Below, piece after piece: positions 1 to 59,876 of a stretch of DNA of 59,876 bases; the stretch's first letter is position 1; each line of letters opens with the position of its first letter. The DNA is from Euzebyales bacterium. Its GTDB lineage: Bacteria; Actinomycetota; Nitriliruptoria; Euzebyales; JAHELV01. Made by a program: the position numbers and the translations under genes. The stretch spans positions 1 through 59,876 of the forward strand of contig DATHVN010000158.1 of NCBI GenBank assembly GCA_035461305.1, in the 5' to 3' direction. A model generated the notes under the pieces. That model did no database searches and had not been told where the DNA came from. It saw only the letters and a program-made list of their open reading frames with translations.

Positions 1-2507
<2,507 letters not shown>

Positions 2508-2537
2508 GCTTGCCCCCTGGCCGGGTGCTCTCGTCGA

Positions 2538-2543
2538 ATCGTA
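2538..2543 (-). promoter_or_regulatory. Possible extended -10 element of clpC
   Basis: On the minus strand TGCTACGAT forms an extended -10 (TG-N-TACGAT) about 30 bases before the clpC ATG. No convincing -35 hexamer was seen 17 bases upstream, and no palindrome typical of ClgR, CIRCE or HAIR operators was recognised. This is inferred from position and sequence only. Confidence 0.3.
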
Positions 2544-2831
2544 GCACCGGCCCTCTTGACGCGCGCGGGGTCGGCTGTCGTAACGACACCGTGGGACGGG
2601 CTGTGGCTGGCACGGGGTGCTCCTGTCGGCGTGGATCACACGCGCTTTCGTCCGGCGTGCGGCAACCGGATCACCGGGTCGCACGGACGCAGGCCAACGC
2701 TAGCCGCCGGTGTGCCGAGCGTCATCTGAAAGTCACGAGCGGGTGGCCCTACGCGTGCCCGTCGTACGGGTCGGTGGTCGTAGCGTTCAGCGCGTCACCA
2801 CCCTGACGTGGGCGCCCCAGGTGGCGTCCCG
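2544..2831. other. Intergenic, no gene seen
   Basis: The stretch between the clpC upstream region and the decayed UvrA-like gene has open frames in several phases, but none shows a recognisable domain or a good ribosome site. It is probably the clpC leader plus the 3' flank of the pseudogene. Confidence 0.5.
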
Positions 2832-3681
2832 TCACGACTCCGCGGCGCCCACCAGCTGGGCGGGCGGCCCGGTGAACACGACGCGGCCGCCGTCGTGGCC
2901 CGCACCGGGACCGAGGACGATGACCCAGTCGGCGCGGGCGATCACATCGAGGTCGTGCTCGATCACGATGACCGTGCGGCCGTCGTCGAAAAGCCGGTCG
3001 AGCAGCGCGACGAGCGCGGCCACGTCGGCCATGTGCAGCCCGCCGGTCAGCTCTCGAGCACGAGCACGGCCGCATCGTTGCAGACGATCCGCCAGTACCA
3101 GCCGTCGGGCTGGAAGTTGGGGAAGTCGATCGGCCCCTCGCACAGGGTCCGGTCGCGGTCGACAGCGCGTCGACCTCGATCGCGGCCGCCCGGCCCGACG
3201 TCGACCTCTCGCGTCCGGGCACACGCCCTGGGCCTCGTTGAACGAGAACATGCCCGGGCCACCCACCTGCGGCGTCCCGATCCTGTGGAGCAGGCGTCAC
3301 ATGGCATAGGCGTCGGTCGCGGTGCCCACGGTCGACAGCGCGTTGGCGCCCATCGGCTCCTGGTCGACGACGATCGCAGCGGTCAGGTTGCGCAGCTCGT
3401 CGACGTCGGGCCGGGCCGGCGTCGCCATGAACGACTGCAGGAACGTGGTGCAGGTCTCGTTGATCAGCGCTGGGACTCTGCGGCGATCGTGTCGAAGACC
3501 AGCGACGACTTGCCGGACCCGGACACGCCGGTGAACACGGTCAGCCGCCGCTTCGTCAACCAGGTGTACTTCGGCTCCGGGGGATGTCGAGGTCGATCCC
3601 GCGCAGGTTGTGCTCGCGGGCACCACGCACCTCGATGTGCTCACGCATGGGCGCCCCCACGTCGGGCACGGTCATGGTCAT
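2832..3681 (-). pseudogene. Decayed UvrA-like excinuclease/ABC ATPase
   Basis: Pieces of one UvrA-family protein are spread over three frames. The start at 3681 gives MTMTVPDVG and a family-like N-terminus ([20 protein letters not shown]). A frame change follows, then the Walker A context [20 protein letters not shown]. Then come LRNLTAAIVVDQEPMGANA, a stop, [11 protein letters not shown], another frame change, [13 protein letters not shown], and finally the C-terminal ATPase end ([32 protein letters not shown]). A full UvrA-like protein is about 750-950 residues, so most of the middle is deleted. Genes of this kind often pair with TetR regulators, and an intact TetR gene lies divergently next door. 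Confidence 0.85.
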
Positions 3682-3708
3682 CTGCTCACCTCCGCCGCTG
3701 AGAAACAC

Positions 3709-3721
3709 CGTACACTATACG
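3709..3721. promoter_or_regulatory. Candidate TetR operator between regulator and UvrA-like remnant
   Basis: CGTACACTATACG is a 13-base palindrome with one mismatched pair, placed 47 bases before the TetR start and 28 bases before the divergent UvrA-like start. This is the usual place for autoregulation by a TetR protein. The TATACG part could also serve as a -10 element on the plus strand. Function is inferred. Confidence 0.5.
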
Positions 3722-3767
3722 AAGTTGTTGCCGAGCGCGATTGCGCGCCGACGGGAGCCCACGACCA

Positions 3768-4577
3768 ATGCCAGAGTTTGCCGGACGCGGCGACCCGCGC
3801 CGGACGATGGAGCTGCTGTGGGGGCGCACGCCACCCGCCGCGCGGGGGCCCGCCGCCGAGCTGACACCGGCCGACGTGGTCCGCGCCGCGATCGCGGTCG
3901 CCGACGAGGAGGGCCTGGCGCGCCTGACGATGCGGCGGATCGCGGAACGCCTCGGCCGCAGCACCATGTCGCTGTACACCTACGTCCCCGGCAAGCCCGA
4001 GCTGCTCGACCTGATGCTCGACGCGATCCACGCAGAGCTGCCCACCGCCTACGACCGCTCCGGCGGGTGGCGCCAGGCCGCGGAGGCGTTCGCGCGGGAC
4101 CAGTGGCACCTCCTGGAGCGCCATCCGTGGTCGCTCGACGTCGCAGGCGGACGCACACCCCTGGGCCCGCACACGCTCGACGCCTACGAGGCGCAGCTGG
4201 CGGTGTTCGACGGGCTGGGCCTCGACGGCGTCGAGATGACCCGCGCCGTCGCAGCCGTGACGAGCTTCATCCGCGGTGCCGCGCAGGCCATCCACGAGGC
4301 CCGCACTGCGCAGCAAGCGACCGGCCTGTCCGACGACGACTGGTGGAACGCGCACGCGCCGTTGCTCGAGGAGGTCATGGACCCCGACTGGCCCGAACGG
4401 CACCCCACCGCCACGAAGCTGCAGCGCGCCCAGGCGTTCGACCACGCCGACCGCGACACCGACGACCCGATCCCCTACCTGGTCGTGGTCGCGCTCGACG
4501 CGTTCGAGTACGGGCTCGCGCGCATGCTCGACGGCATTGCCGCGCACATCGCCCGGCGCGGTGGGGTTCCGGCCTGA
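3768..4577 (+). CDS. TetR/AcrR family transcriptional regulator
   Basis: Predicted DNA-binding repressor of 269 residues. The helix-turn-helix spans about residues 40-85 (LTPADVVRAAIAVADEEG, then LTMRRIAERLGRSTMSLYTY). The all-alpha C-terminal half resembles the TetR_C_1 ligand-binding class found in tetracycline-like regulators. I chose the ATG at 3768 because it matches the family N-terminus; an in-frame GTG at 3741 would add nine residues. It is divergent from a decayed UvrA-like gene across a palindrome, which suggests it once controlled that gene and itself. With the partner dead, its present target is unknown. Confidence 0.88.
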   Translation: MPEFAGRGDPRRTMELLWGRTPPAARGPAAELTPADVVRAAIAVADEEGLARLTMRRIAERLGRSTMSLYTYVPGKPELLDLMLDAIHAELPTAYDRSGGWRQAAEAFARDQWHLLERHPWSLDVAGGRTPLGPHTLDAYEAQLAVFDGLGLDGVEMTRAVAAVTSFIRGAAQAIHEARTAQQATGLSDDDWWNAHAPLLEEVMDPDWPERHPTATKLQRAQAFDHADRDTDDPIPYLVVVALDAFEYGLARMLDGIAAHIARRGGVPA

Positions 4578-4601
4578 CGGTGTGCGCCGGTCAGGCCAGG
4601 G

Positions 4602-6173
4602 TCACTCCGGATCGACCAGGCCGGTGCCGGACGCTGTGTCGTTCTCCTCGACCACGTGCGCCGTCCCGGTGTGGAACTCCGGCCGCAGTGTCGGGAACAG
4701 GATCACGTCACGGATCTTCGACACATCGGCCAGCAGCATGACCAGGCGGTCGACGCCGATGCCGAGCCCGCCCATCGGCGGCATCCCGAACTCCATCGCG
4801 CGCAGGTAGTCCTCGTCGACCGGCATCGCCTCCTCGTCACCGGCCGCACGCGCCCTTGCCTGTGCCTCGAACCGGGCGCGCTGCTCGTCGGGGTCGACGA
4901 GCTCGCTGAACGCGTTGGCAGCCTCGCTACCGGCGATGATCAGCTCGAACCGCTCGGCCACGCGTGGGTCGTCGCGGTGGCGACGGGCGAGCGGCGACAC
5001 CTCGACGGGGTAGTCGATGACGAAGGTCGGCTCCCAGATGGCCGGCTCGGCGAGGCGGTCGCGCAGCTCCTCGATGACCCGGCCGGTGCCCCACGACTCG
5101 TCGACGCCGACGCCGTGCGCCTCGGCGACGGCGCGGACGTCGTCGAGGGGCAGGTCGTAGTCGAGGTCGGGTCGTCCTGTCACGTCACGCACGAGGTCGA
5201 GCACCGTGCGGCGTGGCCACGGCCCGCCGAGCTCGAGCTTGCGGCCGTCGTAGCTCAGGGTCGTGGTGCCGAGCACGTCGAGCGCCGCCCGCTGGAGCAG
5301 CGCCTGGGTCAGCTCCATGATGTCGTGGTAGTCGGCGTAGGCCTCGTAGCTCTCGAGCATCGTGAACTCGGGGTTGTGGCGTGTGGACAGCCCCTCGTTC
5401 CGGAACACGCGGCCGATCTCGAACACGCGGGGCAGGCCCCCGGCGACGAGGCGCTTGAGGTAGAGCTCGGGCGCGATGCGCAGGTACAGGTCGATGTCGA
5501 GTGCGTTGTGGTGGGTCACGAACGGCCTGGCGGCGGCACCGCCGGGCAGGGTGTGCAGCATCGGCGTCTCGACCTCGACGTAGCCGCGATCGAGCAGTTC
5601 GTTGCGCAGGGCCGCGATCGTCTTGCTGCGGATTGCGAAGACCCGCCGGGCGTCGGCGTTGACCGCCAGGTCGACGTGGCGCTGACGGTACCGGGTCTCG
5701 ACGTCGCGCAGGCCGTGCCACTTGTCAGGCATCGGGCGCAGCGACTTGCTGATCAACCGCACCCGGTCGGCCATGACTGACAGCTCACCCCGTCGAGACC
5801 GCACGACCTCACCGTGGGCCGCGACCCAGTCGCCGACGTCGAGGTCGCCCACGCGCGCCATCGCCTCGTCGCCCAGGACCGCCAGCTGGCACATCACCTG
5901 CAGCTCCGCGTCGTCCTCGGCGAGGACCAGGAACACGAGCCGGCCGTGACCACGGCGGGCGATCAGACGACCGGCGACGGCGACGTGCTGGCCGGACCCC
6001 TCCCCCGCCGCGATCTGGCCGTCCCACCGCTCCATGACATCGGCGAGACCCATGTCGGTGTCGACGGCGACCGGATAAGGGTCCTGACCCGCGTCGCGCA
6101 GCGCGCGCAGCTTGGCGCGCCGCTCGTCTCTCAGCGCGTCGAGCCGGCTGCCACCGTCGTCGTTGCTGGTCAT
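4602..6173 (-). CDS. lysS: Lysyl-tRNA synthetase, class II
   Basis: Charges tRNA-Lys with lysine. 523 residues, a normal bacterial length. An N-terminal OB-fold anticodon-binding domain covers about residues 55-160 (VAVAGRLIARRGHGRLVFL). The class II core follows, with motif 2 FRNEGLSTRHNPEFTMLE and motif 3 GLGIGVDRLVMLLAD near the C-terminus. I chose the ATG at 6173 (MTSNDDGG), with GGAG ten bases upstream; the frame stays open to 6677 but that part has no family similarity and overlaps a decayed acetyltransferase on the other strand. It is convergent with the TetR gene. Confidence 0.96.
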   Translation of the reverse strand: MTSNDDGGSRLDALRDERRAKLRALRDAGQDPYPVAVDTDMGLADVMERWDGQIAAGEGSGQHVAVAGRLIARRGHGRLVFLVLAEDDAELQVMCQLAVLGDEAMARVGDLDVGDWVAAHGEVVRSRRGELSVMADRVRLISKSLRPMPDKWHGLRDVETRYRQRHVDLAVNADARRVFAIRSKTIAALRNELLDRGYVEVETPMLHTLPGGAAARPFVTHHNALDIDLYLRIAPELYLKRLVAGGLPRVFEIGRVFRNEGLSTRHNPEFTMLESYEAYADYHDIMELTQALLQRAALDVLGTTTLSYDGRKLELGGPWPRRTVLDLVRDVTGRPDLDYDLPLDDVRAVAEAHGVGVDESWGTGRVIEELRDRLAEPAIWEPTFVIDYPVEVSPLARRHRDDPRVAERFELIIAGSEAANAFSELVDPDEQRARFEAQARARAAGDEEAMPVDEDYLRAMEFGMPPMGGLGIGVDRLVMLLADVSKIRDVILFPTLRPEFHTGTAHVVEENDTASGTGLVDPE

Positions 6174-6340
6174 CACTGCTCCGGTGCCCGCCAGACCGAC
6201 GCCGGTGGAGGTGGGGGTCGGTCGCGTGCATGATCGTCGTCCGACACGGCACACGCCGCGCGGTCGTCCAAGGGTACCCAGCGACGTCGCCTGGATGGGC
6301 GGCGGCCGGTCCGACCGTCGGCACGACGGAGGGCGCCACG

Positions 6341-6845
6341 ATGGCGACGATGTCGTTCGAGCTCGGGACCGATCGGCTGTGCTACGCCAGTTCCGCCACG
6401 ACGATCTGGATGCGTTCGCCACGATCCAGGCCGATCCCCTGGCGCGGCACGTTGGCGACGGTGAGCCGACCGACCGCGACGCTCCGGCGGTTGATGGCGC
6501 CGTTCCTGGGCCACTGGACCCTGCGCGGCCACGGGCAGTACGCCGTCGAGGAGCGCGCCAGCCGTGCGTTCGTCGGCCGGGTCGGACCGTGGCACCCCCG
6601 AGGGATGGCCGGGACCGGAGATCGGCTGGCTGATCGCCCGCGACATGTGGGCCGCGGCTATGCGCCCGAGGCGGCACATACCGTCGCCCCGACGGCCGTC
6701 GCCGAGCTCGGCGTCGACGGCTGATCAGCGGGGCGGCCCGACAACGCGGCGTCGGTCAGGGTCGCCGACAAGTGCGTGCGGTTCATGACCACCCGATTGA
6801 CCTCCAGGGCCACCGTCGACGTCTATGCCCTGATCCCGGAAGCGC
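6341..6845 (+). pseudogene. Decayed GNAT (RimJ/RimL-like) N-acetyltransferase
   Basis: Segments of a GNAT acetyltransferase can be read by switching frames. They are an N-terminal FELGTDRL, then LRQFRHDDLDAFATIQADPL in one frame and LMAPFLGHWTLRGHGQYAVE in another. GWPGPEIGWLIARDMW lies in a third frame, then RGYAPEAA with an in-frame stop after AELGVDG, and finally VDVYALIPEA. The order and spacing match RimJ/RimL-type enzymes of about 180 residues. At least four frame breaks make a functional product impossible. Confidence 0.8.
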
Positions 6846-7109
6846 TCACGGCCTGGCCCACCACCGCATCAGGTGACGCTGAGTCCACGACCGAGCCTCT
6901 CATGGTGTGGGGTGTGACTGGATACGTCGAACATCATTTCGATACATGCGGTAGTCAGCCAATGTCATTGTCTGTGGATAACTACCGATACGTCCCACAT
7001 CCAACGGAGATGGTGATGCTGTCTTGGCATCGTAGGCCGATCGGCGACATACGGTGCCCGGTAGGGTGCGGACACCACGGCAACGACAGAAGGACTGGGG
7101 GCACGGCGG
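6846..7109. other. Intergenic, unusually AT-rich for this window
   Basis: About 260 bases with no gene seen. The part around 6900-7030 is visibly richer in A and T than its surroundings and contains TGTGGATAA at 6973-6981, the exact complement of the DnaA box TTATCCACA. It probably holds the promoter of the OsmC gene; no further DnaA boxes were found near it. Confidence 0.4.
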
Positions 7110-7517
7110 ATGGCGACGATGAACGTGTGGGTGCGATCGCTTGACGGGCACGTCTCGATCGGACGGCAGGAGCAGGGGCAGGTACTGCCTCTGGACCGTC
7201 CGGAAGCGACCGGCGGCACGGGGCTCGGCTTCAACGGCGGCCACCTGATGCTGCTGGGCTGGGGCGGGTGCTTCAAGAGCACGCTGATCGCCGCGGCCGA
7301 AGCGCGCGGCATCGACGTTCGCGGCCTCGAACTCACGATCTCCGGCGAGACCGCCGACACGCCCCACCGCTTCGAGCGCGTGACCATGTCGGTCTCCCTC
7401 GACATCGACGGTGACGAGCACACCAAGCGCAAGCTCATCGACATCGCCCGCAACGGCTGCGCGGTGTCGAACACGCTGCAGCGCGGGGCGGAGATGGACA
7501 TCCAGCTCGACGCGTAG
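7110..7517 (+). CDS. OsmC/Ohr family protein
   Basis: Small protein of the OsmC superfamily, typically thiol peroxidases acting on organic hydroperoxides. 135 residues, the usual size. The two redox cysteines of the family are at about residue 54 (LLGWGGCFKSTL) and residue 115 (ARNGCAVSNTLQ). The start is ATG at 7110; a second ATG three codons on is equally plausible, as AAGGA lies about 17 bases before the first. It is single-gene and convergent with the Clp-N protein, with only seven bases between their stops. Substrate cannot be told from sequence. Confidence 0.88.
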   Translation: MATMNVWVRSLDGHVSIGRQEQGQVLPLDRPEATGGTGLGFNGGHLMLLGWGGCFKSTLIAAAEARGIDVRGLELTISGETADTPHRFERVTMSVSLDIDGDEHTKRKLIDIARNGCAVSNTLQRGAEMDIQLDA

Positions 7518-7524
7518 CAGCAGC

Positions 7525-8514
7525 CTACGGACCGTCCGTGGTCGACGGTCGAGGACCGGTCCGGTCGAGCTGGCGTGCGGTCTCGTCGCGCAGATCGTCG
7601 TGCGAGACGCCGACGGCGTCGAGCACGTACGCCGCCTGCTCGTCCACGCCGTCGATGCGGATCAGCAGCCCGAGCAGGAGGTGCGCGGTGCCGGCCGCGT
7701 CGTCGCCGCGCCGCTCGGCCTCGTCGCCCGCCCAGCGGAGCGCGGTGCGGACGGCCTCGCTGAACGGCAGGGCGGCAGGGCTGCTGTCGTCCGGGCGCGC
7801 CTCCCCGACGACGTCGACGTCGGACAGCGAGCGTGCGTCCTGGCCGAGGGCTCGCAGCGCGTCGGCACCCGGCCCCTTGGTCGCCGCGATGCCGATCAGC
7901 AACTGGTGCGCGTCGACGGCCGCCACGCCATGCACCCGCGCGACGCGCCGTGCGGCGATGACTGCGTCCCATGCGGGGTCGTCGAGCCGTTCGACGAGCA
8001 GCGGCACCTGTGCGGGCGGCTCGTCGTCCTCCCAGCGGAACCAGCGACGGAGCCCGCGCCGTGGCCGGGGCGACGACATGGCGCGCTCGGGCGGTCGCTT
8101 GACGATCGTGCGCACCTCGTCGAGGTCGACGCCCTGACGGGTGAGCACGGTGACGGCGACGCCATCGCCCTCACGCAGCAGCCCGCACAGGATGTGGGTC
8201 GGCCGGATCTCCTTGTCCCCGAGCTGCAGCGACTCGCGCAGCGCGAGCTCGAGCGACTCCTTGGCCTGCCGCGTGAACGGCAGGTGGGACGGGGACGGGT
8301 CGACGCCCCGCCCGACGACGGCGTGGACGGCGTGCTCCAGGGCACGCACGTCCACGCCGAGCTCGACAAGGACGCGGGTTACCTCCGACCCCTCCTCGTG
8401 CACCAGGCCGAGCAGGAGGTGCTCGGTGCCGATCTGCGCGTGATCGAGCCCGCGGGCCTCCTCCTGCGCGATCACGACCACCCGGCGGGCCTCGTCCGTG
8501 AACCGCTCCAACAT
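7525..8514 (-). CDS. Stand-alone tandem Clp-N (ClpC N-domain) protein
   Basis: 329 residues made only of Clp R/N-type repeats, with no AAA ATPase. Residues 1-150 copy the ClpC N-domain (MLERFTDEARRVVVIAQEEA; IGTEHLLLGLVHEEGSEV; IRPTHILCGLLREGDG). After a basic linker around residue 160 a more divergent second pair follows (VDAHQLLIGIAATKG; GTAHLLLGLLIRIDG). I chose the ATG at 8514, with GAGAGG eight bases upstream. Such proteins are probable adaptors or decoys that bind Clp substrates or adaptors; that role is inference. It lies 72 bases downstream of mftF on the same strand and may be cotranscribed with the mycofactocin genes. Confidence 0.85.
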   Translation of the reverse strand: MLERFTDEARRVVVIAQEEARGLDHAQIGTEHLLLGLVHEEGSEVTRVLVELGVDVRALEHAVHAVVGRGVDPSPSHLPFTRQAKESLELALRESLQLGDKEIRPTHILCGLLREGDGVAVTVLTRQGVDLDEVRTIVKRPPERAMSSPRPRRGLRRWFRWEDDEPPAQVPLLVERLDDPAWDAVIAARRVARVHGVAAVDAHQLLIGIAATKGPGADALRALGQDARSLSDVDVVGEARPDDSSPAALPFSEAVRTALRWAGDEAERRGDDAAGTAHLLLGLLIRIDGVDEQAAYVLDAVGVSHDDLRDETARQLDRTGPRPSTTDGP

Positions 8515-8586
8515 TGCTCGCCTCTCGCAGGTCGGGTTCATTGTCACGCTGGGAGCGCACAGCGCACAACCCCTTGCGCGGGGTCC

Positions 8587-10053
8587 TCAGCGGGCAGGCG
8601 ACGCGGCGCGGGCGGCACCGACGCGCCGCGCAGGCCCGAGACCGCGGACGGCGGGCAGCAACGCGCGGATCGAGCCCGCGCGTGCCGCCCCCGCCCACAG
8701 GCCCGCACCGTAGGCCAGGTCGTCGAGGCGGCGGGCGAGCAGGTAGCGCAGCGGGTCGAGGTCGGGGGCCCTCGCGCGGTGGTCCAGGATCGCGTCCGCC
8801 GCCGCCGCGACCACCAGCGCCCGCCGCGCCCGTGGCCAGCGCAGCGCGGCCAGCGCCGCGGCGGGCCAGTAGTGGCGGACCAGTGCAGCAGCGGTCTGGC
8901 GCAGGGCGGCGTTGACGCCGAGCGCGGCGAGCAGCACGGCCGTGCGCAGCGGGTCGCCGCTGTGACCCAGGCGCGCGCGGATCCGTCCGACGAGGACGCC
9001 GAACACGGCTGCGGCCATCGGCACCGACCAGCGCCGCTGCGCCACCAGGGCGGCACAGAACAGCGCAGTCCACGATGTCAGGACCATCGGCGCGACAGCG
9101 GTGCCGTGCCGCTGCGCGAGCAGGCTGGCGCCCGTGCCGTAGAACGCCTTGCGCTCCAGCCACGCCGTCGCCGTCGTGCGGTGCTCGTGGCGGACCACCA
9201 CGTCCGGCGCGTACCGCACCCGCCACCCGTCGTCGACGAGTCGCCAGACCAGATCAACGTCCTCGGCGACCCGCATGCCGGGATCGAAGCCGTCGCCCAG
9301 CGCCGTCGTCCTCGCCATCAGGCACGCGGCGGGCAGGTAGCTCACGAGCGCATGGGGCCGCACCCCCGCGGGTGCGCGGCCGAGGTCCAGGGAGGACCCG
9401 ACCGCCTCGTACCGGACGATCCAGCTGTCGCCGTCGCCGGGCGGCAGCCCGAGGACCCGCGGCCCGACCAGCGCGACCGCGGGGTCGGCGAAGTGGCGGC
9501 GCAGGCCCGCCAGCCAGCCGGCCATCGGCACGACGTCGGAGTCGACGAACGCGACCAGTGGGGTGGCGGCCGCCGCCAGCCCGGTGTTGCGCGCGGCCGC
9601 CGGGCCCCGGCTCACCGCATGCGTCATCACGGTGGCGCCCGCGCGGCTGGCGACGCGGGCGCACGCTGCCCGGTCGCGCGACCCGTCGTCGACGACGACC
9701 ACCCGCACGTCGGAGAGCAGGTGGGACAGCAGGCGTGCGAGCTGCCGCGGTCGATCGCGCACGGGGACCACGACGGTCACGTCGTCGACGCCGTCGTCCC
9801 GGCCGGCGTCGCCGGGCCACCACGGCGCGCCGAACCCGCGGTCGAGCAGCAACCGGCACAGCGCGGCCGTCGCGCCGTCGCGCACCGTGACCATACCGTC
9901 GTCGCCAACGAGCCCGGCCGCCAGCGGCGTGAGGTACAGCACGCCACCCATGTCACCGCCGATCAGGGTGCGGCCGCCGTCGCGCACGCGGACCGTGGGC
10001 CCCAGCCGGACGACGAAGCCCGTCGGCAGCCGGTCGTCCGGCAGCGACGTCAC
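8587..10053 (-). CDS. mftF: Mycofactocin glycosyltransferase MftF
   Basis: Family 2 glycosyltransferase that decorates (pre)mycofactocin with a glucose chain. 488 residues. The GT2 domain spans about residues 92-310, with DVTVVVPVRDRP, nucleotide-binding DDGSRD, the DSD motif AFVDSDVVP and EDVDLVWRLVDDGW; hydrophobic C-terminal segments suggest membrane association. The N-terminal 80 residues (LPTGFVVRLGPTVRV) match the MftF-specific leader domain. It starts with GTG at 10053, overlapping the mftE stop by four bases (GTGA), so translation is probably coupled. It is last in the mft operon seen here. Confidence 0.92.
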   Translation of the reverse strand: MTSLPDDRLPTGFVVRLGPTVRVRDGGRTLIGGDMGGVLYLTPLAAGLVGDDGMVTVRDGATAALCRLLLDRGFGAPWWPGDAGRDDGVDDVTVVVPVRDRPRQLARLLSHLLSDVRVVVVDDGSRDRAACARVASRAGATVMTHAVSRGPAAARNTGLAAAATPLVAFVDSDVVPMAGWLAGLRRHFADPAVALVGPRVLGLPPGDGDSWIVRYEAVGSSLDLGRAPAGVRPHALVSYLPAACLMARTTALGDGFDPGMRVAEDVDLVWRLVDDGWRVRYAPDVVVRHEHRTTATAWLERKAFYGTGASLLAQRHGTAVAPMVLTSWTALFCAALVAQRRWSVPMAAAVFGVLVGRIRARLGHSGDPLRTAVLLAALGVNAALRQTAAALVRHYWPAAALAALRWPRARRALVVAAAADAILDHRARAPDLDPLRYLLARRLDDLAYGAGLWAGAARAGSIRALLPAVRGLGPARRVGAARAASPAR

Positions 10054-10805
10054 GGAAGGTCGCCGTCCCCGGCACCCGTCGGACCCAGGCCCCAGTCGGC
10101 AACAAGCCGGTCGACGGCGGCGCTCACGCCGTCGACCAGCGCGTCGAACAGGCGCGCGCCCTCCGCGGTCGACGCGCCGGCGGGATCCCCGAGCACGCCA
10201 TTGGCCGACACCGCCCGCACTCCGTCCCGGCGCAGCGCGGGCAGCAGGTCGGCGAATGGCGCGGTCGACCCGGGCTCCGAACGGTCGAGGGCGACGGTCT
10301 CGGGCGCCAGGTGGAGCAGCAGCGAGGTCTCGGTGCGCCCGGCGTGGGCGTCACCGTCCGTCGGCGCGCACGCGGTCCACGCGACGGGGCGCTCCTCGTA
10401 CCGCAACCGCTCGACCGCCTCGATCAGGCTCGCGACGTTGCCACCGTGCCCGCTGACGAACACGACACCGCCGGCCCAGCGGCACGCCGAGCGGCCGTAC
10501 TCGACCAGCAGCACCCGCAGGGCGTCGTGTCCGACCGACACGGTGCCGGGAAACGCCTCGTGCTCACCGCTGGCCCCGTACGCGACGGCCGGTGCGACCG
10601 TCACCGCCACACCGGCGCCACGGAGGCGGTCACACGTCGCCCGCGCCACCGCCTCGGCGACCATCGTGTCGGTCGCCAGCGGCAGGTGGGGTCCGTGCTG
10701 CTCGGTGGCGCCCACCGGGACCAGCAGGAGCGGGCGGGCGGCGTCGAGCTGCGGCCAGTGCCGCACGCCCAGGTCGCCGGACGTGGCGGCCGGCACGGTC
10801 GGCAC
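10050..10805 (-). CDS. mftE: Mycofactocin precursor peptidase MftE (creatininase family)
   Basis: Releases the modified C-terminal Val-Tyr dipeptide-derived core from the MftA leader. Metal-dependent amidohydrolase of the creatininase fold, 251 residues. Metal ligands are visible in VPVGATEQHGPHLPLATDT, with FVSGHGGNVASL and GDAHAGRTETSLLLHL downstream. Start choice is uncertain: GTG at 10805 lies 11 bases after the mftC stop, while GTG at 10826 would overlap mftC by ten bases and add seven residues. It overlaps mftF by four bases. Placement between mftC and mftF is the usual mft order except that no mftD is found between them. Confidence 0.92.
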   Translation of the reverse strand: MPTVPAATSGDLGVRHWPQLDAARPLLLVPVGATEQHGPHLPLATDTMVAEAVARATCDRLRGAGVAVTVAPAVAYGASGEHEAFPGTVSVGHDALRVLLVEYGRSACRWAGGVVFVSGHGGNVASLIEAVERLRYEERPVAWTACAPTDGDAHAGRTETSLLLHLAPETVALDRSEPGSTAPFADLLPALRRDGVRAVSANGVLGDPAGASTAEGARLFDALVDGVSAAVDRLVADWGLGPTGAGDGDLP

Positions 10806-10816
10806 CTCGTTGCCGC

Positions 10817-12025
10817 CTAGCGCCACAGCCCGCCGAGCGGGCTCTCGTCGCACGCCCTGTTGGCGGGGCGGCGCGTGAGCGGCACCATGACTGGCTGGTT
10901 GCGCACCGGCCCGTGGTGGGAGTGATCCTGCGACGCCGTCGGCAGCGTCGCGCGGTCGACCGCGGACAGCCCCCGCTCGCCGTTGCCCTTGACGCACTCA
11001 GGATCGGGTCCGTCCAGCGTCAGGCCCGTGAAGAACTTGGCTGCCATGCACCCACCGCGGCAGGCGTCGTAGGCGGAGCAGCGCGTGCACGCCCCGCCGG
11101 TCTGTGGCCGTCGCAGGTCGAGGAAGAGCGGCGAGGTCTTCCACACGGAGTCGAAACCGCCGTCATCGCGGACGTTGCCGGCGCGGAAGCGGTCGTGGAT
11201 CGCGAACGGGCAGGCGTAAACGTCACCGACCGGATCGACCAGGCACACGACCCGCCCCGCACCGCACAGGTTGAGCCCGGGGAGCGCCTCGCCGTAGGCC
11301 GACAGGTGGAAGAACGAGTCACCCGTGAGCACGTCGTCGCGGTGCGCGAGGAGCCAGTCGTACAGCTCACGCTGCTGCTCGGGCAGCGGGTGCAGCTCGT
11401 CCCACACGCCCGCGCCCCGGCCAGACGGCCGCAGGCGGGTCAGCCGCAGCTGGGCCCCGTAGCGGTCGGCGATCGCCTTGAAGTCGTCGAGCTGGCCGAT
11501 GTTGTGGCGAGTGCACACGACTGACATCTTGAAGTCGCGCATCCCCGCGGCCTGCAGGTTCGCCATCGCGCGCAGCGCGGCGTCGTAGGTCCCTGCACCA
11601 CGGATCGGGTCGTTGACCTCGGCGGTCGCCCCGTCCAGGGAGACCTGCACGTCGACGTAGTCGGTCGTCGCCAGCCGGTGCGCCCGCTCGGCGTCCATCG
11701 TGAACCCGTTCGTCGAGAACTTCACACCGACGTGGCGCTCGACCGCGTGGTCGAGCAGCTCCCAGAAGTCGCCGCGCACCGTCGGCTCGCCACCTCCGAT
11801 GTTGACGTAGAAGATCTGCATGCGTTGGAACTCGTCGATCAGACGCATGCACTCGGCGGTCGACAGCTCGTCGGGATCGCGGCGACCGGACGAGCTCAGG
11901 CAGTGGACGCACGCCAGGTTGCACGCATAGGTCAGCTCCCACGTCAGGCAGATCGGCGCGTCGAGGCCGTGCTCGAAGTGGTCGACGAGCGGGCCCGTGC
12001 ACGCGTGTGGTGCGATCGCGGTCAT
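10817..12025 (-). CDS. mftC: Mycofactocin radical SAM maturase MftC
   Basis: Radical SAM enzyme that decarboxylates and cross-links the C-terminal Tyr and Val of MftA. 402 residues. The SAM cluster motif CxxxCxxC is CNLACVHC at about residues 34-41, followed by NIGGGEPTVRGDF. The SPASM part carries auxiliary-cluster cysteines (LCGAGRVVCLVDPVGDVYAC, then CTRCSAYDACRGGC and PECVKG). The ATG at 12025 overlaps the mftB stop by four bases. The proline-rich tail after about residue 350 is typical of MftC. Confidence 0.96.
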   Translation of the reverse strand: MTAIAPHACTGPLVDHFEHGLDAPICLTWELTYACNLACVHCLSSSGRRDPDELSTAECMRLIDEFQRMQIFYVNIGGGEPTVRGDFWELLDHAVERHVGVKFSTNGFTMDAERAHRLATTDYVDVQVSLDGATAEVNDPIRGAGTYDAALRAMANLQAAGMRDFKMSVVCTRHNIGQLDDFKAIADRYGAQLRLTRLRPSGRGAGVWDELHPLPEQQRELYDWLLAHRDDVLTGDSFFHLSAYGEALPGLNLCGAGRVVCLVDPVGDVYACPFAIHDRFRAGNVRDDGGFDSVWKTSPLFLDLRRPQTGGACTRCSAYDACRGGCMAAKFFTGLTLDGPDPECVKGNGERGLSAVDRATLPTASQDHSHHGPVRNQPVMVPLTRRPANRACDESPLGGLWR

Positions 12026-12330
12026 GTCTCCCGCCCTCCCGCTGGACCGTCCGTGTCGTCACCCGTCCCCTCCGGGCGGCACAGCATGCCGCTTGCCGCC
12101 AGCGACTCGAGTGCGCGGAGGAAGGCCGCCCGCCGGGACCCTTCGACGCCGGCGTCCGTCAGCGCCTGCCCGACGGTCGGCGACGACTCGAGGCGGCGGA
12201 CGACGTCAACCAACTGCGGGCTCTTGAGGAAGCTGAGTTTCCTGGTGGCGAAGTCGTAGGCGAGCGCTCCGAACTGCTCGGGTCGCAGCGACACCGACCC
12301 GCTCAGGCGCCAGGCCTGGTCGGCGAGCAT
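12022..12330 (-). CDS. mftB: Mycofactocin peptide chaperone MftB
   Basis: PqqD-like peptide-binding chaperone that presents the MftA leader to MftC. 102 residues. The central block ALAYDFATRKLSFLKSPQLV matches the MftB consensus, followed by the helical tail RRLESSPTVGQALTDAGV. Its ATG at 12330 begins at the base immediately after the mftA TAG stop (zero spacing), and its own stop overlaps mftC. The mftA coding end must therefore carry its ribosome site or translation must be coupled. Confidence 0.94.
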   Translation of the reverse strand: MLADQAWRLSGSVSLRPEQFGALAYDFATRKLSFLKSPQLVDVVRRLESSPTVGQALTDAGVEGSRRAAFLRALESLAASGMLCRPEGTGDDTDGPAGGRET

Positions 12331-12447
12331 CTAGTAGACGCCGCACATCCCGTCGATCGACACCTCCTCGACGAGCAGGTCCTCGGCGATGTCGTCCACC
12401 GCGACGTCGTCTGTGCGCTCGGTGACCTCCTGCGTGCGCTCCTCCAT
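12331..12447 (-). CDS. mftA: Mycofactocin precursor peptide MftA
   Basis: Ribosomal precursor of the redox cofactor mycofactocin, 38 residues. It ends EEVSIDGMCGVY, the diagnostic MftA C-terminus whose last two residues, Val and Tyr, become the cofactor core. The acidic leader (VDDIAEDLLVEE) is typical for binding MftB. I chose the ATG at 12447, with AAAGGAC about six bases upstream; the frame is open further but that region has no family similarity. It is first in the operon and abuts mftB directly. Confidence 0.96.
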   Translation of the reverse strand: MEERTQEVTERTDDVAVDDIAEDLLVEEVSIDGMCGVY

Positions 12448-12593
12448 GGGGTGTCCTTTCGGCTCAGCATGTTCGGTCGGCGTGGCCGGCGCGGCGGATC
12501 GCTCGTCGCCGGATCGGGCGTGCCATACCTGACCAGACATGCGGGGCGGCGCGCAAGACCCGCGCCCCGCCGTATGCTCCGCCGGGCCGCGTT

Positions 12594-12610
12594 TCCGGCG
12601 GTTCGCCGGA
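12594..12610 (-). terminator. Hairpin between adh and mftA
   Basis: TCCGGCG-GTT-CGCCGGA is a perfect seven-pair hairpin with a three-base loop, 39 bases past the alcohol dehydrogenase stop and about 150 bases ahead of mftA. There is no T-run, as is common in GC-rich actinobacteria. It may end adh transcription so that mftA has its own promoter, but attenuation is equally possible. Confidence 0.45.
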
Positions 12611-12649
12611 TCGCCGAATCTCGCGATCCAGCGCGCCGCCCGGCCTGGA

Positions 12650-13780
12650 TCAGTCGAAGAGGATGATCCCGCGGAGGTTCTCGCCGCGGCGCATCGCGTC
12701 GTACCCCTCGTTGATCTGGTCGAGCGTGTAGGTGCGGGTCACCAGGTCGTCCAAGTTCAGCTGGCCCTGCAGGTACAGCTCGAACAACCTGGGGATGTCC
12801 TTGCGGATGTTCGCGGAGCCGAAGAGGCTGCCCAGCACCTGCTTCTCGTACATCGTCAGCATGATCGCGGGGATGTCGACCGACGCTTCGGTCGTGGGGT
12901 GCAGGTTCGTCACCACGATCCGCGCCCGCTTGCCGCCGAGCCCGAACGCCTTGCCGAGCGACGCGCCGTCACCGACACCCATCGTCATGACGACCGCGTC
13001 GTAGCCCCGCCCCCAGGTGACGTCGTCGAGCGCCTCCGCGGCGTCGTCCAGCGACGCGAACGTGTGGGTCGCACCGAACACCTTGGCCTTGTCGCGCTTG
13101 AACGCCACCGGGTCGATCGCGGCGATCGCGCGTGCCCCGGCCATGCGGGCGCCCTGGACAGCGTTGGAGCCGATGCCGCCCACGCCGACGACCGCGACGT
13201 AGTCGCCCGGCTGCACGCGCCCGGTGTAGACGGCCGAGCCCCAGCCGGTCACGACGCCGCAACCCAGCAGGCAGATCTTGTCCAGCGGCCAGTCGGGATC
13301 GATCTTGATGCAGCTCGACTCGTGGACCACGGTGTGCTCGGCGAAGGTGCCCAGCAGGCACATGAGGCCCAGGTCCAGCCCGTCGCTTGTGTGGTGGCGG
13401 TAGGTGGCGTCGGCGACCTGCGTCCCCATCGGGTAGTTCGCGAGGTTGTCACACAGGTTCGACCGGCCGACCGCGCATGAGGGACACCGTCCACACGCGG
13501 GTACGAATCCGAACACGACGTGGTCGCCCGGCGCCAGCCAGTCGACCGCCTCTCCGACCTCCTGCACCACGCCGGCGCCCTCGTGGCCACCGACCATCGG
13601 TGGTGGCGCACAGAGGCCGGCGAGGTCGCCCGTCACCACGTGCTCGTCGGAGTGGCACAGGCCCGAGGCGCTGAGCTTGACGAGGACCTCGTAGTCCTTC
13701 GGCGGGTCGAGCTCGATCTCCTCGACGCTCCACGGGCTGTTGAGTTCGCGCAGGACGGCGGCTCTGGTCTTCACGGGCAT
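12650..13780 (-). CDS. Zinc-dependent alcohol dehydrogenase, NDMA-dependent (mycofactocin-associated) type
   Basis: Medium-chain alcohol dehydrogenase of 376 residues. Catalytic zinc ligands appear in GLCHSDEHVV and GGHEGAGVV; structural zinc cysteines in PACGRCPSCAVGRSNLC; the Rossmann motif is VGVGGIGSNAVQGA. The overall sequence resembles the Rxyl_3153 group (TIGR03989, from memory), whose tightly bound NAD is recycled through mycofactocin. Adjacency to mftA supports this. I chose the ATG at 13780 with AAAGG upstream; a longer open frame to 14245 overlaps the next gene. A perfect palindrome lies 52 bases upstream. Confidence 0.9.
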   Translation of the reverse strand: MPVKTRAAVLRELNSPWSVEEIELDPPKDYEVLVKLSASGLCHSDEHVVTGDLAGLCAPPPMVGGHEGAGVVQEVGEAVDWLAPGDHVVFGFVPACGRCPSCAVGRSNLCDNLANYPMGTQVADATYRHHTSDGLDLGLMCLLGTFAEHTVVHESSCIKIDPDWPLDKICLLGCGVVTGWGSAVYTGRVQPGDYVAVVGVGGIGSNAVQGARMAGARAIAAIDPVAFKRDKAKVFGATHTFASLDDAAEALDDVTWGRGYDAVVMTMGVGDGASLGKAFGLGGKRARIVVTNLHPTTEASVDIPAIMLTMYEKQVLGSLFGSANIRKDIPRLFELYLQGQLNLDDLVTRTYTLDQINEGYDAMRRGENLRGIILFD

Positions 13781-13831
13781 GCCTTTCGGTGGGGTGGCGT
13801 GGTGAGCGGTGCCACCGACGCTAGGCATGCC

Positions 13832-13845
13832 TGACCAAACGGTCA
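13832..13845. promoter_or_regulatory. Candidate TetR-type operator upstream of adh
   Basis: TGACC-AAAC-GGTCA is a perfect inverted repeat with a four-base spacer, between the CitE-like gene and the adh start. Spaced palindromes of this type are typical TetR-family operators. Part of it, TGACCAAACG, recurs before the acyl-CoA ligase at 41722. The regulator is unknown; no mftR-like gene is next to the mft operon here. Confidence 0.5.
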
Positions 13846-13881
13846 AGATCGATCTGGTGATCGTGTGATAACGCTCCGTCG

Positions 13882-14835
13882 TCAGGCTTCGAGACCGGCC
13901 GCGCGTCCCCGCGCCACGAGCTTCTCCGCCATCTTGCGGCTGGCCTCGTCTATCATCCGACCGTGGTGCAGGCCGGCCCCGCGACCGGCGGCCGAGTGCT
14001 CGTGGTAGGCGGCGAGCAGCTCTGTGGCGTCGGCGAACTGCTCGGGCGTGGGCGTGAACAGCTCGTTGGCCAGCTCCACCTGGGACGGGTGGATGCACCA
14101 CTTGCCGTCCATGCCCGACAGCCTGGCCAGGGTCGCCATCTGCCTGAACCCGTCGGCATCGCGAAAGTCGCTGTAGGGGCCGTCGATCGCGTCGGCGCCG
14201 ACCGACTGCGCGACCGTCACGATCTGTGACGCGACGGCCGCCCACTGGTACCCGGGGTAGCCGGGCTCAGGCGCGCCGATCTCGAGCTGTGGCACGCCGA
14301 TACTCGCGGCGTAGTCCCCCGGTCCGAACGTCAGGCTCTCGATGCGGTCGGTCACACGCGCCGTCTCGGCCATGTGCACCACGCCGGTCCCCGACTCGAT
14401 CTGCACCTCGCACCCGTGCCGCACGTCGACGCCCGCCTCCACCTCGAGCTGGGTCAGCAGGTGCTCGACGAACCAGAGCTGACCCGGGTGGTCGACCTTC
14501 GGGACGATGAGGCAGTCGAAGCGCCCCGAGGCGCCCTGGAACAGGGTCACGATGTCGCGGTACTGGTGGGGAGTGGTGGCGTCGTTGACCCGGACGGCGA
14601 CCACGGCATCGCCGTAGTCGTGCGTGCACAGCGCCTCGACGACCGTGTGGCGCGCACGCTCCTTGGCGTCGGGCGCGACCGCGTCCTCGAGGTCCAGGAA
14701 GATCTCGTCGGCGCCGCGCTCGCCCGCTCGGGCGAGCATCTTCGCGTCCGAGCCGGGCACGGCCAGCACCGAGCGACGCAAGCGGACCGGCCGCGCCTGG
14801 ACCCTTCCGACACTCTGGAACGGTTGCAGCGTCAC
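13882..14835 (-). CDS. CoA-ester lyase, CitE/malyl-CoA lyase family
   Basis: HpcH/HpaI aldolase-fold lyase of 317 residues that would cleave or form a 3-hydroxy-acyl-CoA such as malyl-CoA or methylmalyl-CoA, handling glyoxylate. N-terminal block SVLAVPGSDAKMLARAG, metal and CoA region IFLDLEDAVAPDAKERAR, EVQIESGTGVVHM with the catalytic-site acid, FGPGDYAASIG, and KWCIHPSQVELAN near the end, all family signatures. Start is GTG at 14835 with AGGAGG at ideal spacing. It follows glcDEF on the same strand, which fits glyoxylate use. Exact substrate (citramalyl, malyl, methylmalyl) cannot be fixed. Confidence 0.88.
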   Translation of the reverse strand: MTLQPFQSVGRVQARPVRLRRSVLAVPGSDAKMLARAGERGADEIFLDLEDAVAPDAKERARHTVVEALCTHDYGDAVVAVRVNDATTPHQYRDIVTLFQGASGRFDCLIVPKVDHPGQLWFVEHLLTQLEVEAGVDVRHGCEVQIESGTGVVHMAETARVTDRIESLTFGPGDYAASIGVPQLEIGAPEPGYPGYQWAAVASQIVTVAQSVGADAIDGPYSDFRDADGFRQMATLARLSGMDGKWCIHPSQVELANELFTPTPEQFADATELLAAYHEHSAAGRGAGLHHGRMIDEASRKMAEKLVARGRAAGLEA

Positions 14836-14886
14836 GAAGCCGCCTCCTCGACAACGCTCCGACGCCCTCACCTTAGGGCGTCCACC

Positions 14887-14936
14887 CCCGTCCGCGGTGG
14901 GTCGTGTCGAAGATCCGGGCACACGCCGCGGATGGG
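14887..14936. repeat. 50-base palindromic repeat, copy 1
   Basis: Begins CCCGTCCGCGGTG and ends CGCCGCGGATGGG; the ends are near inverted repeats of each other. A second, almost identical copy lies at 27015-27063 (one base substituted, one lost). A partial third end, ACACGCCGTGGACGGG, follows within 35 bases. It fills the gap between glcF and the CitE-like gene and looks like a REP-type element. Confidence 0.75.
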
Positions 14937-14984
14937 CGTGGAGGCCCCCCGGGGACACGCCGTGGACGGGAGCGGTGCCTGACC

Positions 14985-16376
14985 CTACGACGAGATGGGG
15001 TTGACGCCGCGCAGGGACGCGTCCACCACCTGCACAGGGTGCAGCAGGGGCAGGTCGACCGCGAGGTGGCGCTTGAGTTGGAGCAGGCACCCCGGGTTCG
15101 AGGTCACCAGCGCATCGGGGGCGACCGCGGCGACCGTCGCCGCCTTGCGCACGCCCAGGTCCGACGCCGCCTCGGGCTGGAGCAGGTTGTAGATGCCCGC
15201 CGATCCGCAGCAGATGTCCGGCTCGGACAGCTCGACCACCTCGAGCTCGGGGATCTCACCGAGCACGGAACGGGGCTGGTGCCGCACGCCCTGCGCGTGC
15301 GCCAGGTGGCAGGCGTCGTGGTAGGCGACCCTGGCCGGGATCGGGTAACGGGGTGCCCGCGGCTCGAGCTCATCGATGACCTCGGAGATGTCGCGCACCT
15401 TCCCCGCGAACGCTGTCGCGCGGTCGGCCCACGCGGGATCGTCGCGCAGCAGATGCCCGTACTCCTTGAGCGTCGAGCCGCAGCCTGCCGCGTTGATCAC
15501 GATCGTGTCGACGTCGGCCCCCTCCATCGTCGCGATCATGCGCCGCGCGTGGGCCAGCGCCATCTCCTCCTCGCCGGCGTGTTCCATCAGCGCGCCGCAG
15601 CAGCCCTGGTCGGACGGAATGACGACCTCGCAGCCCTCCATGGCGAGCACGCGTGCGGTCGCCACGTTGACGTCGCCGAAGTACACCGACTGCACGCACC
15701 CGGTGACCAGGCCGACCCGGCGCACCGGCGCAGGCGCGCGCACGTCGCCGGGCAGCCCGCGCGGCGCGACGTGGGTCGGCATGTGCCGCTGCAGGTCGCG
15801 CATCGACACCTCGGGCAGCAGGCCCTCCAGCGCCTGCAGGCGTACCGGCACACGCGCCATCAGCCCGCTGCGGCGCAGGAGGTCACCGATCCGCAGCCGC
15901 TGGTACGCCAGCCCCAGCAACGCGGCCAGCCGCAGCCGGCGGGGATAAGGGAACAGCGCGAACACCAGGCGCCGGAACCACCGGTCGGCGGCGGTCCGTG
16001 GATGGTTGCGCTCGATCTGCGGTCGCGTCGCCTCGATGAGCTTGTCGTACTGCACGCCGGACGGACAGGCTGTCACGCACGCCATGCACCCCAGGCAGCG
16101 GTCCATGTGCGTGACGAACACGTCGTCGATCGCGATGTCGCCTGACGACGCCAGCTCCATCAGGTAGATTCGCCCGCGCGGCGAGTCCATCTCCTCGCCC
16201 CACAAGGCGTATGTGGGGCACGTCGGCAGGCAGAAGCCGCAGTGGACACAGTCGGCGAGCAGCTCGTCGGACGGAGGCCGCAGCGCGTCGAACGAGCTGC
16301 GGCCGTGCCGGGCCACCTCGGTCTCGACCGGACCCCCGGCCTCGTGCTCATCGGGCACCGCCCGGGCGTCGGCCAT
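14985..16376 (-). CDS. glcF: Glycolate oxidase iron-sulfur subunit
   Basis: Electron-transfer subunit of the membrane-associated glycolate dehydrogenase. 463 residues. Two ferredoxin-type cluster motifs, CVHCGFCLPTCPTY and CLGCMACVTACPSGVQY, at about residues 43-115. Two CCG domains (QGCCGALMEHAGE and ICCGSAGIYNLL) follow in the C-terminal half. The ATG at 16376 has GGGAGGG upstream inside the end of glcE, from which it is separated by three bases. Length and order (D-E-F) match other GlcDEF operons. Confidence 0.95.
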   Translation of the reverse strand: MADARAVPDEHEAGGPVETEVARHGRSSFDALRPPSDELLADCVHCGFCLPTCPTYALWGEEMDSPRGRIYLMELASSGDIAIDDVFVTHMDRCLGCMACVTACPSGVQYDKLIEATRPQIERNHPRTAADRWFRRLVFALFPYPRRLRLAALLGLAYQRLRIGDLLRRSGLMARVPVRLQALEGLLPEVSMRDLQRHMPTHVAPRGLPGDVRAPAPVRRVGLVTGCVQSVYFGDVNVATARVLAMEGCEVVIPSDQGCCGALMEHAGEEEMALAHARRMIATMEGADVDTIVINAAGCGSTLKEYGHLLRDDPAWADRATAFAGKVRDISEVIDELEPRAPRYPIPARVAYHDACHLAHAQGVRHQPRSVLGEIPELEVVELSEPDICCGSAGIYNLLQPEAASDLGVRKAATVAAVAPDALVTSNPGCLLQLKRHLAVDLPLLHPVQVVDASLRGVNPISS

Positions 16377-16379
16377 GGC

Positions 16380-17555
16380 TCAGATCCCTCCCACGAAGCG
16401 CCCCGGGGCACACCGCCCATCGGGGTCGAGCTGCTGCTTGACGCGGCGCATGAGGCCGATGGCCGACGGTAGCGGACCCCAGACGTCGACGACGTCAGCC
16501 ACGCCGTCGGCCGTGCGGCGCACGACGGCGTGGCCGCCGTCGGCGGCCAGCCAACCGCGCCACGTCTCGACGAAGCCGGCGTGCGCTGCGGCGTCGCCAC
16601 CGGCGACGCGCGCGGTCAGGACGCCCAGTGGCACCGTCGCCTGCAGCGCGACGTCGACGCCGGCCTCGTCGGCGGCCGCCGCGCACGACCTGGCGGCCTC
16701 GGGCAGGCGGCTCGGCAGGCACGCGCCGCGCACGACCGTCTCGCCCTGGTGGCCGGCAAGGTCCGCCGTCAGCCGGTCCCACGCGGTGGCCTCGTCCTCG
16801 CCGGCCAGCACGTCGGTGTCCCCGCGGCCGTCACCCAGCAGCGCGGCAGTCCGCTCGATCTGGTCACGTACCGCGTCGCCGTGTCCCGCGAACCGGATCC
16901 ACAGCGTGGCGTCCGACCACTCGAATGCGGCGGGCTCGATGGGCGCGGCGCCCACTGCGACCGCGGCGCGGGCGGCCTTCGCCGCACCTGCCGGCAGCCG
17001 CAGCGTCGCGGAGGTCTGCGGTCGGGGGTGGACCCGCAGGACCACCTCGGCCACGAGTGCCAGCGTGCCGAGCGATCCGCACAGCAGCTTGGCCATATCG
17101 TAGCCGGCGACGTTCTTGATCACGAACCCGCCGGTGCGGCCCACCGAGCCGTCGGACAGGACGTAGGTCGCGCCGATCACGAGGTCGCGCATCGTGCCGT
17201 GGGCGACCCGGCGGGGCCCCGCGTCGTTGCTCGCCAGGACGCCGCCGACCGTCGCACCATCGTCGACGTGCGGAGGGTCGATCGCCAGCCACTGGTCGTG
17301 CTCGGCCAGCGTGCGCTGCAGCTCGGCCACGGTGATGCCGGCCTGCACCGCGACCGTGGCGTCGGCCGCGTCGTAGGCGAGCACGTCGGTCATGGCGGAC
17401 GTCCCGACGATCACCTCGACGCCGTCCGGCTCGACGCCCCAGCCCAGCTTCGTGCCACCCCCGGTGAACAGCAGTGGACCGGCGGTGTCCAGGATCGCCT
17501 CGCGCGTCTCCGCAAGGCTCCCTGGGCGCGCAGTGGACACGGTGCCAGTGCTCAC
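16380..17555 (-). CDS. glcE: Glycolate oxidase FAD-binding subunit
   Basis: Second flavin subunit of glycolate dehydrogenase, 391 residues. The FAD-binding PCMH domain is recognisable from LFTGGGTKLGWG through DDGATVGGVLASNDAGPRR and GRTGGFVIKNVAGYDMAKLL. The protein ends DPDGRCAPGRFVGGI, the usual GlcE tail. The GTG start at 17555 overlaps the glcD stop by four bases (GTGA). Works with GlcD and GlcF to oxidise glycolate to glyoxylate. Confidence 0.94.
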   Translation of the reverse strand: MSTGTVSTARPGSLAETREAILDTAGPLLFTGGGTKLGWGVEPDGVEVIVGTSAMTDVLAYDAADATVAVQAGITVAELQRTLAEHDQWLAIDPPHVDDGATVGGVLASNDAGPRRVAHGTMRDLVIGATYVLSDGSVGRTGGFVIKNVAGYDMAKLLCGSLGTLALVAEVVLRVHPRPQTSATLRLPAGAAKAARAAVAVGAAPIEPAAFEWSDATLWIRFAGHGDAVRDQIERTAALLGDGRGDTDVLAGEDEATAWDRLTADLAGHQGETVVRGACLPSRLPEAARSCAAAADEAGVDVALQATVPLGVLTARVAGGDAAAHAGFVETWRGWLAADGGHAVVRRTADGVADVVDVWGPLPSAIGLMRRVKQQLDPDGRCAPGRFVGGI

Positions 17556-19006
17556 AGCCGCTCCGCCAGGCCGGCCTGCTCGAGCGCGTGCGGGCGGTAC
17601 GGACCCGGCCGCTCGCCACACAGCCGCGGCGTCGGGAACAGCTTGCCGGGGTTGCAGATCCCGTCGGGGTCAAACGCCGCTCGCACCCGCTGCATCAGCG
17701 CGAGGTCCTCCTCGCCGAACATCTTGGGCATCGAGCACGCCTTGTCGGTGCCCACGCCGTGCTCGCCCGTGATCGAGCCACCCGACTCGACGCACAGCTC
17801 GACGATGCGGATCGCCAGCTCCTCGGCCTCGTCGGCCTCGCCCTCGTTGCGGCCGTCGTAGAGCACGAGTGGGTGCAGGTTGCCGTCGCCGGCGTGGAAG
17901 ACGTTGGCCACGCGGTAGCCGGTCTCGGTGCTCATCTCGTCGATGCGTTCGAGCACCTCACCGAGCTTGGTACGCGGAATCACGCCGTCCTGGACGAAGT
18001 AGTCGCGCGACAGCCGGCCCATCGCTGCGAACGCGGCCTTGCGTCCCTTCCAGATCAGCGCGCGCTCGGCGGCGTCCTCCGCGATCCGGATGTTGGTGGC
18101 CCCCGCATCCTCGCAGTGGCGCTGCACCTCGCCGAACAGCGCGGCCACCTCGGCCCGCGGGCCGTCGAGCTCGACGACCAGCACCGCGCCGGCCTGCAGG
18201 TTGAGCCCGACCCGAGCGTCCTCCTCGCACGCCTGGATCGCCAGCTCATCCATCATCTCCATGCCCGCCGGCATGATCCCCGCGGTCGTGATCGCGGTGA
18301 CCGCATCGCCGGCCTCGCGCGGTGTGTCGAAGTCGGCCAGGAGCGTCTCGACCGCCTCCGGCCGACGCAGCAGCCGCACCACGACCTTGGTCGCGATGCC
18401 CAGGGTGCCTTCCGAGCCGACCACCACGCCGCGCAGGTCGTAACCGGGGGTGTCGACGACCGGTCCCCCCAGGTCGACGACCTCGCCGTCGGTGGTCACG
18501 AACTCGAGCCCCTGGACGTGGTTGGTCGTGAACCCGTACTTCAGGCAGTGCACGCCACCGGAGTTCTCCGCGACGTTGCCGCCGATGGAACACACGATCT
18601 GGCTGGACGGGTCCGGGGCGTAGTACAGGCCGTGGTCAGCGACGGCCGCGGAGATCTTTGCGTTGGTCACGCCCGGCTCGGCGACCAGGTAGCGGTTCTC
18701 GACGTCGACGTGCAGGATCGACCGCATCCGGGCCAGGACCACCAGGACCCCGTCCGCGTGCGGCAAGGCACCGCCGGACAGGCCCGTACCCGAGCCCCGC
18801 GCCACGAACGGCACGCCCGTGCGCCGGCACGCACGGATGACTGCCGCGACGTGCTCGGTCGTCGTTGGCAGCACCACCAGTGCGGGACGCACACGGTAGC
18901 CGGTCAGCCCGTCGCACTCGTAGGTCCGCAGCTGGGGGCCGGCGGTGATGACGCCGTCGGGACCGAGCAGGTCGAGCATCTCGTCGCGGATCTGCGCGAT
19001 GGTCAC
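17552..19006 (-). CDS. glcD: Glycolate oxidase subunit GlcD (FAD-linked oxidase)
   Basis: Catalytic flavin subunit that oxidises glycolate (or D-lactate) to the 2-oxo acid. 484 residues. PCMH-type FAD domain with ARGSGTGLSGGALP at about residues 75-88 and GNVAENSGGVHCLKYG. The C-terminal FAD-linked oxidase domain has VFHAGDGNLHPLVLYD and TGEHGVGTDKACSM. Start is GTG at 19006 with GAGGGAG upstream. First gene of glcDEF. A D-lactate role is an alternative, but the E and F partners favour glycolate. Confidence 0.94.
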   Translation of the reverse strand: MTIAQIRDEMLDLLGPDGVITAGPQLRTYECDGLTGYRVRPALVVLPTTTEHVAAVIRACRRTGVPFVARGSGTGLSGGALPHADGVLVVLARMRSILHVDVENRYLVAEPGVTNAKISAAVADHGLYYAPDPSSQIVCSIGGNVAENSGGVHCLKYGFTTNHVQGLEFVTTDGEVVDLGGPVVDTPGYDLRGVVVGSEGTLGIATKVVVRLLRRPEAVETLLADFDTPREAGDAVTAITTAGIMPAGMEMMDELAIQACEEDARVGLNLQAGAVLVVELDGPRAEVAALFGEVQRHCEDAGATNIRIAEDAAERALIWKGRKAAFAAMGRLSRDYFVQDGVIPRTKLGEVLERIDEMSTETGYRVANVFHAGDGNLHPLVLYDGRNEGEADEAEELAIRIVELCVESGGSITGEHGVGTDKACSMPKMFGEEDLALMQRVRAAFDPDGICNPGKLFPTPRLCGERPGPYRPHALEQAGLAERL

Positions 19007-19145
19007 CGGCCGACTCCCTCGTCCCAGCGTCCGCCGGCCTCGGCCGTCGGCGCATGGACGAGCGTCCCCGCGGCCGTCGCCGGTGAACACAGACGATAGG
19101 AGCCGGCTCACCCCTGTCAAGGTCCGATCCCCGACGGCGCCGTCG

Positions 19146-20042
19146 TCAGCCGCCGACCTCGACCCCGGCCAGCTGCTCCAGCGCCCGCACGAGCGCATGG
19201 TTGCCATCGCCACCCAGGCCGCGGCGCTGCAGGGTCGCGTAGAGCTGGCTGATCAGCCCGGTCCCGAGGGCCGGCAGCTGCAGCCGTTCGAAGGCCTCGA
19301 GCACGAGGCGCAGGTCCTTCTGCTGCAGGTCGATCGTGAAGCCCGGGGACCAGTCGCGCGCGATGACCTGCGGGCCGCGGTTGCTCAGCATCCAGCTGCC
19401 GGCGGCGCCGCTGCTCACGGCGTCGAGCGTGCGCTGCAGGTCCAGGCCCTCGGCGGCCGCGAGCAGCAGCGCCTCGCTGATCCCGAGCATGTTGTGCACC
19501 ACCAGGATCTGGTTGACGAGCTTGACCGCCTGACCCGCACCGTGCTCCTCGCCGACGTGCGTGATCGACGAGCCCATCGCCTCGAGCACCCGACGGGCAC
19601 GCTCGAACTGCGCCGCCGGCCCCCCGACCATGATGCTGAGCGTGCCCTGCGCCGCGCCCTCGCTGCCGCCGCTGACAGGCGCGTCGAGCATCGCGACGCC
19701 GCGCTCGGCCAGCGTGCCGGCCAAGGAGCGGGTCGCGTGAGGGCTGATGGTCGAGCAGTCGACGACCAGGTCACCGGGCGACGCGCCGATGATGACGCCG
19801 TCATCGCCGGTGAGCACGTGCTCGACGTCGGGCGTGTCGCTCACACAGATCACGACGATGTCGCAGGCCTCCGCGACCTCGGCCGGCGAGCCCGCCAGCG
19901 TCGCGCCCGCGTCGACGACCTCGGCGGCGCGCTCGCGGGTGCGGTTCCACACCGTCACGTCGAACCCGGCCGCGAGCAGGTTCCGGCTCATCCCGCGGCC
20001 CATGATCCCGAGCCCGATGAAGCCCACGCGGTCGATCCCCAT
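19146..20042 (-). CDS. 2-hydroxy-3-oxopropionate (tartronate semialdehyde) reductase-like, beta-hydroxyacid dehydrogenase family
   Basis: NAD(P)-dependent reductase of 298 residues. Rossmann motif GFIGLGIMGRGMSRNLLAAG at the N-terminus, substrate motif DAPVSGGSEGAAQGTLSIMV, catalytic lysine in GAGQAVKLVNQ, and cofactor loop DLQQKDLRLVLE. Start is ATG at 20042 after GGAGGAG. Next to glcDEF and a glyoxylate-type lyase, tartronate semialdehyde reductase (the glycerate pathway) is the best guess. 3-hydroxyisobutyrate dehydrogenase, from valine breakdown, is the main alternative, and no glyoxylate carboligase is in view. Confidence 0.85.
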   Translation of the reverse strand: MGIDRVGFIGLGIMGRGMSRNLLAAGFDVTVWNRTRERAAEVVDAGATLAGSPAEVAEACDIVVICVSDTPDVEHVLTGDDGVIIGASPGDLVVDCSTISPHATRSLAGTLAERGVAMLDAPVSGGSEGAAQGTLSIMVGGPAAQFERARRVLEAMGSSITHVGEEHGAGQAVKLVNQILVVHNMLGISEALLLAAAEGLDLQRTLDAVSSGAAGSWMLSNRGPQVIARDWSPGFTIDLQQKDLRLVLEAFERLQLPALGTGLISQLYATLQRRGLGGDGNHALVRALEQLAGVEVGG

Positions 20043-20175
20043 GTCGTCGTCTCCTCCAGATCGCTCGTGCGGTGTGAGGTGTGGGCGTCCCGACGTCGCA
20101 GTGACACCGGGCACCGGGTCGCAGTGTGCGACCGGTCGTGCATGGTCGGAACCGCCGTCATAGGAGGCGGACGCC

Positions 20176-20204
20176 TTGCCAGACCGCCGCTGACGGCGTA
20201 GCTT
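20176..20204 (+). promoter_or_regulatory. Candidate sigma-70-type promoter of the Nramp-like gene
   Basis: TTGCCA (20176-20181) and TAGCTT (20199-20204) are separated by exactly 17 bases and lie about 40 bases before the GTG start at 20245. No metal-regulator operator or riboswitch was recognised nearby. Confidence 0.45.
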
Positions 20205-20244
20205 CACAATCATACGAGAGGGTACGTCGCACAAGGGGGACGCC

Positions 20245-21705
20245 GTGGCATCGGAGACGTCGCCGCAGGGGTCGGTGGGCACCGAGCTCGCGATCGAGAT
20301 CCCGTCGAAGTACCTGCCGGGCATCCCGTACGAAGATCTCCCGGAACCGACCACGTTCCGCAAGGTCGTCGGACCGAGCGTCATCCTCCTCGCGACCTCG
20401 ATCGGGTCGGGCGAGTACGTGCTCTGGCCGTTCATCACTTCGCAGGTGGGCCTGGTCGTCATGTGGATGGCGGTCGTCGGCATCACGCTGCAGTACTTCA
20501 TCAACATGGAGATCGAGCGCTACACCCTCGCCACCGGCGAGACGGCGGTCACGGGCTTCACGCGACTGTGGCGGCCGTGGGGCGTGGTCATGGCGCTGCT
20601 GGCCTTGATCTCGTGGGGATGGCCGGGATGGGCGACCGGGGCGTCGACGGCGCTCACCTTCGTGTTGGGCACCAGCACCGACGCGGTGCCGTACATCACC
20701 ATCGCAGCACTGGTCGCGATCGGCATCGCGCTCACGGTCTCGCCCGTGGTCTACCAGGCCGTCGAGAAGATCCAGATGGTCCTGGTCGCAGTCATCGTCC
20801 TGTTCATCATTGCGGCGGTGTTCGTCGCCATCGACGGCCAGACCTACGTCGAGCTGGGCAAGGGCGTCGTCAGCTTCGGGCAGATCCCCGAGGGCGTCGG
20901 CACGGCGACCCTGCTCGGCGCGCTGGCGTTCGCCGGCGCCGGCGGGACCGTCAACCTCGTCCAGTCGAACTGGATCCGCGACAAGGGACTGGCGATGGGC
21001 GCGCGGATCCCCAGGATCGTCTCACCGTTCACCGGCGAAGAGGAGGCGATGGTCTCGACCGGCTACTTCTTCCACCGCGACGAGCAGAACATGCGCCGCT
21101 GGCGTGGCTGGTGGAAGCTCGCCAACCAAGAGCAGTTCTGGTTGTTCCTCGTGGTCGGTGGCCTGTCGATCCTGCTGCTGTCGGCGTTGACGTTCGCGAC
21201 CATCGGCACCGGCAGCGAAGCTGAGGACTTCGACTTCGTCAGGTTCGAGGGTGAGGCGCTGCAGGAGGCCATCGCACCGTGGTTCGGCCAGTTCTTCTGG
21301 ATCACGGGCATCGTCGTCCTACTGTCGACCAATCTCGGGGTGCTCGACCACATGGGCCGCATCACCGCCGACGTGCTGAAGGTCGATTTCCTGCGCGACA
21401 ACGACAACTGGTCCGAGAGCCGCATCTACTTCGTGGTGATCTGGGCGGAGATCGCGTTCGGCGCCATCGTGCTGCTGACCGTGGTCGACGCGCCGCTGGT
21501 GCTCCTGGTGATCTCGTCGTCGATCAACGGCGTGGTGATGTTCATCTACTCCGGGCTGCTGATCCAGCTCAACTGGGGCAAGCTGCCGGCCGAGATCAAG
21601 TTGCGCAGCTACCGCCTGGTGGTCATGGGTCTGGCGGTGCTGTTCTTCGGCTACTTCTCGGTGGTGACGATCATCGACCAGTTCGGCCAGCTCCTCGGCG
21701 GCTGA
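20245..21705 (+). CDS. Divergent Nramp-family membrane transporter
   Basis: Polytopic membrane protein of 486 residues with about ten hydrophobic segments, related to Nramp metal transporters. The first segment reads GPSVILLATSIGSGEYVLWP. Here the canonical DPGN metal motif is replaced by GSGEY, and the usual MPH of segment 6 by GAGGTVNLVQS. A large soluble loop between segments (about residues 250-290, ending near RRWRGWWKLANQEQ) is unusual. Start is GTG at 20245 after AAGGGGGA. The changed ligands mean Mn or Fe transport should not be assumed. A 28-residue membrane peptide follows eight bases later. Confidence 0.8.
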   Translation: MASETSPQGSVGTELAIEIPSKYLPGIPYEDLPEPTTFRKVVGPSVILLATSIGSGEYVLWPFITSQVGLVVMWMAVVGITLQYFINMEIERYTLATGETAVTGFTRLWRPWGVVMALLALISWGWPGWATGASTALTFVLGTSTDAVPYITIAALVAIGIALTVSPVVYQAVEKIQMVLVAVIVLFIIAAVFVAIDGQTYVELGKGVVSFGQIPEGVGTATLLGALAFAGAGGTVNLVQSNWIRDKGLAMGARIPRIVSPFTGEEEAMVSTGYFFHRDEQNMRRWRGWWKLANQEQFWLFLVVGGLSILLLSALTFATIGTGSEAEDFDFVRFEGEALQEAIAPWFGQFFWITGIVVLLSTNLGVLDHMGRITADVLKVDFLRDNDNWSESRIYFVVIWAEIAFGAIVLLTVVDAPLVLLVISSSINGVVMFIYSGLLIQLNWGKLPAEIKLRSYRLVVMGLAVLFFGYFSVVTIIDQFGQLLGG

Positions 21706-21713
21706 GGACGGTC

Positions 21714-21800
21714 GTGCGCGCGTTCTGGATCAAGCTCCTGTTGGCGCTGACCTTGTGGATCGCCTTCCTGTCGGTCGGATGGCTGTTCGGCTGGATCTGA
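21714..21800 (+). CDS. 28-residue single-span membrane microprotein
   Basis: A GTG-initiated frame of 28 codons (VRAFWIKLLLALTLW then IAFLSVGWLFGWI) starts eight bases after the transporter stop, with GAGGAC about five bases upstream. The whole peptide is one aromatic-rich hydrophobic helix with a basic start. Position and composition suggest a small partner of the transporter. I do not know a family for it. Confidence 0.55.
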   Translation: MRAFWIKLLLALTLWIAFLSVGWLFGWI

Positions 21801-21860
21801 GCCTCGGCGTGGCCCCCGGGACGTGCTGAGCGTCCGCGGAGCCGCGCTGGACGGGGCGTG

Positions 21861-21932
21861 CTCAGAAGACGCCCAGGTGCGTGCGGCCAGCAGCCGGGCG
21901 AGCCTGGCTCAGCAGACACCCAGGTGCGTGCG
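21861..21932. repeat. 25-base direct repeat, two copies
   Basis: CTCAGAAGACGCCCAGGTGC plus GTGCG (21861-21885) recurs at 21908-21932 with two changes (AGCAGACACC). It lies in the non-coding stretch after the microprotein and beside a decayed gene. Confidence 0.7.
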
Positions 21933-21942
21933 CCCGCCGTGG

Positions 21943-22204
21943 TCAGGTCGGGTGGAGCACCAGCAGCAGGTCGCCCGGTTCGACAGCCGTCCGCTGGCCG
22001 TCACGGCGCGGCGCACGGTGCCCGCGTGCGGAGCCTCGATCGAGTGAATCTTCGCGCCGGCGCCCGCTCGTCCTGCAGGTCGCCGTCAGCCTCGATCGAT
22101 TGGTCGCGCACGCCGCAGGTCCCGCAGGCCCGACGCCGCCGAGCATTCCGTTGCAGCGCCCGTAGACCTCGGCGAGCTCCTCGAAGCGGTCCTCCAGCCC
22201 GAGC
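21943..22204 (-). pseudogene. Remnant of a biotin-carrier / pyruvate-carboxylase-type gene 3' end
   Basis: The minus strand reads LGLEDRFEELAEVYGRCNGM, like the linker before the carrier domain of pyruvate carboxylase-type enzymes. After a gap it reads AKIHSIEAPHAGTVRRAVTA and, one frame over, DGQRTAVEPGDLLLVLHPT with a stop at 21943. The latter is the classic end of a biotinyl domain: the first part resembles the (AMK) biotinylation region and the last resembles VEAGDLLLVL tails. The middle is missing and the frame is broken, so it cannot function. Confidence 0.6.
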
Positions 22205-22219
22205 CCACCTACCGCAACA

Positions 22220-23716
22220 TCAGCGGGCCAGCGCGCGGGCCGTCCTCAGATCCGGTCCGATGCCGAGCCGCACGTCGGTGTCTGCGCAGGTGAGCACGGC
22301 GGTCTGGGCAGGCCCCTCCCGCACCATCCGTTCGTCGCGCCTGGTGGGCGCGTCGGTTGCGTCGGGGAAGGCGCGCTCGTACCAGCTGGTCACGGCATCA
22401 CACAGCACCCCGTCATCCTCCTGGGTCAGCGCCACGCCCAGCGCGGTGGCGTCGCCGTCTGTCCACAACGCCAACTCGCCGCCCGTCCACGCCAGCGCCC
22501 GCTGGCGCGGCTCGTCGAGGGCCCGTGACGTGTCGCCGGCGGGCGCCTCGAACAGCCAGAGCAGGTCGGCTGCACCAAAGGTCGTTGTCCGCTGGCGCTC
22601 CCAGTCGCCTCCCAGTCGGCCGGGATCACGCGGGTCGATCGCCGGGGTGCCATACCGCTGCGGGTCGAGGATCTCGGCGCTGGTCGTGGGGATGGCGTCA
22701 TAGACTGCGTCGACCGCCTCCCAGCCGCCATCGAGGTACCGCGCGCACGTGAACCGCAGCCCGGTCAGGTAGGGAAACTGCAGGCTCTGGGCGACGTAGT
22801 GGGGGACGTCGGCCAACTGGCGCTGCGCGGCGAGGGCATCGGGGTCGGCGTTCAGCCCGAGCTGCTCCGCGACGGTCATGCCCACGACGGTGAACTGCTG
22901 CTGGGTCAACGTGGCGTCGCCCTCGACAACCGACAGCGCGGCGAGCGCGGCATCGCTGTCGGTCACGTCCTCGGTGATGTCGACGGGTAGGTCGAAGGCC
23001 TGGTCGGCGAGTGCGTGCTCCAGCTCGTGGGCAAGGGTGGACTGCGCCGCGGGATCCAGACCGCCCCTGGACGCGTCCCCGCGCACCACGAGCTCACCGG
23101 TGTCGGAGTCGTAGAACCCGGCGACCTGCGAGGTGAGCAGGTCGGTCTGCAGCTCGATCAGGTCAAGGCCGGGCGGCACGGCTCCGAGGGCTGTCAGTAT
23201 GCGCTGGTCCGCGTCGGCGTCGGCCTCGTTGTACTCCTCACGCACCTCCGCGGCCAGGCGCTCGGTGATGCGGGCGTCATCGAGGAAGTCTGGCGACGGC
23301 TCCTCGTCGAACGACAGCGACCGCAGCACCTCGACAGCGTCGGAGATCTGGGCGATCTGCTCGGTGGCGGTGCCATCAGGGACGTCGTCGCTGCCCGGCG
23401 GGCCGGCCTGCTGGATGCAGCGCGCGAGCTGTTCGACGTCACCGCCGAGCAGGCCCCCGAGCCCGCCATCCTCGGAGAACAGATCAGCGAGCCCACCATC
23501 CCCTCCGCCCTCGCGCGGGTTCGCTGGCTCCGTCGCGTCCGTTCCCGCGTCGCCACCCGGCGTGTCCTCGCGCGCCTCGGCCAGCTCGGAGCGCAACGCG
23601 GCGATCTGCGTGCGGCTGCTGGCGAGCTGCGCCGATCGCACCAGGGCGAACGTCGTGGACAGCAGCAGAGCGGCCACGCCCAGCACCGTGATCGCGATCA
23701 CGGCTGACCGTGGCAT
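22220..23716 (-). CDS. Membrane-anchored putative zinc metallopeptidase (HExxH)
   Basis: 498 residues. An N-terminal signal-anchor (AVIAITVLGVAALLLSTTFA) is followed by a coiled segment and a Gly/Asp-rich linker. The catalytic region around residues 225-240 has STLAHELEHALADQAFDLP, an HExxH zinc motif. GFYDSDTGELVVRGDAS just before it resembles other actinobacterial extracytoplasmic peptidase-like proteins. Start is ATG at 23716 with GAGGAG upstream. Probably active outside the membrane; substrate unknown. It is downstream of coaX but separated by 85 bases. Confidence 0.75.
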   Translation of the reverse strand: MPRSAVIAITVLGVAALLLSTTFALVRSAQLASSRTQIAALRSELAEAREDTPGGDAGTDATEPANPREGGGDGGLADLFSEDGGLGGLLGGDVEQLARCIQQAGPPGSDDVPDGTATEQIAQISDAVEVLRSLSFDEEPSPDFLDDARITERLAAEVREEYNEADADADQRILTALGAVPPGLDLIELQTDLLTSQVAGFYDSDTGELVVRGDASRGGLDPAAQSTLAHELEHALADQAFDLPVDITEDVTDSDAALAALSVVEGDATLTQQQFTVVGMTVAEQLGLNADPDALAAQRQLADVPHYVAQSLQFPYLTGLRFTCARYLDGGWEAVDAVYDAIPTTSAEILDPQRYGTPAIDPRDPGRLGGDWERQRTTTFGAADLLWLFEAPAGDTSRALDEPRQRALAWTGGELALWTDGDATALGVALTQEDDGVLCDAVTSWYERAFPDATDAPTRRDERMVREGPAQTAVLTCADTDVRLGIGPDLRTARALAR

Positions 23717-23801
23717 GCACGCTCCTCGCGGTCGACGACGTTTCGAAGGGTGCCCAGCATGCCGCACCACGTGGCGCGACAGGAAGGGTGGTGGGCCAGG
23801 T

Positions 23802-24572
23802 TCAGCGGTTGCGCTCCCATACGAGGCGTAGCCCCCGCAGCGTGAGCCACTGGTCGTGGTGATCGATCTGGCGACACGCGTCGGTGATCGCCGGCGCAAG
23901 CCCACCGGTCGCGACGACGACGACCGGCGCCGTCGGCAGCTCATCGGTGATCGTCTCGATCAGCCGGTCGACCTGGCCGGCGAAGCCGTAGATGGCGCCG
24001 GACTGCATCGACTCGACCGTGCTGCGGCCGATGGCGTGGACGGGCCGGATGAGCTCGACCGCACCGAGCTGGGCGCCACGGGCCGACAGGGCCGCCATCG
24101 ACGTCTGAACGCCAGGCGCGATCGCGCCGCCAAGGAACGCGCCCGATGCGTCGTAGACGTCGAAGCTGGTCGCCGTGCCGAAGTCGACCACGATGCCCGG
24201 CCCGCCGTACTTGTTGAAGGCGGCGAGCGCGTTGACCAGGCGGTCGGCGCCGACCTCGCGCGGGTTGTCGGTTCGGATCGCCATGCCTGTCCTGATGCCG
24301 GGACCGACTACGATCGGCGCGACCTCGAGGTACCGGTCCGCCATCTGGCGAAACGCCTCGGTCAGCTGTGGCACGACCGACGAGATGGCCACGCCCGTGA
24401 CATGACGCGACAGCGACAGGTCCATCAGCGTCAGCAGGCCCTCCAGCTGGAGCGCGAGCTCGTCGGATGTGCGCCGCGCCTCGGTTGACACGCGCCAGTG
24501 CCGCATGAGGCGTTCGTCGTCGTACACGCCGACAACCGTCTGTGAGTTGCCGATGTCCATCACCAGCAGCAT
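23802..24572 (-). CDS. coaX: Type III pantothenate kinase
   Basis: Phosphorylates pantothenate, the first step to coenzyme A. 256 residues, the normal length. ASKHA-fold signatures are MDIGNSQTVVGVYDDERL at the N-terminus, TDNPREVGADRLVNALAA, VDFGTATSFDVYD and ATGGLAPAI. The ATG at 24572 shares one base with the panC stop (TGATG), so the two pantothenate/CoA genes are translationally coupled. Confidence 0.96.
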   Translation of the reverse strand: MLLVMDIGNSQTVVGVYDDERLMRHWRVSTEARRTSDELALQLEGLLTLMDLSLSRHVTGVAISSVVPQLTEAFRQMADRYLEVAPIVVGPGIRTGMAIRTDNPREVGADRLVNALAAFNKYGGPGIVVDFGTATSFDVYDASGAFLGGAIAPGVQTSMAALSARGAQLGAVELIRPVHAIGRSTVESMQSGAIYGFAGQVDRLIETITDELPTAPVVVVATGGLAPAITDACRQIDHHDQWLTLRGLRLVWERNR

Positions 24573-25564
24573 CAGTGGGCCTCCAGTCCCTCGTCCACTG
24601 GCCGCAGGTTCCCTGGGCCGTAGCGACTCGCGCGGTCAGCGTCGGCAGGCCGGTCAACTCTGCGCTCCCCGGAGCCCCCTGGGCCGTTGCGACTCGCGCG
24701 GTCAGCGTCGGCAGGTGGGTCGAGTCTGCGCTCCTGTCGGAGCGCGAGGAGCAAGTTGTCGATCAGGCGGGTGGTGCCGACACGGGCGGCCACGAGCGCC
24801 CGCCCCGACGTGTGCCCCGCGCCGGTCAGTGGCACGAGGGTCGTCTCGTCGACGACGTCAGCGTAGTCGACGTCGATGCCGTCGCCGTCCCGCAGCGTCC
24901 GCCACATCGCATCCCGAGCCCGGTCGGCGTCACCGCCCCACGTCGCGTCCGCGACGCGCAGCGCGGTCGACAGCCGCAGCGCCGTGACGCGCTCGTCGGC
25001 GGACAGGCGCACGTTGCGGCTCGACAGCGCAAGGCCGTCGTCGTCGCGGACGATGGGCAGCCCGACGATCTCGACGGGGACGTCGAGGTCGGCGACCATG
25101 CGGCCGATCGTGATCAGCTGCTGGTAGTCCTTCTCGCCGAAGCACGCGACGTCTGGCCCGACCACGTTGAACAGCTTGGTCACGATCGTGGCCACCCCGG
25201 CGAAGTGGCCGGGCCGCGACGTGCCCTCGAAGCGCCTCGTCACGTCATCGACGGTCACCGTCGTCACCAGGTCGCCGACGAACTGCTCGACCTGTGGGGC
25301 GAACACAGCGTCGACCCCCGCCGCCCGCAGCTTGTCGAGGTCGCCCGGCAGGTCGCGCGGATAGCTGTCGAGGTCCTCATCCGGGCCGAACTGCAGCGGA
25401 TTGACGAACACGCTGGCGACGACGGTCGGACAGCGTGACCGTGCGGCGGCCACGAGCGACAGGTGGCCGGCGTGCAGCGCGCCCATCGTCGGCACAAGCG
25501 CGACGGGCCCGTCGGCGTCCCGCCGCCACGCCCGCAGGGTCCGGAAGTCGTCGGTGACCAGCAT
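24572..25564 (-). CDS. panC: Pantothenate synthetase with repeat-derived C-terminal tail
   Basis: Joins pantoate and beta-alanine using ATP. 330 residues, longer than the usual 280-310. Signatures: VPTMGALHAGHLSLV (HxGH-type motif), FVNPLQFGPDEDLDSYPRD, FGEKDYQQL and LALSSRNVRLS. The core ends near LLLALRQERR. The last roughly 40 residues are two copies of RRxDxPADADRASRxGPG, encoded by a tandem DNA repeat at 24611-24734. ATG at 25564 lies five bases after the upstream DUF2520 gene. Confidence 0.95.
   Translation of the reverse strand: MLVTDDFRTLRAWRRDADGPVALVPTMGALHAGHLSLVAAARSRCPTVVASVFVNPLQFGPDEDLDSYPRDLPGDLDKLRAAGVDAVFAPQVEQFVGDLVTTVTVDDVTRRFEGTSRPGHFAGVATIVTKLFNVVGPDVACFGEKDYQQLITIGRMVADLDVPVEIVGLPIVRDDDGLALSSRNVRLSADERVTALRLSTALRVADATWGGDADRARDAMWRTLRDGDGIDVDYADVVDETTLVPLTGAGHTSGRALVAARVGTTRLIDNLLLALRQERRLDPPADADRASRNGPGGSGERRVDRPADADRASRYGPGNLRPVDEGLEAH
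24611..24734. repeat. 58-base tandem repeat inside the panC 3' end
   Basis: Two copies (24611-24668 and 24677-24734) begin CCCTGGGCCG and end CTGCGCTCC, with about five differences and a 66-base period. They keep the panC frame, adding a duplicated 22-residue segment to the protein. Confidence 0.85.
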
Positions 25565-25569
25565 CGCCC

Positions 25570-26457
25570 TCACTCCGCGTCGAGGATCGTGCGGATCGCG
25601 GCGGCCCGCTCCTCGTCGAGCCCTGCGCGGCGAGCGTAGGACAGCGCCAGCCGTGCGAGCGCACGGTACGCCGGGACGGCCTCGGGCAGAACCATTCGCA
25701 GGTCCGCGAGGTGGGCGTCGATCGTGGCCCGGTCCCCCCGCCGGACCGGACCGGTCAAGGCCGCGGCGCCATGCTCGGCGGCGTTGCCCGCCGAACTGGT
25801 GGCCAACGGCGTCAGGAAGCGTCCGGGTGCATCGATGCCGGCCGCGAACAGCAAGTCCCGGGCCAGGGCGACGACCGCGCTCGTGCCGTTGGCGCCCACC
25901 GACAGCGCTGCGTGGTACCGCACGCGATCCTCCTCGCGGACGTCGACAGGGTCGCCGCCGAGCCTCGTGACCAGCGCGTGCGCCCATTCGCGGTCACCGG
26001 ACGCCGCGGTCACGGCCCAGGCGGTGCCCGGCAGGTCCCGCCGGCCGGCGGCGGGCGTCGGGAACGTCTGCGCGGGGTGGCATGCCACGACGCGCGCGCC
26101 GGCCAGCGCCACGGGCCGCAGCACCGCCACGCCGTGCCGTCCCGACGTGTGAACGACCCGCACGCCGGGGTGCACCGCGTCGTCGGTCGCCAGATCGCGG
26201 ACGAGCGCTGGCAGGGCATCGTCACCGACCGTCAGCAGGACCAGATCCGCCACGGCGACGACCCGCGCCGGCGTGGTCACGCTGCTCACCGGCACCGTCG
26301 CGGCGAAGGTCGCGGCCGCGGGATCGTCGATGCCGGCGCGGCCGGCAACCGCTACCACCGGATGGCCGGCGTCCGCGAGGGCCAACGCCAGCGCGGTACC
26401 AACCCGCCCGGGCCCGATCACGCCGACCGACAGCGACGCGACGTCGTCCGACGTCAC
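25570..26457 (-). CDS. Rossmann-like / DUF2520 domain protein
   Basis: 295 residues with an N-terminal dinucleotide-binding fold (VGVIGPGRVGTALALALADA) and an all-alpha C-terminal DUF2520 domain (LSVGANGTSAVVALARDLLF; LARLALSYARRAGLDEE). Proteins of this kind are commonly found beside panC and folK. By analogy with NADP reductases they may make pantoate, but the reaction is unproven. Start is GTG at 26457, overlapping the folK stop by four bases. No separate panE or panB is in the window. Confidence 0.85.
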   Translation of the reverse strand: MTSDDVASLSVGVIGPGRVGTALALALADAGHPVVAVAGRAGIDDPAAATFAATVPVSSVTTPARVVAVADLVLLTVGDDALPALVRDLATDDAVHPGVRVVHTSGRHGVAVLRPVALAGARVVACHPAQTFPTPAAGRRDLPGTAWAVTAASGDREWAHALVTRLGGDPVDVREEDRVRYHAALSVGANGTSAVVALARDLLFAAGIDAPGRFLTPLATSSAGNAAEHGAAALTGPVRRGDRATIDAHLADLRMVLPEAVPAYRALARLALSYARRAGLDEERAAAIRTILDAE

Positions 26458-26984
26458 GGCGCGACCACCTGGCGACCCACCATCACGACGTCGCGGATCG
26501 GCGCGAGCCCAGCGACGACCTGGACCAGCGAGCGGCCGTCCGGCAGCGACGCGCCGGGTGCGACCTCGATCAGCGGGACCAGTGCGAAGGCCCGTTCGAC
26601 CAGTCGGGGGTGTGGGACCTGCAGGCGCCGCGTCGCGATGACCCGGTCGTCGTAGAGAAGGATGTCGACGTCGAGCGTCCGTGGCCCCCAGCGGACCGAC
26701 CGCCGCCGGTCGTGTGCCCGCTCGACCCGATGGCACACGCGCAGCAGCCCGTGCGGCGAACGTGTCGTCGCCACGCGGACCGCCAGGTTCAGGTAGTGGT
26801 CCTGCTCGGGACCGCCAACCGGTGCGGTCTCGTACACGCCGGAGACCGCGTCGACGCGGACGCCCCGCGTCGCGTGCAGCAGATCGACGCCACCCTGGAG
26901 GTGGCCCATGCGGTCTCCCATGTTGCTGCCCAGGCCAAGGAAGGTGAAGACCTCACGCCCAGGTGGCGCCCACGCGCTATGCAT
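26454..26984 (-). CDS. folK: Hydroxymethyl-dihydropterin pyrophosphokinase
   Basis: Transfers pyrophosphate to 6-hydroxymethyl-dihydropterin in folate synthesis. 176 residues from the ATG at 26984. HPPK signatures: FLGLGSNMGDRMGHLQGGVD, YETAPVGGPEQDHYLNLAVR, and RRSVRWGPRTLDVDILLYDD followed by VPHPRLVERAFALVPL. The start is uncertain: ATG at 26999 and a GTG at 27080 directly after the folB stop are in frame. The 27080 start would read through a 49-base palindromic repeat and add 32 residues. Neither ATG has a clear ribosome site. The stop overlaps the DUF2520 gene. Confidence 0.9.
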   Translation of the reverse strand: MHSAWAPPGREVFTFLGLGSNMGDRMGHLQGGVDLLHATRGVRVDAVSGVYETAPVGGPEQDHYLNLAVRVATTRSPHGLLRVCHRVERAHDRRRSVRWGPRTLDVDILLYDDRVIATRRLQVPHPRLVERAFALVPLIEVAPGASLPDGRSLVQVVAGLAPIRDVVMVGRQVVAP

Positions 26985-27014
26985 GGCCTGGCTCGACATG
27001 CGAGCAGCAGCGGT

Positions 27015-27063
27015 CCCGTCCGCGGTGGGTCGGTCGAAGATACGGGCACACGCCGCGGATGGG
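27015..27063. repeat. 49-base palindromic repeat, copy 2, between folB and folK
   Basis: Nearly identical to 14887-14936 (ends CCCGTCCGCGGTG and CGCCGCGGATGGG). It separates an AGGAG sequence just after the folB stop from the folK core, which suggests insertion into a once tightly coupled junction. Confidence 0.8.
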
Positions 27064-27080
27064 ACCGTTGCTCCTCGCAC

Positions 27081-27512
27081 TCATCTGACGTGCACGGGAC
27101 GTGCGCGGTACACGGTCACCGAGACGGCGTCGACGTCCTCGTCGAACTCGACCTCCGGCTTGGTCACCGTGACGCTCACGGCCGCGACCCGGCGAGCCGA
27201 GAGGAGCTCCTCGGCGATGTGCGCACCGAGCGCCTCGATGAGGTTGAACCGCGTGGACCGGACCATGTCGGCGACGTGGTCGACGAGCTCGGTGTAGTCG
27301 ATCGTGTCGTCCAGATCGTCCGTGCGCGCGGCGATCTGGGAGTCCATGTCCAGCACGACGTCGAGCACGAACGGCTGGCCGTCCCGGGCCTCGTGCTCGT
27401 GGACACCGTGGTGCCCGTGCACCCGCAGGCCGCGGATCTCGATCTGGTCATGGGGTCGCGACCTCCGCCGGTCGTCGACCAGCCTCCGCTGGGACCGTCC
27501 GATGTCGCTCAC
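27081..27512 (-). CDS. folB: Dihydroneopterin aldolase
   Basis: Converts dihydroneopterin to hydroxymethyl-dihydropterin. 143 residues. The core starts IEIRGLRVHGHHGVHEHEA, with DDTIDYTELVDHVADMV and RFNLIEALGAHIAEELL carrying the substrate-binding glutamate, and ends with VSVTVYRARPV. The GTG at 27512 gives an Arg-rich N-terminal extension of about 22 residues compared with the usual 120-residue protein; I saw no later start. It lies between folP and folK. Confidence 0.95.
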   Translation of the reverse strand: MSDIGRSQRRLVDDRRRSRPHDQIEIRGLRVHGHHGVHEHEARDGQPFVLDVVLDMDSQIAARTDDLDDTIDYTELVDHVADMVRSTRFNLIEALGAHIAEELLSARRVAAVSVTVTKPEVEFDEDVDAVSVTVYRARPVHVR

Positions 27513-27553
27513 CGTGCAAACGTACCGCCGATCGCCGGTCCGCTGCAGCCGGG

Positions 27554-28669
27554 TCAGCCTGGCACACGTGGGTGGGCGATCGCGGTCGCGACGTCCAGGG
27601 CACGGCGGGTCTCGGCGACGTCATGGACGCGCACGATGCCCGCACCAGCCGTGGCTGCCAGGACCGCCGTCGCGAGGCTGCCCTCGAGGCGGTCGTCCGG
27701 TTCGGCGTCGTTGAGCACCCCGATGAACGACTTGCGTGACGCACCCATGAGCACCGGGCGGGCCAGGCTACGGAACTGGCGCAGCTCGCGCAGCAGCGCG
27801 AGGTTGTGGTCGAGCTCCTTGGCGAACCCGATCCCCGGGTCGACGACCACGCGTTCCCGCAGGATGCCTGCCGCTTGGAGGCGGTCGAGGCCTTCGGCCA
27901 GGAACTCGTAGGTCTCGGCGACCACGTCGTCGTAGTGGGTGTGGCGCTGCATCTCCGCCGGCGTCGACCGCGTGTGCATCAGCACGTATGCGACGTCCGT
28001 CCCTGCGACGACGTCGAGGAGCTCGGGGTATCGGGCACCGGACACGTCGTTGACGATTCTCGCGCCGACGCCGATCGCAGCCTCAGCGACCTCGGCCTTG
28101 ACCGTGTCGATGCTGACCGTCATGCCCTGCTCGACGCAGGCCGCCACGACCGGGACCGCGCGTGCCAGCTCGTCGTCGACCGCCACGGGCGCCGCACCCG
28201 GACGGCTGGACTCGCCCCCCACGTCGATGATCGCTGCGCCCTCCTCGTGCAGCCGCCGCGCCATCGCGATCGCGCGCCTCGGGTGGTCGTCCGGGTACAG
28301 CAGGCCTCCGTCGGAGAACGAGTCGGGCGTGACGTTGATGATCCCCATGATCTGGCACCGGGGTCCGTAGCGGACGACCTCGGCGCCCATCACGACCGTC
28401 GGCTCGGGGTCGAGCCACGCGTTGACCGCCTGGATCGCACGATCGCGCAGGCGCTCGGCACGCGGTCGGTCCATGCTGCGGCCCGCGGCACGCACCAGTG
28501 CGACGACCGTCGACGTGGCGTGCAGGCGGTCACCGATGCGTTCGACGGTGGCCCCCGACGACGCCCACGTGGTCCGCAGGCGGTCGGGATCCTCGAGCCC
28601 GGACACGACCAGGCGGACCTGCGCATCGCGTCCCAGCGATGCGTCCACGATGCGCACCAACGGCGTCAC
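27554..28669 (-). CDS. folP: Dihydropteroate synthase with extra N-terminal domain
   Basis: Condenses the pterin pyrophosphate with p-aminobenzoate; the sulfonamide target. 371 residues, about 95 more than usual. The TIM-barrel core begins near residue 105 with QIMGIINVTPDSFSDGG, then IDVGGESSRPGA, SIDTVKAEVA, NDVSG, VVDPGIGFAK and MGASRKSFIG, and ends at RVHDVAETRRALDVA. The first 95 residues (MTPLVRIVDAS onward) form a separate domain seen in only some DHPS proteins. Start is GTG at 28669 after AGAGGGG. Confidence 0.94.
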   Translation of the reverse strand: MTPLVRIVDASLGRDAQVRLVVSGLEDPDRLRTTWASSGATVERIGDRLHATSTVVALVRAAGRSMDRPRAERLRDRAIQAVNAWLDPEPTVVMGAEVVRYGPRCQIMGIINVTPDSFSDGGLLYPDDHPRRAIAMARRLHEEGAAIIDVGGESSRPGAAPVAVDDELARAVPVVAACVEQGMTVSIDTVKAEVAEAAIGVGARIVNDVSGARYPELLDVVAGTDVAYVLMHTRSTPAEMQRHTHYDDVVAETYEFLAEGLDRLQAAGILRERVVVDPGIGFAKELDHNLALLRELRQFRSLARPVLMGASRKSFIGVLNDAEPDDRLEGSLATAVLAATAGAGIVRVHDVAETRRALDVATAIAHPRVPG

Positions 28670-28742
28670 GAACCACCCCTCTCGACACGACCGTCAGCGA
28701 CGCACCCGCGTGTGCAGGCGGACTAGGCTCGACGGCGTGGAC

Positions 28743-29408
28743 CTACACGGACCTCGGTCGTGACCCGAACGCCAGTGCCATCGCCTCGGCACGGGTGGCC
28801 GGGTTGTCACGGATGATGCCACGGACGGCGCTCGTGACGGTGGTGGCGCCGGGCTTGCGGACGCCGCGCATCGTCATGCACAGGTGCTCGGCCTCGACCA
28901 CCACGACGACACCGCGCGGCTCGAGCGCCGCGACGAGGGTGTCGGCGATGGTGCTGGTCAGCCGCTCCTGCATGTTGGGTCGGCGCGCGACCACGTCGAC
29001 GAGCCGCGCGACCTTGGACAGCCCGGTGACCTGGCCCTGCTGGTTCGGGATGTAACCGACGTGCGCCCTGCCGATGAACGGCACCAGGTGGTGCTCGCAG
29101 ACGCTGGCGAGCGCGATGTCGCGCACAAGGACGAGCTCGCCATGCCCGGCGTCGAAGACCTTGTCGATGACGGTTGCCGGCTCGACCAGCAGGCCCGAGA
29201 AGATCTCATCGTACATCCGGGCGACCCGGTCGGGCGTGTCGGCCACACGCGGGTCGGAGGGGTCGACGCCCAGCCCCTCGAGCAGCAGCCGGACGCCGGC
29301 GGTGATCTTGTCGTGGTCGAAAGGGTACCGGTCGGCGGTGGTCACCGCCTGACCGTCCTGTGCGACCGGCGACGGCCGTCCGTCGTTGTGCACACGGACC
29401 TCAGTCAC
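28743..29408 (-). CDS. folE: GTP cyclohydrolase I
   Basis: First step of folate synthesis: GTP to dihydroneopterin triphosphate. 221 residues. Zinc and active-site motifs: [40 protein letters not shown] and [16 protein letters not shown]. The GTG at 29408 overlaps the ftsH 3' end by eight bases, as in the conserved actinobacterial ftsH-folE arrangement. Confidence 0.96.
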
Positions 29409-31350
29409 GCGTGGCCTGGGTGTCGGTGACCGCGGAACGCTCCATCCTGCTCAGGCGGGTCACGACCGTCGACTGCGGCACGGTCCCGGAGTCGCCGTTC
29501 ATCAGCGGCTTGATCGCACGGGACGGTCGTGCGCGCACCTTGTCGAGGATCGCGACCAGCTCGTCCTTCTCGACGGTCTCCTGCTCGATCAGGGCGTCCG
29601 CGAGCTCCTCGAGTACGTCGCGGTTGTGCACGAGGATCTCGAGCGCCTCGTCGTGAGCCTCATCGATCAACGCCCGGATCTCACGGTCGATCTCGACGGC
29701 GATCTCGGTCGAGTAGTCCGGCTGGTGCCCGAAGTCGCGTCCCAGGAACGGCTGCCCGTCGTGCTGTCCGAGCTTGATCGGGCCGAGCGTTGGGCTCATG
29801 CCGTACTGCGTGACCATGTCGCGCGCCGTCGCGGTGGCCTTGGCGATGTCGTTGGACGCACCCGTGGTGAAGTCGCCGATCGTCAGCTCCTCGGCGACGC
29901 GACCGCCCAGCATCATCGCCAGCTGGTCAATCAGCTCGCCGCGGCTGACCAGGTACTTGTCCTCGGTCGGTAGCGACAGCGTCCACCCGAGGGCCTGCCC
30001 ACGCGGGATGATCGAGACCTTGTGCACCGGGTCGGCGTGCGGGAGCGCGTGGCCCACGATCGTGTGGCCGCCCTCGTGGTAGGCGATCGTACGCTTCTCC
30101 TCGTCGCCCATCAGGCGGGTCTTGCGCTCGGGCCCGCCGATCACGCGATCGATCGCGTCCTCGAGTGAGGCCATCGAGATCTCCTTGCTGCCGCTGCGCG
30201 CGGACAGCAGGGCCGCCTCGTTGATCAGGTTCGACAGGTCGGCACCCGTGAAGCCAGGGGTACGGCGGGCGATGATCCCGAGGTCGGCGTCGCCGGACAG
30301 CGGCTTGCCGCGGGCGTGCACCTCCAATATCGCCGTGCGCCCGACCAGGTCGGGCCTGTCAACGACGATCTGGCGGTCGAAGCGGCCGGGGCGAAGCAGC
30401 GCCGGGTCGAGGATGTCGGGGCGGTTGGTCGCCGCGATCAGGATGACACCGGTCTTGAGGTCGAACCCGTCCATCTCGACGAGCAACTGGTTGAGCGTCT
30501 GCTCGCGCTCGTCGTGCCCGCCGCCCATGCCGGCGCCGCGGTGACGGCCGACGGCGTCGATCTCGTCCATGAAGATGATGGCGGGCGCGTTCGCCTTCGC
30601 CTGCTCGAACAGGTCGCGCACGCGGCTGGCTCCGACGCCTACGAACATCTCGACGAAGTCCGAGCCGGAGATCGAGAAGAAGGGCACGCCGGCCTCGCCG
30701 GCGACCGCACGCGCCAGCAGTGTCTTGCCGGTCCCGGGGGGACCGAACAGCAGGACGCCCTTGGGGATGCGCGCGCCCATCTGCTGGAACTTCGACGGAT
30801 CCTCGAGGAACTCCTTGATCTCACGCAGCTCCTCGACTGCCTCACCGGCACCGGCGACGTCGTCGAACGTGACCTTCGGCGCGTCCTTGTTGACCAGCTT
30901 GGCCTTGGACTTGCCGAAGCTCGTCAGCCGGCTCCCGCCCTGCATCTGGTTCATCAGGAAGAAGAACAGCCCGAAGATCAACACCAGCGGCAGCAGGTTG
31001 ATGAGGATCGAGACGAGCACGCTGCCGCTCTGGTTGTCGACCTCGGCGGTCTCGAAGGACTCCCTGCCCCGCACGTCGGCGAGGACGTCCGCGAGCTCCT
31101 CGCGGTTCAGCTCGGGGTTGTAGGCGGTCGTGTAGCGTTCGCCGTTGGCCAGCTCGCCCTCGAGGCGGCCGTCGCGGACGTAGTCCGTGTAGTTCGCGAC
31201 ATTGCCGGCCTCAGCCTGTTCCAGGAACTCGTTGTAGGCGATGGGCTCCGGCGCACCGGGGCGACCGAACACCGCGACCAGCGCGTAGGCCGCGATGAAC
31301 AGCACCGGGATCCAGACGAACGGTGCTCGCGCGAACTTCTGAACGTTCAT
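29401..31350 (-). CDS. ftsH: ATP-dependent zinc metalloprotease FtsH
   Basis: Membrane AAA+ protease for quality control of membrane and cytosolic proteins. 649 residues. Two transmembrane segments at about 11-28 and 109-133 flank the periplasmic domain. Walker A GPPGTGKT is at 203-210, with Walker B IIFMDEID and [23 protein letters not shown]. The zinc site [13 protein letters not shown] lies about residue 430, and the third zinc ligand region is around [13 protein letters not shown] chose the ATG at 31350 ([10 protein letters not shown]), preceded by AAGGGGA. The frame upstream has no similarity. Confidence 0.97.
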
Positions 31351-31550
31351 CGTCCCCTTCACCGGCCTCGTCCGCCGTGGCCCTCCTGCGCGACCGCCGC
31401 ACGTTCGCTGTCCTGCCGTCGCGGCCCACCGAACAGGTGGCGCAGCCATGGCTATCGCTTCATCGTAGCAATGTGCCTGCCCGTCGGCCTTCGAAGGTGG
31501 CCTCAGGCGGTGGTCCGCCGCCTCTGCGCCGGTTCGGCGATGCGCGCGGA

Positions 31551-32123
31551 TCAGCTCGAGTAGACCCGCGGTGCGAGCGTGGCGATGCAGTCGAGGTTGC
31601 GGTACCGCTCGGAGTAGTCGAGCCCGTAGCCGACCACGAACACGTCAGGCACCTCGAAGCCGAGGTAGCGCACGCGCAGCTCGGGCTGCGTCGAATCGGG
31701 CTTTGCGAGCAGTGCGAGGACCTCGAGCGACCGCGGGTTGCGGGCCGCGAGGTTGCGCAGCAGGTACTTCAGGGTGAGTCCCGAGTCGACGATGTCTTCG
31801 ACCACGAGCACGTGGTAGTCGGCGATGTCGCGCTCGAGGTCCTTCAGGATCCGCACGACGCCGGACGTCTTGGTCGCCGACCCGTAGCTGGAGACTGCCA
31901 TGAAGTCGACCTCGACCGGCAGATCGAGGTAGCGCGCGAGGTCCGCCATCACCATGAACGCGCCCTTGAGCACCCCGACCAGCAGCAGGCGCTGGCCGGC
32001 GTAGTCCCGCCCGATCTCGGCCGCGAGCTCTCGCAGCCGCTCCTGGAGGCGCGCACCTTCGATAAGGACGTCCTCGATGTCACCGGCGAACACGGACCGT
32101 GCGACGTCGCGGCCCGAGCTCAT
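31551..32123 (-). CDS. hpt: Hypoxanthine phosphoribosyltransferase
   Basis: Purine salvage: hypoxanthine or guanine plus PRPP to IMP or GMP. 190 residues. PRPP-binding motif [18 protein letters not shown], flexible loop [17 protein letters not shown], and C-terminal [20 protein letters not shown] chose the ATG at 32123; an in-frame GTG at 32159 adds twelve residues. Placement between tilS and ftsH is the classic actinobacterial order. Confidence 0.95.
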
Positions 32124-32187
32124 CCGACGCGGCCCGCCACTGCGCTGGGAGCGGCCCACGCTTCGCCCATCGCTGCGCTACCCGAGG

Positions 32188-33825
32188 TCATGTCAGTCCC
32201 GTCGTCGTCGGAGCCACCCACATTCTCATGCCCGCTGCGGCCTCACCGTCGCACGCGCGCTGCGCGACGCCAGGCACCCACAGCGGCTCGTCGCGCTCGT
32301 CGACGACGATCGGCACCAGGTCACGACAGGCGCGGGGGACGTGTGCGTCGACCAGCAGGTCCTGCAGCTTGCGCACCCCGCCCCCGCACCGCAGCCTGTC
32401 GCCGTCCCGCCGGGCGCGCACCGAGACGTCGACCCCGTGGGCGAGCGCACCGCTGACGTCGTCTGGGAACACTGCCCACATGCGGGCGCGCGGGCCGGGC
32501 CCGGGTGGCGCCTGGGCGAGCACGCCGGGTGGCTCCTCGTCCTCGACCTCGTCGACCGTGGCGGGCGCGGGCGGACCCAGGTCGAGCTGTGCCGGATCGG
32601 CCGACGGCGCGAGCGGCCACGGCCACTCGACGTGGACGTCGAGCCCGAGCTGGGGCAGTGTCGTGGTCCCGGGCACGGTCAGCACCTCCGGCCGCAGCGG
32701 CTGCACTGCTCCTGGTGCGAAGCCCAGCCAACCGCCACCGCACGACACCAGGGCGCCGGTCGTCAGGTGCAGCGCCTCGCCGGGCCGCAGCGCGATGATG
32801 CGCGCGACCGCGTCTGCCGGCAGGTCACCGGCACCCACGGCGGCGGCGGTCGTCCGGAGCACGCGGGTCGACAGGGCACGCGGCAGCCGCCGCATGAGGT
32901 CGAGGCGGACCGCGCGGGTGACCCCCCACGCCACGGTCAGCTGCGCGGTGTGCTGCGCCGCCAGCGCATCGAGCGCGTCGGTGTCGATGCGGGCCAGCTC
33001 CGCCATGCGGTTCAACGCTCCGACGACGTCACCGGGGCCACCGGCGAGGCGCTCGAGGACCGGCAGCACGTCGTGGCGAGCGCGCGCACGCCTCTGGTCG
33101 GGGTCCCGGTTCGTCGGATCGGCGACCGCCGGCAGACCCTCGCCGACGATGAACGACGCCACGTCGTCCCGGCGGATGCGCAGAAGCGGCCGCAGCAGGC
33201 GCACACCGTGCTGGGAGCGCAGCGGGCGCATGCCGCCGATGCCGCGCAGGCCGGCGCCACGCACGAGGTTCATCAGCACGGTCTCGGCCTGGTCGTCGGC
33301 CGTGTGGCCGATCATGACCCAGCGCACGGAGGCCGCCGCCGCACGAGTGAACAGCGCGTCGTAGCGGGCCTCCCGCGCTGCTGCCTCCGGGCCGAGGCGG
33401 CCTGCGAGGACCTCCACCCGGTCCTCGTGGTACCTCGCCTCGAGCGCGGCGGCGTGCGCGGCCGCGGTCGCCGCGTCGGACGCGTCGTCGCGCAGCCCGT
33501 GGCGCACGTGGACCAGCTCGAGATCGAGGTCTGGACGTCCGATGCTGACCAGGTGCGCCATCGCGGTCGAGTCGGGGCCGCCGGACACGGCCATTAGCGC
33601 GGTCGCGCCCTTCGGCACCGGCGCGCAGGCCCTTACGACCTCGTCGACCATCGCGTCGCGCGACAGCCCGGCCGGCAGCGCGCCGACCCGGCGGGCAGCC
33701 TGCTGCCGTGACGCCGCGCTGGACGCCGTGGGACGCTTCGCTGCGACCAGCGCCGCTCGATCCCCACCCTCCGGCTCGCTGGCGCTCGCCAGCGCCCTAC
33801 GACCGGATTCCGGGGCGGCGCTCAT
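32188..33825 (-). CDS. tilS: tRNA(Ile)-lysidine synthetase
   Basis: Modifies C34 of the tRNA-Ile CAU anticodon to lysidine. 545 residues, long for an actinobacterial TilS (about 320-450). PP-loop ATP motif AVSGGPDSTAMAHLV is at about residues 79-93, then HVRHGLRDDASDAATA and IGHTADDQAETVLMNLVRGA. The ATG at 33825 gives a 57-residue Ala-rich extension before the core; an internal ATG at 33651 is the main alternative. It lies three bases after the DUF2342 gene. Confidence 0.94.
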   Translation of the reverse strand: MSAAPESGRRALASASEPEGGDRAALVAAKRPTASSAASRQQAARRVGALPAGLSRDAMVDEVVRACAPVPKGATALMAVSGGPDSTAMAHLVSIGRPDLDLELVHVRHGLRDDASDAATAAAHAAALEARYHEDRVEVLAGRLGPEAAAREARYDALFTRAAAASVRWVMIGHTADDQAETVLMNLVRGAGLRGIGGMRPLRSQHGVRLLRPLLRIRRDDVASFIVGEGLPAVADPTNRDPDQRRARARHDVLPVLERLAGGPGDVVGALNRMAELARIDTDALDALAAQHTAQLTVAWGVTRAVRLDLMRRLPRALSTRVLRTTAAAVGAGDLPADAVARIIALRPGEALHLTTGALVSCGGGWLGFAPGAVQPLRPEVLTVPGTTTLPQLGLDVHVEWPWPLAPSADPAQLDLGPPAPATVDEVEDEEPPGVLAQAPPGPGPRARMWAVFPDDVSGALAHGVDVSVRARRDGDRLRCGGGVRKLQDLLVDAHVPRACRDLVPIVVDERDEPLWVPGVAQRACDGEAAAGMRMWVAPTTTGLT

Positions 33826-33828
33826 GTG

Positions 33829-34932
33829 CTAGCCGGACACGCGCTGGACCCACTGGTCGGGATGGTCGAGCTCAGCGTGCGTCGGCAGGTTGCCCGGGTC
33901 CTGCCACACACGGTTGAACACATCGCGACCGTGGTCACGCTCGATCTGCAGGATGAACTCCTCGCCCCGCGAATACTGCTTGGCCTTCATCGACAGGCCC
34001 AGCAGCCGGAACAGCATCCGGTCCGCCCCACGCCTGCGACGCTCGTTGAGGGCCTGCCGGACGCCCGCCACGCTGATGCCGGTGGGATCGCGCTCCTCCA
34101 GGACCTGCGCACCCCAGTCCATGACGACGTTGCCGTGGCCCTCGAGCAGCGACATCATACCCTGCGCGCGATCCATCAGCTGGCGCTGCGCCGGCGTGAG
34201 GACCGCCTCGAGGAACTGCTGCATGTTGAGTCCCTCGCGGGCCGACCGCAGCAGGTCGCCGAGCCGGTCGACGACGGTGCGCAGCCGGTCGGCATCCAGC
34301 CGGGTCTCCGACAGGTACGCGTCGACGATGTCCCGCAGCGTCGGCCGCATCCACTCGACGGCCTCGAACTGCAGCCTGTGGGCCAGCTCGTGCAGCACTA
34401 CGCCCATGCGGAACGCCGCCGGCGTGACGTTGGCGCTGGGCAGGAACCCGCGCTCGAGCTCAACGAGGTTGGGTCCGATCAGCGTCAGGCGGCCGGGCCG
34501 CTCGTCGTTGGGCAACAGCACCTCATACTGCCCCAGCACCTTGGTGGAGAGGAACCCGAACACGATCCCGAGTTGGGCGCCGAGCGCCTTCCTGGCGATC
34601 GCACGGTTGACGTCGCTGCGGTCCATCAGCTGCTCGGCCAGCGGGTCGACCAGCCACGCGATGCTGGCCAGGTTGCTGCGCAGCCAGGCGATCCGTCCCA
34701 CGACGCGGACCGAGGCCGGCGGCAGGTCGCCTCCAAGGCCCGTGACCTCGCGCGCCAACCCGTCGGCGCGCACGGCGGTGTCGCGCAGCTCGGCGCGCAG
34801 CCGGTCGACCTCGCCGCGGGTGACGTCGGGCTGGACGCGCAGCGCGATCAGCTTCGCGACACGCTCCGCCAGCGCCCAGTCGGCCAGCGGCCCCGCCGGA
34901 CCACCTGACAGGCGCGAAGGCAGCTGCGTCAT
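33829..34932 (-). CDS. DUF2342 zinc-dependent metalloprotease-like protein
   Basis: 367 residues of the DUF2342 family, one branch of which is named after association with coenzyme F420 biosynthesis genes. The putative zinc site is GVVLHELAHRLQFEAVEW (HExxH) at about residues 178-195, with GHGNVVMDWGAQVLEE downstream. Members are regularly encoded just upstream of tilS-hpt-ftsH in actinobacteria. Proteolytic activity has not been shown to my knowledge. ATG at 34932. Confidence 0.88.
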   Translation of the reverse strand: MTQLPSRLSGGPAGPLADWALAERVAKLIALRVQPDVTRGEVDRLRAELRDTAVRADGLAREVTGLGGDLPPASVRVVGRIAWLRSNLASIAWLVDPLAEQLMDRSDVNRAIARKALGAQLGIVFGFLSTKVLGQYEVLLPNDERPGRLTLIGPNLVELERGFLPSANVTPAAFRMGVVLHELAHRLQFEAVEWMRPTLRDIVDAYLSETRLDADRLRTVVDRLGDLLRSAREGLNMQQFLEAVLTPAQRQLMDRAQGMMSLLEGHGNVVMDWGAQVLEERDPTGISVAGVRQALNERRRRGADRMLFRLLGLSMKAKQYSRGEEFILQIERDHGRDVFNRVWQDPGNLPTHAELDHPDQWVQRVSG

Positions 34933-34963
34933 GCCTGCCCCGCTGCGACATCCATGAACGCCC

Positions 34964-35314
34964 CTACCGTCGTTGCTTCTCGCGACGCTCCGCGGCGAAC
35001 TTCGGCTGCCACCACAGGTAGGCGAAGAGCAGCGCCACTGCGATCACGAGTCCGCCGAGCATCACCGGCACCGAGATCCACTGGAAGAACGACGGTTCCT
35101 CGTAGGCCTCCGGGAAGAACTCCTGCGCCTGCTGGGACGACCCCTGCTGCAGCTGCTCGTAGGTCAGGCCCTCCTCGTCGGCCGGCGCTGAGGCCTCCTC
35201 GGTCGCCCGCGCCGCGGGAGCGGACACGGCGGCCACGGCGAGCACCACGAGCACGAGCGCGAGCAGCCGCCGCAAAGGGCGCGACGGCGCCGTGTCCATG
35301 TCGTGCGCAGTCAT
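34964..35314 (-). CDS. Small secreted/membrane protein of unknown function
   Basis: 116 residues. A signal-peptide-like segment (LLALVLVVLAVAAVSAPAARA) is followed by an acidic, Gln-rich stretch, then one transmembrane helix (VMLGGLVIAVALLFAYLWW) and a basic tail (KFAAERREKQRR). The predicted topology is type I: outside N-part, cytoplasmic tail. ATG at 35314 with GGAGGAG. It ends 31 bases before the DUF2342 gene and heads the long minus-strand block. I do not recognise the family. Confidence 0.65.
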   Translation of the reverse strand: MTAHDMDTAPSRPLRRLLALVLVVLAVAAVSAPAARATEEASAPADEEGLTYEQLQQGSSQQAQEFFPEAYEEPSFFQWISVPVMLGGLVIAVALLFAYLWWQPKFAAERREKQRR

Positions 35315-35528
35315 GTGCTCCTCCGCTGCTGTGACGTCGTGGTGCGCGGTGTGGTGACCGCGGAGTGTAGCGGCTGGCGGCCATCGGCAGACGGCGGGCG
35401 GCGATCCGCGATCACGTCCCGTACGCTGTGGCGACCCACCACTCCGGTGCCGTCGGCCGCCTCGACGTACCATCTGCGGTCGTACGACGACGCTGGCGCC
35501 CGTCACGACGCAGTCGAGAGCATACCGA

Positions 35529-36098
35529 ATGGCAGCGTTCTTCTTCTCGTCGCTCGCGCTGACCGCACTGGTCGGTGCGGCTGCGATCGTGGTAACGACG
35601 ATCGCAGCTCGGCGGGATCCCGACGGTCCCGCCGCCGGCCTGCTCGCGGACCTGGCGCCTGCGGCGCTGCCCCTGGCAGCGGTGGTGGCCACCACCTCCA
35701 TGGTGGGCAGCCTGGTCTTCTCGGAGGTGCTGGGCTACCCGCCGTGCACGCTGTGCTGGTACCAGCGGATCGCGATGTACCCGCTCGCTCCGATCCTCGG
35801 GATCGCTGCGGTGCGCCGCGATCTCGGGATCCGCGTGTACGCGTGGGTCCTGGCCGGCAGCGGCGCGGTGATTTCGCTGTACCACTACGTGATCCAGTGG
35901 GTACCCGACCTCGACGCGACCGCGTGCGCGGTCGACAACCCGTGCACCGCGGTCTTCGTCCGCGAGTTCGGGTTCGTGTCGATCCCGTTCATGGCCCTGT
36001 CGGGCTTCCTGGCGATCAGTGCCATGCTGTGGGCGGCGACAATCGCGACAGCGATCGACAACGATGACCGCGAGCCGGCTCAGGCCGGCGTGGCGTGA
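35529..36098 (+). CDS. DsbB/BdbC-type disulfide oxidoreductase
   Basis: Integral membrane quinone-linked thiol oxidase that re-oxidises a periplasmic thioredoxin-like partner. 189 residues with four to five membrane helices. The CxxC pair ([10 protein letters not shown], Cys73/Cys76) follows the second helix, and the second pair is Cys133/Cys139 ([14 protein letters not shown]). The ATG at 35529 begins [12 protein letters not shown] thioredoxin-fold partner follows after 40 bases, so the two form an oxidative folding module. Confidence 0.92.
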
Positions 36099-36138
36099 CA
36101 GGATCGATGCAGGCCATGACAGCGACAGGTGATCTGAG

Positions 36139-36810
36139 ATGACGACGACGTCCAGCCGCTCGAAGAAGAACCGCCCGTCGGCGAAGTCGCGCAACCGGTC
36201 ACGCGGGCGCCGGTCCGCGCGGCGCAGCAACACCTTCGTGTGGGTGTTCCTGGGCGGGCTCGTCGTGCTCTTCGGCGTGCTCGCGTTCGTGTCCCGCTCC
36301 ACGGGGCCGGCCGCCGAGATCACCGACGCCAGCGTTTCGGGCGACGCGCTTGCACCGTACAACACCGGGCTCGACGGGGCGGTCGGCCGCCAGGCGCCTG
36401 AGCTCTCGGGCACGTCGGTCACCGGTGAGCCGATGACGATCGAGCCGGGTGACGGCACGTCCAAGGCGATCGTGTTCCTCGCGCACTGGTGCCCCCACTG
36501 CCAGCGGGAGGTGCCGACTGTCACCCAGTGGGTCGAGGAAGGCAACCTGCCCGAGGGGGTCGAGCTGGTGGGTGTGACCACGGGCATCGACCGCAACCGC
36601 CCGAACTACCCGCCGCAGGACTGGCTCGAGCGCGAGGAGTTCCCGGCCGAGACTCTCGTCGACGGCGACAACAGCGCGGCACGTGCCTACGGCCTGACGA
36701 ACTATCCCTACTGGGTGCTCGTCGACGGCGACGGCAAGGTCGTGCAGCGCTGGAGCGGTGAGACCACGCCCGACCAGCTCACCGAGCGCATCGGCGGGCT
36801 CGCCCAGTAG
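36139..36810 (+). CDS. Membrane-anchored thioredoxin-fold protein (DsbA/TlpA-like)
   Basis: Extracytoplasmic thiol oxidoreductase, 223 residues. A highly basic cytoplasmic N-tail (residues 1-31), one membrane anchor (TFVWVFLGGLVVLFGVLAF), then a thioredoxin fold with active site HWCPHCQRE (Cys118/Cys121) and the cis-proline region TNYPYWVLVDGDG. The CPHC motif is DsbA-like, and pairing with the upstream DsbB homologue supports disulfide formation rather than reduction. Confidence 0.9.
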   Translation: MTTTSSRSKKNRPSAKSRNRSRGRRSARRSNTFVWVFLGGLVVLFGVLAFVSRSTGPAAEITDASVSGDALAPYNTGLDGAVGRQAPELSGTSVTGEPMTIEPGDGTSKAIVFLAHWCPHCQREVPTVTQWVEEGNLPEGVELVGVTTGIDRNRPNYPPQDWLEREEFPAETLVDGDNSAARAYGLTNYPYWVLVDGDGKVVQRWSGETTPDQLTERIGGLAQ

Positions 36811-36834
36811 GCGACGACACCGACGGACGTCGCC
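36810..36834 (+). terminator. Hairpin after the thioredoxin-fold gene
   Basis: GGCGACG and CGTCGCC form a seven-pair stem around an eleven-base loop directly at the stop codon. There is no T-run. Weak evidence for termination. Confidence 0.35.
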
Positions 36835-36837
36835 GTG

Positions 36838-36966
36838 CCGTCAGGTAGGGCCGTCGTCCGGTCGAGGAACGTCGCGATCTGCCCCCGGGTGACCGCGTCG
36901 GCCGGACAGAAGCTGCACGGCGTGCAGCCATCGGCGATGCCGGCCGCGGCCAACCCGGATAGTGCG
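36838..36966 (-). pseudogene. Remnant of an SLH-like repeat domain
   Basis: The minus strand encodes LAAAGIADGCTPCSFCPADA followed by VTRGQIATFLDRTTALP, a near-perfect S-layer-homology-type repeat of the kind found at C-termini of actinobacterial secreted proteins. No start codon or remaining protein is attached: upstream sequence is the 40-base tandem repeat. It is a gene fragment, not an independent gene. Confidence 0.6.
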
Positions 36967-36973
36967 GGGCCTG

Positions 36974-37065
36974 GTTCCGCAAGCGACTGGACGACCGGCT
37001 CCGCCAAACAGAACCGCAGGGCCTCGTTCCGCAAACGACTGGACGACCGGCTCCGCCGGACAGAA
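36974..37065. repeat. 40-base tandem repeat
   Basis: Two copies (36974-37013 and 37026-37065) starting GTTCCGCAAGCGACTGGACG, differing at three positions, period 52. They lie between the SLH remnant and the 2'-5' RNA ligase-like gene. Confidence 0.85.
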
Positions 37066-37107
37066 ATCTTGCGCGCTCCGCGCTTCGCGCCCGCATACTC
37101 GGGCGCT

Positions 37108-37656
37108 GTGGCATACGCACTCGAGCTCTTCTTCGATCCGCACGCCGAGTCCGCGGTTCGCACGATGTGGGCGAACCTGGAGGCCCGCGGCCTGCGAAGC
37201 ATGGCCACTGCCGGCCACTGCCAGCACCGTCCCCACGTGTCGCTGCTCGTCGCCGAGCGTCTCACGTTCGACCAGGCCCGTGCGGCAGTTGAGCCCCTGA
37301 CCGAGGCGACTGACGTGATCCTGCGCCTCGGATCCATCGCTGTGTTTCCGGGCCGCGCCGGTGTGGTCTACCTCGGCGTCACGCCGACCCGGCGGTTGCT
37401 GAGCCTCCACCACGAGCTGCATGCCCGCCTGGCGGCCGTGGGCGTCGAGTCGGGTCGGCACTACCTGCCCGACGCGTGGGTCCCCCATTGCACGCTGGCA
37501 CAAGGCCTGACCCACGACCAGGTCACGACGGCGGTGCACGCCGTCAAGCGGCTGCGGCCCATCGACGCCGACATCGTCGAGGTCGGCATCCAGAACACCG
37601 ACAGCGGGCGGATCACACCGATCGCGCAGCTGCCCCGCAGCCGCAGCGCCGACTGA
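37108..37656 (+). CDS. 2'-5' RNA ligase/cyclic phosphodiesterase superfamily protein
   Basis: 182 residues with the two HxT/S motifs of the 2H phosphoesterase fold: HRPHVSLLV at about residue 45 and WVPHCTLAQG at about residue 131. These catalyse hydrolysis of 2',3'-cyclic phosphates or reversible 2'-5' ligation in RNA. I chose the GTG at 37108 (VAYALELFF), which matches where the family fold begins; the frame is open upstream through the repeats. The in vivo substrate is unknown. Confidence 0.85.
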   Translation: MAYALELFFDPHAESAVRTMWANLEARGLRSMATAGHCQHRPHVSLLVAERLTFDQARAAVEPLTEATDVILRLGSIAVFPGRAGVVYLGVTPTRRLLSLHHELHARLAAVGVESGRHYLPDAWVPHCTLAQGLTHDQVTTAVHAVKRLRPIDADIVEVGIQNTDSGRITPIAQLPRSRSAD

Positions 37657-37761
37657 GACGCGGCTGCGGTCGCGGACCGCACAGGGGGCACCGGTCGATC
37701 GAAACGGTCCGCCGAGCTGTCAGACTGGCGACCCGACCCCGTCACAGGAGGACGCTGCTCG

Positions 37762-38139
37762 ATGGTGCTGTTGCACAGCCTCATGCGCTGGCTGGTCCTG
37801 CTGGCGGCGATCGCCGCCATCGTGGGCTATGGACGCGCGCGCGGCCGCAACGGCTTTGACGCCCTCACGGAGCGGCTCGGCTCGCTGTACGCCGCGGTGA
37901 TCGGGATCCAGCTGTTGCTCGGCGTCGTGCCGTGGGTGCTCCAGGGGCGCTGGAGCGGCGCGAACGTGTTCCTGTCGTTCATCCACCCGGTGATGATGCT
38001 GCTTGCGACCGGCGTCGCTTCGGCTGGAGTCGCCCGGGCGCGACGGACCCGCAGTGCGATGACCGGCCTTATCGCTGTAACCGTGAGTCTGGTCATCGTC
38101 ATCGTCGCCATCCCCTCATATGCCTGGCGGCTCGGGTGA
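37762..38139 (+). CDS. Four-helix integral membrane protein
   Basis: 125 residues with four hydrophobic spans. It begins MVLLHSLMRWLVLLAAIAA and contains a conserved-looking FLSFIHPVMMLLATGVAS; the His residues at the starts of helices 1 and 3 recall small cytochrome-b-like or heme-binding membrane proteins, but this is weak. ATG at 37762 is preceded by GGAGGACG. Its stop falls inside the first copy of a 38-base repeat. Confidence 0.75.
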   Translation: MVLLHSLMRWLVLLAAIAAIVGYGRARGRNGFDALTERLGSLYAAVIGIQLLLGVVPWVLQGRWSGANVFLSFIHPVMMLLATGVASAGVARARRTRSAMTGLIAVTVSLVIVIVAIPSYAWRLG

Positions 38140-38216
38140 GGGGCGAGCGCAGCGAGCCCGGCGGGCGGGGACTCTCACGGGTGAGGGGCGAGCGCAGCGA
38201 GCCCGGCGGGCGGGGA
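38134..38216. repeat. Identical 38-base tandem repeat flanking two genes
   Basis: Copies at 38134-38171 and 38179-38216 are identical over 38 bases (GGGTGAGGGGCGAGCGCAGC onward). The first contains the stop codon of the membrane protein; the second ends with GGGCGGGGA just before the nitrobindin GTG, where it acts as the ribosome site. Confidence 0.9.
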
Positions 38217-38221
38217 TCAAC

Positions 38222-38677
38222 GTGGTGAGGGGGCTTCTTGATGCGCTGGAGGGCGTGTGGGAGGGGCCCGGCGAAGGCCACTATCCCACCATGGAGCCGT
38301 TCGCCTACCGCGAGCAGCTGACGTTCTCGCGGCTCGGCGACAAGCCGATCCTGAGCTACACCCAGCAGACCTTGCGTGCCGGCACGGACACACCACTGCA
38401 TGCGGAGTGCGGCTACGTCCGGGTCGACCGCGACCGGGTCGAGCTGGTCATCGCGCAGCCGACCGGCTTCACGGAGATCCACCACGGCCCCAGCGCCGGC
38501 GGCGTCTACGAGCTCGGGCTGACGGCGTTCGGACGCACCGCTTCGGCACTGCGGGTCGACACGGTACGACGGCGCTGGGAGCTGCGCGGCGACGACCTGG
38601 TCGTCGATCTGTGGATGAGCTACGGCGGGGTCGTCGACGGTCACCACCTGCGGGCTCAGCTGCGTCGGCAGGGGTGA
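38222..38677 (+). CDS. Nitrobindin family heme-binding beta-barrel protein (DUF1794)
   Basis: 151 residues. The family motif GxWxGxGxGxYP is LEGVWEGPGEGHYPTMEPF at about residues 9-27, followed by EQLTF. The conserved distal histidine region near the C-terminus is DGHHLRAQLRRQG. Nitrobindins bind ferric heme and isomerise peroxynitrite. Start is GTG at 38222 or 38225; the only ribosome-like sequence (GGCGGGGA) comes from the upstream tandem repeat. Confidence 0.88.
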   Translation: MVRGLLDALEGVWEGPGEGHYPTMEPFAYREQLTFSRLGDKPILSYTQQTLRAGTDTPLHAECGYVRVDRDRVELVIAQPTGFTEIHHGPSAGGVYELGLTAFGRTASALRVDTVRRRWELRGDDLVVDLWMSYGGVVDGHHLRAQLRRQG

Positions 38678-38891
38678 GCGTGCGGGATCAGACGCCGGCG
38701 GGCACCGCGACCAGGAGTCCGGCGATCTGGTCGCCGTGGTCGTCACAACCGATGCCGATGACACAACGAGCGTTCACAGTGGCTTCGAGCCCTCACAGCC
38801 CGGTGCAGTGGTCCCCCACGCGACACCATCGACCGCAGGGCGCTCCGCGTACGCGACGGCTTCGGGTTCGCCGCCACCGGTGGGGTCGGCG
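38678..38891. other. Region ahead of chrA, no clear gene
   Basis: About 210 bases. The chrA frame is open back to 38736 but that part is low in similarity. On the minus strand a short block between stops reads CVIGIGCDDHGDQIAGLLVA; I do not recognise it and it has no start. It may be another decayed gene end. Confidence 0.3.
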
Positions 38892-40031
38892 GTGACCGCG
38901 CCCGAAGCAGAGAGGCGCGGTCGACTCGGCGAGCTCGCACGGTTGTTCGGCCGTCTCGGCGTCGTCGGGTTCGGCGGGCCGGCGGCACACATCGCGATGA
39001 TGCACGACGAGGTCGTGACGCGGCGCCGATGGCTGTCCGACGGCGCGTTCGTCGACCTCATCGGCGTGACGAACCTGATCCCCGGACCGAACTCGACCGA
39101 GATGACGATGCACGTCGGCCGGGTGCGCGCCGGCTGGCGGGGCCTGATCGTCGCGGGTGCCAGCTTCATACTGCCGGCAGCCGCGATCGTCCTGGCCTGC
39201 GCCGTGGCCTATGTCCGCTACGGCCAGACGCCCAACGGCCAGGCGCTGCTCTACGGTGTCAAGCCAGTCGTACTGGCGATCATCGGCCAGGCGCTTGTCA
39301 AGCTGGGACGCACGGCGCTGGCCGGCCGGCTGCAGTGGGTGGTGGGCGTCGCGGCGGTCGTCGCCTATGTGCTCCGCGGCAACGAGATCGCCATCCTGCT
39401 CGTCGGGGCGTTGGTCGTGCTGGCGTGGCGCACGGTCGGGCCAGCCACGGGACCGACAGGCGTGGTCGCGCTGCTGCTGGCGACCGAGCAGTCGGGATCG
39501 CTCGGGCTCGGTCGCGTCCTGGCCGTGTTCCTCAAGATCGGCGCTGTGCTCTACGGCTCCGGCTACGTCCTGCTCGCCTTCCTGCGGAGCGACCTTGTCG
39601 TCCGCCTGGACGTGCTGACCAACCAGCAACTGCTCGACGCCGTCGCCATCGGCCAGTTCACGCCGGGGCCGTTGTTCACCACCGCGACGTTCATCGGCTA
39701 CCTGATCGCGGGAGTGCCGGGCGCGGTGGTCGCCACGGTCGGGATCTTCCTGCCCGCGTTCTGCTTCGTCGCGGCGATCGGGCCGTACGTCGAACGCCTG
39801 CGCCTGCGCACGTGGACGGCCGCGCTGCTCGACGGCGTCAACGCGGCCGCCGTCGGTCTGATGGCAGGCGTGCTGCTCGAACTGACCGGCGACGCCCTCG
39901 TTGATCCTCTGACCGTCGTTCTCGCGCTGGTGACGGCTCTGCTGCTGTGGCGGACCAGCCTGAACTCGGCCTGGCTGGTCCTGGGTGGCGCGGCAATCGG
40001 GATCGCGGTTGCGGCGAGCGGCCTGATCTGA
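38892..40031 (+). CDS. chrA: Chromate transporter family protein ChrA
   Basis: CHR-family membrane protein of 379 residues built of two homologous halves. The first has VGFGGPAAHIAMMHDEVVTR and LIPGPNSTEMTMHVG; the second has FLKIGAVLYGSGYVLLAFL and GQFTPGPLFTTATFIGY, the usual paired signatures. About ten to twelve hydrophobic spans. I chose the GTG at 38892, with GGTGGGG upstream; a GTG at 38736 would add 52 low-complexity residues. Family members export chromate or act as sulfate-related antiporters. Confidence 0.9.
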   Translation: MTAPEAERRGRLGELARLFGRLGVVGFGGPAAHIAMMHDEVVTRRRWLSDGAFVDLIGVTNLIPGPNSTEMTMHVGRVRAGWRGLIVAGASFILPAAAIVLACAVAYVRYGQTPNGQALLYGVKPVVLAIIGQALVKLGRTALAGRLQWVVGVAAVVAYVLRGNEIAILLVGALVVLAWRTVGPATGPTGVVALLLATEQSGSLGLGRVLAVFLKIGAVLYGSGYVLLAFLRSDLVVRLDVLTNQQLLDAVAIGQFTPGPLFTTATFIGYLIAGVPGAVVATVGIFLPAFCFVAAIGPYVERLRLRTWTAALLDGVNAAAVGLMAGVLLELTGDALVDPLTVVLALVTALLLWRTSLNSAWLVLGGAAIGIAVAASGLI

Positions 40032-40113
40032 TGCGGAGGGCTCGCCGGGCCAGCACCCGCGTCAGATGGCGCCCGTGACCCTGACCGCACCCGGGTGCGG
40101 TTTCGGCAGGCCG

Positions 40114-41694
40114 CTACCCGGCGGCGGCGCACTCGCGTTCGATCAGCTCACGACGAAGGATCTTGCCCGACGCCGACTTCGGGATCTGCTCGACGAACTC
40201 GACGCGTCGCACCCGCTTGTGCGGTGCGACCCGCTCGGCCACGAACCCGATCAGGTCGTCGGGGTCCAGCTCGCCCCGGGACACGACGTAGGCCTTTGGC
40301 ACCTCGCCGGCCTCCTCGTCGGGGCTGGCGACCACCGCGGCGTCGGCGACCTCGGCGTGGGTCAGCAGCAGCGCCTCGAGCTCGGCGGGCGCGACCTGGA
40401 AGCCCTTGTACTTGATCAACTCCTTGACGCGATCGACGATCGCGAAGTAGCCGGCGTCGTCGACGGTGGCGATGTCGCCCGTCCGCAGCCAGCCGTCCTC
40501 GTCGATGGCTGCTGCCGTCGCCTCCGGGTTGTTGAGGTAGCCGCGCATGACCTGCGGTCCGCGCACCAGCAGCTCGCCGGGCTCGCCCACGCCGACGTCC
40601 TCGCCTGTGTCGACGTCGACCAGCCGGCACTCGGTGCCCGGGATCGGCGGACCGACCAGGGAGGGATCGATGGTCCCGGCGTCGTCGGGGTTGCTGTGGC
40701 TGACAGGGCTCAGCTCGGTCATGCCGTAGCCCTGCATGACGGTGCAGCCGATGCGCTCGGCGGTCATGCGGGCCACGTCACCGCCGAGAGGCGCCGCGCC
40801 CGACATCAGGCCGCGCACCGAGCGGAGGTCGAAGCTGTCGACGACGGGGTGCTTGGCGAGCGCGTGGACGATCGGTGGCACGACGTTGACGTAGGACACG
40901 TCGTGTGTCTGGATCAGGTCGAGGAACCGCTCGAGGTCGAACCGCGGCATCGTCACGATCGTGGCGCCTTTGAACAGCCCGTAGCACATGATCACGGTCA
41001 TGCCATAGATGTGGAAGAACGGCAGCAGGCCCAGCACCACGTCGTGGCCGCTGATCGGCACCGCGACGTGGGGCGCCATCGCATCGATCTGGACGAGGTT
41101 GGCGACGATGTTGCCATGGGTCAGCATCACGCCCTTCGACGTCCCGGTCGTGCCGCTGGAGTACGGAAGCACCGCGAGATCGGTGCCCGGGTCGATCGGC
41201 GCCGGGTCAACGGTAACGCCGTCGTCGAGCAGCGCCGCCAACGACGTCGTCTGCTCGGCCTCGCCGAGCACGATGAGCTCGCGGACGACGGTGCGCTCGA
41301 TCGCCTGCCGCGCCGGCCCGACCAGCGGGGGGACGGTCACCAGCATCGTCGCGCCGGAATCGACCAGCTGATGGTGCAGCTCGTCGGGTGTGGACAGCGG
41401 GTTGGCCGTCGTGACGACGCCGCCGAGGCTGGTCACGGCGAGGAACACCACCGCGTACTCCGGCAGGTTCGGGCTCACGATCGCGAGCACATCGCCCTTG
41501 CCGAGGCCGCGTGCCGCCAGCCCCGACGCGACGCGGGCGACGGCGCCCCCGAGCTGGCCGTAGCGCAGCGTGCGTCCCGACGGGCCATCGATCAGCGCGA
41601 CCTTGTCCGCGTGCGCCTCGACGTCGCGCAGCACGTAGGCCGGCAGCGACACGTCCGGCACCTCGACATCGGGGAACGGGCTGCGGTGGATCAT
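40114..41694 (-). CDS. Acyl-CoA ligase, AMP-forming (4-coumarate-CoA ligase type)
   Basis: Activates a carboxylic acid to its CoA thioester through an acyl-adenylate. 526 residues. ATP motif LPYSSGTTGTSKGVMLTH at about residues 175-192, LPFFHIYGM, GYGMTELSPVSH, hinge region GWLRTGDIATVDDAGYFAIV, and C-terminal catalytic lysine in PKSASGKILRRELI. The resemblance is closest to plant-like 4CL/aryl or medium-chain ligases; substrate unknown. ATG at 41694. Divergent from an SDR gene across about 155 bases holding an operator-like site. Confidence 0.9.
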   Translation of the reverse strand: MIHRSPFPDVEVPDVSLPAYVLRDVEAHADKVALIDGPSGRTLRYGQLGGAVARVASGLAARGLGKGDVLAIVSPNLPEYAVVFLAVTSLGGVVTTANPLSTPDELHHQLVDSGATMLVTVPPLVGPARQAIERTVVRELIVLGEAEQTTSLAALLDDGVTVDPAPIDPGTDLAVLPYSSGTTGTSKGVMLTHGNIVANLVQIDAMAPHVAVPISGHDVVLGLLPFFHIYGMTVIMCYGLFKGATIVTMPRFDLERFLDLIQTHDVSYVNVVPPIVHALAKHPVVDSFDLRSVRGLMSGAAPLGGDVARMTAERIGCTVMQGYGMTELSPVSHSNPDDAGTIDPSLVGPPIPGTECRLVDVDTGEDVGVGEPGELLVRGPQVMRGYLNNPEATAAAIDEDGWLRTGDIATVDDAGYFAIVDRVKELIKYKGFQVAPAELEALLLTHAEVADAAVVASPDEEAGEVPKAYVVSRGELDPDDLIGFVAERVAPHKRVRRVEFVEQIPKSASGKILRRELIERECAAAG

Positions 41695-41721
41695 CGGCTC
41701 CGAACCTTTCGGCTGCCCTGG

Positions 41722-41735
41722 TGACCAAACGAGTC
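41722..41735. promoter_or_regulatory. Operator-like half site upstream of acyl-CoA ligase
   Basis: TGACCAAACGAGTC shares its first ten bases with the perfect palindrome at 13832-13845 upstream of adh. The second half is degenerate. It lies 28 bases before the ligase start. A common TetR-type regulator is possible but speculative. Confidence 0.3.
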
Positions 41736-41849
41736 TCACCGTGGTCGCGCCGCTTGACAATGGTCTGCCGACGCACCACGAGGGCGACGTGTCAGCCGTG
41801 CGCCGACCCGGTAGCGTGCCCGCGACGGACGAGCCTGAACGGAGCACAT

Positions 41850-42627
41850 GTGGGCGTCGCGCAGCTGTTCGACCTGTCGGGCCGCACCGCGGTGATCACG
41901 GGCGGGTCCCGCGGGCTCGGCCTGCAGATCGCGGAGGCGCTCGGCGAGCAGGGCGCGCGGCTCGTGCTGACCGCCCGACGGCAGGAGCAGCTCGACCAGG
42001 CCGCGGCCAGACTGCGCGGGCAGGGCGTGACCGTGACCGCGACGGCCAGCGACCTGTCGCAGCCCGACGCCGTCGACGCCTTCGTCGACGGGGTGCTCGA
42101 GCGCCAGGACGCGATCGACATCCTGGTCAACAACGCCGGCGCGACGTTGGGGCGCCCCCGCCGAGCAACACCCACGTGACGCGTGGCACAAGGTCGTCGA
42201 CCTGAACCTGACCGCCACGTTCCTGCTCACCCAGCGGGTCGCGGCCGCCTCGATGATCCCGCGCGGCGCTGGGCGCATCGTCAACATCGCCTCGATCGCG
42301 GGCCTGCAGGGCAACAACCCCCGGATGGTGGGGACCGTCGCGTACAACACATCCAAGGGTGGGGTCATCGCGATGACCCGGGCGCTGGCCGCCGAGTGGG
42401 CGCGGCACGGCATCACCGTCAACGCGATCGCCCCGGGCTACTTCCCGACGAAGATGACGCGCGGAACCCTCGAGTACGCGCAGGAGATCATCGAGGACGC
42501 CACACCGCTGGGGCGGACTGGTGGACCCGAGGACCTCAAGGGCGTCGCGGTGCTGCTGGCCTCGGACGCCTCGGCCTACATCACGGGCCAGACGATCGCG
42601 GTCGACGGCGGCATCACCGCGGTGTGA
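41850..42627 (+). pseudogene. SDR family oxidoreductase interrupted by a one-base frameshift
   Basis: Short-chain dehydrogenase. The first half starts at GTG 41850 after GGAG and contains VITGGSRGLGLQIAEALGEQ (TGxxxGxG) and DILVNNAGAT. The frame then ends at 42179. One frame over, the protein continues (WGAPAEQHPRDAWHKVVDLN, IVNIASIAGLQGNNPRM, catalytic [26 protein letters not shown]) to a normal end, VDGGITAV, at 42627. An extra T at 42147-42148 explains the break exactly. Undamaged it would be about 258 residues, like RhlG/gluconate 5-dehydrogenase-type reductases. Both halves are otherwise intact, so a recent mutation or sequencing error is likely. Confidence 0.85.
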
Positions 42628-42679
42628 GATGATGGGGTCCACGCCCCGGACGGACCACACAGGGGCGAGAGGACGGACT

Positions 42680-43633
42680 GTGAGCGACGCACTGCCACCC
42701 GCGGGCTGGTACCCCGCGCAGGGCGATCCACCCGACATCGAGCGCTACTGGGACGGCCAGGCGTGGACGACCCAGACCCGCTCGGTGACAGCGCCGCCTC
42801 CGGTCGCACCCGAACCCACCGGCCAGTTCGGCCCCGGTGGTGCGCCGAGGGCAGCGGTGGACAGCCACGAGATCGACTACGAGATCTTCGGCGACGATCT
42901 GCAGTTCGTCGAGGTCGAGCTGGACCCGGGCGAGACGATCATTGGTGAGGCCGGCACGATGCTGGCCATGTCCGAGGGCGTGGCATTCGAGACGCGCATG
43001 GGTGACGGGACCGAACCAGGCCGGGGGGTGGTCAGCAAGCTGCTGGGCGCGGGACGCCGCGCGATCACCGGAGAGTCGCTGTTTCTGACCCACTTCACCA
43101 ACCAGGGCTCGGGCGCGGCGAAGGTCAGCTTCGCCGCGCCGTACCCCGGCAAGATCGTCCCGATCGACCTCGACGACGTCGGCAACAGGCTGATCGCACA
43201 GAAGGATGCGTTCCTGTGCGCCGCCATGGGGACCCGGGTCGGCGTGGCGTTCAACCGCAAGCTCGGGGCGGGTCTGTTCGGCGGCGATGGGTTCATCCTG
43301 CAGGACCTGCAGGGCGACGGGAAGTGCTTCCTGCACGCCGGCGGCACCGTGGTCGTTCGCGAGCTGCAGAACGAGACGCTGCGGCTCGACACCGGGTGCC
43401 TAGTCGCGCTCGAACCGACCCTGGAGTACTCGATCGAGCGTGCCGGCAGCCTCAAGACCATGGTCTTCGGTGGCGAGGGGATCTTCCTGGCGACGATCCG
43501 CGGCAGGGGCCGCGTGTGGATCCAGTCGCTGCCGTTCGCCCGCCTGGCCGCCCGCGTTGCCGCCAACGTCACGGTGCGTCGCAACGACGGCGAGAGCTCG
43601 ATGCTCGGCCAACTCGGCAACCTGTTCGAGTAG
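42680..43633 (+). CDS. DUF2510 plus AIM24/TIGR00266 domain protein
   Basis: 317 residues. The N-terminal DUF2510 motif ([20 protein letters not shown] then GQAWTTQTR) is an actinobacterial short module common on membrane or secreted proteins. The rest (about residues 65-317) is an AIM24-type beta-rich domain with [38 protein letters not shown] and [20 protein letters not shown]. Function of bacterial AIM24 proteins is not established. GTG at 42680 with GAGAGGA upstream. Confidence 0.88.
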
Positions 43634-43644
43634 CCCACTGGCCC

Positions 43645-43678
43645 CCACGTCGCGTTCGCGGCCACGAACGCGACGTGG
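43645..43678. terminator. Perfect 14-pair hairpin after the AIM24 gene
   Basis: CCACGTCGCGTTCG and its exact complement CGAACGCGACGTGG flank a six-base loop, starting eleven bases after the stop at 43633. No T-run, but the stem strength and position suggest a factor-assisted or GC-rich intrinsic terminator before the acyl-CoA dehydrogenase operon. Confidence 0.65.
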
Positions 43679-43799
43679 TCGTCGGAGCGTCGCGCATCCG
43701 GTGCTTCGGCAGCCCCGCCCAGTGATGCCTGGTGTGCGTGATGGATGGCGGCGGAATGCTGTCGGCGAGCCGATGCCGTCGACCGTGCCTGGGGCCCAG

Positions 43800-45002
43800 A
43801 TGCAGCTCGAGATGTCAGACCGCGCACGCGACCTCCACGAGCGCCTCGTGGCGTTCATTGACGACCGCATCCATCCCAACGAGGAGACCTACGCGCAGCA
43901 GGTCGCCGAGGGCGACCGCTGGAAGTCGCCGGCGATCATCGACGAGCTCAAGAGCCGCGCCCGCGCCGCAGGGCTGTGGAACCTCTTCCTGCCCGACAGC
44001 GACCTCGGTGCGGGCCTGAGCAACCTCGAGTACGCACCGCTGTGCGAGGTGATGGGACGGGTCCTGTGGGCGCCGGAGGTCTTCAACTGCAACGCTCCCG
44101 ACACCGGCAACATGGAGGTCCTGACCCGCTACGGCACGGCCGAGCAACAGGACCGCTGGCTGCGACCGCTGCTCGACGGTGAGATCCGGTCGTGCTTCGC
44201 GATGACCGAACCCGACGTCGCGTCGTCGGACGCCACCAACATTAGCGCCAGCATCGTGCGTGACCGTGACGACTGCTTGATCAACGGCCGCAAGTGGTGG
44301 ACGACCGGTGCCGGCAACCCGCGGTGCGAGATCGCGATCGTGATGGGCAGGACCGACCCCGACGCCGAGACCTACCGGCAGCAGTCGATGATGCTGGTGC
44401 CGATGGACACTGCGGGCGTGACGGTCGAGCGGACGCTGACGGTGTTCGGCTACGACGAGGCACCCCACGGTCATGCCGAGATCACCTTCGACGACGTGCG
44501 CGTGCCGGCGGCCAACATGCTGCTCGGCGAAGGGCGCGGGTTCGAGATCGCCCAGGGCCGGCTGGGGCCCGGACGGATCCACCACTGCATGCGCCTGATC
44601 GGCCAGGCCGAGCGCGCGCTCGATGCGATGTGCCGCCGTGCGCTGGACCGGGAGGCCTTCGGCCGCCCGCTCGCCGAGCACGGGACCGTCCGCGCCGACA
44701 TCGCACGGTCCCGCATCGAGATCGACCAGGCACGGCTGCTCGTGCTCGACGCCGCCCACAAGATGGACACGGTGGGCAACAAAGCAGCCCGTGCCGAGAT
44801 CGCCATGATCAAGGTGGTCGCACCCGCGATGGCGCAGCGGGTCATCGACCGGGCCATCCAGGTGCACGGTGGCGCGGGCGTGTCGGGTGACACGTTCCTG
44901 GCGGAGGCGTGGGCAAACGCACGGACCCTGCGGCTTGCGGACGGGCCTGACGAGGTCCACGCCGAGGCCGTCGCCAGACTCGAGCTGCGCAAGCACAGGT
45001 GA
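43800..45002 (+). CDS. Acyl-CoA dehydrogenase
   Basis: FAD-dependent enzyme introducing a 2,3-double bond into acyl-CoA. 400 residues. N-terminal helical domain to about residue 130, then the flavin-binding [17 protein letters not shown] and [20 protein letters not shown]. The C-terminal helices have [38 protein letters not shown] and [20 protein letters not shown]. It resembles the ACAD10/11-like branch. I chose ATG 43800 ([10 protein letters not shown]); ATG 43776 is also in frame. The stop overlaps the phosphatase start by four bases. Confidence 0.92.
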
Positions 45003-45667
45003 ACCACGGGACCCGCCCAGCGATCCACTTCGTGCGCCATGGCGAGTCGGTCGCCAACGTTGCCGACCGAGCCCGTCGCGACCGTCCGGACGACAGCGAC
45101 CGGCTGTCTGATCGCGGGTGGGCGCAGGCCCGGGAGCTGGGACGTCGCCTGCGCGACAAAGGGCTCGAGGCGATCGTCGCCAGCCCGATGAGGCGTGCGC
45201 AGGAGACTGCCGCAGGCATTGCCGAGACCCTCGACCTGCCGCTGTCGACCGATCCGGACCTGTTCGAGGTCCGGCAGTGCGACGCGTTCTACGCCGCCCG
45301 CCCCGATCAGCAGCACCGGTACGCGACGCTGGCATGGATGCCCGCTGCCGACCCGACCTACGCCGAGCCGGGCGCTGAGTCCTTCGCCGACGTCGTCGCT
45401 CGGGTCCACAGGGTCCAGCAGCGCCTGCACGGTGACGCCGACCACGGGCGTGTCGTGGCCGTCAGCCACTTCGGCTTCCTGCACTGGTTCCTCGGGGTCA
45501 CGCTGTTCGGCGAGGACTTCGTGCCCGCTCACCTGCCCGCGCTGTACCGCATGGGGCATGCCAACACCGGCATCACGGTGTTCGAACGCCACGACCGCCG
45601 CGTGATGGATGGCCTCGACCTGTCCGGCTGGGTGCTGACGACCTGGAACGACCAGGCCCACCTCTGA
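44999..45667 (+). CDS. Histidine phosphatase (phosphoglycerate mutase-like) family protein
   Basis: 222 residues. The phosphohistidine motif is [12 protein letters not shown] at about residues 10-21, with second histidine in [14 protein letters not shown] and [11 protein letters not shown] between them. Such enzymes dephosphorylate small metabolites; the substrate is not predictable. GTG at 44999 overlaps the acyl-CoA dehydrogenase stop (GTGA), so the two are coupled, which may hint at a role in CoA-ester or acyl-phosphate turnover. Confidence 0.88.
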
Positions 45668-45755
45668 CCGGGAGGCCGCGCCCGGAGGCGCGGACATCCC
45701 CGGTGATCCGCCACGTCGATGTCTGCCACCGGCGCGGGCGGGCAGGATGCACGGC

Positions 45756-47855
<2,100 letters not shown>

Positions 47856-47885
47856 GGGGACGCCGGCCCGTGCCCACCGGTTTCT

Positions 47886-47985
47886 GGGGACACCGCGGCG
47901 AGCCGGCGTTGGGGCGCGTCCCCACCGCCGCCGATCGGCCCAGGTCCGGGGACACCGCGGCGAGCCTGCGTTGGGGCGCGTCCCC
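47886..47985. repeat. Pair of 38-base self-complementary repeats
   Basis: Copies at 47886-47923 and 47948-47985 begin GGGGACACCGCGGCGAGCC and end GCGTCCCC, differing by one base. Each can fold on its own ends (GGGGAC/GTCCCC), and TTCTGGGGAC (47882) and GTCCCCAGAA (47980) make a larger inverted repeat. They fill the gap between the FadB-type gene and ppc and look like a REP doublet. Confidence 0.85.
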
Positions 47986-48041
47986 AGAAGGTGGCACCGA
48001 CACGAAACGTGGCCGTCACGCGCGCCGCGTAGCGTGGTGGC

Positions 48042-50717
48042 ATGCGACAAGAGCGCCAGATCAGCATGCCGTCGGAGCTGCGACGCGACGTGCGCATCCT
48101 CGGGGACGCGCTCGGGCAGATCATCGCCGAGGCCGGCGGGACCGACCTGCTCCGCGCGGTCGAGGAGTTGCGCATGGCGACCATCGCATTCCGTCGCGAC
48201 GCGACCCCCGCGGCACTCGACGAGATCCATGAGCAGATCGACGCGATGGACCTGAGCCGCGCCGAGGCGGTCGCCCGCGCGTTCACCTGCTACTTCCAGC
48301 TGATCAACCTCGCCGAGGAGCGCCAGCGCATGCGCACGCTGCGCCAGCGTGGCGAGCAGCGCGAGGCGATCGCCGACTCGCTCGCGGCGGCCGTCAACGA
48401 GGCGGTGGCGCGTGACGGACGGGAGGCGCTGACCGCACTGCTCGGTCGGCTGCGGATCCACCCGGTGTTCACCGCGCACCCGACCGAGGCCCGGCGCCGC
48501 GTCGTGACGGAGGCCCTGCGCCGCATCGGCGAGCAGCTCGACCGCTTCGACGTCGTGCACCTGCCCCGCACCGCCCGGGCGGACATCGCGCGCAGCCTCC
48601 GCGAGGAGATCGCCATCCTGTGGCGCACCGCGCAGATCCGCGACCAGCAGCCCACGCCGCTCGACGAGGTCCGTCGCAACCTCGCGGTGTTCGACGACAC
48701 CCTGTTCCTGGTACTCCCGCGGATCTACCGCGAGCTCGACCGCGCGCTCGGGCCCGAGACGGTGGGGGCGCGCCCTCCGGAGTTCCCGACGTTCCTGCGC
48801 TGGGGCAGCTGGGTCGGCGCCGACCGCGACGGCAACCCGTACGTCACCGCCGAGGTTACCAGCCGGACCGTGGCCATCCAGACCGAGCACGTCCTGCGCG
48901 GCCTCGAGCGGGCGACGCGGCGCATCGGCCGCACCCTCACGGCAACGTCCGCGTCGACGCCGCCGAGCAGGCACCTGCGCCGGGCGCTCGAGGATGACGC
49001 CGAACGGTGGCCGGCCCGGTGGGAGTCGATCGTGAAGCGTGCCGCTGACCAGCCGCACCGCATGCACATGATCGCGATGGCCGACCGCCTCGAGGCGACG
49101 CGGGAGCGCACACCGCACGGCTACCCGTCGGCGGAGGCCTTCATCGACGACATCGCGCTCGTCCAGCGGTCACTCGACAGCGGCGGCGCGCGGCGGCTCG
49201 CCTACGGCGAGCTGCAGCACCTGCGCTGGCAGGCGGAGACGTTCGGTTTCCACTTCGCGTCGTTGGAGATCCGACAGGACTCGGGCACCCACGACGCGGT
49301 CATCCGCGAGCTGACACCCGAAGCGGAGCGCGACCTGCACGCCCTGGACCGGCTGGCCACCGACGGCTGGCCCGAGGGGGTCGAACCGTCGTCGGACCTG
49401 GCACGCGAGGTCATCGGGACCATCCAGACGATGGCCGAGCTGCAGGCGACCTACGGCGTCGAGGCGTGCCGGCGCTACGCCGTCAGCTGGAGCCGCGAGG
49501 CGGTCGATGTGATGACGGTGCGGGCGCTGGCCCGGCTCGCGGTCCCCGACGGATCGTTGACGATCGACGTCGTCCCGCTGTTCGAGAGCCGCGAGGACCT
49601 CCGCAGGGCACCCAAGGAGCTCGACACCCTGCTGTCGCTACCCAGCGAGCAGGCACGGCTCGACGCGAAAGGGCGGCAGTTCGAGGTCATGCTCGGCTAC
49701 TCGGACTCGACCAAGGACGCCGGGTTCCTCGCGGCCAACATCGCGCTGTTCGAGGCGCAGGCCGCGCTGACGGAGTGGGCGGGCCGCAACGACGTGGCGC
49801 TGACACTGTTCCACGGCCGCGGCGGCGCCGTCGGCCGTGGCGGTGGACCGGCGAACCGCGCGATCCTCGGGCAGGCTCCCGGTTCGGTCAACGGCCGGTT
49901 CAAGATCACAGAGCAGGGCGAGGTGGTGTTCTCGCGGTACCGCACGCTGCCGCTCGCGCAGCGCCACCTGGAGCAGATCACCAACGCGACCATCCGCGCG
50001 TCGCTGCACGCGCACGATCAGCCGGATCCCGCTGCCCTCGACTGGGACCTCATCCGGACGATGGCCCGGGCCAGTGAGGCGGTCTACCGGGAGCTGGTCG
50101 AGAGCGACGGCTTCGCCGAGTTCTTCGCGGCGGTCACACCAAGCGAGGAGCTCGGCGCCCTACAGCTCGGCTCACGACCCGCCCGGCGCGGCGGAAACGG
50201 CGGTGGGCTCGCGTCGCTGCGAGCGATCCCGTGGAGCTTCGCGTGGGCGCAGGCGCGCATCAACCTGCCGGGCTGGTACGGGCTGGGCGCAGGGCTCGCC
50301 GCGGGGCGAGCCTACGTGGGTGGCATGCAGCCACTGCGCGACCTGATGGCGCGGTGGCCGTTCCTGCGCACCGCGATCGACAACGCCGCGCTCAGCCTCG
50401 TCAAGGCCGACATGCTGATCGCCCAGGGCTACCTCGACCTGGCCGACCGCCCGGACCTCGCGTCACGGATCACCCGCGAGTACGAGCGCACAGAGGAGCT
50501 GGTCCGCGAGCTGCTGGGCCAGCGCCGCCTGCTCGAAGACCGCCCGGTGCTGCGCCTGGCCGTCGACCTGCGCAACCCCTATGTCGACGCGCTGTCGTTC
50601 CTGCAGCAGCGTGCCCTGCGCGGCGCGCGAGGCGACGGCGATGACGCCGAGCGCTGGTCCAGGCTGGTCCAGCTGACCGTCAACGGCGTCGCGGCGGGGT
50701 TGCAGAACACCGGCTGA
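48042..50717 (+). CDS. ppc: Phosphoenolpyruvate carboxylase
   Basis: Anaplerotic carboxylation of PEP to oxaloacetate. 891 residues, normal for bacteria. Catalytic His in VFTAHPTEARRRVV at about residue 145, LRWGSWVGADRDGNPYVTAE, MLGYSDSTKDAGFLAANIAL, the glycine-rich loop FHGRGGAVGRGGGPANRAIL, and the invariant C-terminal GLQNTG. ATG at 48042; the ribosome site is weak. The palindromic repeat pair ends 56 bases upstream. Confidence 0.97.
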   Translation: MRQERQISMPSELRRDVRILGDALGQIIAEAGGTDLLRAVEELRMATIAFRRDATPAALDEIHEQIDAMDLSRAEAVARAFTCYFQLINLAEERQRMRTLRQRGEQREAIADSLAAAVNEAVARDGREALTALLGRLRIHPVFTAHPTEARRRVVTEALRRIGEQLDRFDVVHLPRTARADIARSLREEIAILWRTAQIRDQQPTPLDEVRRNLAVFDDTLFLVLPRIYRELDRALGPETVGARPPEFPTFLRWGSWVGADRDGNPYVTAEVTSRTVAIQTEHVLRGLERATRRIGRTLTATSASTPPSRHLRRALEDDAERWPARWESIVKRAADQPHRMHMIAMADRLEATRERTPHGYPSAEAFIDDIALVQRSLDSGGARRLAYGELQHLRWQAETFGFHFASLEIRQDSGTHDAVIRELTPEAERDLHALDRLATDGWPEGVEPSSDLAREVIGTIQTMAELQATYGVEACRRYAVSWSREAVDVMTVRALARLAVPDGSLTIDVVPLFESREDLRRAPKELDTLLSLPSEQARLDAKGRQFEVMLGYSDSTKDAGFLAANIALFEAQAALTEWAGRNDVALTLFHGRGGAVGRGGGPANRAILGQAPGSVNGRFKITEQGEVVFSRYRTLPLAQRHLEQITNATIRASLHAHDQPDPAALDWDLIRTMARASEAVYRELVESDGFAEFFAAVTPSEELGALQLGSRPARRGGNGGGLASLRAIPWSFAWAQARINLPGWYGLGAGLAAGRAYVGGMQPLRDLMARWPFLRTAIDNAALSLVKADMLIAQGYLDLADRPDLASRITREYERTEELVRELLGQRRLLEDRPVLRLAVDLRNPYVDALSFLQQRALRGARGDGDDAERWSRLVQLTVNGVAAGLQNTG

Positions 50718-50740
50718 GCGGCGGGCGTAGACTGCCGCGC

Positions 50741-51475
50741 GTGGGAATCCCACGGACCCTCACGCTCGTCCTCGTCATCGCGGTGACGGGGCTGGCCTGC
50801 TCGACCGCCGAGCGGGCTGCACCCGCACCGACCGCGTTGGCCACGACGACGACGGCAGATGCGACGGACCGGCAGACGCCGAGCACGTCGTCGGCGCAGG
50901 TGACCATCGAGACGCCCGACGTCGGCATCACCACCGTCCGTGCGCTCGCACGGGCTATCGCCACCGATGATCGTGACGCCGCCTGGGCGCTGCTCGGTCC
51001 GCGGACCCGAGCGGCGATCGGATCGCACGACGGTCTGGCCGACCTCGACGCCCTGCTGACCCCGCTGACCACCGAGGACACGCCGTTCGACGACGTGATC
51101 GTTGCCCAGACGCCTGACAGCGCCACGCACCTGGTCGTGCTCGGCGACGCCGAAACCCAGGAGCCGATTGCCGTCGAGGTCGTCCGCTGCGGTGACGACG
51201 CAACCGTCGAGCTGTCGCCTCCCGTGCCCTCGCAGATGCGCATCAGCGTCGCGCGGCGGCGCCAGATCACGATCATCACGCCGAAGGCGCGCGACGTCGA
51301 GCTGGTCGTCGACGGCTTCCACTTCCACCCGACGGTTGCCGACGACGGCCGGTCGGCCGTGATGCACATCCCCTATCCGCTCAGCGAGCGGAACCACGTG
51401 CTCGGCGCCTGGTACCGCGGTGACGGCGATCGCGGGGTGACCGCGACCGTGATCGACACGTCGCGCGACGGCTGA
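50741..51475 (+). CDS. Probable secreted lipoprotein of unknown function
   Basis: 244 residues. Signal peptide with a lipobox-like site (LVLVIAVTGLACSTAE, Cys about residue 20), then a Thr/Ala/Pro-rich linker to about residue 50. A globular domain with no motif I recognise (LARAIATDDRDAAWALLGPR; VELVVDGFHFHPTVADDGRS) follows. The -3 position of the lipobox is Gly rather than Leu, so lipidation is likely but not certain. GTG at 50741 sits inside a 15-base palindrome. Confidence 0.7.
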   Translation: MGIPRTLTLVLVIAVTGLACSTAERAAPAPTALATTTTADATDRQTPSTSSAQVTIETPDVGITTVRALARAIATDDRDAAWALLGPRTRAAIGSHDGLADLDALLTPLTTEDTPFDDVIVAQTPDSATHLVVLGDAETQEPIAVEVVRCGDDATVELSPPVPSQMRISVARRRQITIITPKARDVELVVDGFHFHPTVADDGRSAVMHIPYPLSERNHVLGAWYRGDGDRGVTATVIDTSRDG

Positions 51476-51564
51476 ACCTCCTGATCCGCCACCGCCGACC
51501 GTCGGTGGTCGGGATCTGACCGATCGTGAGGCCGGCAGGTTGGCGAGACCGTCGACGCCGCCGG

Positions 51565-52281
51565 TCACGCAGCGTCGTGGGATGGGATGTCGCCCGACAG
51601 CAGCCTGCGCAGCAGCCAAGGCTGGCGCTTGAGCAGCTGGGCGATGGGCGGGGGTTCGGGCGGCTCGAACCGGGACGCACGTGGCGGGTCGGGCCACACG
51701 AACGGCAGATCGACGACCTGGCCAGGACGCGTGGCGGTACGGAGGACATCGAGCGCGGCCCGGAGCACGGCCATCTGTCCGGCACGGTCGCCGGGCATAC
51801 CGAGCGGAACGCCACACGGGTACTCGATCGCCGCGACGCGTGGCGCACCGGCCGCGGCCGTGAAGTCCGGCACCATCGACAATGACACGGTGGCGATCCC
51901 CGCCGCTTCGATCACCAGCGCGGCCAGCCCCACGGACCGGCAGCAGAACGGTCACACGGGGACGAGGACGGCGACGTCGACGCCCTCCGCAACCATCGAC
52001 CGTGCGATCGCCGGCGCGGTCGCCTCGACCAGCTCGGCAGCCTGCAGCAGGAATCCCATGATCGAGTAGTGCGAAGGTGCGACTCCGCCGAGGAGGATGA
52101 CGTGCTCCCCGACCTCGGCAGGTCCGATGGCCAACCGTGTTGTCGAACACGACGGGTCCGACGTAGCCGCGATCGTCATGCCCAGGGCGCCCGAGCGCAC
52201 GAGGTACACGTTGGTCTGGGTGCGCCCCCACGGTCCAGCGCAGTACACATCCGGCGCGACCTTGGCGACGCGTGTACGCAC
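51565..52281 (-). CDS. GrdB-like (glycine/sarcosine/betaine reductase selenoprotein B family) protein with in-frame UGA; chimeric N-terminus
   Basis: Reading the TGA at 51952-51954 as selenocysteine gives one 238-residue frame. Residues 1-31 (VRTRVAKVAPDVYCAGPWGR then TQTNVYLVRSG) resemble the start of a metallo-beta-lactamase fold protein. From about residue 57 it is a GrdB-like protein: GGVAPSHYSIMGFLLQAAEL, DVAVLVPV-Sec110-PFCCRSVGL, IEAAGIATVSLSM, and IEYPCGVPLGMPGDRAGQM to VDLPFVWPDPP. Relatives carry Cys or Sec at this spot, making a UxxC/CxxC redox pair. The first half of the family domain is missing. GTG 52281 has GAAAGG at good spacing. Possibly a recent fusion; expression unproven. 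Confidence 0.65.
51923..51941 (-). promoter_or_regulatory. Candidate bacterial SECIS element
   Basis: Starting ten bases after the in-frame UGA, GCCGGTCC and GGGCTGGC pair over eight positions (two G-U) around a GTG loop. The distance from UGA to the loop is 18 bases and the loop starts with G, as in bacterial SECIS hairpins recognised by SelB. Found by hand folding only. Confidence 0.55.
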
Positions 52282-52563
52282 CGGTGCACCTTTCGTCTCG
52301 CGGTGTCGCAAGTGTGGGGGCAGGCGTGGTGTGTCTCCAAGGGCGAACGGCCCGGTTCGGACCGGACAGCTGCCCACGCCTCCGCGCCCTGTGGATGAGC
52401 CGTTCGACACTCCGGAGCGCGAGCGCACGGCCATGGCGGGATGGGACGCAACGGGACAGAGGACCCGGCACCGCGGGGCCCTGCGACGCACTTGACCATC
52501 CGCCACACGAACCACACTGGGGAGCCTGTCCGGTGGTGACACCTCGGCATCGAGGAGGCGACG
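52282..52563. other. Divergent intergenic region
   Basis: About 280 bases between the GrdB-like gene and the plus-strand pair. No coding similarity was seen in any frame; it likely holds both promoters. Confidence 0.4.
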
Positions 52564-53136
52564 ATGCTCGGCGATCGGCAACCGACGACCACCGTCGGCC
52601 ACTTCGTCAGATCGGCGGTGACAACGGCGCAGTTGGTGGCCGCCGGCCAGCTGTCCCAGCCGACCACCCACCTCGCGCGTCCACTCCGCTTCGCCGACGG
52701 CACGATGTCGTACGTGTTCCGGGAGACCGCTGCCGACGGCGTCGCCACGGCCGATCCAGCCGTGCTCGTCGTGCGGTTCAGCCTCCGCATGGTCGGCACC
52801 AGCCCGTGGTTGCACGCGGCGTTCCGGCGGGAGTGCGTGCTGCACACGCCGTTGTTCGCCGGCTTTCCCGGGTTCCGGTCGAAGCTGTGGCTGACGGACC
52901 TGCAGACCGGCGTGTACCGCGGGCTGTACGAGTGGAACAGGGCCGACCTGGCCTCCGACTACGCCGAGACGCTTGCACAACTGCTCCGAGTCGTATCCGT
53001 GCAGCGGTCGGTCAGCCACCACGTCGTGGCCGGCGTCCGGCGCGATGCGCTGCTACGTGACCCGACGCTGGTCACTGATGGCCCCGCGTGGTCGCGCCTG
53101 ATCCCTCCCGAGCCGACGCAGGCGCAGAGCGCATGA
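52564..53136 (+). CDS. Conserved hypothetical protein coupled to a flavin monooxygenase
   Basis: 190 residues. The central block PLFAGFPGFRSKLWLTDLQT then GVYRGLYEWN, and later SVSHHVVAGVRRDALL, look conserved, but I do not recognise an enzyme family; it has the look of a small alpha/beta barrel or cyclase-like protein. ATG at 52564 has GAGGAGG ideally placed. Its TGA overlaps the next ATG by four bases (ATGA), so it is made together with the monooxygenase and may act on the same compound. Confidence 0.7.
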   Translation: MLGDRQPTTTVGHFVRSAVTTAQLVAAGQLSQPTTHLARPLRFADGTMSYVFRETAADGVATADPAVLVVRFSLRMVGTSPWLHAAFRRECVLHTPLFAGFPGFRSKLWLTDLQTGVYRGLYEWNRADLASDYAETLAQLLRVVSVQRSVSHHVVAGVRRDALLRDPTLVTDGPAWSRLIPPEPTQAQSA

Positions 53137-54764
53137 TGGGCGGCTCAGCCGACGTGCTGATCGTGGGCGCAGGCCCCACAGGTCTCGCACTGGCCGCCCA
53201 GCTCGTCGCGTTCGGCGCGACCGTGCGGATCGTCGACCGCCGTCCGACACCGTCCCGGCCCTCACGGGCACTCGTCGTACAGCCGCGCACGCTGGAGATG
53301 CTCCGTCCCATCGGCGTCACCCCCGCACTCGTCGCGCGGGGAGAGACGACGGCAGCCGCGCGCCTGCACCTCGGCGGCCGCGAGGTGACGGTCGCCATGC
53401 ACGACGCAGGTCTGCGCGACACGCCGTACCCGTTCCTGCTCATCCTGCGCCAGGCCGAGACGGAGGCCGTCCTGCGCGACCACCTGCGAGACCGCGCACT
53501 CATCGTCGACTGGGGGACGGAGTACCTGTCCAGCCGGATGGAACACTCGGGCGTCGAGGCCGTGCTGCGCCACAGCGACGGCGTCGAGGAGCACGTGGAC
53601 GTCGGCTTCGTCGCAGGTTGCGACGGCGCGGACAGCGCCGTGCGGCGCGGCGTCGGCATCGACTTCGTGGGCGCGGCGTACCGCCAGTCGGTGGTGCTCG
53701 CGGACGTGGTGATCGATGCCAAGCTCTCGGCCGAACCAGTGCACGCATTCGTCAGTCCCCATGGCGGACTCGTGCTGTTCGCCGGCGGGGAGCACGCACC
53801 GTGGCGGGTCGTCCTGATCCGCGGCCGACGATCGCGCGAGGCCGGCGCGCTCGACGCCGACGGTCTGCGCTCACAGGTCGCGACGGTCACCGCGGGCCGA
53901 GTGGTGGTGCGGGACGTCGCATGGATCACCGACATCCCGCAGCAGCACCGGCTGGCCAGCACCTTCCGGTCGGGACGGGTCGTCCTCGCCGGCGACGCCG
54001 CCCACGTGCACAGCCCGGCGGGCGCGCGGGGCATGAACACGGGGATCCAGGACGCGTGCAACCTCGGCTGGAAGCTCGGGCTGGTCATCGGTGGCCGAGG
54101 CGACGAGGCTCTGCTCGACACGTACGACGCCGAACGCCGCCCCGCGGCACGCATGTCGATGCTCCTGACCCATCTGATCTTCTTCGGGGAGGCAGCCGAC
54201 CATCCCGTCCTCGAGCGCGCCCGCGCCGCGCTCGCACCACTCATCGTTCCCGCGGCGGTCCGGCTGTCGTGGCCGCGGCGGTACGCATTGCACACGATCG
54301 GCCAACTCCGCGTCCGGTACCCCCGCGGCGCGCTGGCGATCGAAGGGCGGCCGAGGCCGCGTGACGGTCCGCGCGCCGGGTCCCGGATGCCCGACGCGCG
54401 GTTGATCCGTGGTCGCACGCCCTGCCGACTGCACGATGCGTTGGCGACGCCGCGATTCCACCTGCTGCTGTGCGGGCCACCGAAGTGCTGGAGCCGCTCG
54501 CAGATCTCCGCGATGCGCCAGCGGTTCGACGGCGTCGTGGACGTCCACGAGATCGGCGCCGAGGCCGGCGTCGACGCGCTACACGACCCGAGCGGTGAGC
54601 TGCTGCACCAGCTGGGCGCGCGCCCGAGTGCGCAGTACCTGGTCCGGCCGGACGGCCACGTCGCCTACCGGAGCGCGGGCGCCGACCTCGGCCCCGTCGT
54701 GGGGCACCTCGCACGGTGGCTGCCGGGGGCCGTCAGTCAGGGGCGTCCCATCGCGTACGACTGA
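53133..54764 (+). CDS. FAD-dependent aromatic/polyketide-type monooxygenase
   Basis: Class A flavoprotein hydroxylase of 543 residues. FAD dinucleotide motif DVLIVGAGPTGLALAAQLVA at the N-terminus, DG motif GCDGADSAVRRGVG near residue 165, and GRVVLAGDAAHVHSPAGARG then MNTGIQDACNLGWKL around residue 285. The C-terminal thioredoxin-like domain (from about 420) ends LVRPDGHVAYRS, as in phenol hydroxylase and pentachlorophenol or rifampicin monooxygenase relatives. Uses NAD(P)H and O2; substrate unknown. ATG at 53133, coupled to the upstream gene. Confidence 0.9.
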   Translation: MMGGSADVLIVGAGPTGLALAAQLVAFGATVRIVDRRPTPSRPSRALVVQPRTLEMLRPIGVTPALVARGETTAAARLHLGGREVTVAMHDAGLRDTPYPFLLILRQAETEAVLRDHLRDRALIVDWGTEYLSSRMEHSGVEAVLRHSDGVEEHVDVGFVAGCDGADSAVRRGVGIDFVGAAYRQSVVLADVVIDAKLSAEPVHAFVSPHGGLVLFAGGEHAPWRVVLIRGRRSREAGALDADGLRSQVATVTAGRVVVRDVAWITDIPQQHRLASTFRSGRVVLAGDAAHVHSPAGARGMNTGIQDACNLGWKLGLVIGGRGDEALLDTYDAERRPAARMSMLLTHLIFFGEAADHPVLERARAALAPLIVPAAVRLSWPRRYALHTIGQLRVRYPRGALAIEGRPRPRDGPRAGSRMPDARLIRGRTPCRLHDALATPRFHLLLCGPPKCWSRSQISAMRQRFDGVVDVHEIGAEAGVDALHDPSGELLHQLGARPSAQYLVRPDGHVAYRSAGADLGPVVGHLARWLPGAVSQGRPIAYD

Positions 54765-54812
54765 ACGGGCACACGAACGCACGCGCCCGGACGGGAGCAG
54801 GCCCGGATCCCC

Positions 54813-55908
54813 TCAGGCGCGGATCTCGCGCAGTCGGCCGTGCGCACGGGCCGCGCCTGGCCGCTCGGTGTTCAGTCGTCGGCGCGCACGCCGCCAGATC
54901 GTCCCAGCGGCGTGGTCGGACACCAGCAGCGCAGCGCCGTCGACCAGCAGATGCTGCGGCCGCTCGATACCCGTCAACAGGTCGACGACCTCGCCCTCGC
55001 CGGAGATCGGCGCGGTCACGACACGGCCGACGTGCCACAGCGCGACCACGAGCTGGTCGGCATCGAACGGGTTGACGACGATCGACGTCGGCGTCGCACC
55101 GATGGGTTCGAACATGACGTGCGGTGGCTCGAGGTGTCGTGACAGCGTGCCTCGTCACCGCCGAACGCCGCGACCGGTTCCCGATCGCCGACGCACGCTG
55201 GCCAGCCGTAGTCGGCGCCGGCGGTCACGCGGTTGATCTCGTCGGGCGCGGACGATCCGCCGGTGGGCTCGGCGACCTCGGTCGTCCACCGCTGCCCGCC
55301 CGCGGTGAAGGTGTGGGGCGTAGGCGTTCTTCAGGCCCGATGCCAACCGCTCGGGCGCGGCCGGGTCGGCGGGGTCGAGGATCCACAGCGCGCCGGAACC
55401 CTCGACCGCGCCGCGTCGCGCTCGCGACCACTGGTCTCGTACAGCAGCCGGCCGTCGGGGGTGCGGTCAGGGTTCCCTGCGAACGGCCGTTGTTCGGTAG
55501 GCCCTCGACGGCGGTCGACGAGTGCGACGGTCGTCGTCTTCGGCACGCAGCACGCTCGTGGGCGTCGCGATCCACAGACCGCCGTCGAGCCAGGCGATGC
55601 CGGTCGGCTTGTCGAGCCCGTCGACGAGGACGTCCAGCTCACCCGAGTCCCGGTCGACGGCCACCACCTGGCCGGTGCCGGCGTTCTCGCCGCCGACGAG
55701 CTGCGCGACCCACAGGCGGTCGTCGGGACCGACGATCATCTGCGTCGGGCCCTCCAGTCCGGACACCAGCCGGTCGACGCGGACCTGCGCCCCGACGCCG
55801 ACCACGCCCTCTGACGCGCCGCCTGCTGCACGACCACCGTCACCGGTCAAATGCCGAGCAGGCGGCGACGAGAACGGCGGGCAGACACAGCAGCAGCAGC
55901 GGAGGCAT
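54813..55908 (-). pseudogene. Decayed PQQ/sorbosone-type sugar dehydrogenase lipoprotein
   Basis: Starts ATG 55908 with a lipoprotein signal (MPPLLLLCLPAVLVAACS), then stops after four codons. The beta-propeller body appears in pieces: VDRLVSGLEGPTQMIVGPDD, VDGLDKPTGIAWLDGGLWIA, then LPNNGRSQGTLTRTPDG, INRVTAGADYGWPACVGDRE, and finally FEPIGATPTSIVVNPFDADQ to SDHAAGTIWRRARRR. These sit in three frames with at least five breaks. The glucose/sorbosone dehydrogenase signature YGWPACVG identifies the family. Not functional. Confidence 0.82.
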
Positions 55909-55992
55909 CCGTCCGAACACGTTCGTGAACAAGGCTCCGCAGCGTACGGGCGGCGCTATGGTGACCGCAATCGCCTCCCGGGAGCACTCGAC

Positions 55993-56235
55993 GTGGACGA
56001 CCAGAAGATCCTGTCGCAGATCACCGCACTGGTTGAGGAGGAGGACGCACTGCGCCATCGCCATGCCGACGAACCACTCGAGGAGGCGGACCGTGCGCGG
56101 GTCGAGCAGATCGAGATCGCGCTCGACCAGTGCTGGGACCTACTCCGCCAGCGGCGTGCGCGCCGCGAGTTCGACAGCGACCCGGACGCCGCGCAGGTGC
56201 GGGGCGTCGAGACGGTCGAGCGCTATCAGCAGTAG
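55993..56235 (+). CDS. DUF2630 family small protein
   Basis: 80 residues, very hydrophilic. The whole protein matches the DUF2630 pattern: DDQKILSQITALVEEEDAL, IEIALDQCWDLLRQRRARRE, DPDAAQVRG and the ending VERYQQ. Function unknown; it is a common actinobacterial small cytosolic protein. Start is GTG at 55993 with GGGAG ten bases upstream. Confidence 0.85.
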   Translation: MDDQKILSQITALVEEEDALRHRHADEPLEEADRARVEQIEIALDQCWDLLRQRRARREFDSDPDAAQVRGVETVERYQQ

Positions 56236-56247
56236 CGGGACCGGGGC

Positions 56248-57537
56248 TCACCCGATGGCGCGGCGCCGGTCGCAGAACTCTGCCACCGCGTCGACGAACC
56301 GGTCGAGATCGTCATCGGTGACCGCAGCGCTCAGCGCCAGGTAGCCCCGCGGCGCCAGGTAGAACCCCGCGTGGAGGAGATCGTGGAAGAACAGCTGGCG
56401 CCACCGGTCATCGGCGCCGTGCAGGTCGACGGGCGCCGTGACCGGCCCCGCGACGGGGTGGACGGCGCACAGCGACCCCCAGCCGGTGACCGAGAACGGC
56501 AGCGCCGACGCGTGGAAGACCGTGGTGAGGCGCTCCCGCAAGCGGTCGCCGCGGGCGTTCAGCGCGTCGAGCCAGCCGTCGGCGGCCACGATCTCGTGCA
56601 CGGCGACGCCCGCCGCCATCGTGAAGGCGTTGTTGTTGAAGGTGCCGCCGTGCGCCAGGCCCCCGGCAGCCGGGTCGAAGGCCGCCATCAGCTCGCGGGA
56701 CCCGCCGAACGCGCCGAATGTCAGGCCGCCGGCGAGGTACTTGCCCAGGGTGGTCATGTCGGGCGTGAGGCCCAGCAGGTCCTGGGCCCCGCCGAGCGAC
56801 AGGCGCGAGGTCATCACCTCGTCGAACACCAGCACCGCACCGGCGTCCCGGGTGACCGTGCGCGCCGTCGTAAGGAAGTCGCGGGTGGCCGGGATGCATC
56901 CGCTCGCGCCGAGCATCGGCTCGACCAGCACACAGGCGATGCGGTCGCCGTTGGCCGCCAGCTCACGCGCGAGCGCATCGGCGTCGTTGTAGGGCAGGAT
57001 GGCGTAGTCGAAGGGGACGCGCACGCCCGCACCGCTCGGTCCGAAGTAGAGCAGGCCTCCGTGGTAACCGTCGTCGAACACCACGACCCGGTCGCGTCCG
57101 GTCGCATGGCGCGCCGTCATGATCGCCATCAGGTTGGCCTCGGTGCCCGAGTTCGTGAAGCGCACCTGCTCGATCGACGCGAAGCGTGACGCGACCGTCT
57201 CGGCGAACGCGACCTCCGGTTCGGCCATCGCGCCGAGGGCCCAGCCCTCGTCGAGTCGGGCACGGACGGTGACCGCGACCGGCGTGGGGTCGTGCCCGAG
57301 CAGACCCGCCGAATAGTCGCCGAGCATGTCCAGGTAGCGGTGGCCGTCGACGTCGTGCAAGTACGCCCCGTCGGCCACGGCGACCCGGAACGCGAACGGA
57401 TCGATGTGGAGCACCGACCGGGTGTTGCCGCCCGGCAGCACCCGTCGCGCGCGGTCGGCCAGCGCCGCGCTGCGTGGATGCTCGGCGACGTAGCGGTCGC
57501 GTGCCGCTTTGAGCGCGTCATCCAGAGCCGGGTTCAT
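56248..57537 (-). CDS. Class III aminotransferase, glutamate-1-semialdehyde aminomutase-like
   Basis: PLP enzyme of 429 residues. LPGGNTRSVLHIDPFAF at the N-terminus, TNSGTEANLMAIMTARH and DDGYHG for phosphate and ring binding, LVFDEVMTSRL, and the PLP lysine in TTLGKYLAGGLTFGAFGG (about residue 265). The set resembles HemL, but it is not near other heme genes. Such paralogues often act on other amino ketones or amino alcohols. ATG at 57537, divergent from pgm. Confidence 0.88.
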   Translation of the reverse strand: MNPALDDALKAARDRYVAEHPRSAALADRARRVLPGGNTRSVLHIDPFAFRVAVADGAYLHDVDGHRYLDMLGDYSAGLLGHDPTPVAVTVRARLDEGWALGAMAEPEVAFAETVASRFASIEQVRFTNSGTEANLMAIMTARHATGRDRVVVFDDGYHGGLLYFGPSGAGVRVPFDYAILPYNDADALARELAANGDRIACVLVEPMLGASGCIPATRDFLTTARTVTRDAGAVLVFDEVMTSRLSLGGAQDLLGLTPDMTTLGKYLAGGLTFGAFGGSRELMAAFDPAAGGLAHGGTFNNNAFTMAAGVAVHEIVAADGWLDALNARGDRLRERLTTVFHASALPFSVTGWGSLCAVHPVAGPVTAPVDLHGADDRWRQLFFHDLLHAGFYLAPRGYLALSAAVTDDDLDRFVDAVAEFCDRRRAIG

Positions 57538-57671
57538 TCCTACGACCTACCACTGTCGCCATATGAGGTCATGTTCGTTCGTCGTCGATAGGCCCGCCCA
57601 CCAGTGGGCATGGTTGATGCAGCGCGGCATCCGCAGCGCACGGTACACGCCACCGTCAGGAGTGCACAGCG

Positions 57672-59303
57672 ATGAGCCGACATGAGCGCGCCGGTCAGCC
57701 GGCGACGGCCGACGACCTGATCGACGTCGACGCCCTGATCGCCGCCTACTACGACGAGCGGCCCGACCCCGCGGAACCGACGCAGCTCGTCGCCTTCGGC
57801 ACGTCCGGCCATCGCGGGTCCGCATTCGACCGCAGCTTCAACGAGACCCACATCCTGGCGATCAGCCAGGCGATCTGCGAGTACCGCCGCGACCACGACA
57901 TCACCGGTCCGCTGTTCGTGGCACGCGACACCCACGCGCTCTCGGCCCCGGCGTTCGGCACGGCGCTCCAGGTGTTCGCTGGCAACGACGTGGACGTCTG
58001 CGTCGACGACCGCGACGGCTACACACCAACGCCATCGCTGTCGCGCGCGATCCTGCGCCACAACGCGGGCGACGGCCCACGTGCCGACGGGGTGGTGATC
58101 ACACCGTCCCACAACCCGCCCCGCGACGGTGGGTTCAAGTACAACCCGCCCAACGGTGGCCCCGCGGGCGGTGACATCACAACCTGGATCGAGGACCGCG
58201 CCAACAAGCTGCTGCGCACCGGCCCGGACGGCATCCCACGAGTCGCCGACGCCCACACCCACGACCAGGTGGCTGGCTACGACTTCCTCGGCACGTACGT
58301 CAACGAGTTGCCGCAGGTCGTCGACCTCGACGCAGTGCGTGGGGCGGGCGTGCACATGGGCGTGCACCCGCTCGGCGGGGCAAGCGTTGCGTACTGGGGC
58401 GCGATCGCCGAACGCCACGGCCTGGACCTCGACCTTGTCAACGACACCGTGGATCCGACGTTCGGCTTCATGACGCTGGACACCGACGGCAAGATTCGCA
58501 TGGACTGCTCGTCACCCGACGCCATGCGCAGCCTGATCGACCTTGCCGACCGCTTCGACGTCGCCTTCGGCAACGACGCCGACGCCGACCGCCATGGCAT
58601 CGTCACACCCGACGGCCTGCGCAACCCGAACCACTATCTGGCCGTCGCCATCGGCTACCTGCTCGACCACCGCGACGACTGGCCGCGCGAGGCGGCGATC
58701 GGCAAGACGCTGGTGTCGAGCAGCATGATCGACGCCGTCGTCGAAGACGCCGGCCGCACGCTGGTCGAGGTCCCGGTCGGGTTCAAGTGGTTCGTCGACG
58801 GCCTGCTCGACGGCCGGTTCGCGTTCGGGGGCGAGGAGAGCGCGGGCGCGTCGTTCCTGCAGTTCGACGGCTCGGTCTGGTCGACCGACAAGGACGGCCT
58901 GATCCTGTGCCTGCTCGCCGCGGAGATCATCGCGCGGACCGGCGACGATCCCGGCGTCCACTACGAGCGGCTCACGCAGCGCCACGGCGCACCGGTCTAC
59001 CGACGCATCGACGCCGCGGCGTCGCCCGACGAGAAGGCCAAGCTCGCGAGGCTGTCACCCGACGACGTCGACGCCGACGAGCTCGCGGGCGACAAGATCG
59101 AGCGGATGCTCACGCGCGCGCCCGGCAACGACGAGCCGATCGGCGGTCTCAAGGTCGTGACGGCACGGGGGTGGTTCGCGGCGCGGCCCAGCGGTACCGA
59201 GGACAAGACGAAGATCTACGCCGAGAGCTTCGCCGGCGAGGAGCACCTGGAGCGCATCCTCGACGAGGCGCAGCAGATCGTGAGCGCCGCCACCGCGACC
59301 TGA
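57672..59303 (+). CDS. pgm: Phosphoglucomutase, alpha-D-glucose phosphate-specific
   Basis: Interconverts glucose-1-phosphate and glucose-6-phosphate. 543 residues, typical of the bacterial Pgm type. [20 protein letters not shown] near residue 42, catalytic serine in [17 protein letters not shown] (about residue 144), metal site [13 protein letters not shown], sugar-binding [11 protein letters not shown] and phosphate-binding [20 protein letters not shown] at 57672 with AGGAG upstream. Divergent from the aminomutase-like gene. Confidence 0.96.
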
Positions 59304-59344
59304 CCTCCGCCGAGTCGTCGGGGGGCCCCTGCTCATCCCCGCTC

Positions 59345-59511
59345 ACCACCCCGAACTCCGCCCACTACCCCGAACTCCGCTCACCACCTCGAACTTCGCG
59401 CCCAAGGTGCGTAGTCGAACTTTGAGGTGGCCCACCAGACTTCGAGGTGGTGACACAACATCGCGCAGGAGCCGAACTTCGAGGTGACCCACCAGATTTC
59501 GAGGTGGTGGC
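59345..59511. repeat. Compound tandem repeat after pgm
   Basis: Three short units built on CGAACTCCGC/CGAACTTCGC with about a 20-base period (59351-59398) precede two 37-base units at 59416-59452 and 59473-59509. The longer units start CGAACTTYGAGGTG, contain the sub-repeat TTCGAGGTGG, and differ at three positions. No gene is seen from 59304 to 59766; short frames through it give repetitive nonsense. Confidence 0.75.
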
Positions 59512-59766
59512 GGGATGTTGGGCTTGGTCCGAGCGGCCGCGCCGCCTCGGGGTCGGCGTAGGTGGACCCGACAGCGCGCGCCAGCCGCGGCGTGCGCCGA
59601 CGTCCCCGGCGCCGGCAGGCATGGCCAGCATCGACAGCGCCCGCGCGACCGCCGGCACCACGGATGTGAAACTCCACGGGTCATGCGCACGGCGATCCCC
59701 CTCGCCGTTGTTGCCGGCGGCCCGGGATTTGTGCGAGCTAGCCCCGTTTTCCGCATCGGTTGAGGG

Positions 59767-59876
59767 TTAGTCTCGCCGTTCGGGCCAGGGCAGGGGGATG
59801 TCGAGCAGCGCGAGGATGACGCGTTGGGTGGGGGTGAGCGGGTCGAGGACGAGCCCGTCGCCGGTGTAGGTGGCGC
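59767..59876 (-). CDS. C-terminal end of a probable transposase (5' part outside window)
   Basis: The last 36 codons of a minus-strand gene read ATYTGDGLVLDPLTPTQRVI then LALLDIPLPWPERRD and stop (TAA at 59767). The LTPTQRxILxLLxI tail resembles C-termini of IS1634-like transposases, but the piece is too short to be sure. Outside it, GAGCTAGCCCCGTTTTCCGC (59728-59751 region) could belong to the element's terminal repeat. Confidence 0.4.
   Translation of the reverse strand, partial: ATYTGDGLVLDPLTPTQRVILALLDIPLPWPERRD

Follow-up and report, generated by a model that had tools for sequence, protein, structure and literature searches.

The folB-folK junction in the 59,876-nt stretch of Euzebyales bacterium DNA analyzed here (the window) is filled by an 87-nt long-form hairpin element lying at 26998 to 27084 on the minus strand. 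We consider it likely that this element belongs to a lineage-specific family of hairpin repeats that inserts in gene orientation into NTGA overlaps and carries a micro-ORF by which ribosomes would be handed on to the next gene. The copies, their orientation and position, the empty sites, the reading frame, and the paired arms can all be read directly from the genomes compared.

A hairpin repeat in the folB-folK junction

The identities of folE, folP, folB, and folK were confirmed (NCBIfam). The features used in this analysis are as follows.

27081 to 27512, minus strand: folB (dihydroneopterin aldolase)
26454 to 26984, minus strand: folK
26998 to 27084, minus strand: 87-nt hairpin element of the long form, as matched by R1, in the folB-folK junction
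26999 to 27030: first arm (32 nt) of a long inverted repeat whose arms are 84% complementary
27048 to 27079: its partner arm, also 32 nt
27025 to 27044, minus strand: long-form conserved core CGTATCTTCGACCGACCCAC, one mismatch against the search pattern
27081 to 27084, minus strand: ATGA at the 5' edge of the element, the folB stop TGA being overlapped by ATG
26977 to 27084, minus strand: micro-ORF of 35 amino acids, from the ATG of the 5'-edge ATGA to a TAG, sharing 8 nt with folK (from ATG 26984)
26982 to 26984, minus strand: most likely folK start codon, matching the FolK start of genome G001
26997 to 26999, minus strand: in-frame ATG five codons before 26984, an alternative folK start
27078 to 27080, minus strand: GTG proposed earlier as a start, in frame with folK, 32 codons upstream of ATG 26984
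14887 to 14936, minus strand: 50-nt inner fragment of another long-form copy, away from a start/stop overlap

A first-pass annotation of this DNA had described a 49-base palindromic element at 27015 to 27063, nearly identical to the sequence at 14887 to 14936. The element is real and repeated, and the two sequences match at 96%, but the 49 bases are the middle of the 87-nt hairpin, whose inverted arms are separated by a 17-nt spacer. The family covariance model R1 scores 99.3 bits on the whole element; the fragment at 14887 to 14936, which sits 48 nt past the TAG stop of the upstream gene, scores 54.7 bits over model positions 22 to 70. RNA spanning 26980 to 27084 has a predicted folding energy of −54.4 kcal/mol (z score of −4.1), which was equaled by none of 200 shuffles. 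Copy number, the R1 score, and the fold z score rule out a chance palindrome. A known Rfam RNA family was likewise rejected, there being no match at gathering score within the window and one chance-level match only (E of 0.53, a microRNA family) in five repeat-bearing loci. The short-form model R2, described below, found no significant unit in the window (best E of 0.023). The AGGAG reported directly after the folB stop is present and is part of the hairpin stem. The rest of the operon had also been described as overlapping or abutting genes, which is correct for ftsH/folE and for folK and the next gene, which overlap, but not for the folE-folP and folP-folB gaps of tens of nucleotides. Elsewhere in the window, two copies of a 58-nt direct repeat (24611 to 24734; 91% identical, spacing of 66) that is not of the hairpin family lie at the 3' end of what we take to be a panC-like gene, before a presumed coaX-like gene.

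In two other genomes of the genus, G001 and G002, the folB-folK junction is free of the element, and the folB TGA and folK ATG overlap as ATGA. Among the 22 genomes that a scripted check of 30 loci could evaluate, 18 show an NTGA overlap in the FolK frame, and the window's own genome (G000), G003, G024, and G028 do not; the junction in record SLFH01000406.1 (L211) has ATGA too. Because the G001 and G002 sites are empty and overlap as ATGA, we conclude that the element was inserted into a start/stop overlap and that this repeated hairpin is a genuine insertion at a junction of coupled genes. The relatives thus agree with the earlier proposal that the element reshaped this junction, and they do not carry it as an ancient part of FolK. 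The G003 junction contains GCCCGGATCCTCGACAGACC, which differs from the 20-nt core of the long form at 2 positions and is the only such hit in the locus (0 of 200 shuffles), and on the strength of this core the junction likely holds a decayed long copy; alignment of the whole junction to the long consensus gave a score of 47, equaled by two of 324 windows of that locus and not above background.

A second junction, between genes for an FtsW/RodA-family protein and a penicillin-binding protein, has 110 nt between two ATGA motifs in G000 and a bare GTGA in G001 to G003; of 25 genomes that could be evaluated (26 loci), 20 use the start at the overlap. At argJ-argB, G002 has a long unit (L097), and G000 has a short unit (L161, recognized as argJ-argB by its similar flanking sequence).

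Copies, size forms, and placement of the family

BLAST with the folB-folK junction found 18 places in G000 at an E value of ≤0.001. R1, built from 12 long copies, gave 27 matches in G000, 5 in G001, 3 in G002, and 1 in G003, counts that include opposite-strand matches of the same palindrome. Genome-wide, G000 holds about 21 long copies (21 parsed), and a further 7 were parsed from the other three genomes of the genus. Across the class, R1 matched 5 of 66 genomes, four of which make up the genus; the fifth, G021, gave a weak match (E of 1.1e-4).

A short form, GTGCCTCAAGCAGCGACAGCGGTAGGCACACRTC, was traced from the 3' tails of long copies; it is a 34-nt hairpin usually followed by ATGA. The pattern GGCACACRTCATGA matched G000 at 34 places with at most one mismatch, versus 0 for the reversed pattern. 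A short-form model built without the ATGA, R2, gave 50, 35, 57, and 39 hits in G000, G001, G002, and G003, respectively, and at an E value of ≤1e-4 its hits among 396 sampled genomes of the phylum fell in the four genus genomes only. From the stronger of these hits (E up to about 2.5e-4), 51 short loci were parsed. The outer ends are common to the 34-nt short form and the long form (about 85 to 110 nt), and by sequence the two are one repeat family, in which the long form resembles a short unit whose left part has received a large hairpin. Both single units and arrays are found. At G000:C106:30641-30866 (L164), six short units with ATGA joints, spaced mostly by 38 bp, precede one gene and may form a VNTR locus. 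At L082 (G000:C89:34351-34489), about 50 extra nucleotides break the core of a long copy, and the frame linking both overlaps is kept.

Both forms show paired arms. Of the 21 pairs of the long form, 10 are changed on both sides, a level of covariation reached by 0 of 500 shuffles, with the structure derived from the same alignment. Among 37 distinct arm pairs of the short form, the mean was 3.2 consecutive pairs, compared with a maximum of 2.14 in 1,000 shuffles. The short core, CTCAWGYAGCGN{1,3}AGCGGYAG, ends in GGTAG before the 3' arm; the long-form core has no GTAG. Matches to the short core extend to 16 of 66 class genomes and 11 of 35 genera, and reversed-pattern controls were near zero (G052 had two control hits and no core hit). 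Outside the genus the arms differ and mostly still pair, and the core is intergenic in most parsed loci, often lying just after a stop and not always at a start/stop overlap. Ten other genera carry it with lineage-specific paired arms (L254-L263, L268, L269), and G050 alone has 115 matches.

Placement follows the genes closely. In G000, 16 of the 21 long copies have the upstream TGA stop at nucleotides 2 to 4 of the element or one position further on, as do 6 of the 7 copies in G001 to G003. Gene calls based on codon usage put all 28 long copies on the strand of the upstream gene and 26 on that of the downstream gene. The next gene is convergent for the other two, L083 (G000:C157:42217-42306) and L087 (G000:C49:25303-25385), which are diverged long copies after a stop with no downstream start. 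Of 51 short loci, 49 have the upstream gene and 48 the downstream gene on the same strand. ATGA directly follows the unit in 33 of them, and 31 have a downstream ORF for which this ATG is an in-frame start. At 18 loci the unit directly borders the upstream stop, and at 13 the fit is exact on both sides. The G000 units in this set were first found by a pattern containing ATGA and are not independent of it; at the R2-found loci of G001 to G003, ATGA follows in 22 of 38.

Reading frames across the repeat and a possible ribosome relay

We asked whether translation started on the NTG of the upstream NTGA, and allowed to reinitiate via −4 or −1 overlaps, arrives at the downstream start. It does so exactly at 26 of 36 short loci (3.4 expected) and 16 of 25 long loci (5.6 expected), the expectation coming from random 1- to 2-nt indels in the same sequences; as with the spacings below, the copies are related and the events are not independent. 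This indel null replaced a one-base shift, which starts on the stop itself and is not an independent control. The 36 short loci are those left of 51 after removal of 8 lacking a gene pair, 5 containing runs of N, and 2 whose called upstream stop is the downstream start, and the 25 long loci are those left of 29 rows after 3 without a pair and 1 tandem duplicate were dropped. The distance between the overlaps is 2 mod 3 at 25 of the 36 short and 16 of the 25 long loci. In arrays, neighboring cores in 56 distinct contexts are spaced 0 mod 3 apart in 37 cases and 2 mod 3 in 16, with 1 mod 3 limited to 3. Ten short and nine long loci fail the strict relay; among the nine is the folB-folK copy, whose downstream ATGA is now ATGC and whose overlap distance is 100 (1 mod 3).

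Variation in the micro-ORFs showed no excess at third codon positions, and selection on a micro-peptide was rejected on this ground. Because variation is not concentrated there, the frame rather than the peptide seems to matter; the same absence of peptide selection means that the frame may reflect founder lengths and not ongoing selection.

In the mechanism that we propose, the repeat would insert, oriented with the genes, into an NTGA at which one gene's stop overlaps the next gene's start. After insertion, an NTGA would stand at the upstream edge and usually an ATGA or GTGA at the downstream edge, and the micro-ORF between them would start on the upstream NTG and end in a stop overlapping the downstream start. 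Ribosomes would terminate and reinitiate stepwise, so that insertion would harm translational coupling little. At folB-folK the downstream ATGA has decayed, and the micro-ORF ends instead at its TAG inside folK, so that ribosome delivery to folK is probably still possible. Mobility of the repeat and the hand-over in the cell are what we infer from this arrangement. Against a relay stand the two long copies that precede convergent genes and have no start to serve, and the frequent position of the core outside the genus after stops without a start/stop overlap.

Alternative readings and relation to known repeats

Rickettsia palindromic elements are inserted in frame inside ORFs, and the folB-folK element, a palindromic repeat readable in frame, could be taken for a protein-coding palindrome of that kind that adds 32 residues to FolK. 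The first-pass annotation had pointed to such an extension from a GTG directly after folB, and the frame from GTG 27080 is indeed open through the element up to ATG 26984. However, FolK of G001 (MSSAWALPGREVF) aligns at its start with the window FolK from M-26984 (MHSAWAPPGREVF), which places the ancestral start (26984 to 26982) past the element. The extension is possible but was rejected as the likely start; the most likely start of FolK is ATG 26984 or 26999. Unlike the Rickettsia elements, named in PMC3733652, the copies of the present family lie between genes and mostly end at a start codon, 26 of the 28 long ones between co-directional genes and two before convergent genes. We regard a protein-coding role as very improbable.

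The hairpin could instead be an insulator, a ribosome termination structure that hinders reinitiation and so uncouples the genes or lowers expression of the downstream one. It is a stable RNA hairpin beginning directly after the folB stop, as such structures do, and those treated in PMC7518266 reduce reinitiation, a counterpoint to the relay as well, in that reinitiation may drop where a highly stable hairpin follows the stop. However, the same source describes them as depleted where reinitiation is useful, and the copies here are in junctions that are NTGA coupled in relatives. The present hairpin is, moreover, a repeated element with its own coupled ORF; the open frame linking both overlaps is kept in most copies, and the structure lies within the micro-ORF, where an elongating ribosome would be expected to open it. 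An insulator is thus unlikely, and we consider it distinctly unlikely that the family is a conserved cis-acting RNA with a regulatory function in every operon where it occurs, and not a mobile repeat that is tolerated. The conserved core and the compensatory stem changes would fit such an RNA, but the same junction has a short unit, a long unit, or none between sister species, the neighboring genes serve varied functions (folate, arginine, cell wall), and the Rfam searches described above point to no known family. The least probable of these readings is a palindrome of the REP/BIME type that a RAYT (Y1) transposase would spread. REPs are small, many-copy intergenic palindromes that occur in arrays, are tagged with GTAG, and can overlap and supply stop codons (PMC3733652), and small intergenic palindromes, tandem arrays, and a GTAG within the short core are found here. 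In contrast to REPs, the present repeats have a strict gene orientation and a position tied to start/stop overlaps, and Y1_Tnp (PF01797) was found in 0 of 4 genus genomes (drafts, 87 to 98% complete) and in 1 of the 21 genomes searched, so a RAYT-driven REP was rejected. In this search, which was for Y1 transposases only, no mobility enzyme was found. Actinobacteria are absent from the phyla with GTAG repeats in the available part of PMC3733652.

We return to the reading of a lineage-specific repeat that inserts into NTGA overlaps. A wider version of it is possible, though we hold it only tentatively: a class-wide repeat family with a frozen core (CTCAWGYAGCG..AGCGGYAG) and arms rewritten in step in each lineage, which in this genus would have specialized on start/stop overlaps as a mobile ribosome relay, moved by non-RAYT machinery, with a tandem number that may tune ribosome flow.

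Repeats at start/stop overlaps with their own coupled frame are, to our knowledge, known only from mycobacteria, as MIRUs. These mycobacterial interspersed repetitive units are reportedly due to Supply et al. in 1997. As described in PMC12548453, they are short intergenic repeats, single or tandem, inserted at start codons, with the repeat ORF coupled by a −4 overlap. The present repeats resemble them in these respects: placement counts and empty sites at two junctions point to insertion at the overlapping stop and start of co-directional genes, the units lie singly or in tandem between such genes, and an ORF coupled by a −4 or −1 overlap is found family-wide, the folB-folK copy excepted. MIRU lengths of 77 and 53 bp, given in PMC4213456, are 2 mod 3, like the 38-bp spacing of the present repeats. 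Unlike MIRUs, the present family presumably belongs to a different bacterial lineage, and it has two sizes, the longer with a large hairpin insert, and hairpin cores with covarying arms. The anatomy appears the same in kind and the family looks separate by structure, in a comparison that takes MIRUs by description. The TAACTGA repeats near start codons of other bacteria (PMC4679880) are a different kind of repeat. In the accessible portions of the literature searched, no such repeat is described outside mycobacteria, and MIRUs are joined with translational coupling only in PMC12548453.

Another such family, different in build and absent from the corresponding sites of sister species, would mark translational coupling as a niche for mobile DNA. 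Junctions that carry none, short units, long units, or arrays at the same place would be natural experiments for measuring ribosome reinitiation. For annotators, caution would be warranted with start codons downstream of such repeats, as in the case of FolK.

Follow-up and report, generated by a model that had tools for sequence, protein, structure and literature searches.

A very likely selenocysteine codon in a PrdB-like gene that appears to be an MBL-PrdB chimera

In this work, we ask whether an interrupted minus-strand frame, 52281-51565 of the window (the whole analysed stretch of 59,876 nucleotides), encodes a selenocysteine (Sec) protein, and what kind of protein would result. As the first-pass annotation had described, the TGA at 51954-51952 (codon 110) is the sole interruption of this frame. 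Ordinary annotation would miss a Sec codon at such a place, and the gene would be called as truncated by a stop or as two short genes. The frame opens with GTG, five bases downstream of a possible ribosome-binding site, AAAGGTG. The features discussed below are as follows.

51565..52281, minus strand: predicted chimeric open reading frame, 238 residues long if the UGA at codon 110 is decoded as Sec; start GTG 52281-52279, final stop TGA 51567-51565
51952..51954, minus strand: in-frame UGA, very likely the Sec codon of the P-V-U-P-F-C motif (UxxC), from homologue comparison
51923..51941, minus strand: bacterial SECIS-like hairpin, 8 bp, loop GUG, stem 51941-51934 with 51930-51923, from comparative pairing
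51568..52095, minus strand: PrdB-like C-terminal part, residues 63-238, covering TIGR04483 positions 101-233 of 238 and the tail PWLLRRLLSGDIP
52093..52281, minus strand: residues 1-62(63), MBL-fold metallo-hydrolase-like start (GPWGRTQTNVYLVR), from sequence similarity

Comparison with homologues speaks clearly about codon 110. We compared 58 distinct homologous sequences; 52 carry TGA there and the remaining six TGC (Cys), and none was found with neither residue. Scored separately against a profile built from 35 relatives, residues 63-109 gave 49 bits and residues 111-238 gave 107 bits, so that the PrdB-like family similarity really crosses the UGA, as had been claimed for both of its sides. 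The accompanying view of the whole frame as a family member holds for residues 63-238, while residues 1-62 lie outside the PrdB-like family. A homologue with UGA is present in 27 of 150 related genomes, and selA accompanies it in 26 of these 27 versus 79 of the 123 others (Fisher p 3e-4); the sole genome with such a homologue and no selA is an assembly of 80% completeness.

The genome to which the window belongs (4.24 Mb, 98% complete, a draft in 237 contigs with a contamination estimate of 4.1%) holds the whole set of genes that the first-pass annotation had suggested looking for, selA, selB, selC and selD. We found a tRNA-Sec with UCA anticodon (70 bits), SelA (465 bits) and SelB (332 bits) on one contig, and SelD (348 bits). 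The SelD gene (L018, G000:C186:660-1574) itself carries an in-frame UGA in its active site, HGAGUACK, and a hairpin directly downstream, which may be taken as a hint from the genome itself that it decodes UGA as Sec.

In the window gene the UGA is followed by 10 nt and then by GCCGGUCC-GUG-GGGCUGGC, a hairpin lying 11-29 nt past the codon. The loop opens with a G at +19, at a distance of 18 nt from the UGA. The bSECIS model calls for a G within the first two positions of the apical loop, 16-37 nt from the UGA (PMC13188914), and the window hairpin fits it in having the loop G first, a spacing of 18 nt and a covarying 8-bp stem. The fold energy, computed for a single GC-rich sequence, is ordinary (z = -1.18 vs shuffles). 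Among 30 UGA homologues 87% of cells are paired in the same register, and six of the eight pairs have changed on both sides; the covariation score of 0.385 compares with 0.167 in shuffles, controls that leave shared ancestry in, and was reached by 0 of 500 shuffles and by none of the slid registers. RNAalifold recovered the same helix independently. Pairing drops to 62.5% of cells in the six Cys homologues, and a larger set likewise gave lower pairing in Cys than in UGA homologues (Mann-Whitney p 1.5e-4). The hairpin proposed from the window alone is thus borne out as an element kept in register by compensatory changes and degraded where Cys replaces Sec. All 52 sequences with UGA have the loop G, but the 6 Cys sequences have it too, and by itself it therefore does not tell the two groups apart. 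Rfam RF00031 (SECIS_1) had no match in this genome, and none in the control genomes either, which makes it uninformative here.

On these comparisons, TGA 51954-51952 is very likely a Sec codon, and its decoding as Sec is very well supported at the level of sequence. In the cell, a ribosome arriving at the UGA would meet SelB, carrying Sec-tRNA-Sec and bound to the downstream hairpin, and Sec would be inserted at the redox position of the UxxC pair. Two homologues, L041 (G140:C4:547675-548100) and L115 (G170:C19:14663-15352), carry an additional in-frame UGA where the resolving cysteine would lie (U-P-I-U-H), possibly making a double-Sec UxxU motif. The hairpin seen in other members is weaker in these two, and a different stem, CGCGCU-CGUGC-AGCGCG, begins its loop 17 nt after the second UGA.

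The protein had been assigned to a GrdB-like family, and PrdB proved to be closer. Residues 63-195 match positions 101-233 of the PrdB model TIGR04483 (NCBIfam) with an E-value of 8.7e-23 and 81 bits, versus 1.4e-5 or weaker for models of GrdB type; TIGR01917 reached 18.9 bits of 602, and PF07355 (GrdB) did not match the window gene. We therefore read residues 63-238, clearly on sequence grounds, as PrdB-like, within the GrdB superfamily and a known family of UxxC selenoproteins. Descriptions of UxxC selenoproteins of this PrdB kind go back to the survey of the Sargasso Sea (PMC1088965, PMC2398784). With TIGR04483 and its environmental relatives (PMC1088965, PMC2398784, PMC13188914) the window gene shares the Sec of UxxC in the same alignment column, the SECIS-like hairpin downstream and the existence of Cys homologues. 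It differs from them in lacking about 100 N-terminal positions, in scoring under the equivalog cut-off and in having no PrdA in the genome, and it differs from clostridial PrdB in an extra C-terminal tail of about 40 residues, PWLLRRLLSGDIP, common to the window gene and its homologues in genomes G105 and G002. Selenoprotein B of GrdB and of betaine and sarcosine reductase (TIGR01917, NF040794, NF040795, PF07355) shows distant homology of the C-terminal domain around UxxC (E 1e-5 to 1e-3); this match is far weaker than that of PrdB, and the window gene is half the length.

The first 62 residues tell a different story, one that the first-pass annotation had missed. Good relatives carry about 100-130 residues ahead of the HYSxMG motif. 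This N-terminal half of prdB (~100 residues) was found in none of the six frames of the window, a frameshifted upstream copy included, nor elsewhere in the genome. In its place, residues 5-63 are 47% identical (E 8e-7) to residues 197-259 of a plasmid-encoded MBL-fold metallo-hydrolase of Rhodococcus aetherivorans, WP_303684545.1. Strong similarity reaches to about residue 32 (GPWGRTQTNVYLVR); it is weak from residue 33 on and stops just before the metal-binding motif HxHxDH (THAHPDH), where the PrdB-like part begins; compared with an MBL-fold hydrolase, the window gene has the first ~60 residues of the fold only and lacks that motif. The remainder of the MBL gene was not found in the window, and a genome-wide search returned no second copy of either parent gene. 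Searches of residues 1-66 or of the window against Pfam, Rfam, PDB sequences and viral contigs were uninformative; the one hit to a PDB sequence (0.0019) is weak and falls into two pieces. Judged by these similarities, the gene is an MBL-PrdB chimera.

Our preferred reading, which we hold to be quite probable as a whole, is that of a Sec codon in a selenoprotein of the PrdB family, followed by a SECIS element, in a gene that became an MBL-prdB chimera by deletion. An MBL-fold hydrolase gene would have supplied the start signal and the first ~60 codons, and a prdB-like gene its last 176 codons, the two meeting in frame at about 52093-52096. The chimera was probably made by a deletion, the simplest history being one between adjacent genes of the same orientation, MBL upstream and prdB-like downstream; the Sec codon and SECIS would have been inherited with the prdB part. 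Among the fetched relatives, no MBL gene like that of Rhodococcus was found beside prdB.

On the plus strand of the window, a ydhR-like gene and then a gene for an FAD-binding aromatic hydroxylase occupy 52564-54764. G003, a member of the same genus, also has these two genes as a pair (77% and 76% identical), but among different neighbours. We considered the synteny in G003 as the state before the deletion and rejected it, because the genes preceding the ydhR-like/FAD-monooxygenase pair there are different ones. A match of 52 nt in the DNA of G003 was likewise discarded as prdB, since its locus reads as a short-chain dehydrogenase. Further along the window, a minus-strand gene at 54579-55850, beta-propeller and sugar-dehydrogenase-like (weak GSDH and SGL matches), seems to run over two alternating frames as if through several frameshifts.

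Whether the chimera makes a working protein is a separate matter. With roughly half of the PrdB-like domain missing, the product would be a relic of recent origin or else a redox protein in shortened form, and the original activity has presumably been lost. The missing N-terminal half together with the MBL fragment means that a working selenoenzyme should not be assumed, and an intact one is unlikely. We give even odds to a relic, in which Sec codon and SECIS were inherited and no functional protein is made, and to some residual function; the relic is a version of the preferred reading and compatible with it. What was lost, ~100 N-terminal residues, includes the first core strand, which has a pLDDT of about 96 in the AlphaFold model of an intact relative. 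That model has a pTM of 0.79 vs 0.57 for the chimera, in which residues 1-79 are under pLDDT 50, although all these models depend on shallow alignments of 7 sequences only. The MBL stub without its metal motif and the apparently frameshifted gene nearby point the same way, as do the only other N-terminally short members that we noticed, in G040 and G140, which also look broken. Against a relic stand 238 codons without frameshift or further stop, the preservation of all 21 positions beyond residue 62 that the family strongly conserves, the intact hairpin, and the start codon with its possible ribosome-binding site. A fold search with the intact homologue returned no convincing solved relative (best E 0.015). 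More PrdB-like copies, at G140:C4:580770-581473 and G040:C12:136037-136351, look split or short, an apparent decay of extra copies.

We regard it as rather doubtful, though not far-fetched, that the gene encodes a working chimeric selenoprotein in which the MBL-derived N-terminus substitutes for the N-terminal half of the PrdB-like domain. In that case the MBL strand TNVYLVRSG would replace the first core strand of the family, KVALLSTSG.

It is less probable still that the junction is an assembly artefact, the MBL gene and an intact prdB-like gene lying apart in the organism and the Sec gene itself being intact and real. A draft in so many contigs, with its contamination estimate, leaves some room for this explanation, but the two parts are joined in frame, the junction lies well inside the contig, and the genome-wide search, which found no further piece of either parent, speaks against a misjoin, without being proof. 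A reading of the TGA as a normal stop, or as a sequencing error in a Cys homologue with TGC or TGT, draws on the six homologues with TGC at this codon and is practically excluded by the UGA counts across homologues from many genomes, with their covarying hairpin, and by the co-occurrence with selA, all Sec genes being present in the genome of the window.

A true D-proline reductase subunit PrdB partnered with PrdA is equally hard to credit: PrdB is the top NCBIfam model, but the 81 bits here, and the 143-159 bits of intact relatives, which match PrdB over nearly its full length, are below the curated equivalog cut-off of 300 bits, and a search for PrdA that gave 1.5e-167 in Peptoclostridium as a positive control found none in the window's genome, G002 or G105. 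The absence of PrdA implies that there is no classical D-proline reductase.

Returning to the preferred reading, the kind of selenoprotein is already known, and the unusual part is the odd, possibly degenerate, chimeric 5' end. The comparisons add that PrdB-like proteins, mostly with UGA, are widespread in the phylum of the window (77 of 396 sampled genomes), and that the three genomes tested are without PrdA. The chimeric front end calls for caution, as a conserved Sec codon with a SECIS does not by itself imply an intact enzyme. Should the chimera work, this organism, which lacks PrdA, would have a novel and shortened Sec redox protein of PrdB type.
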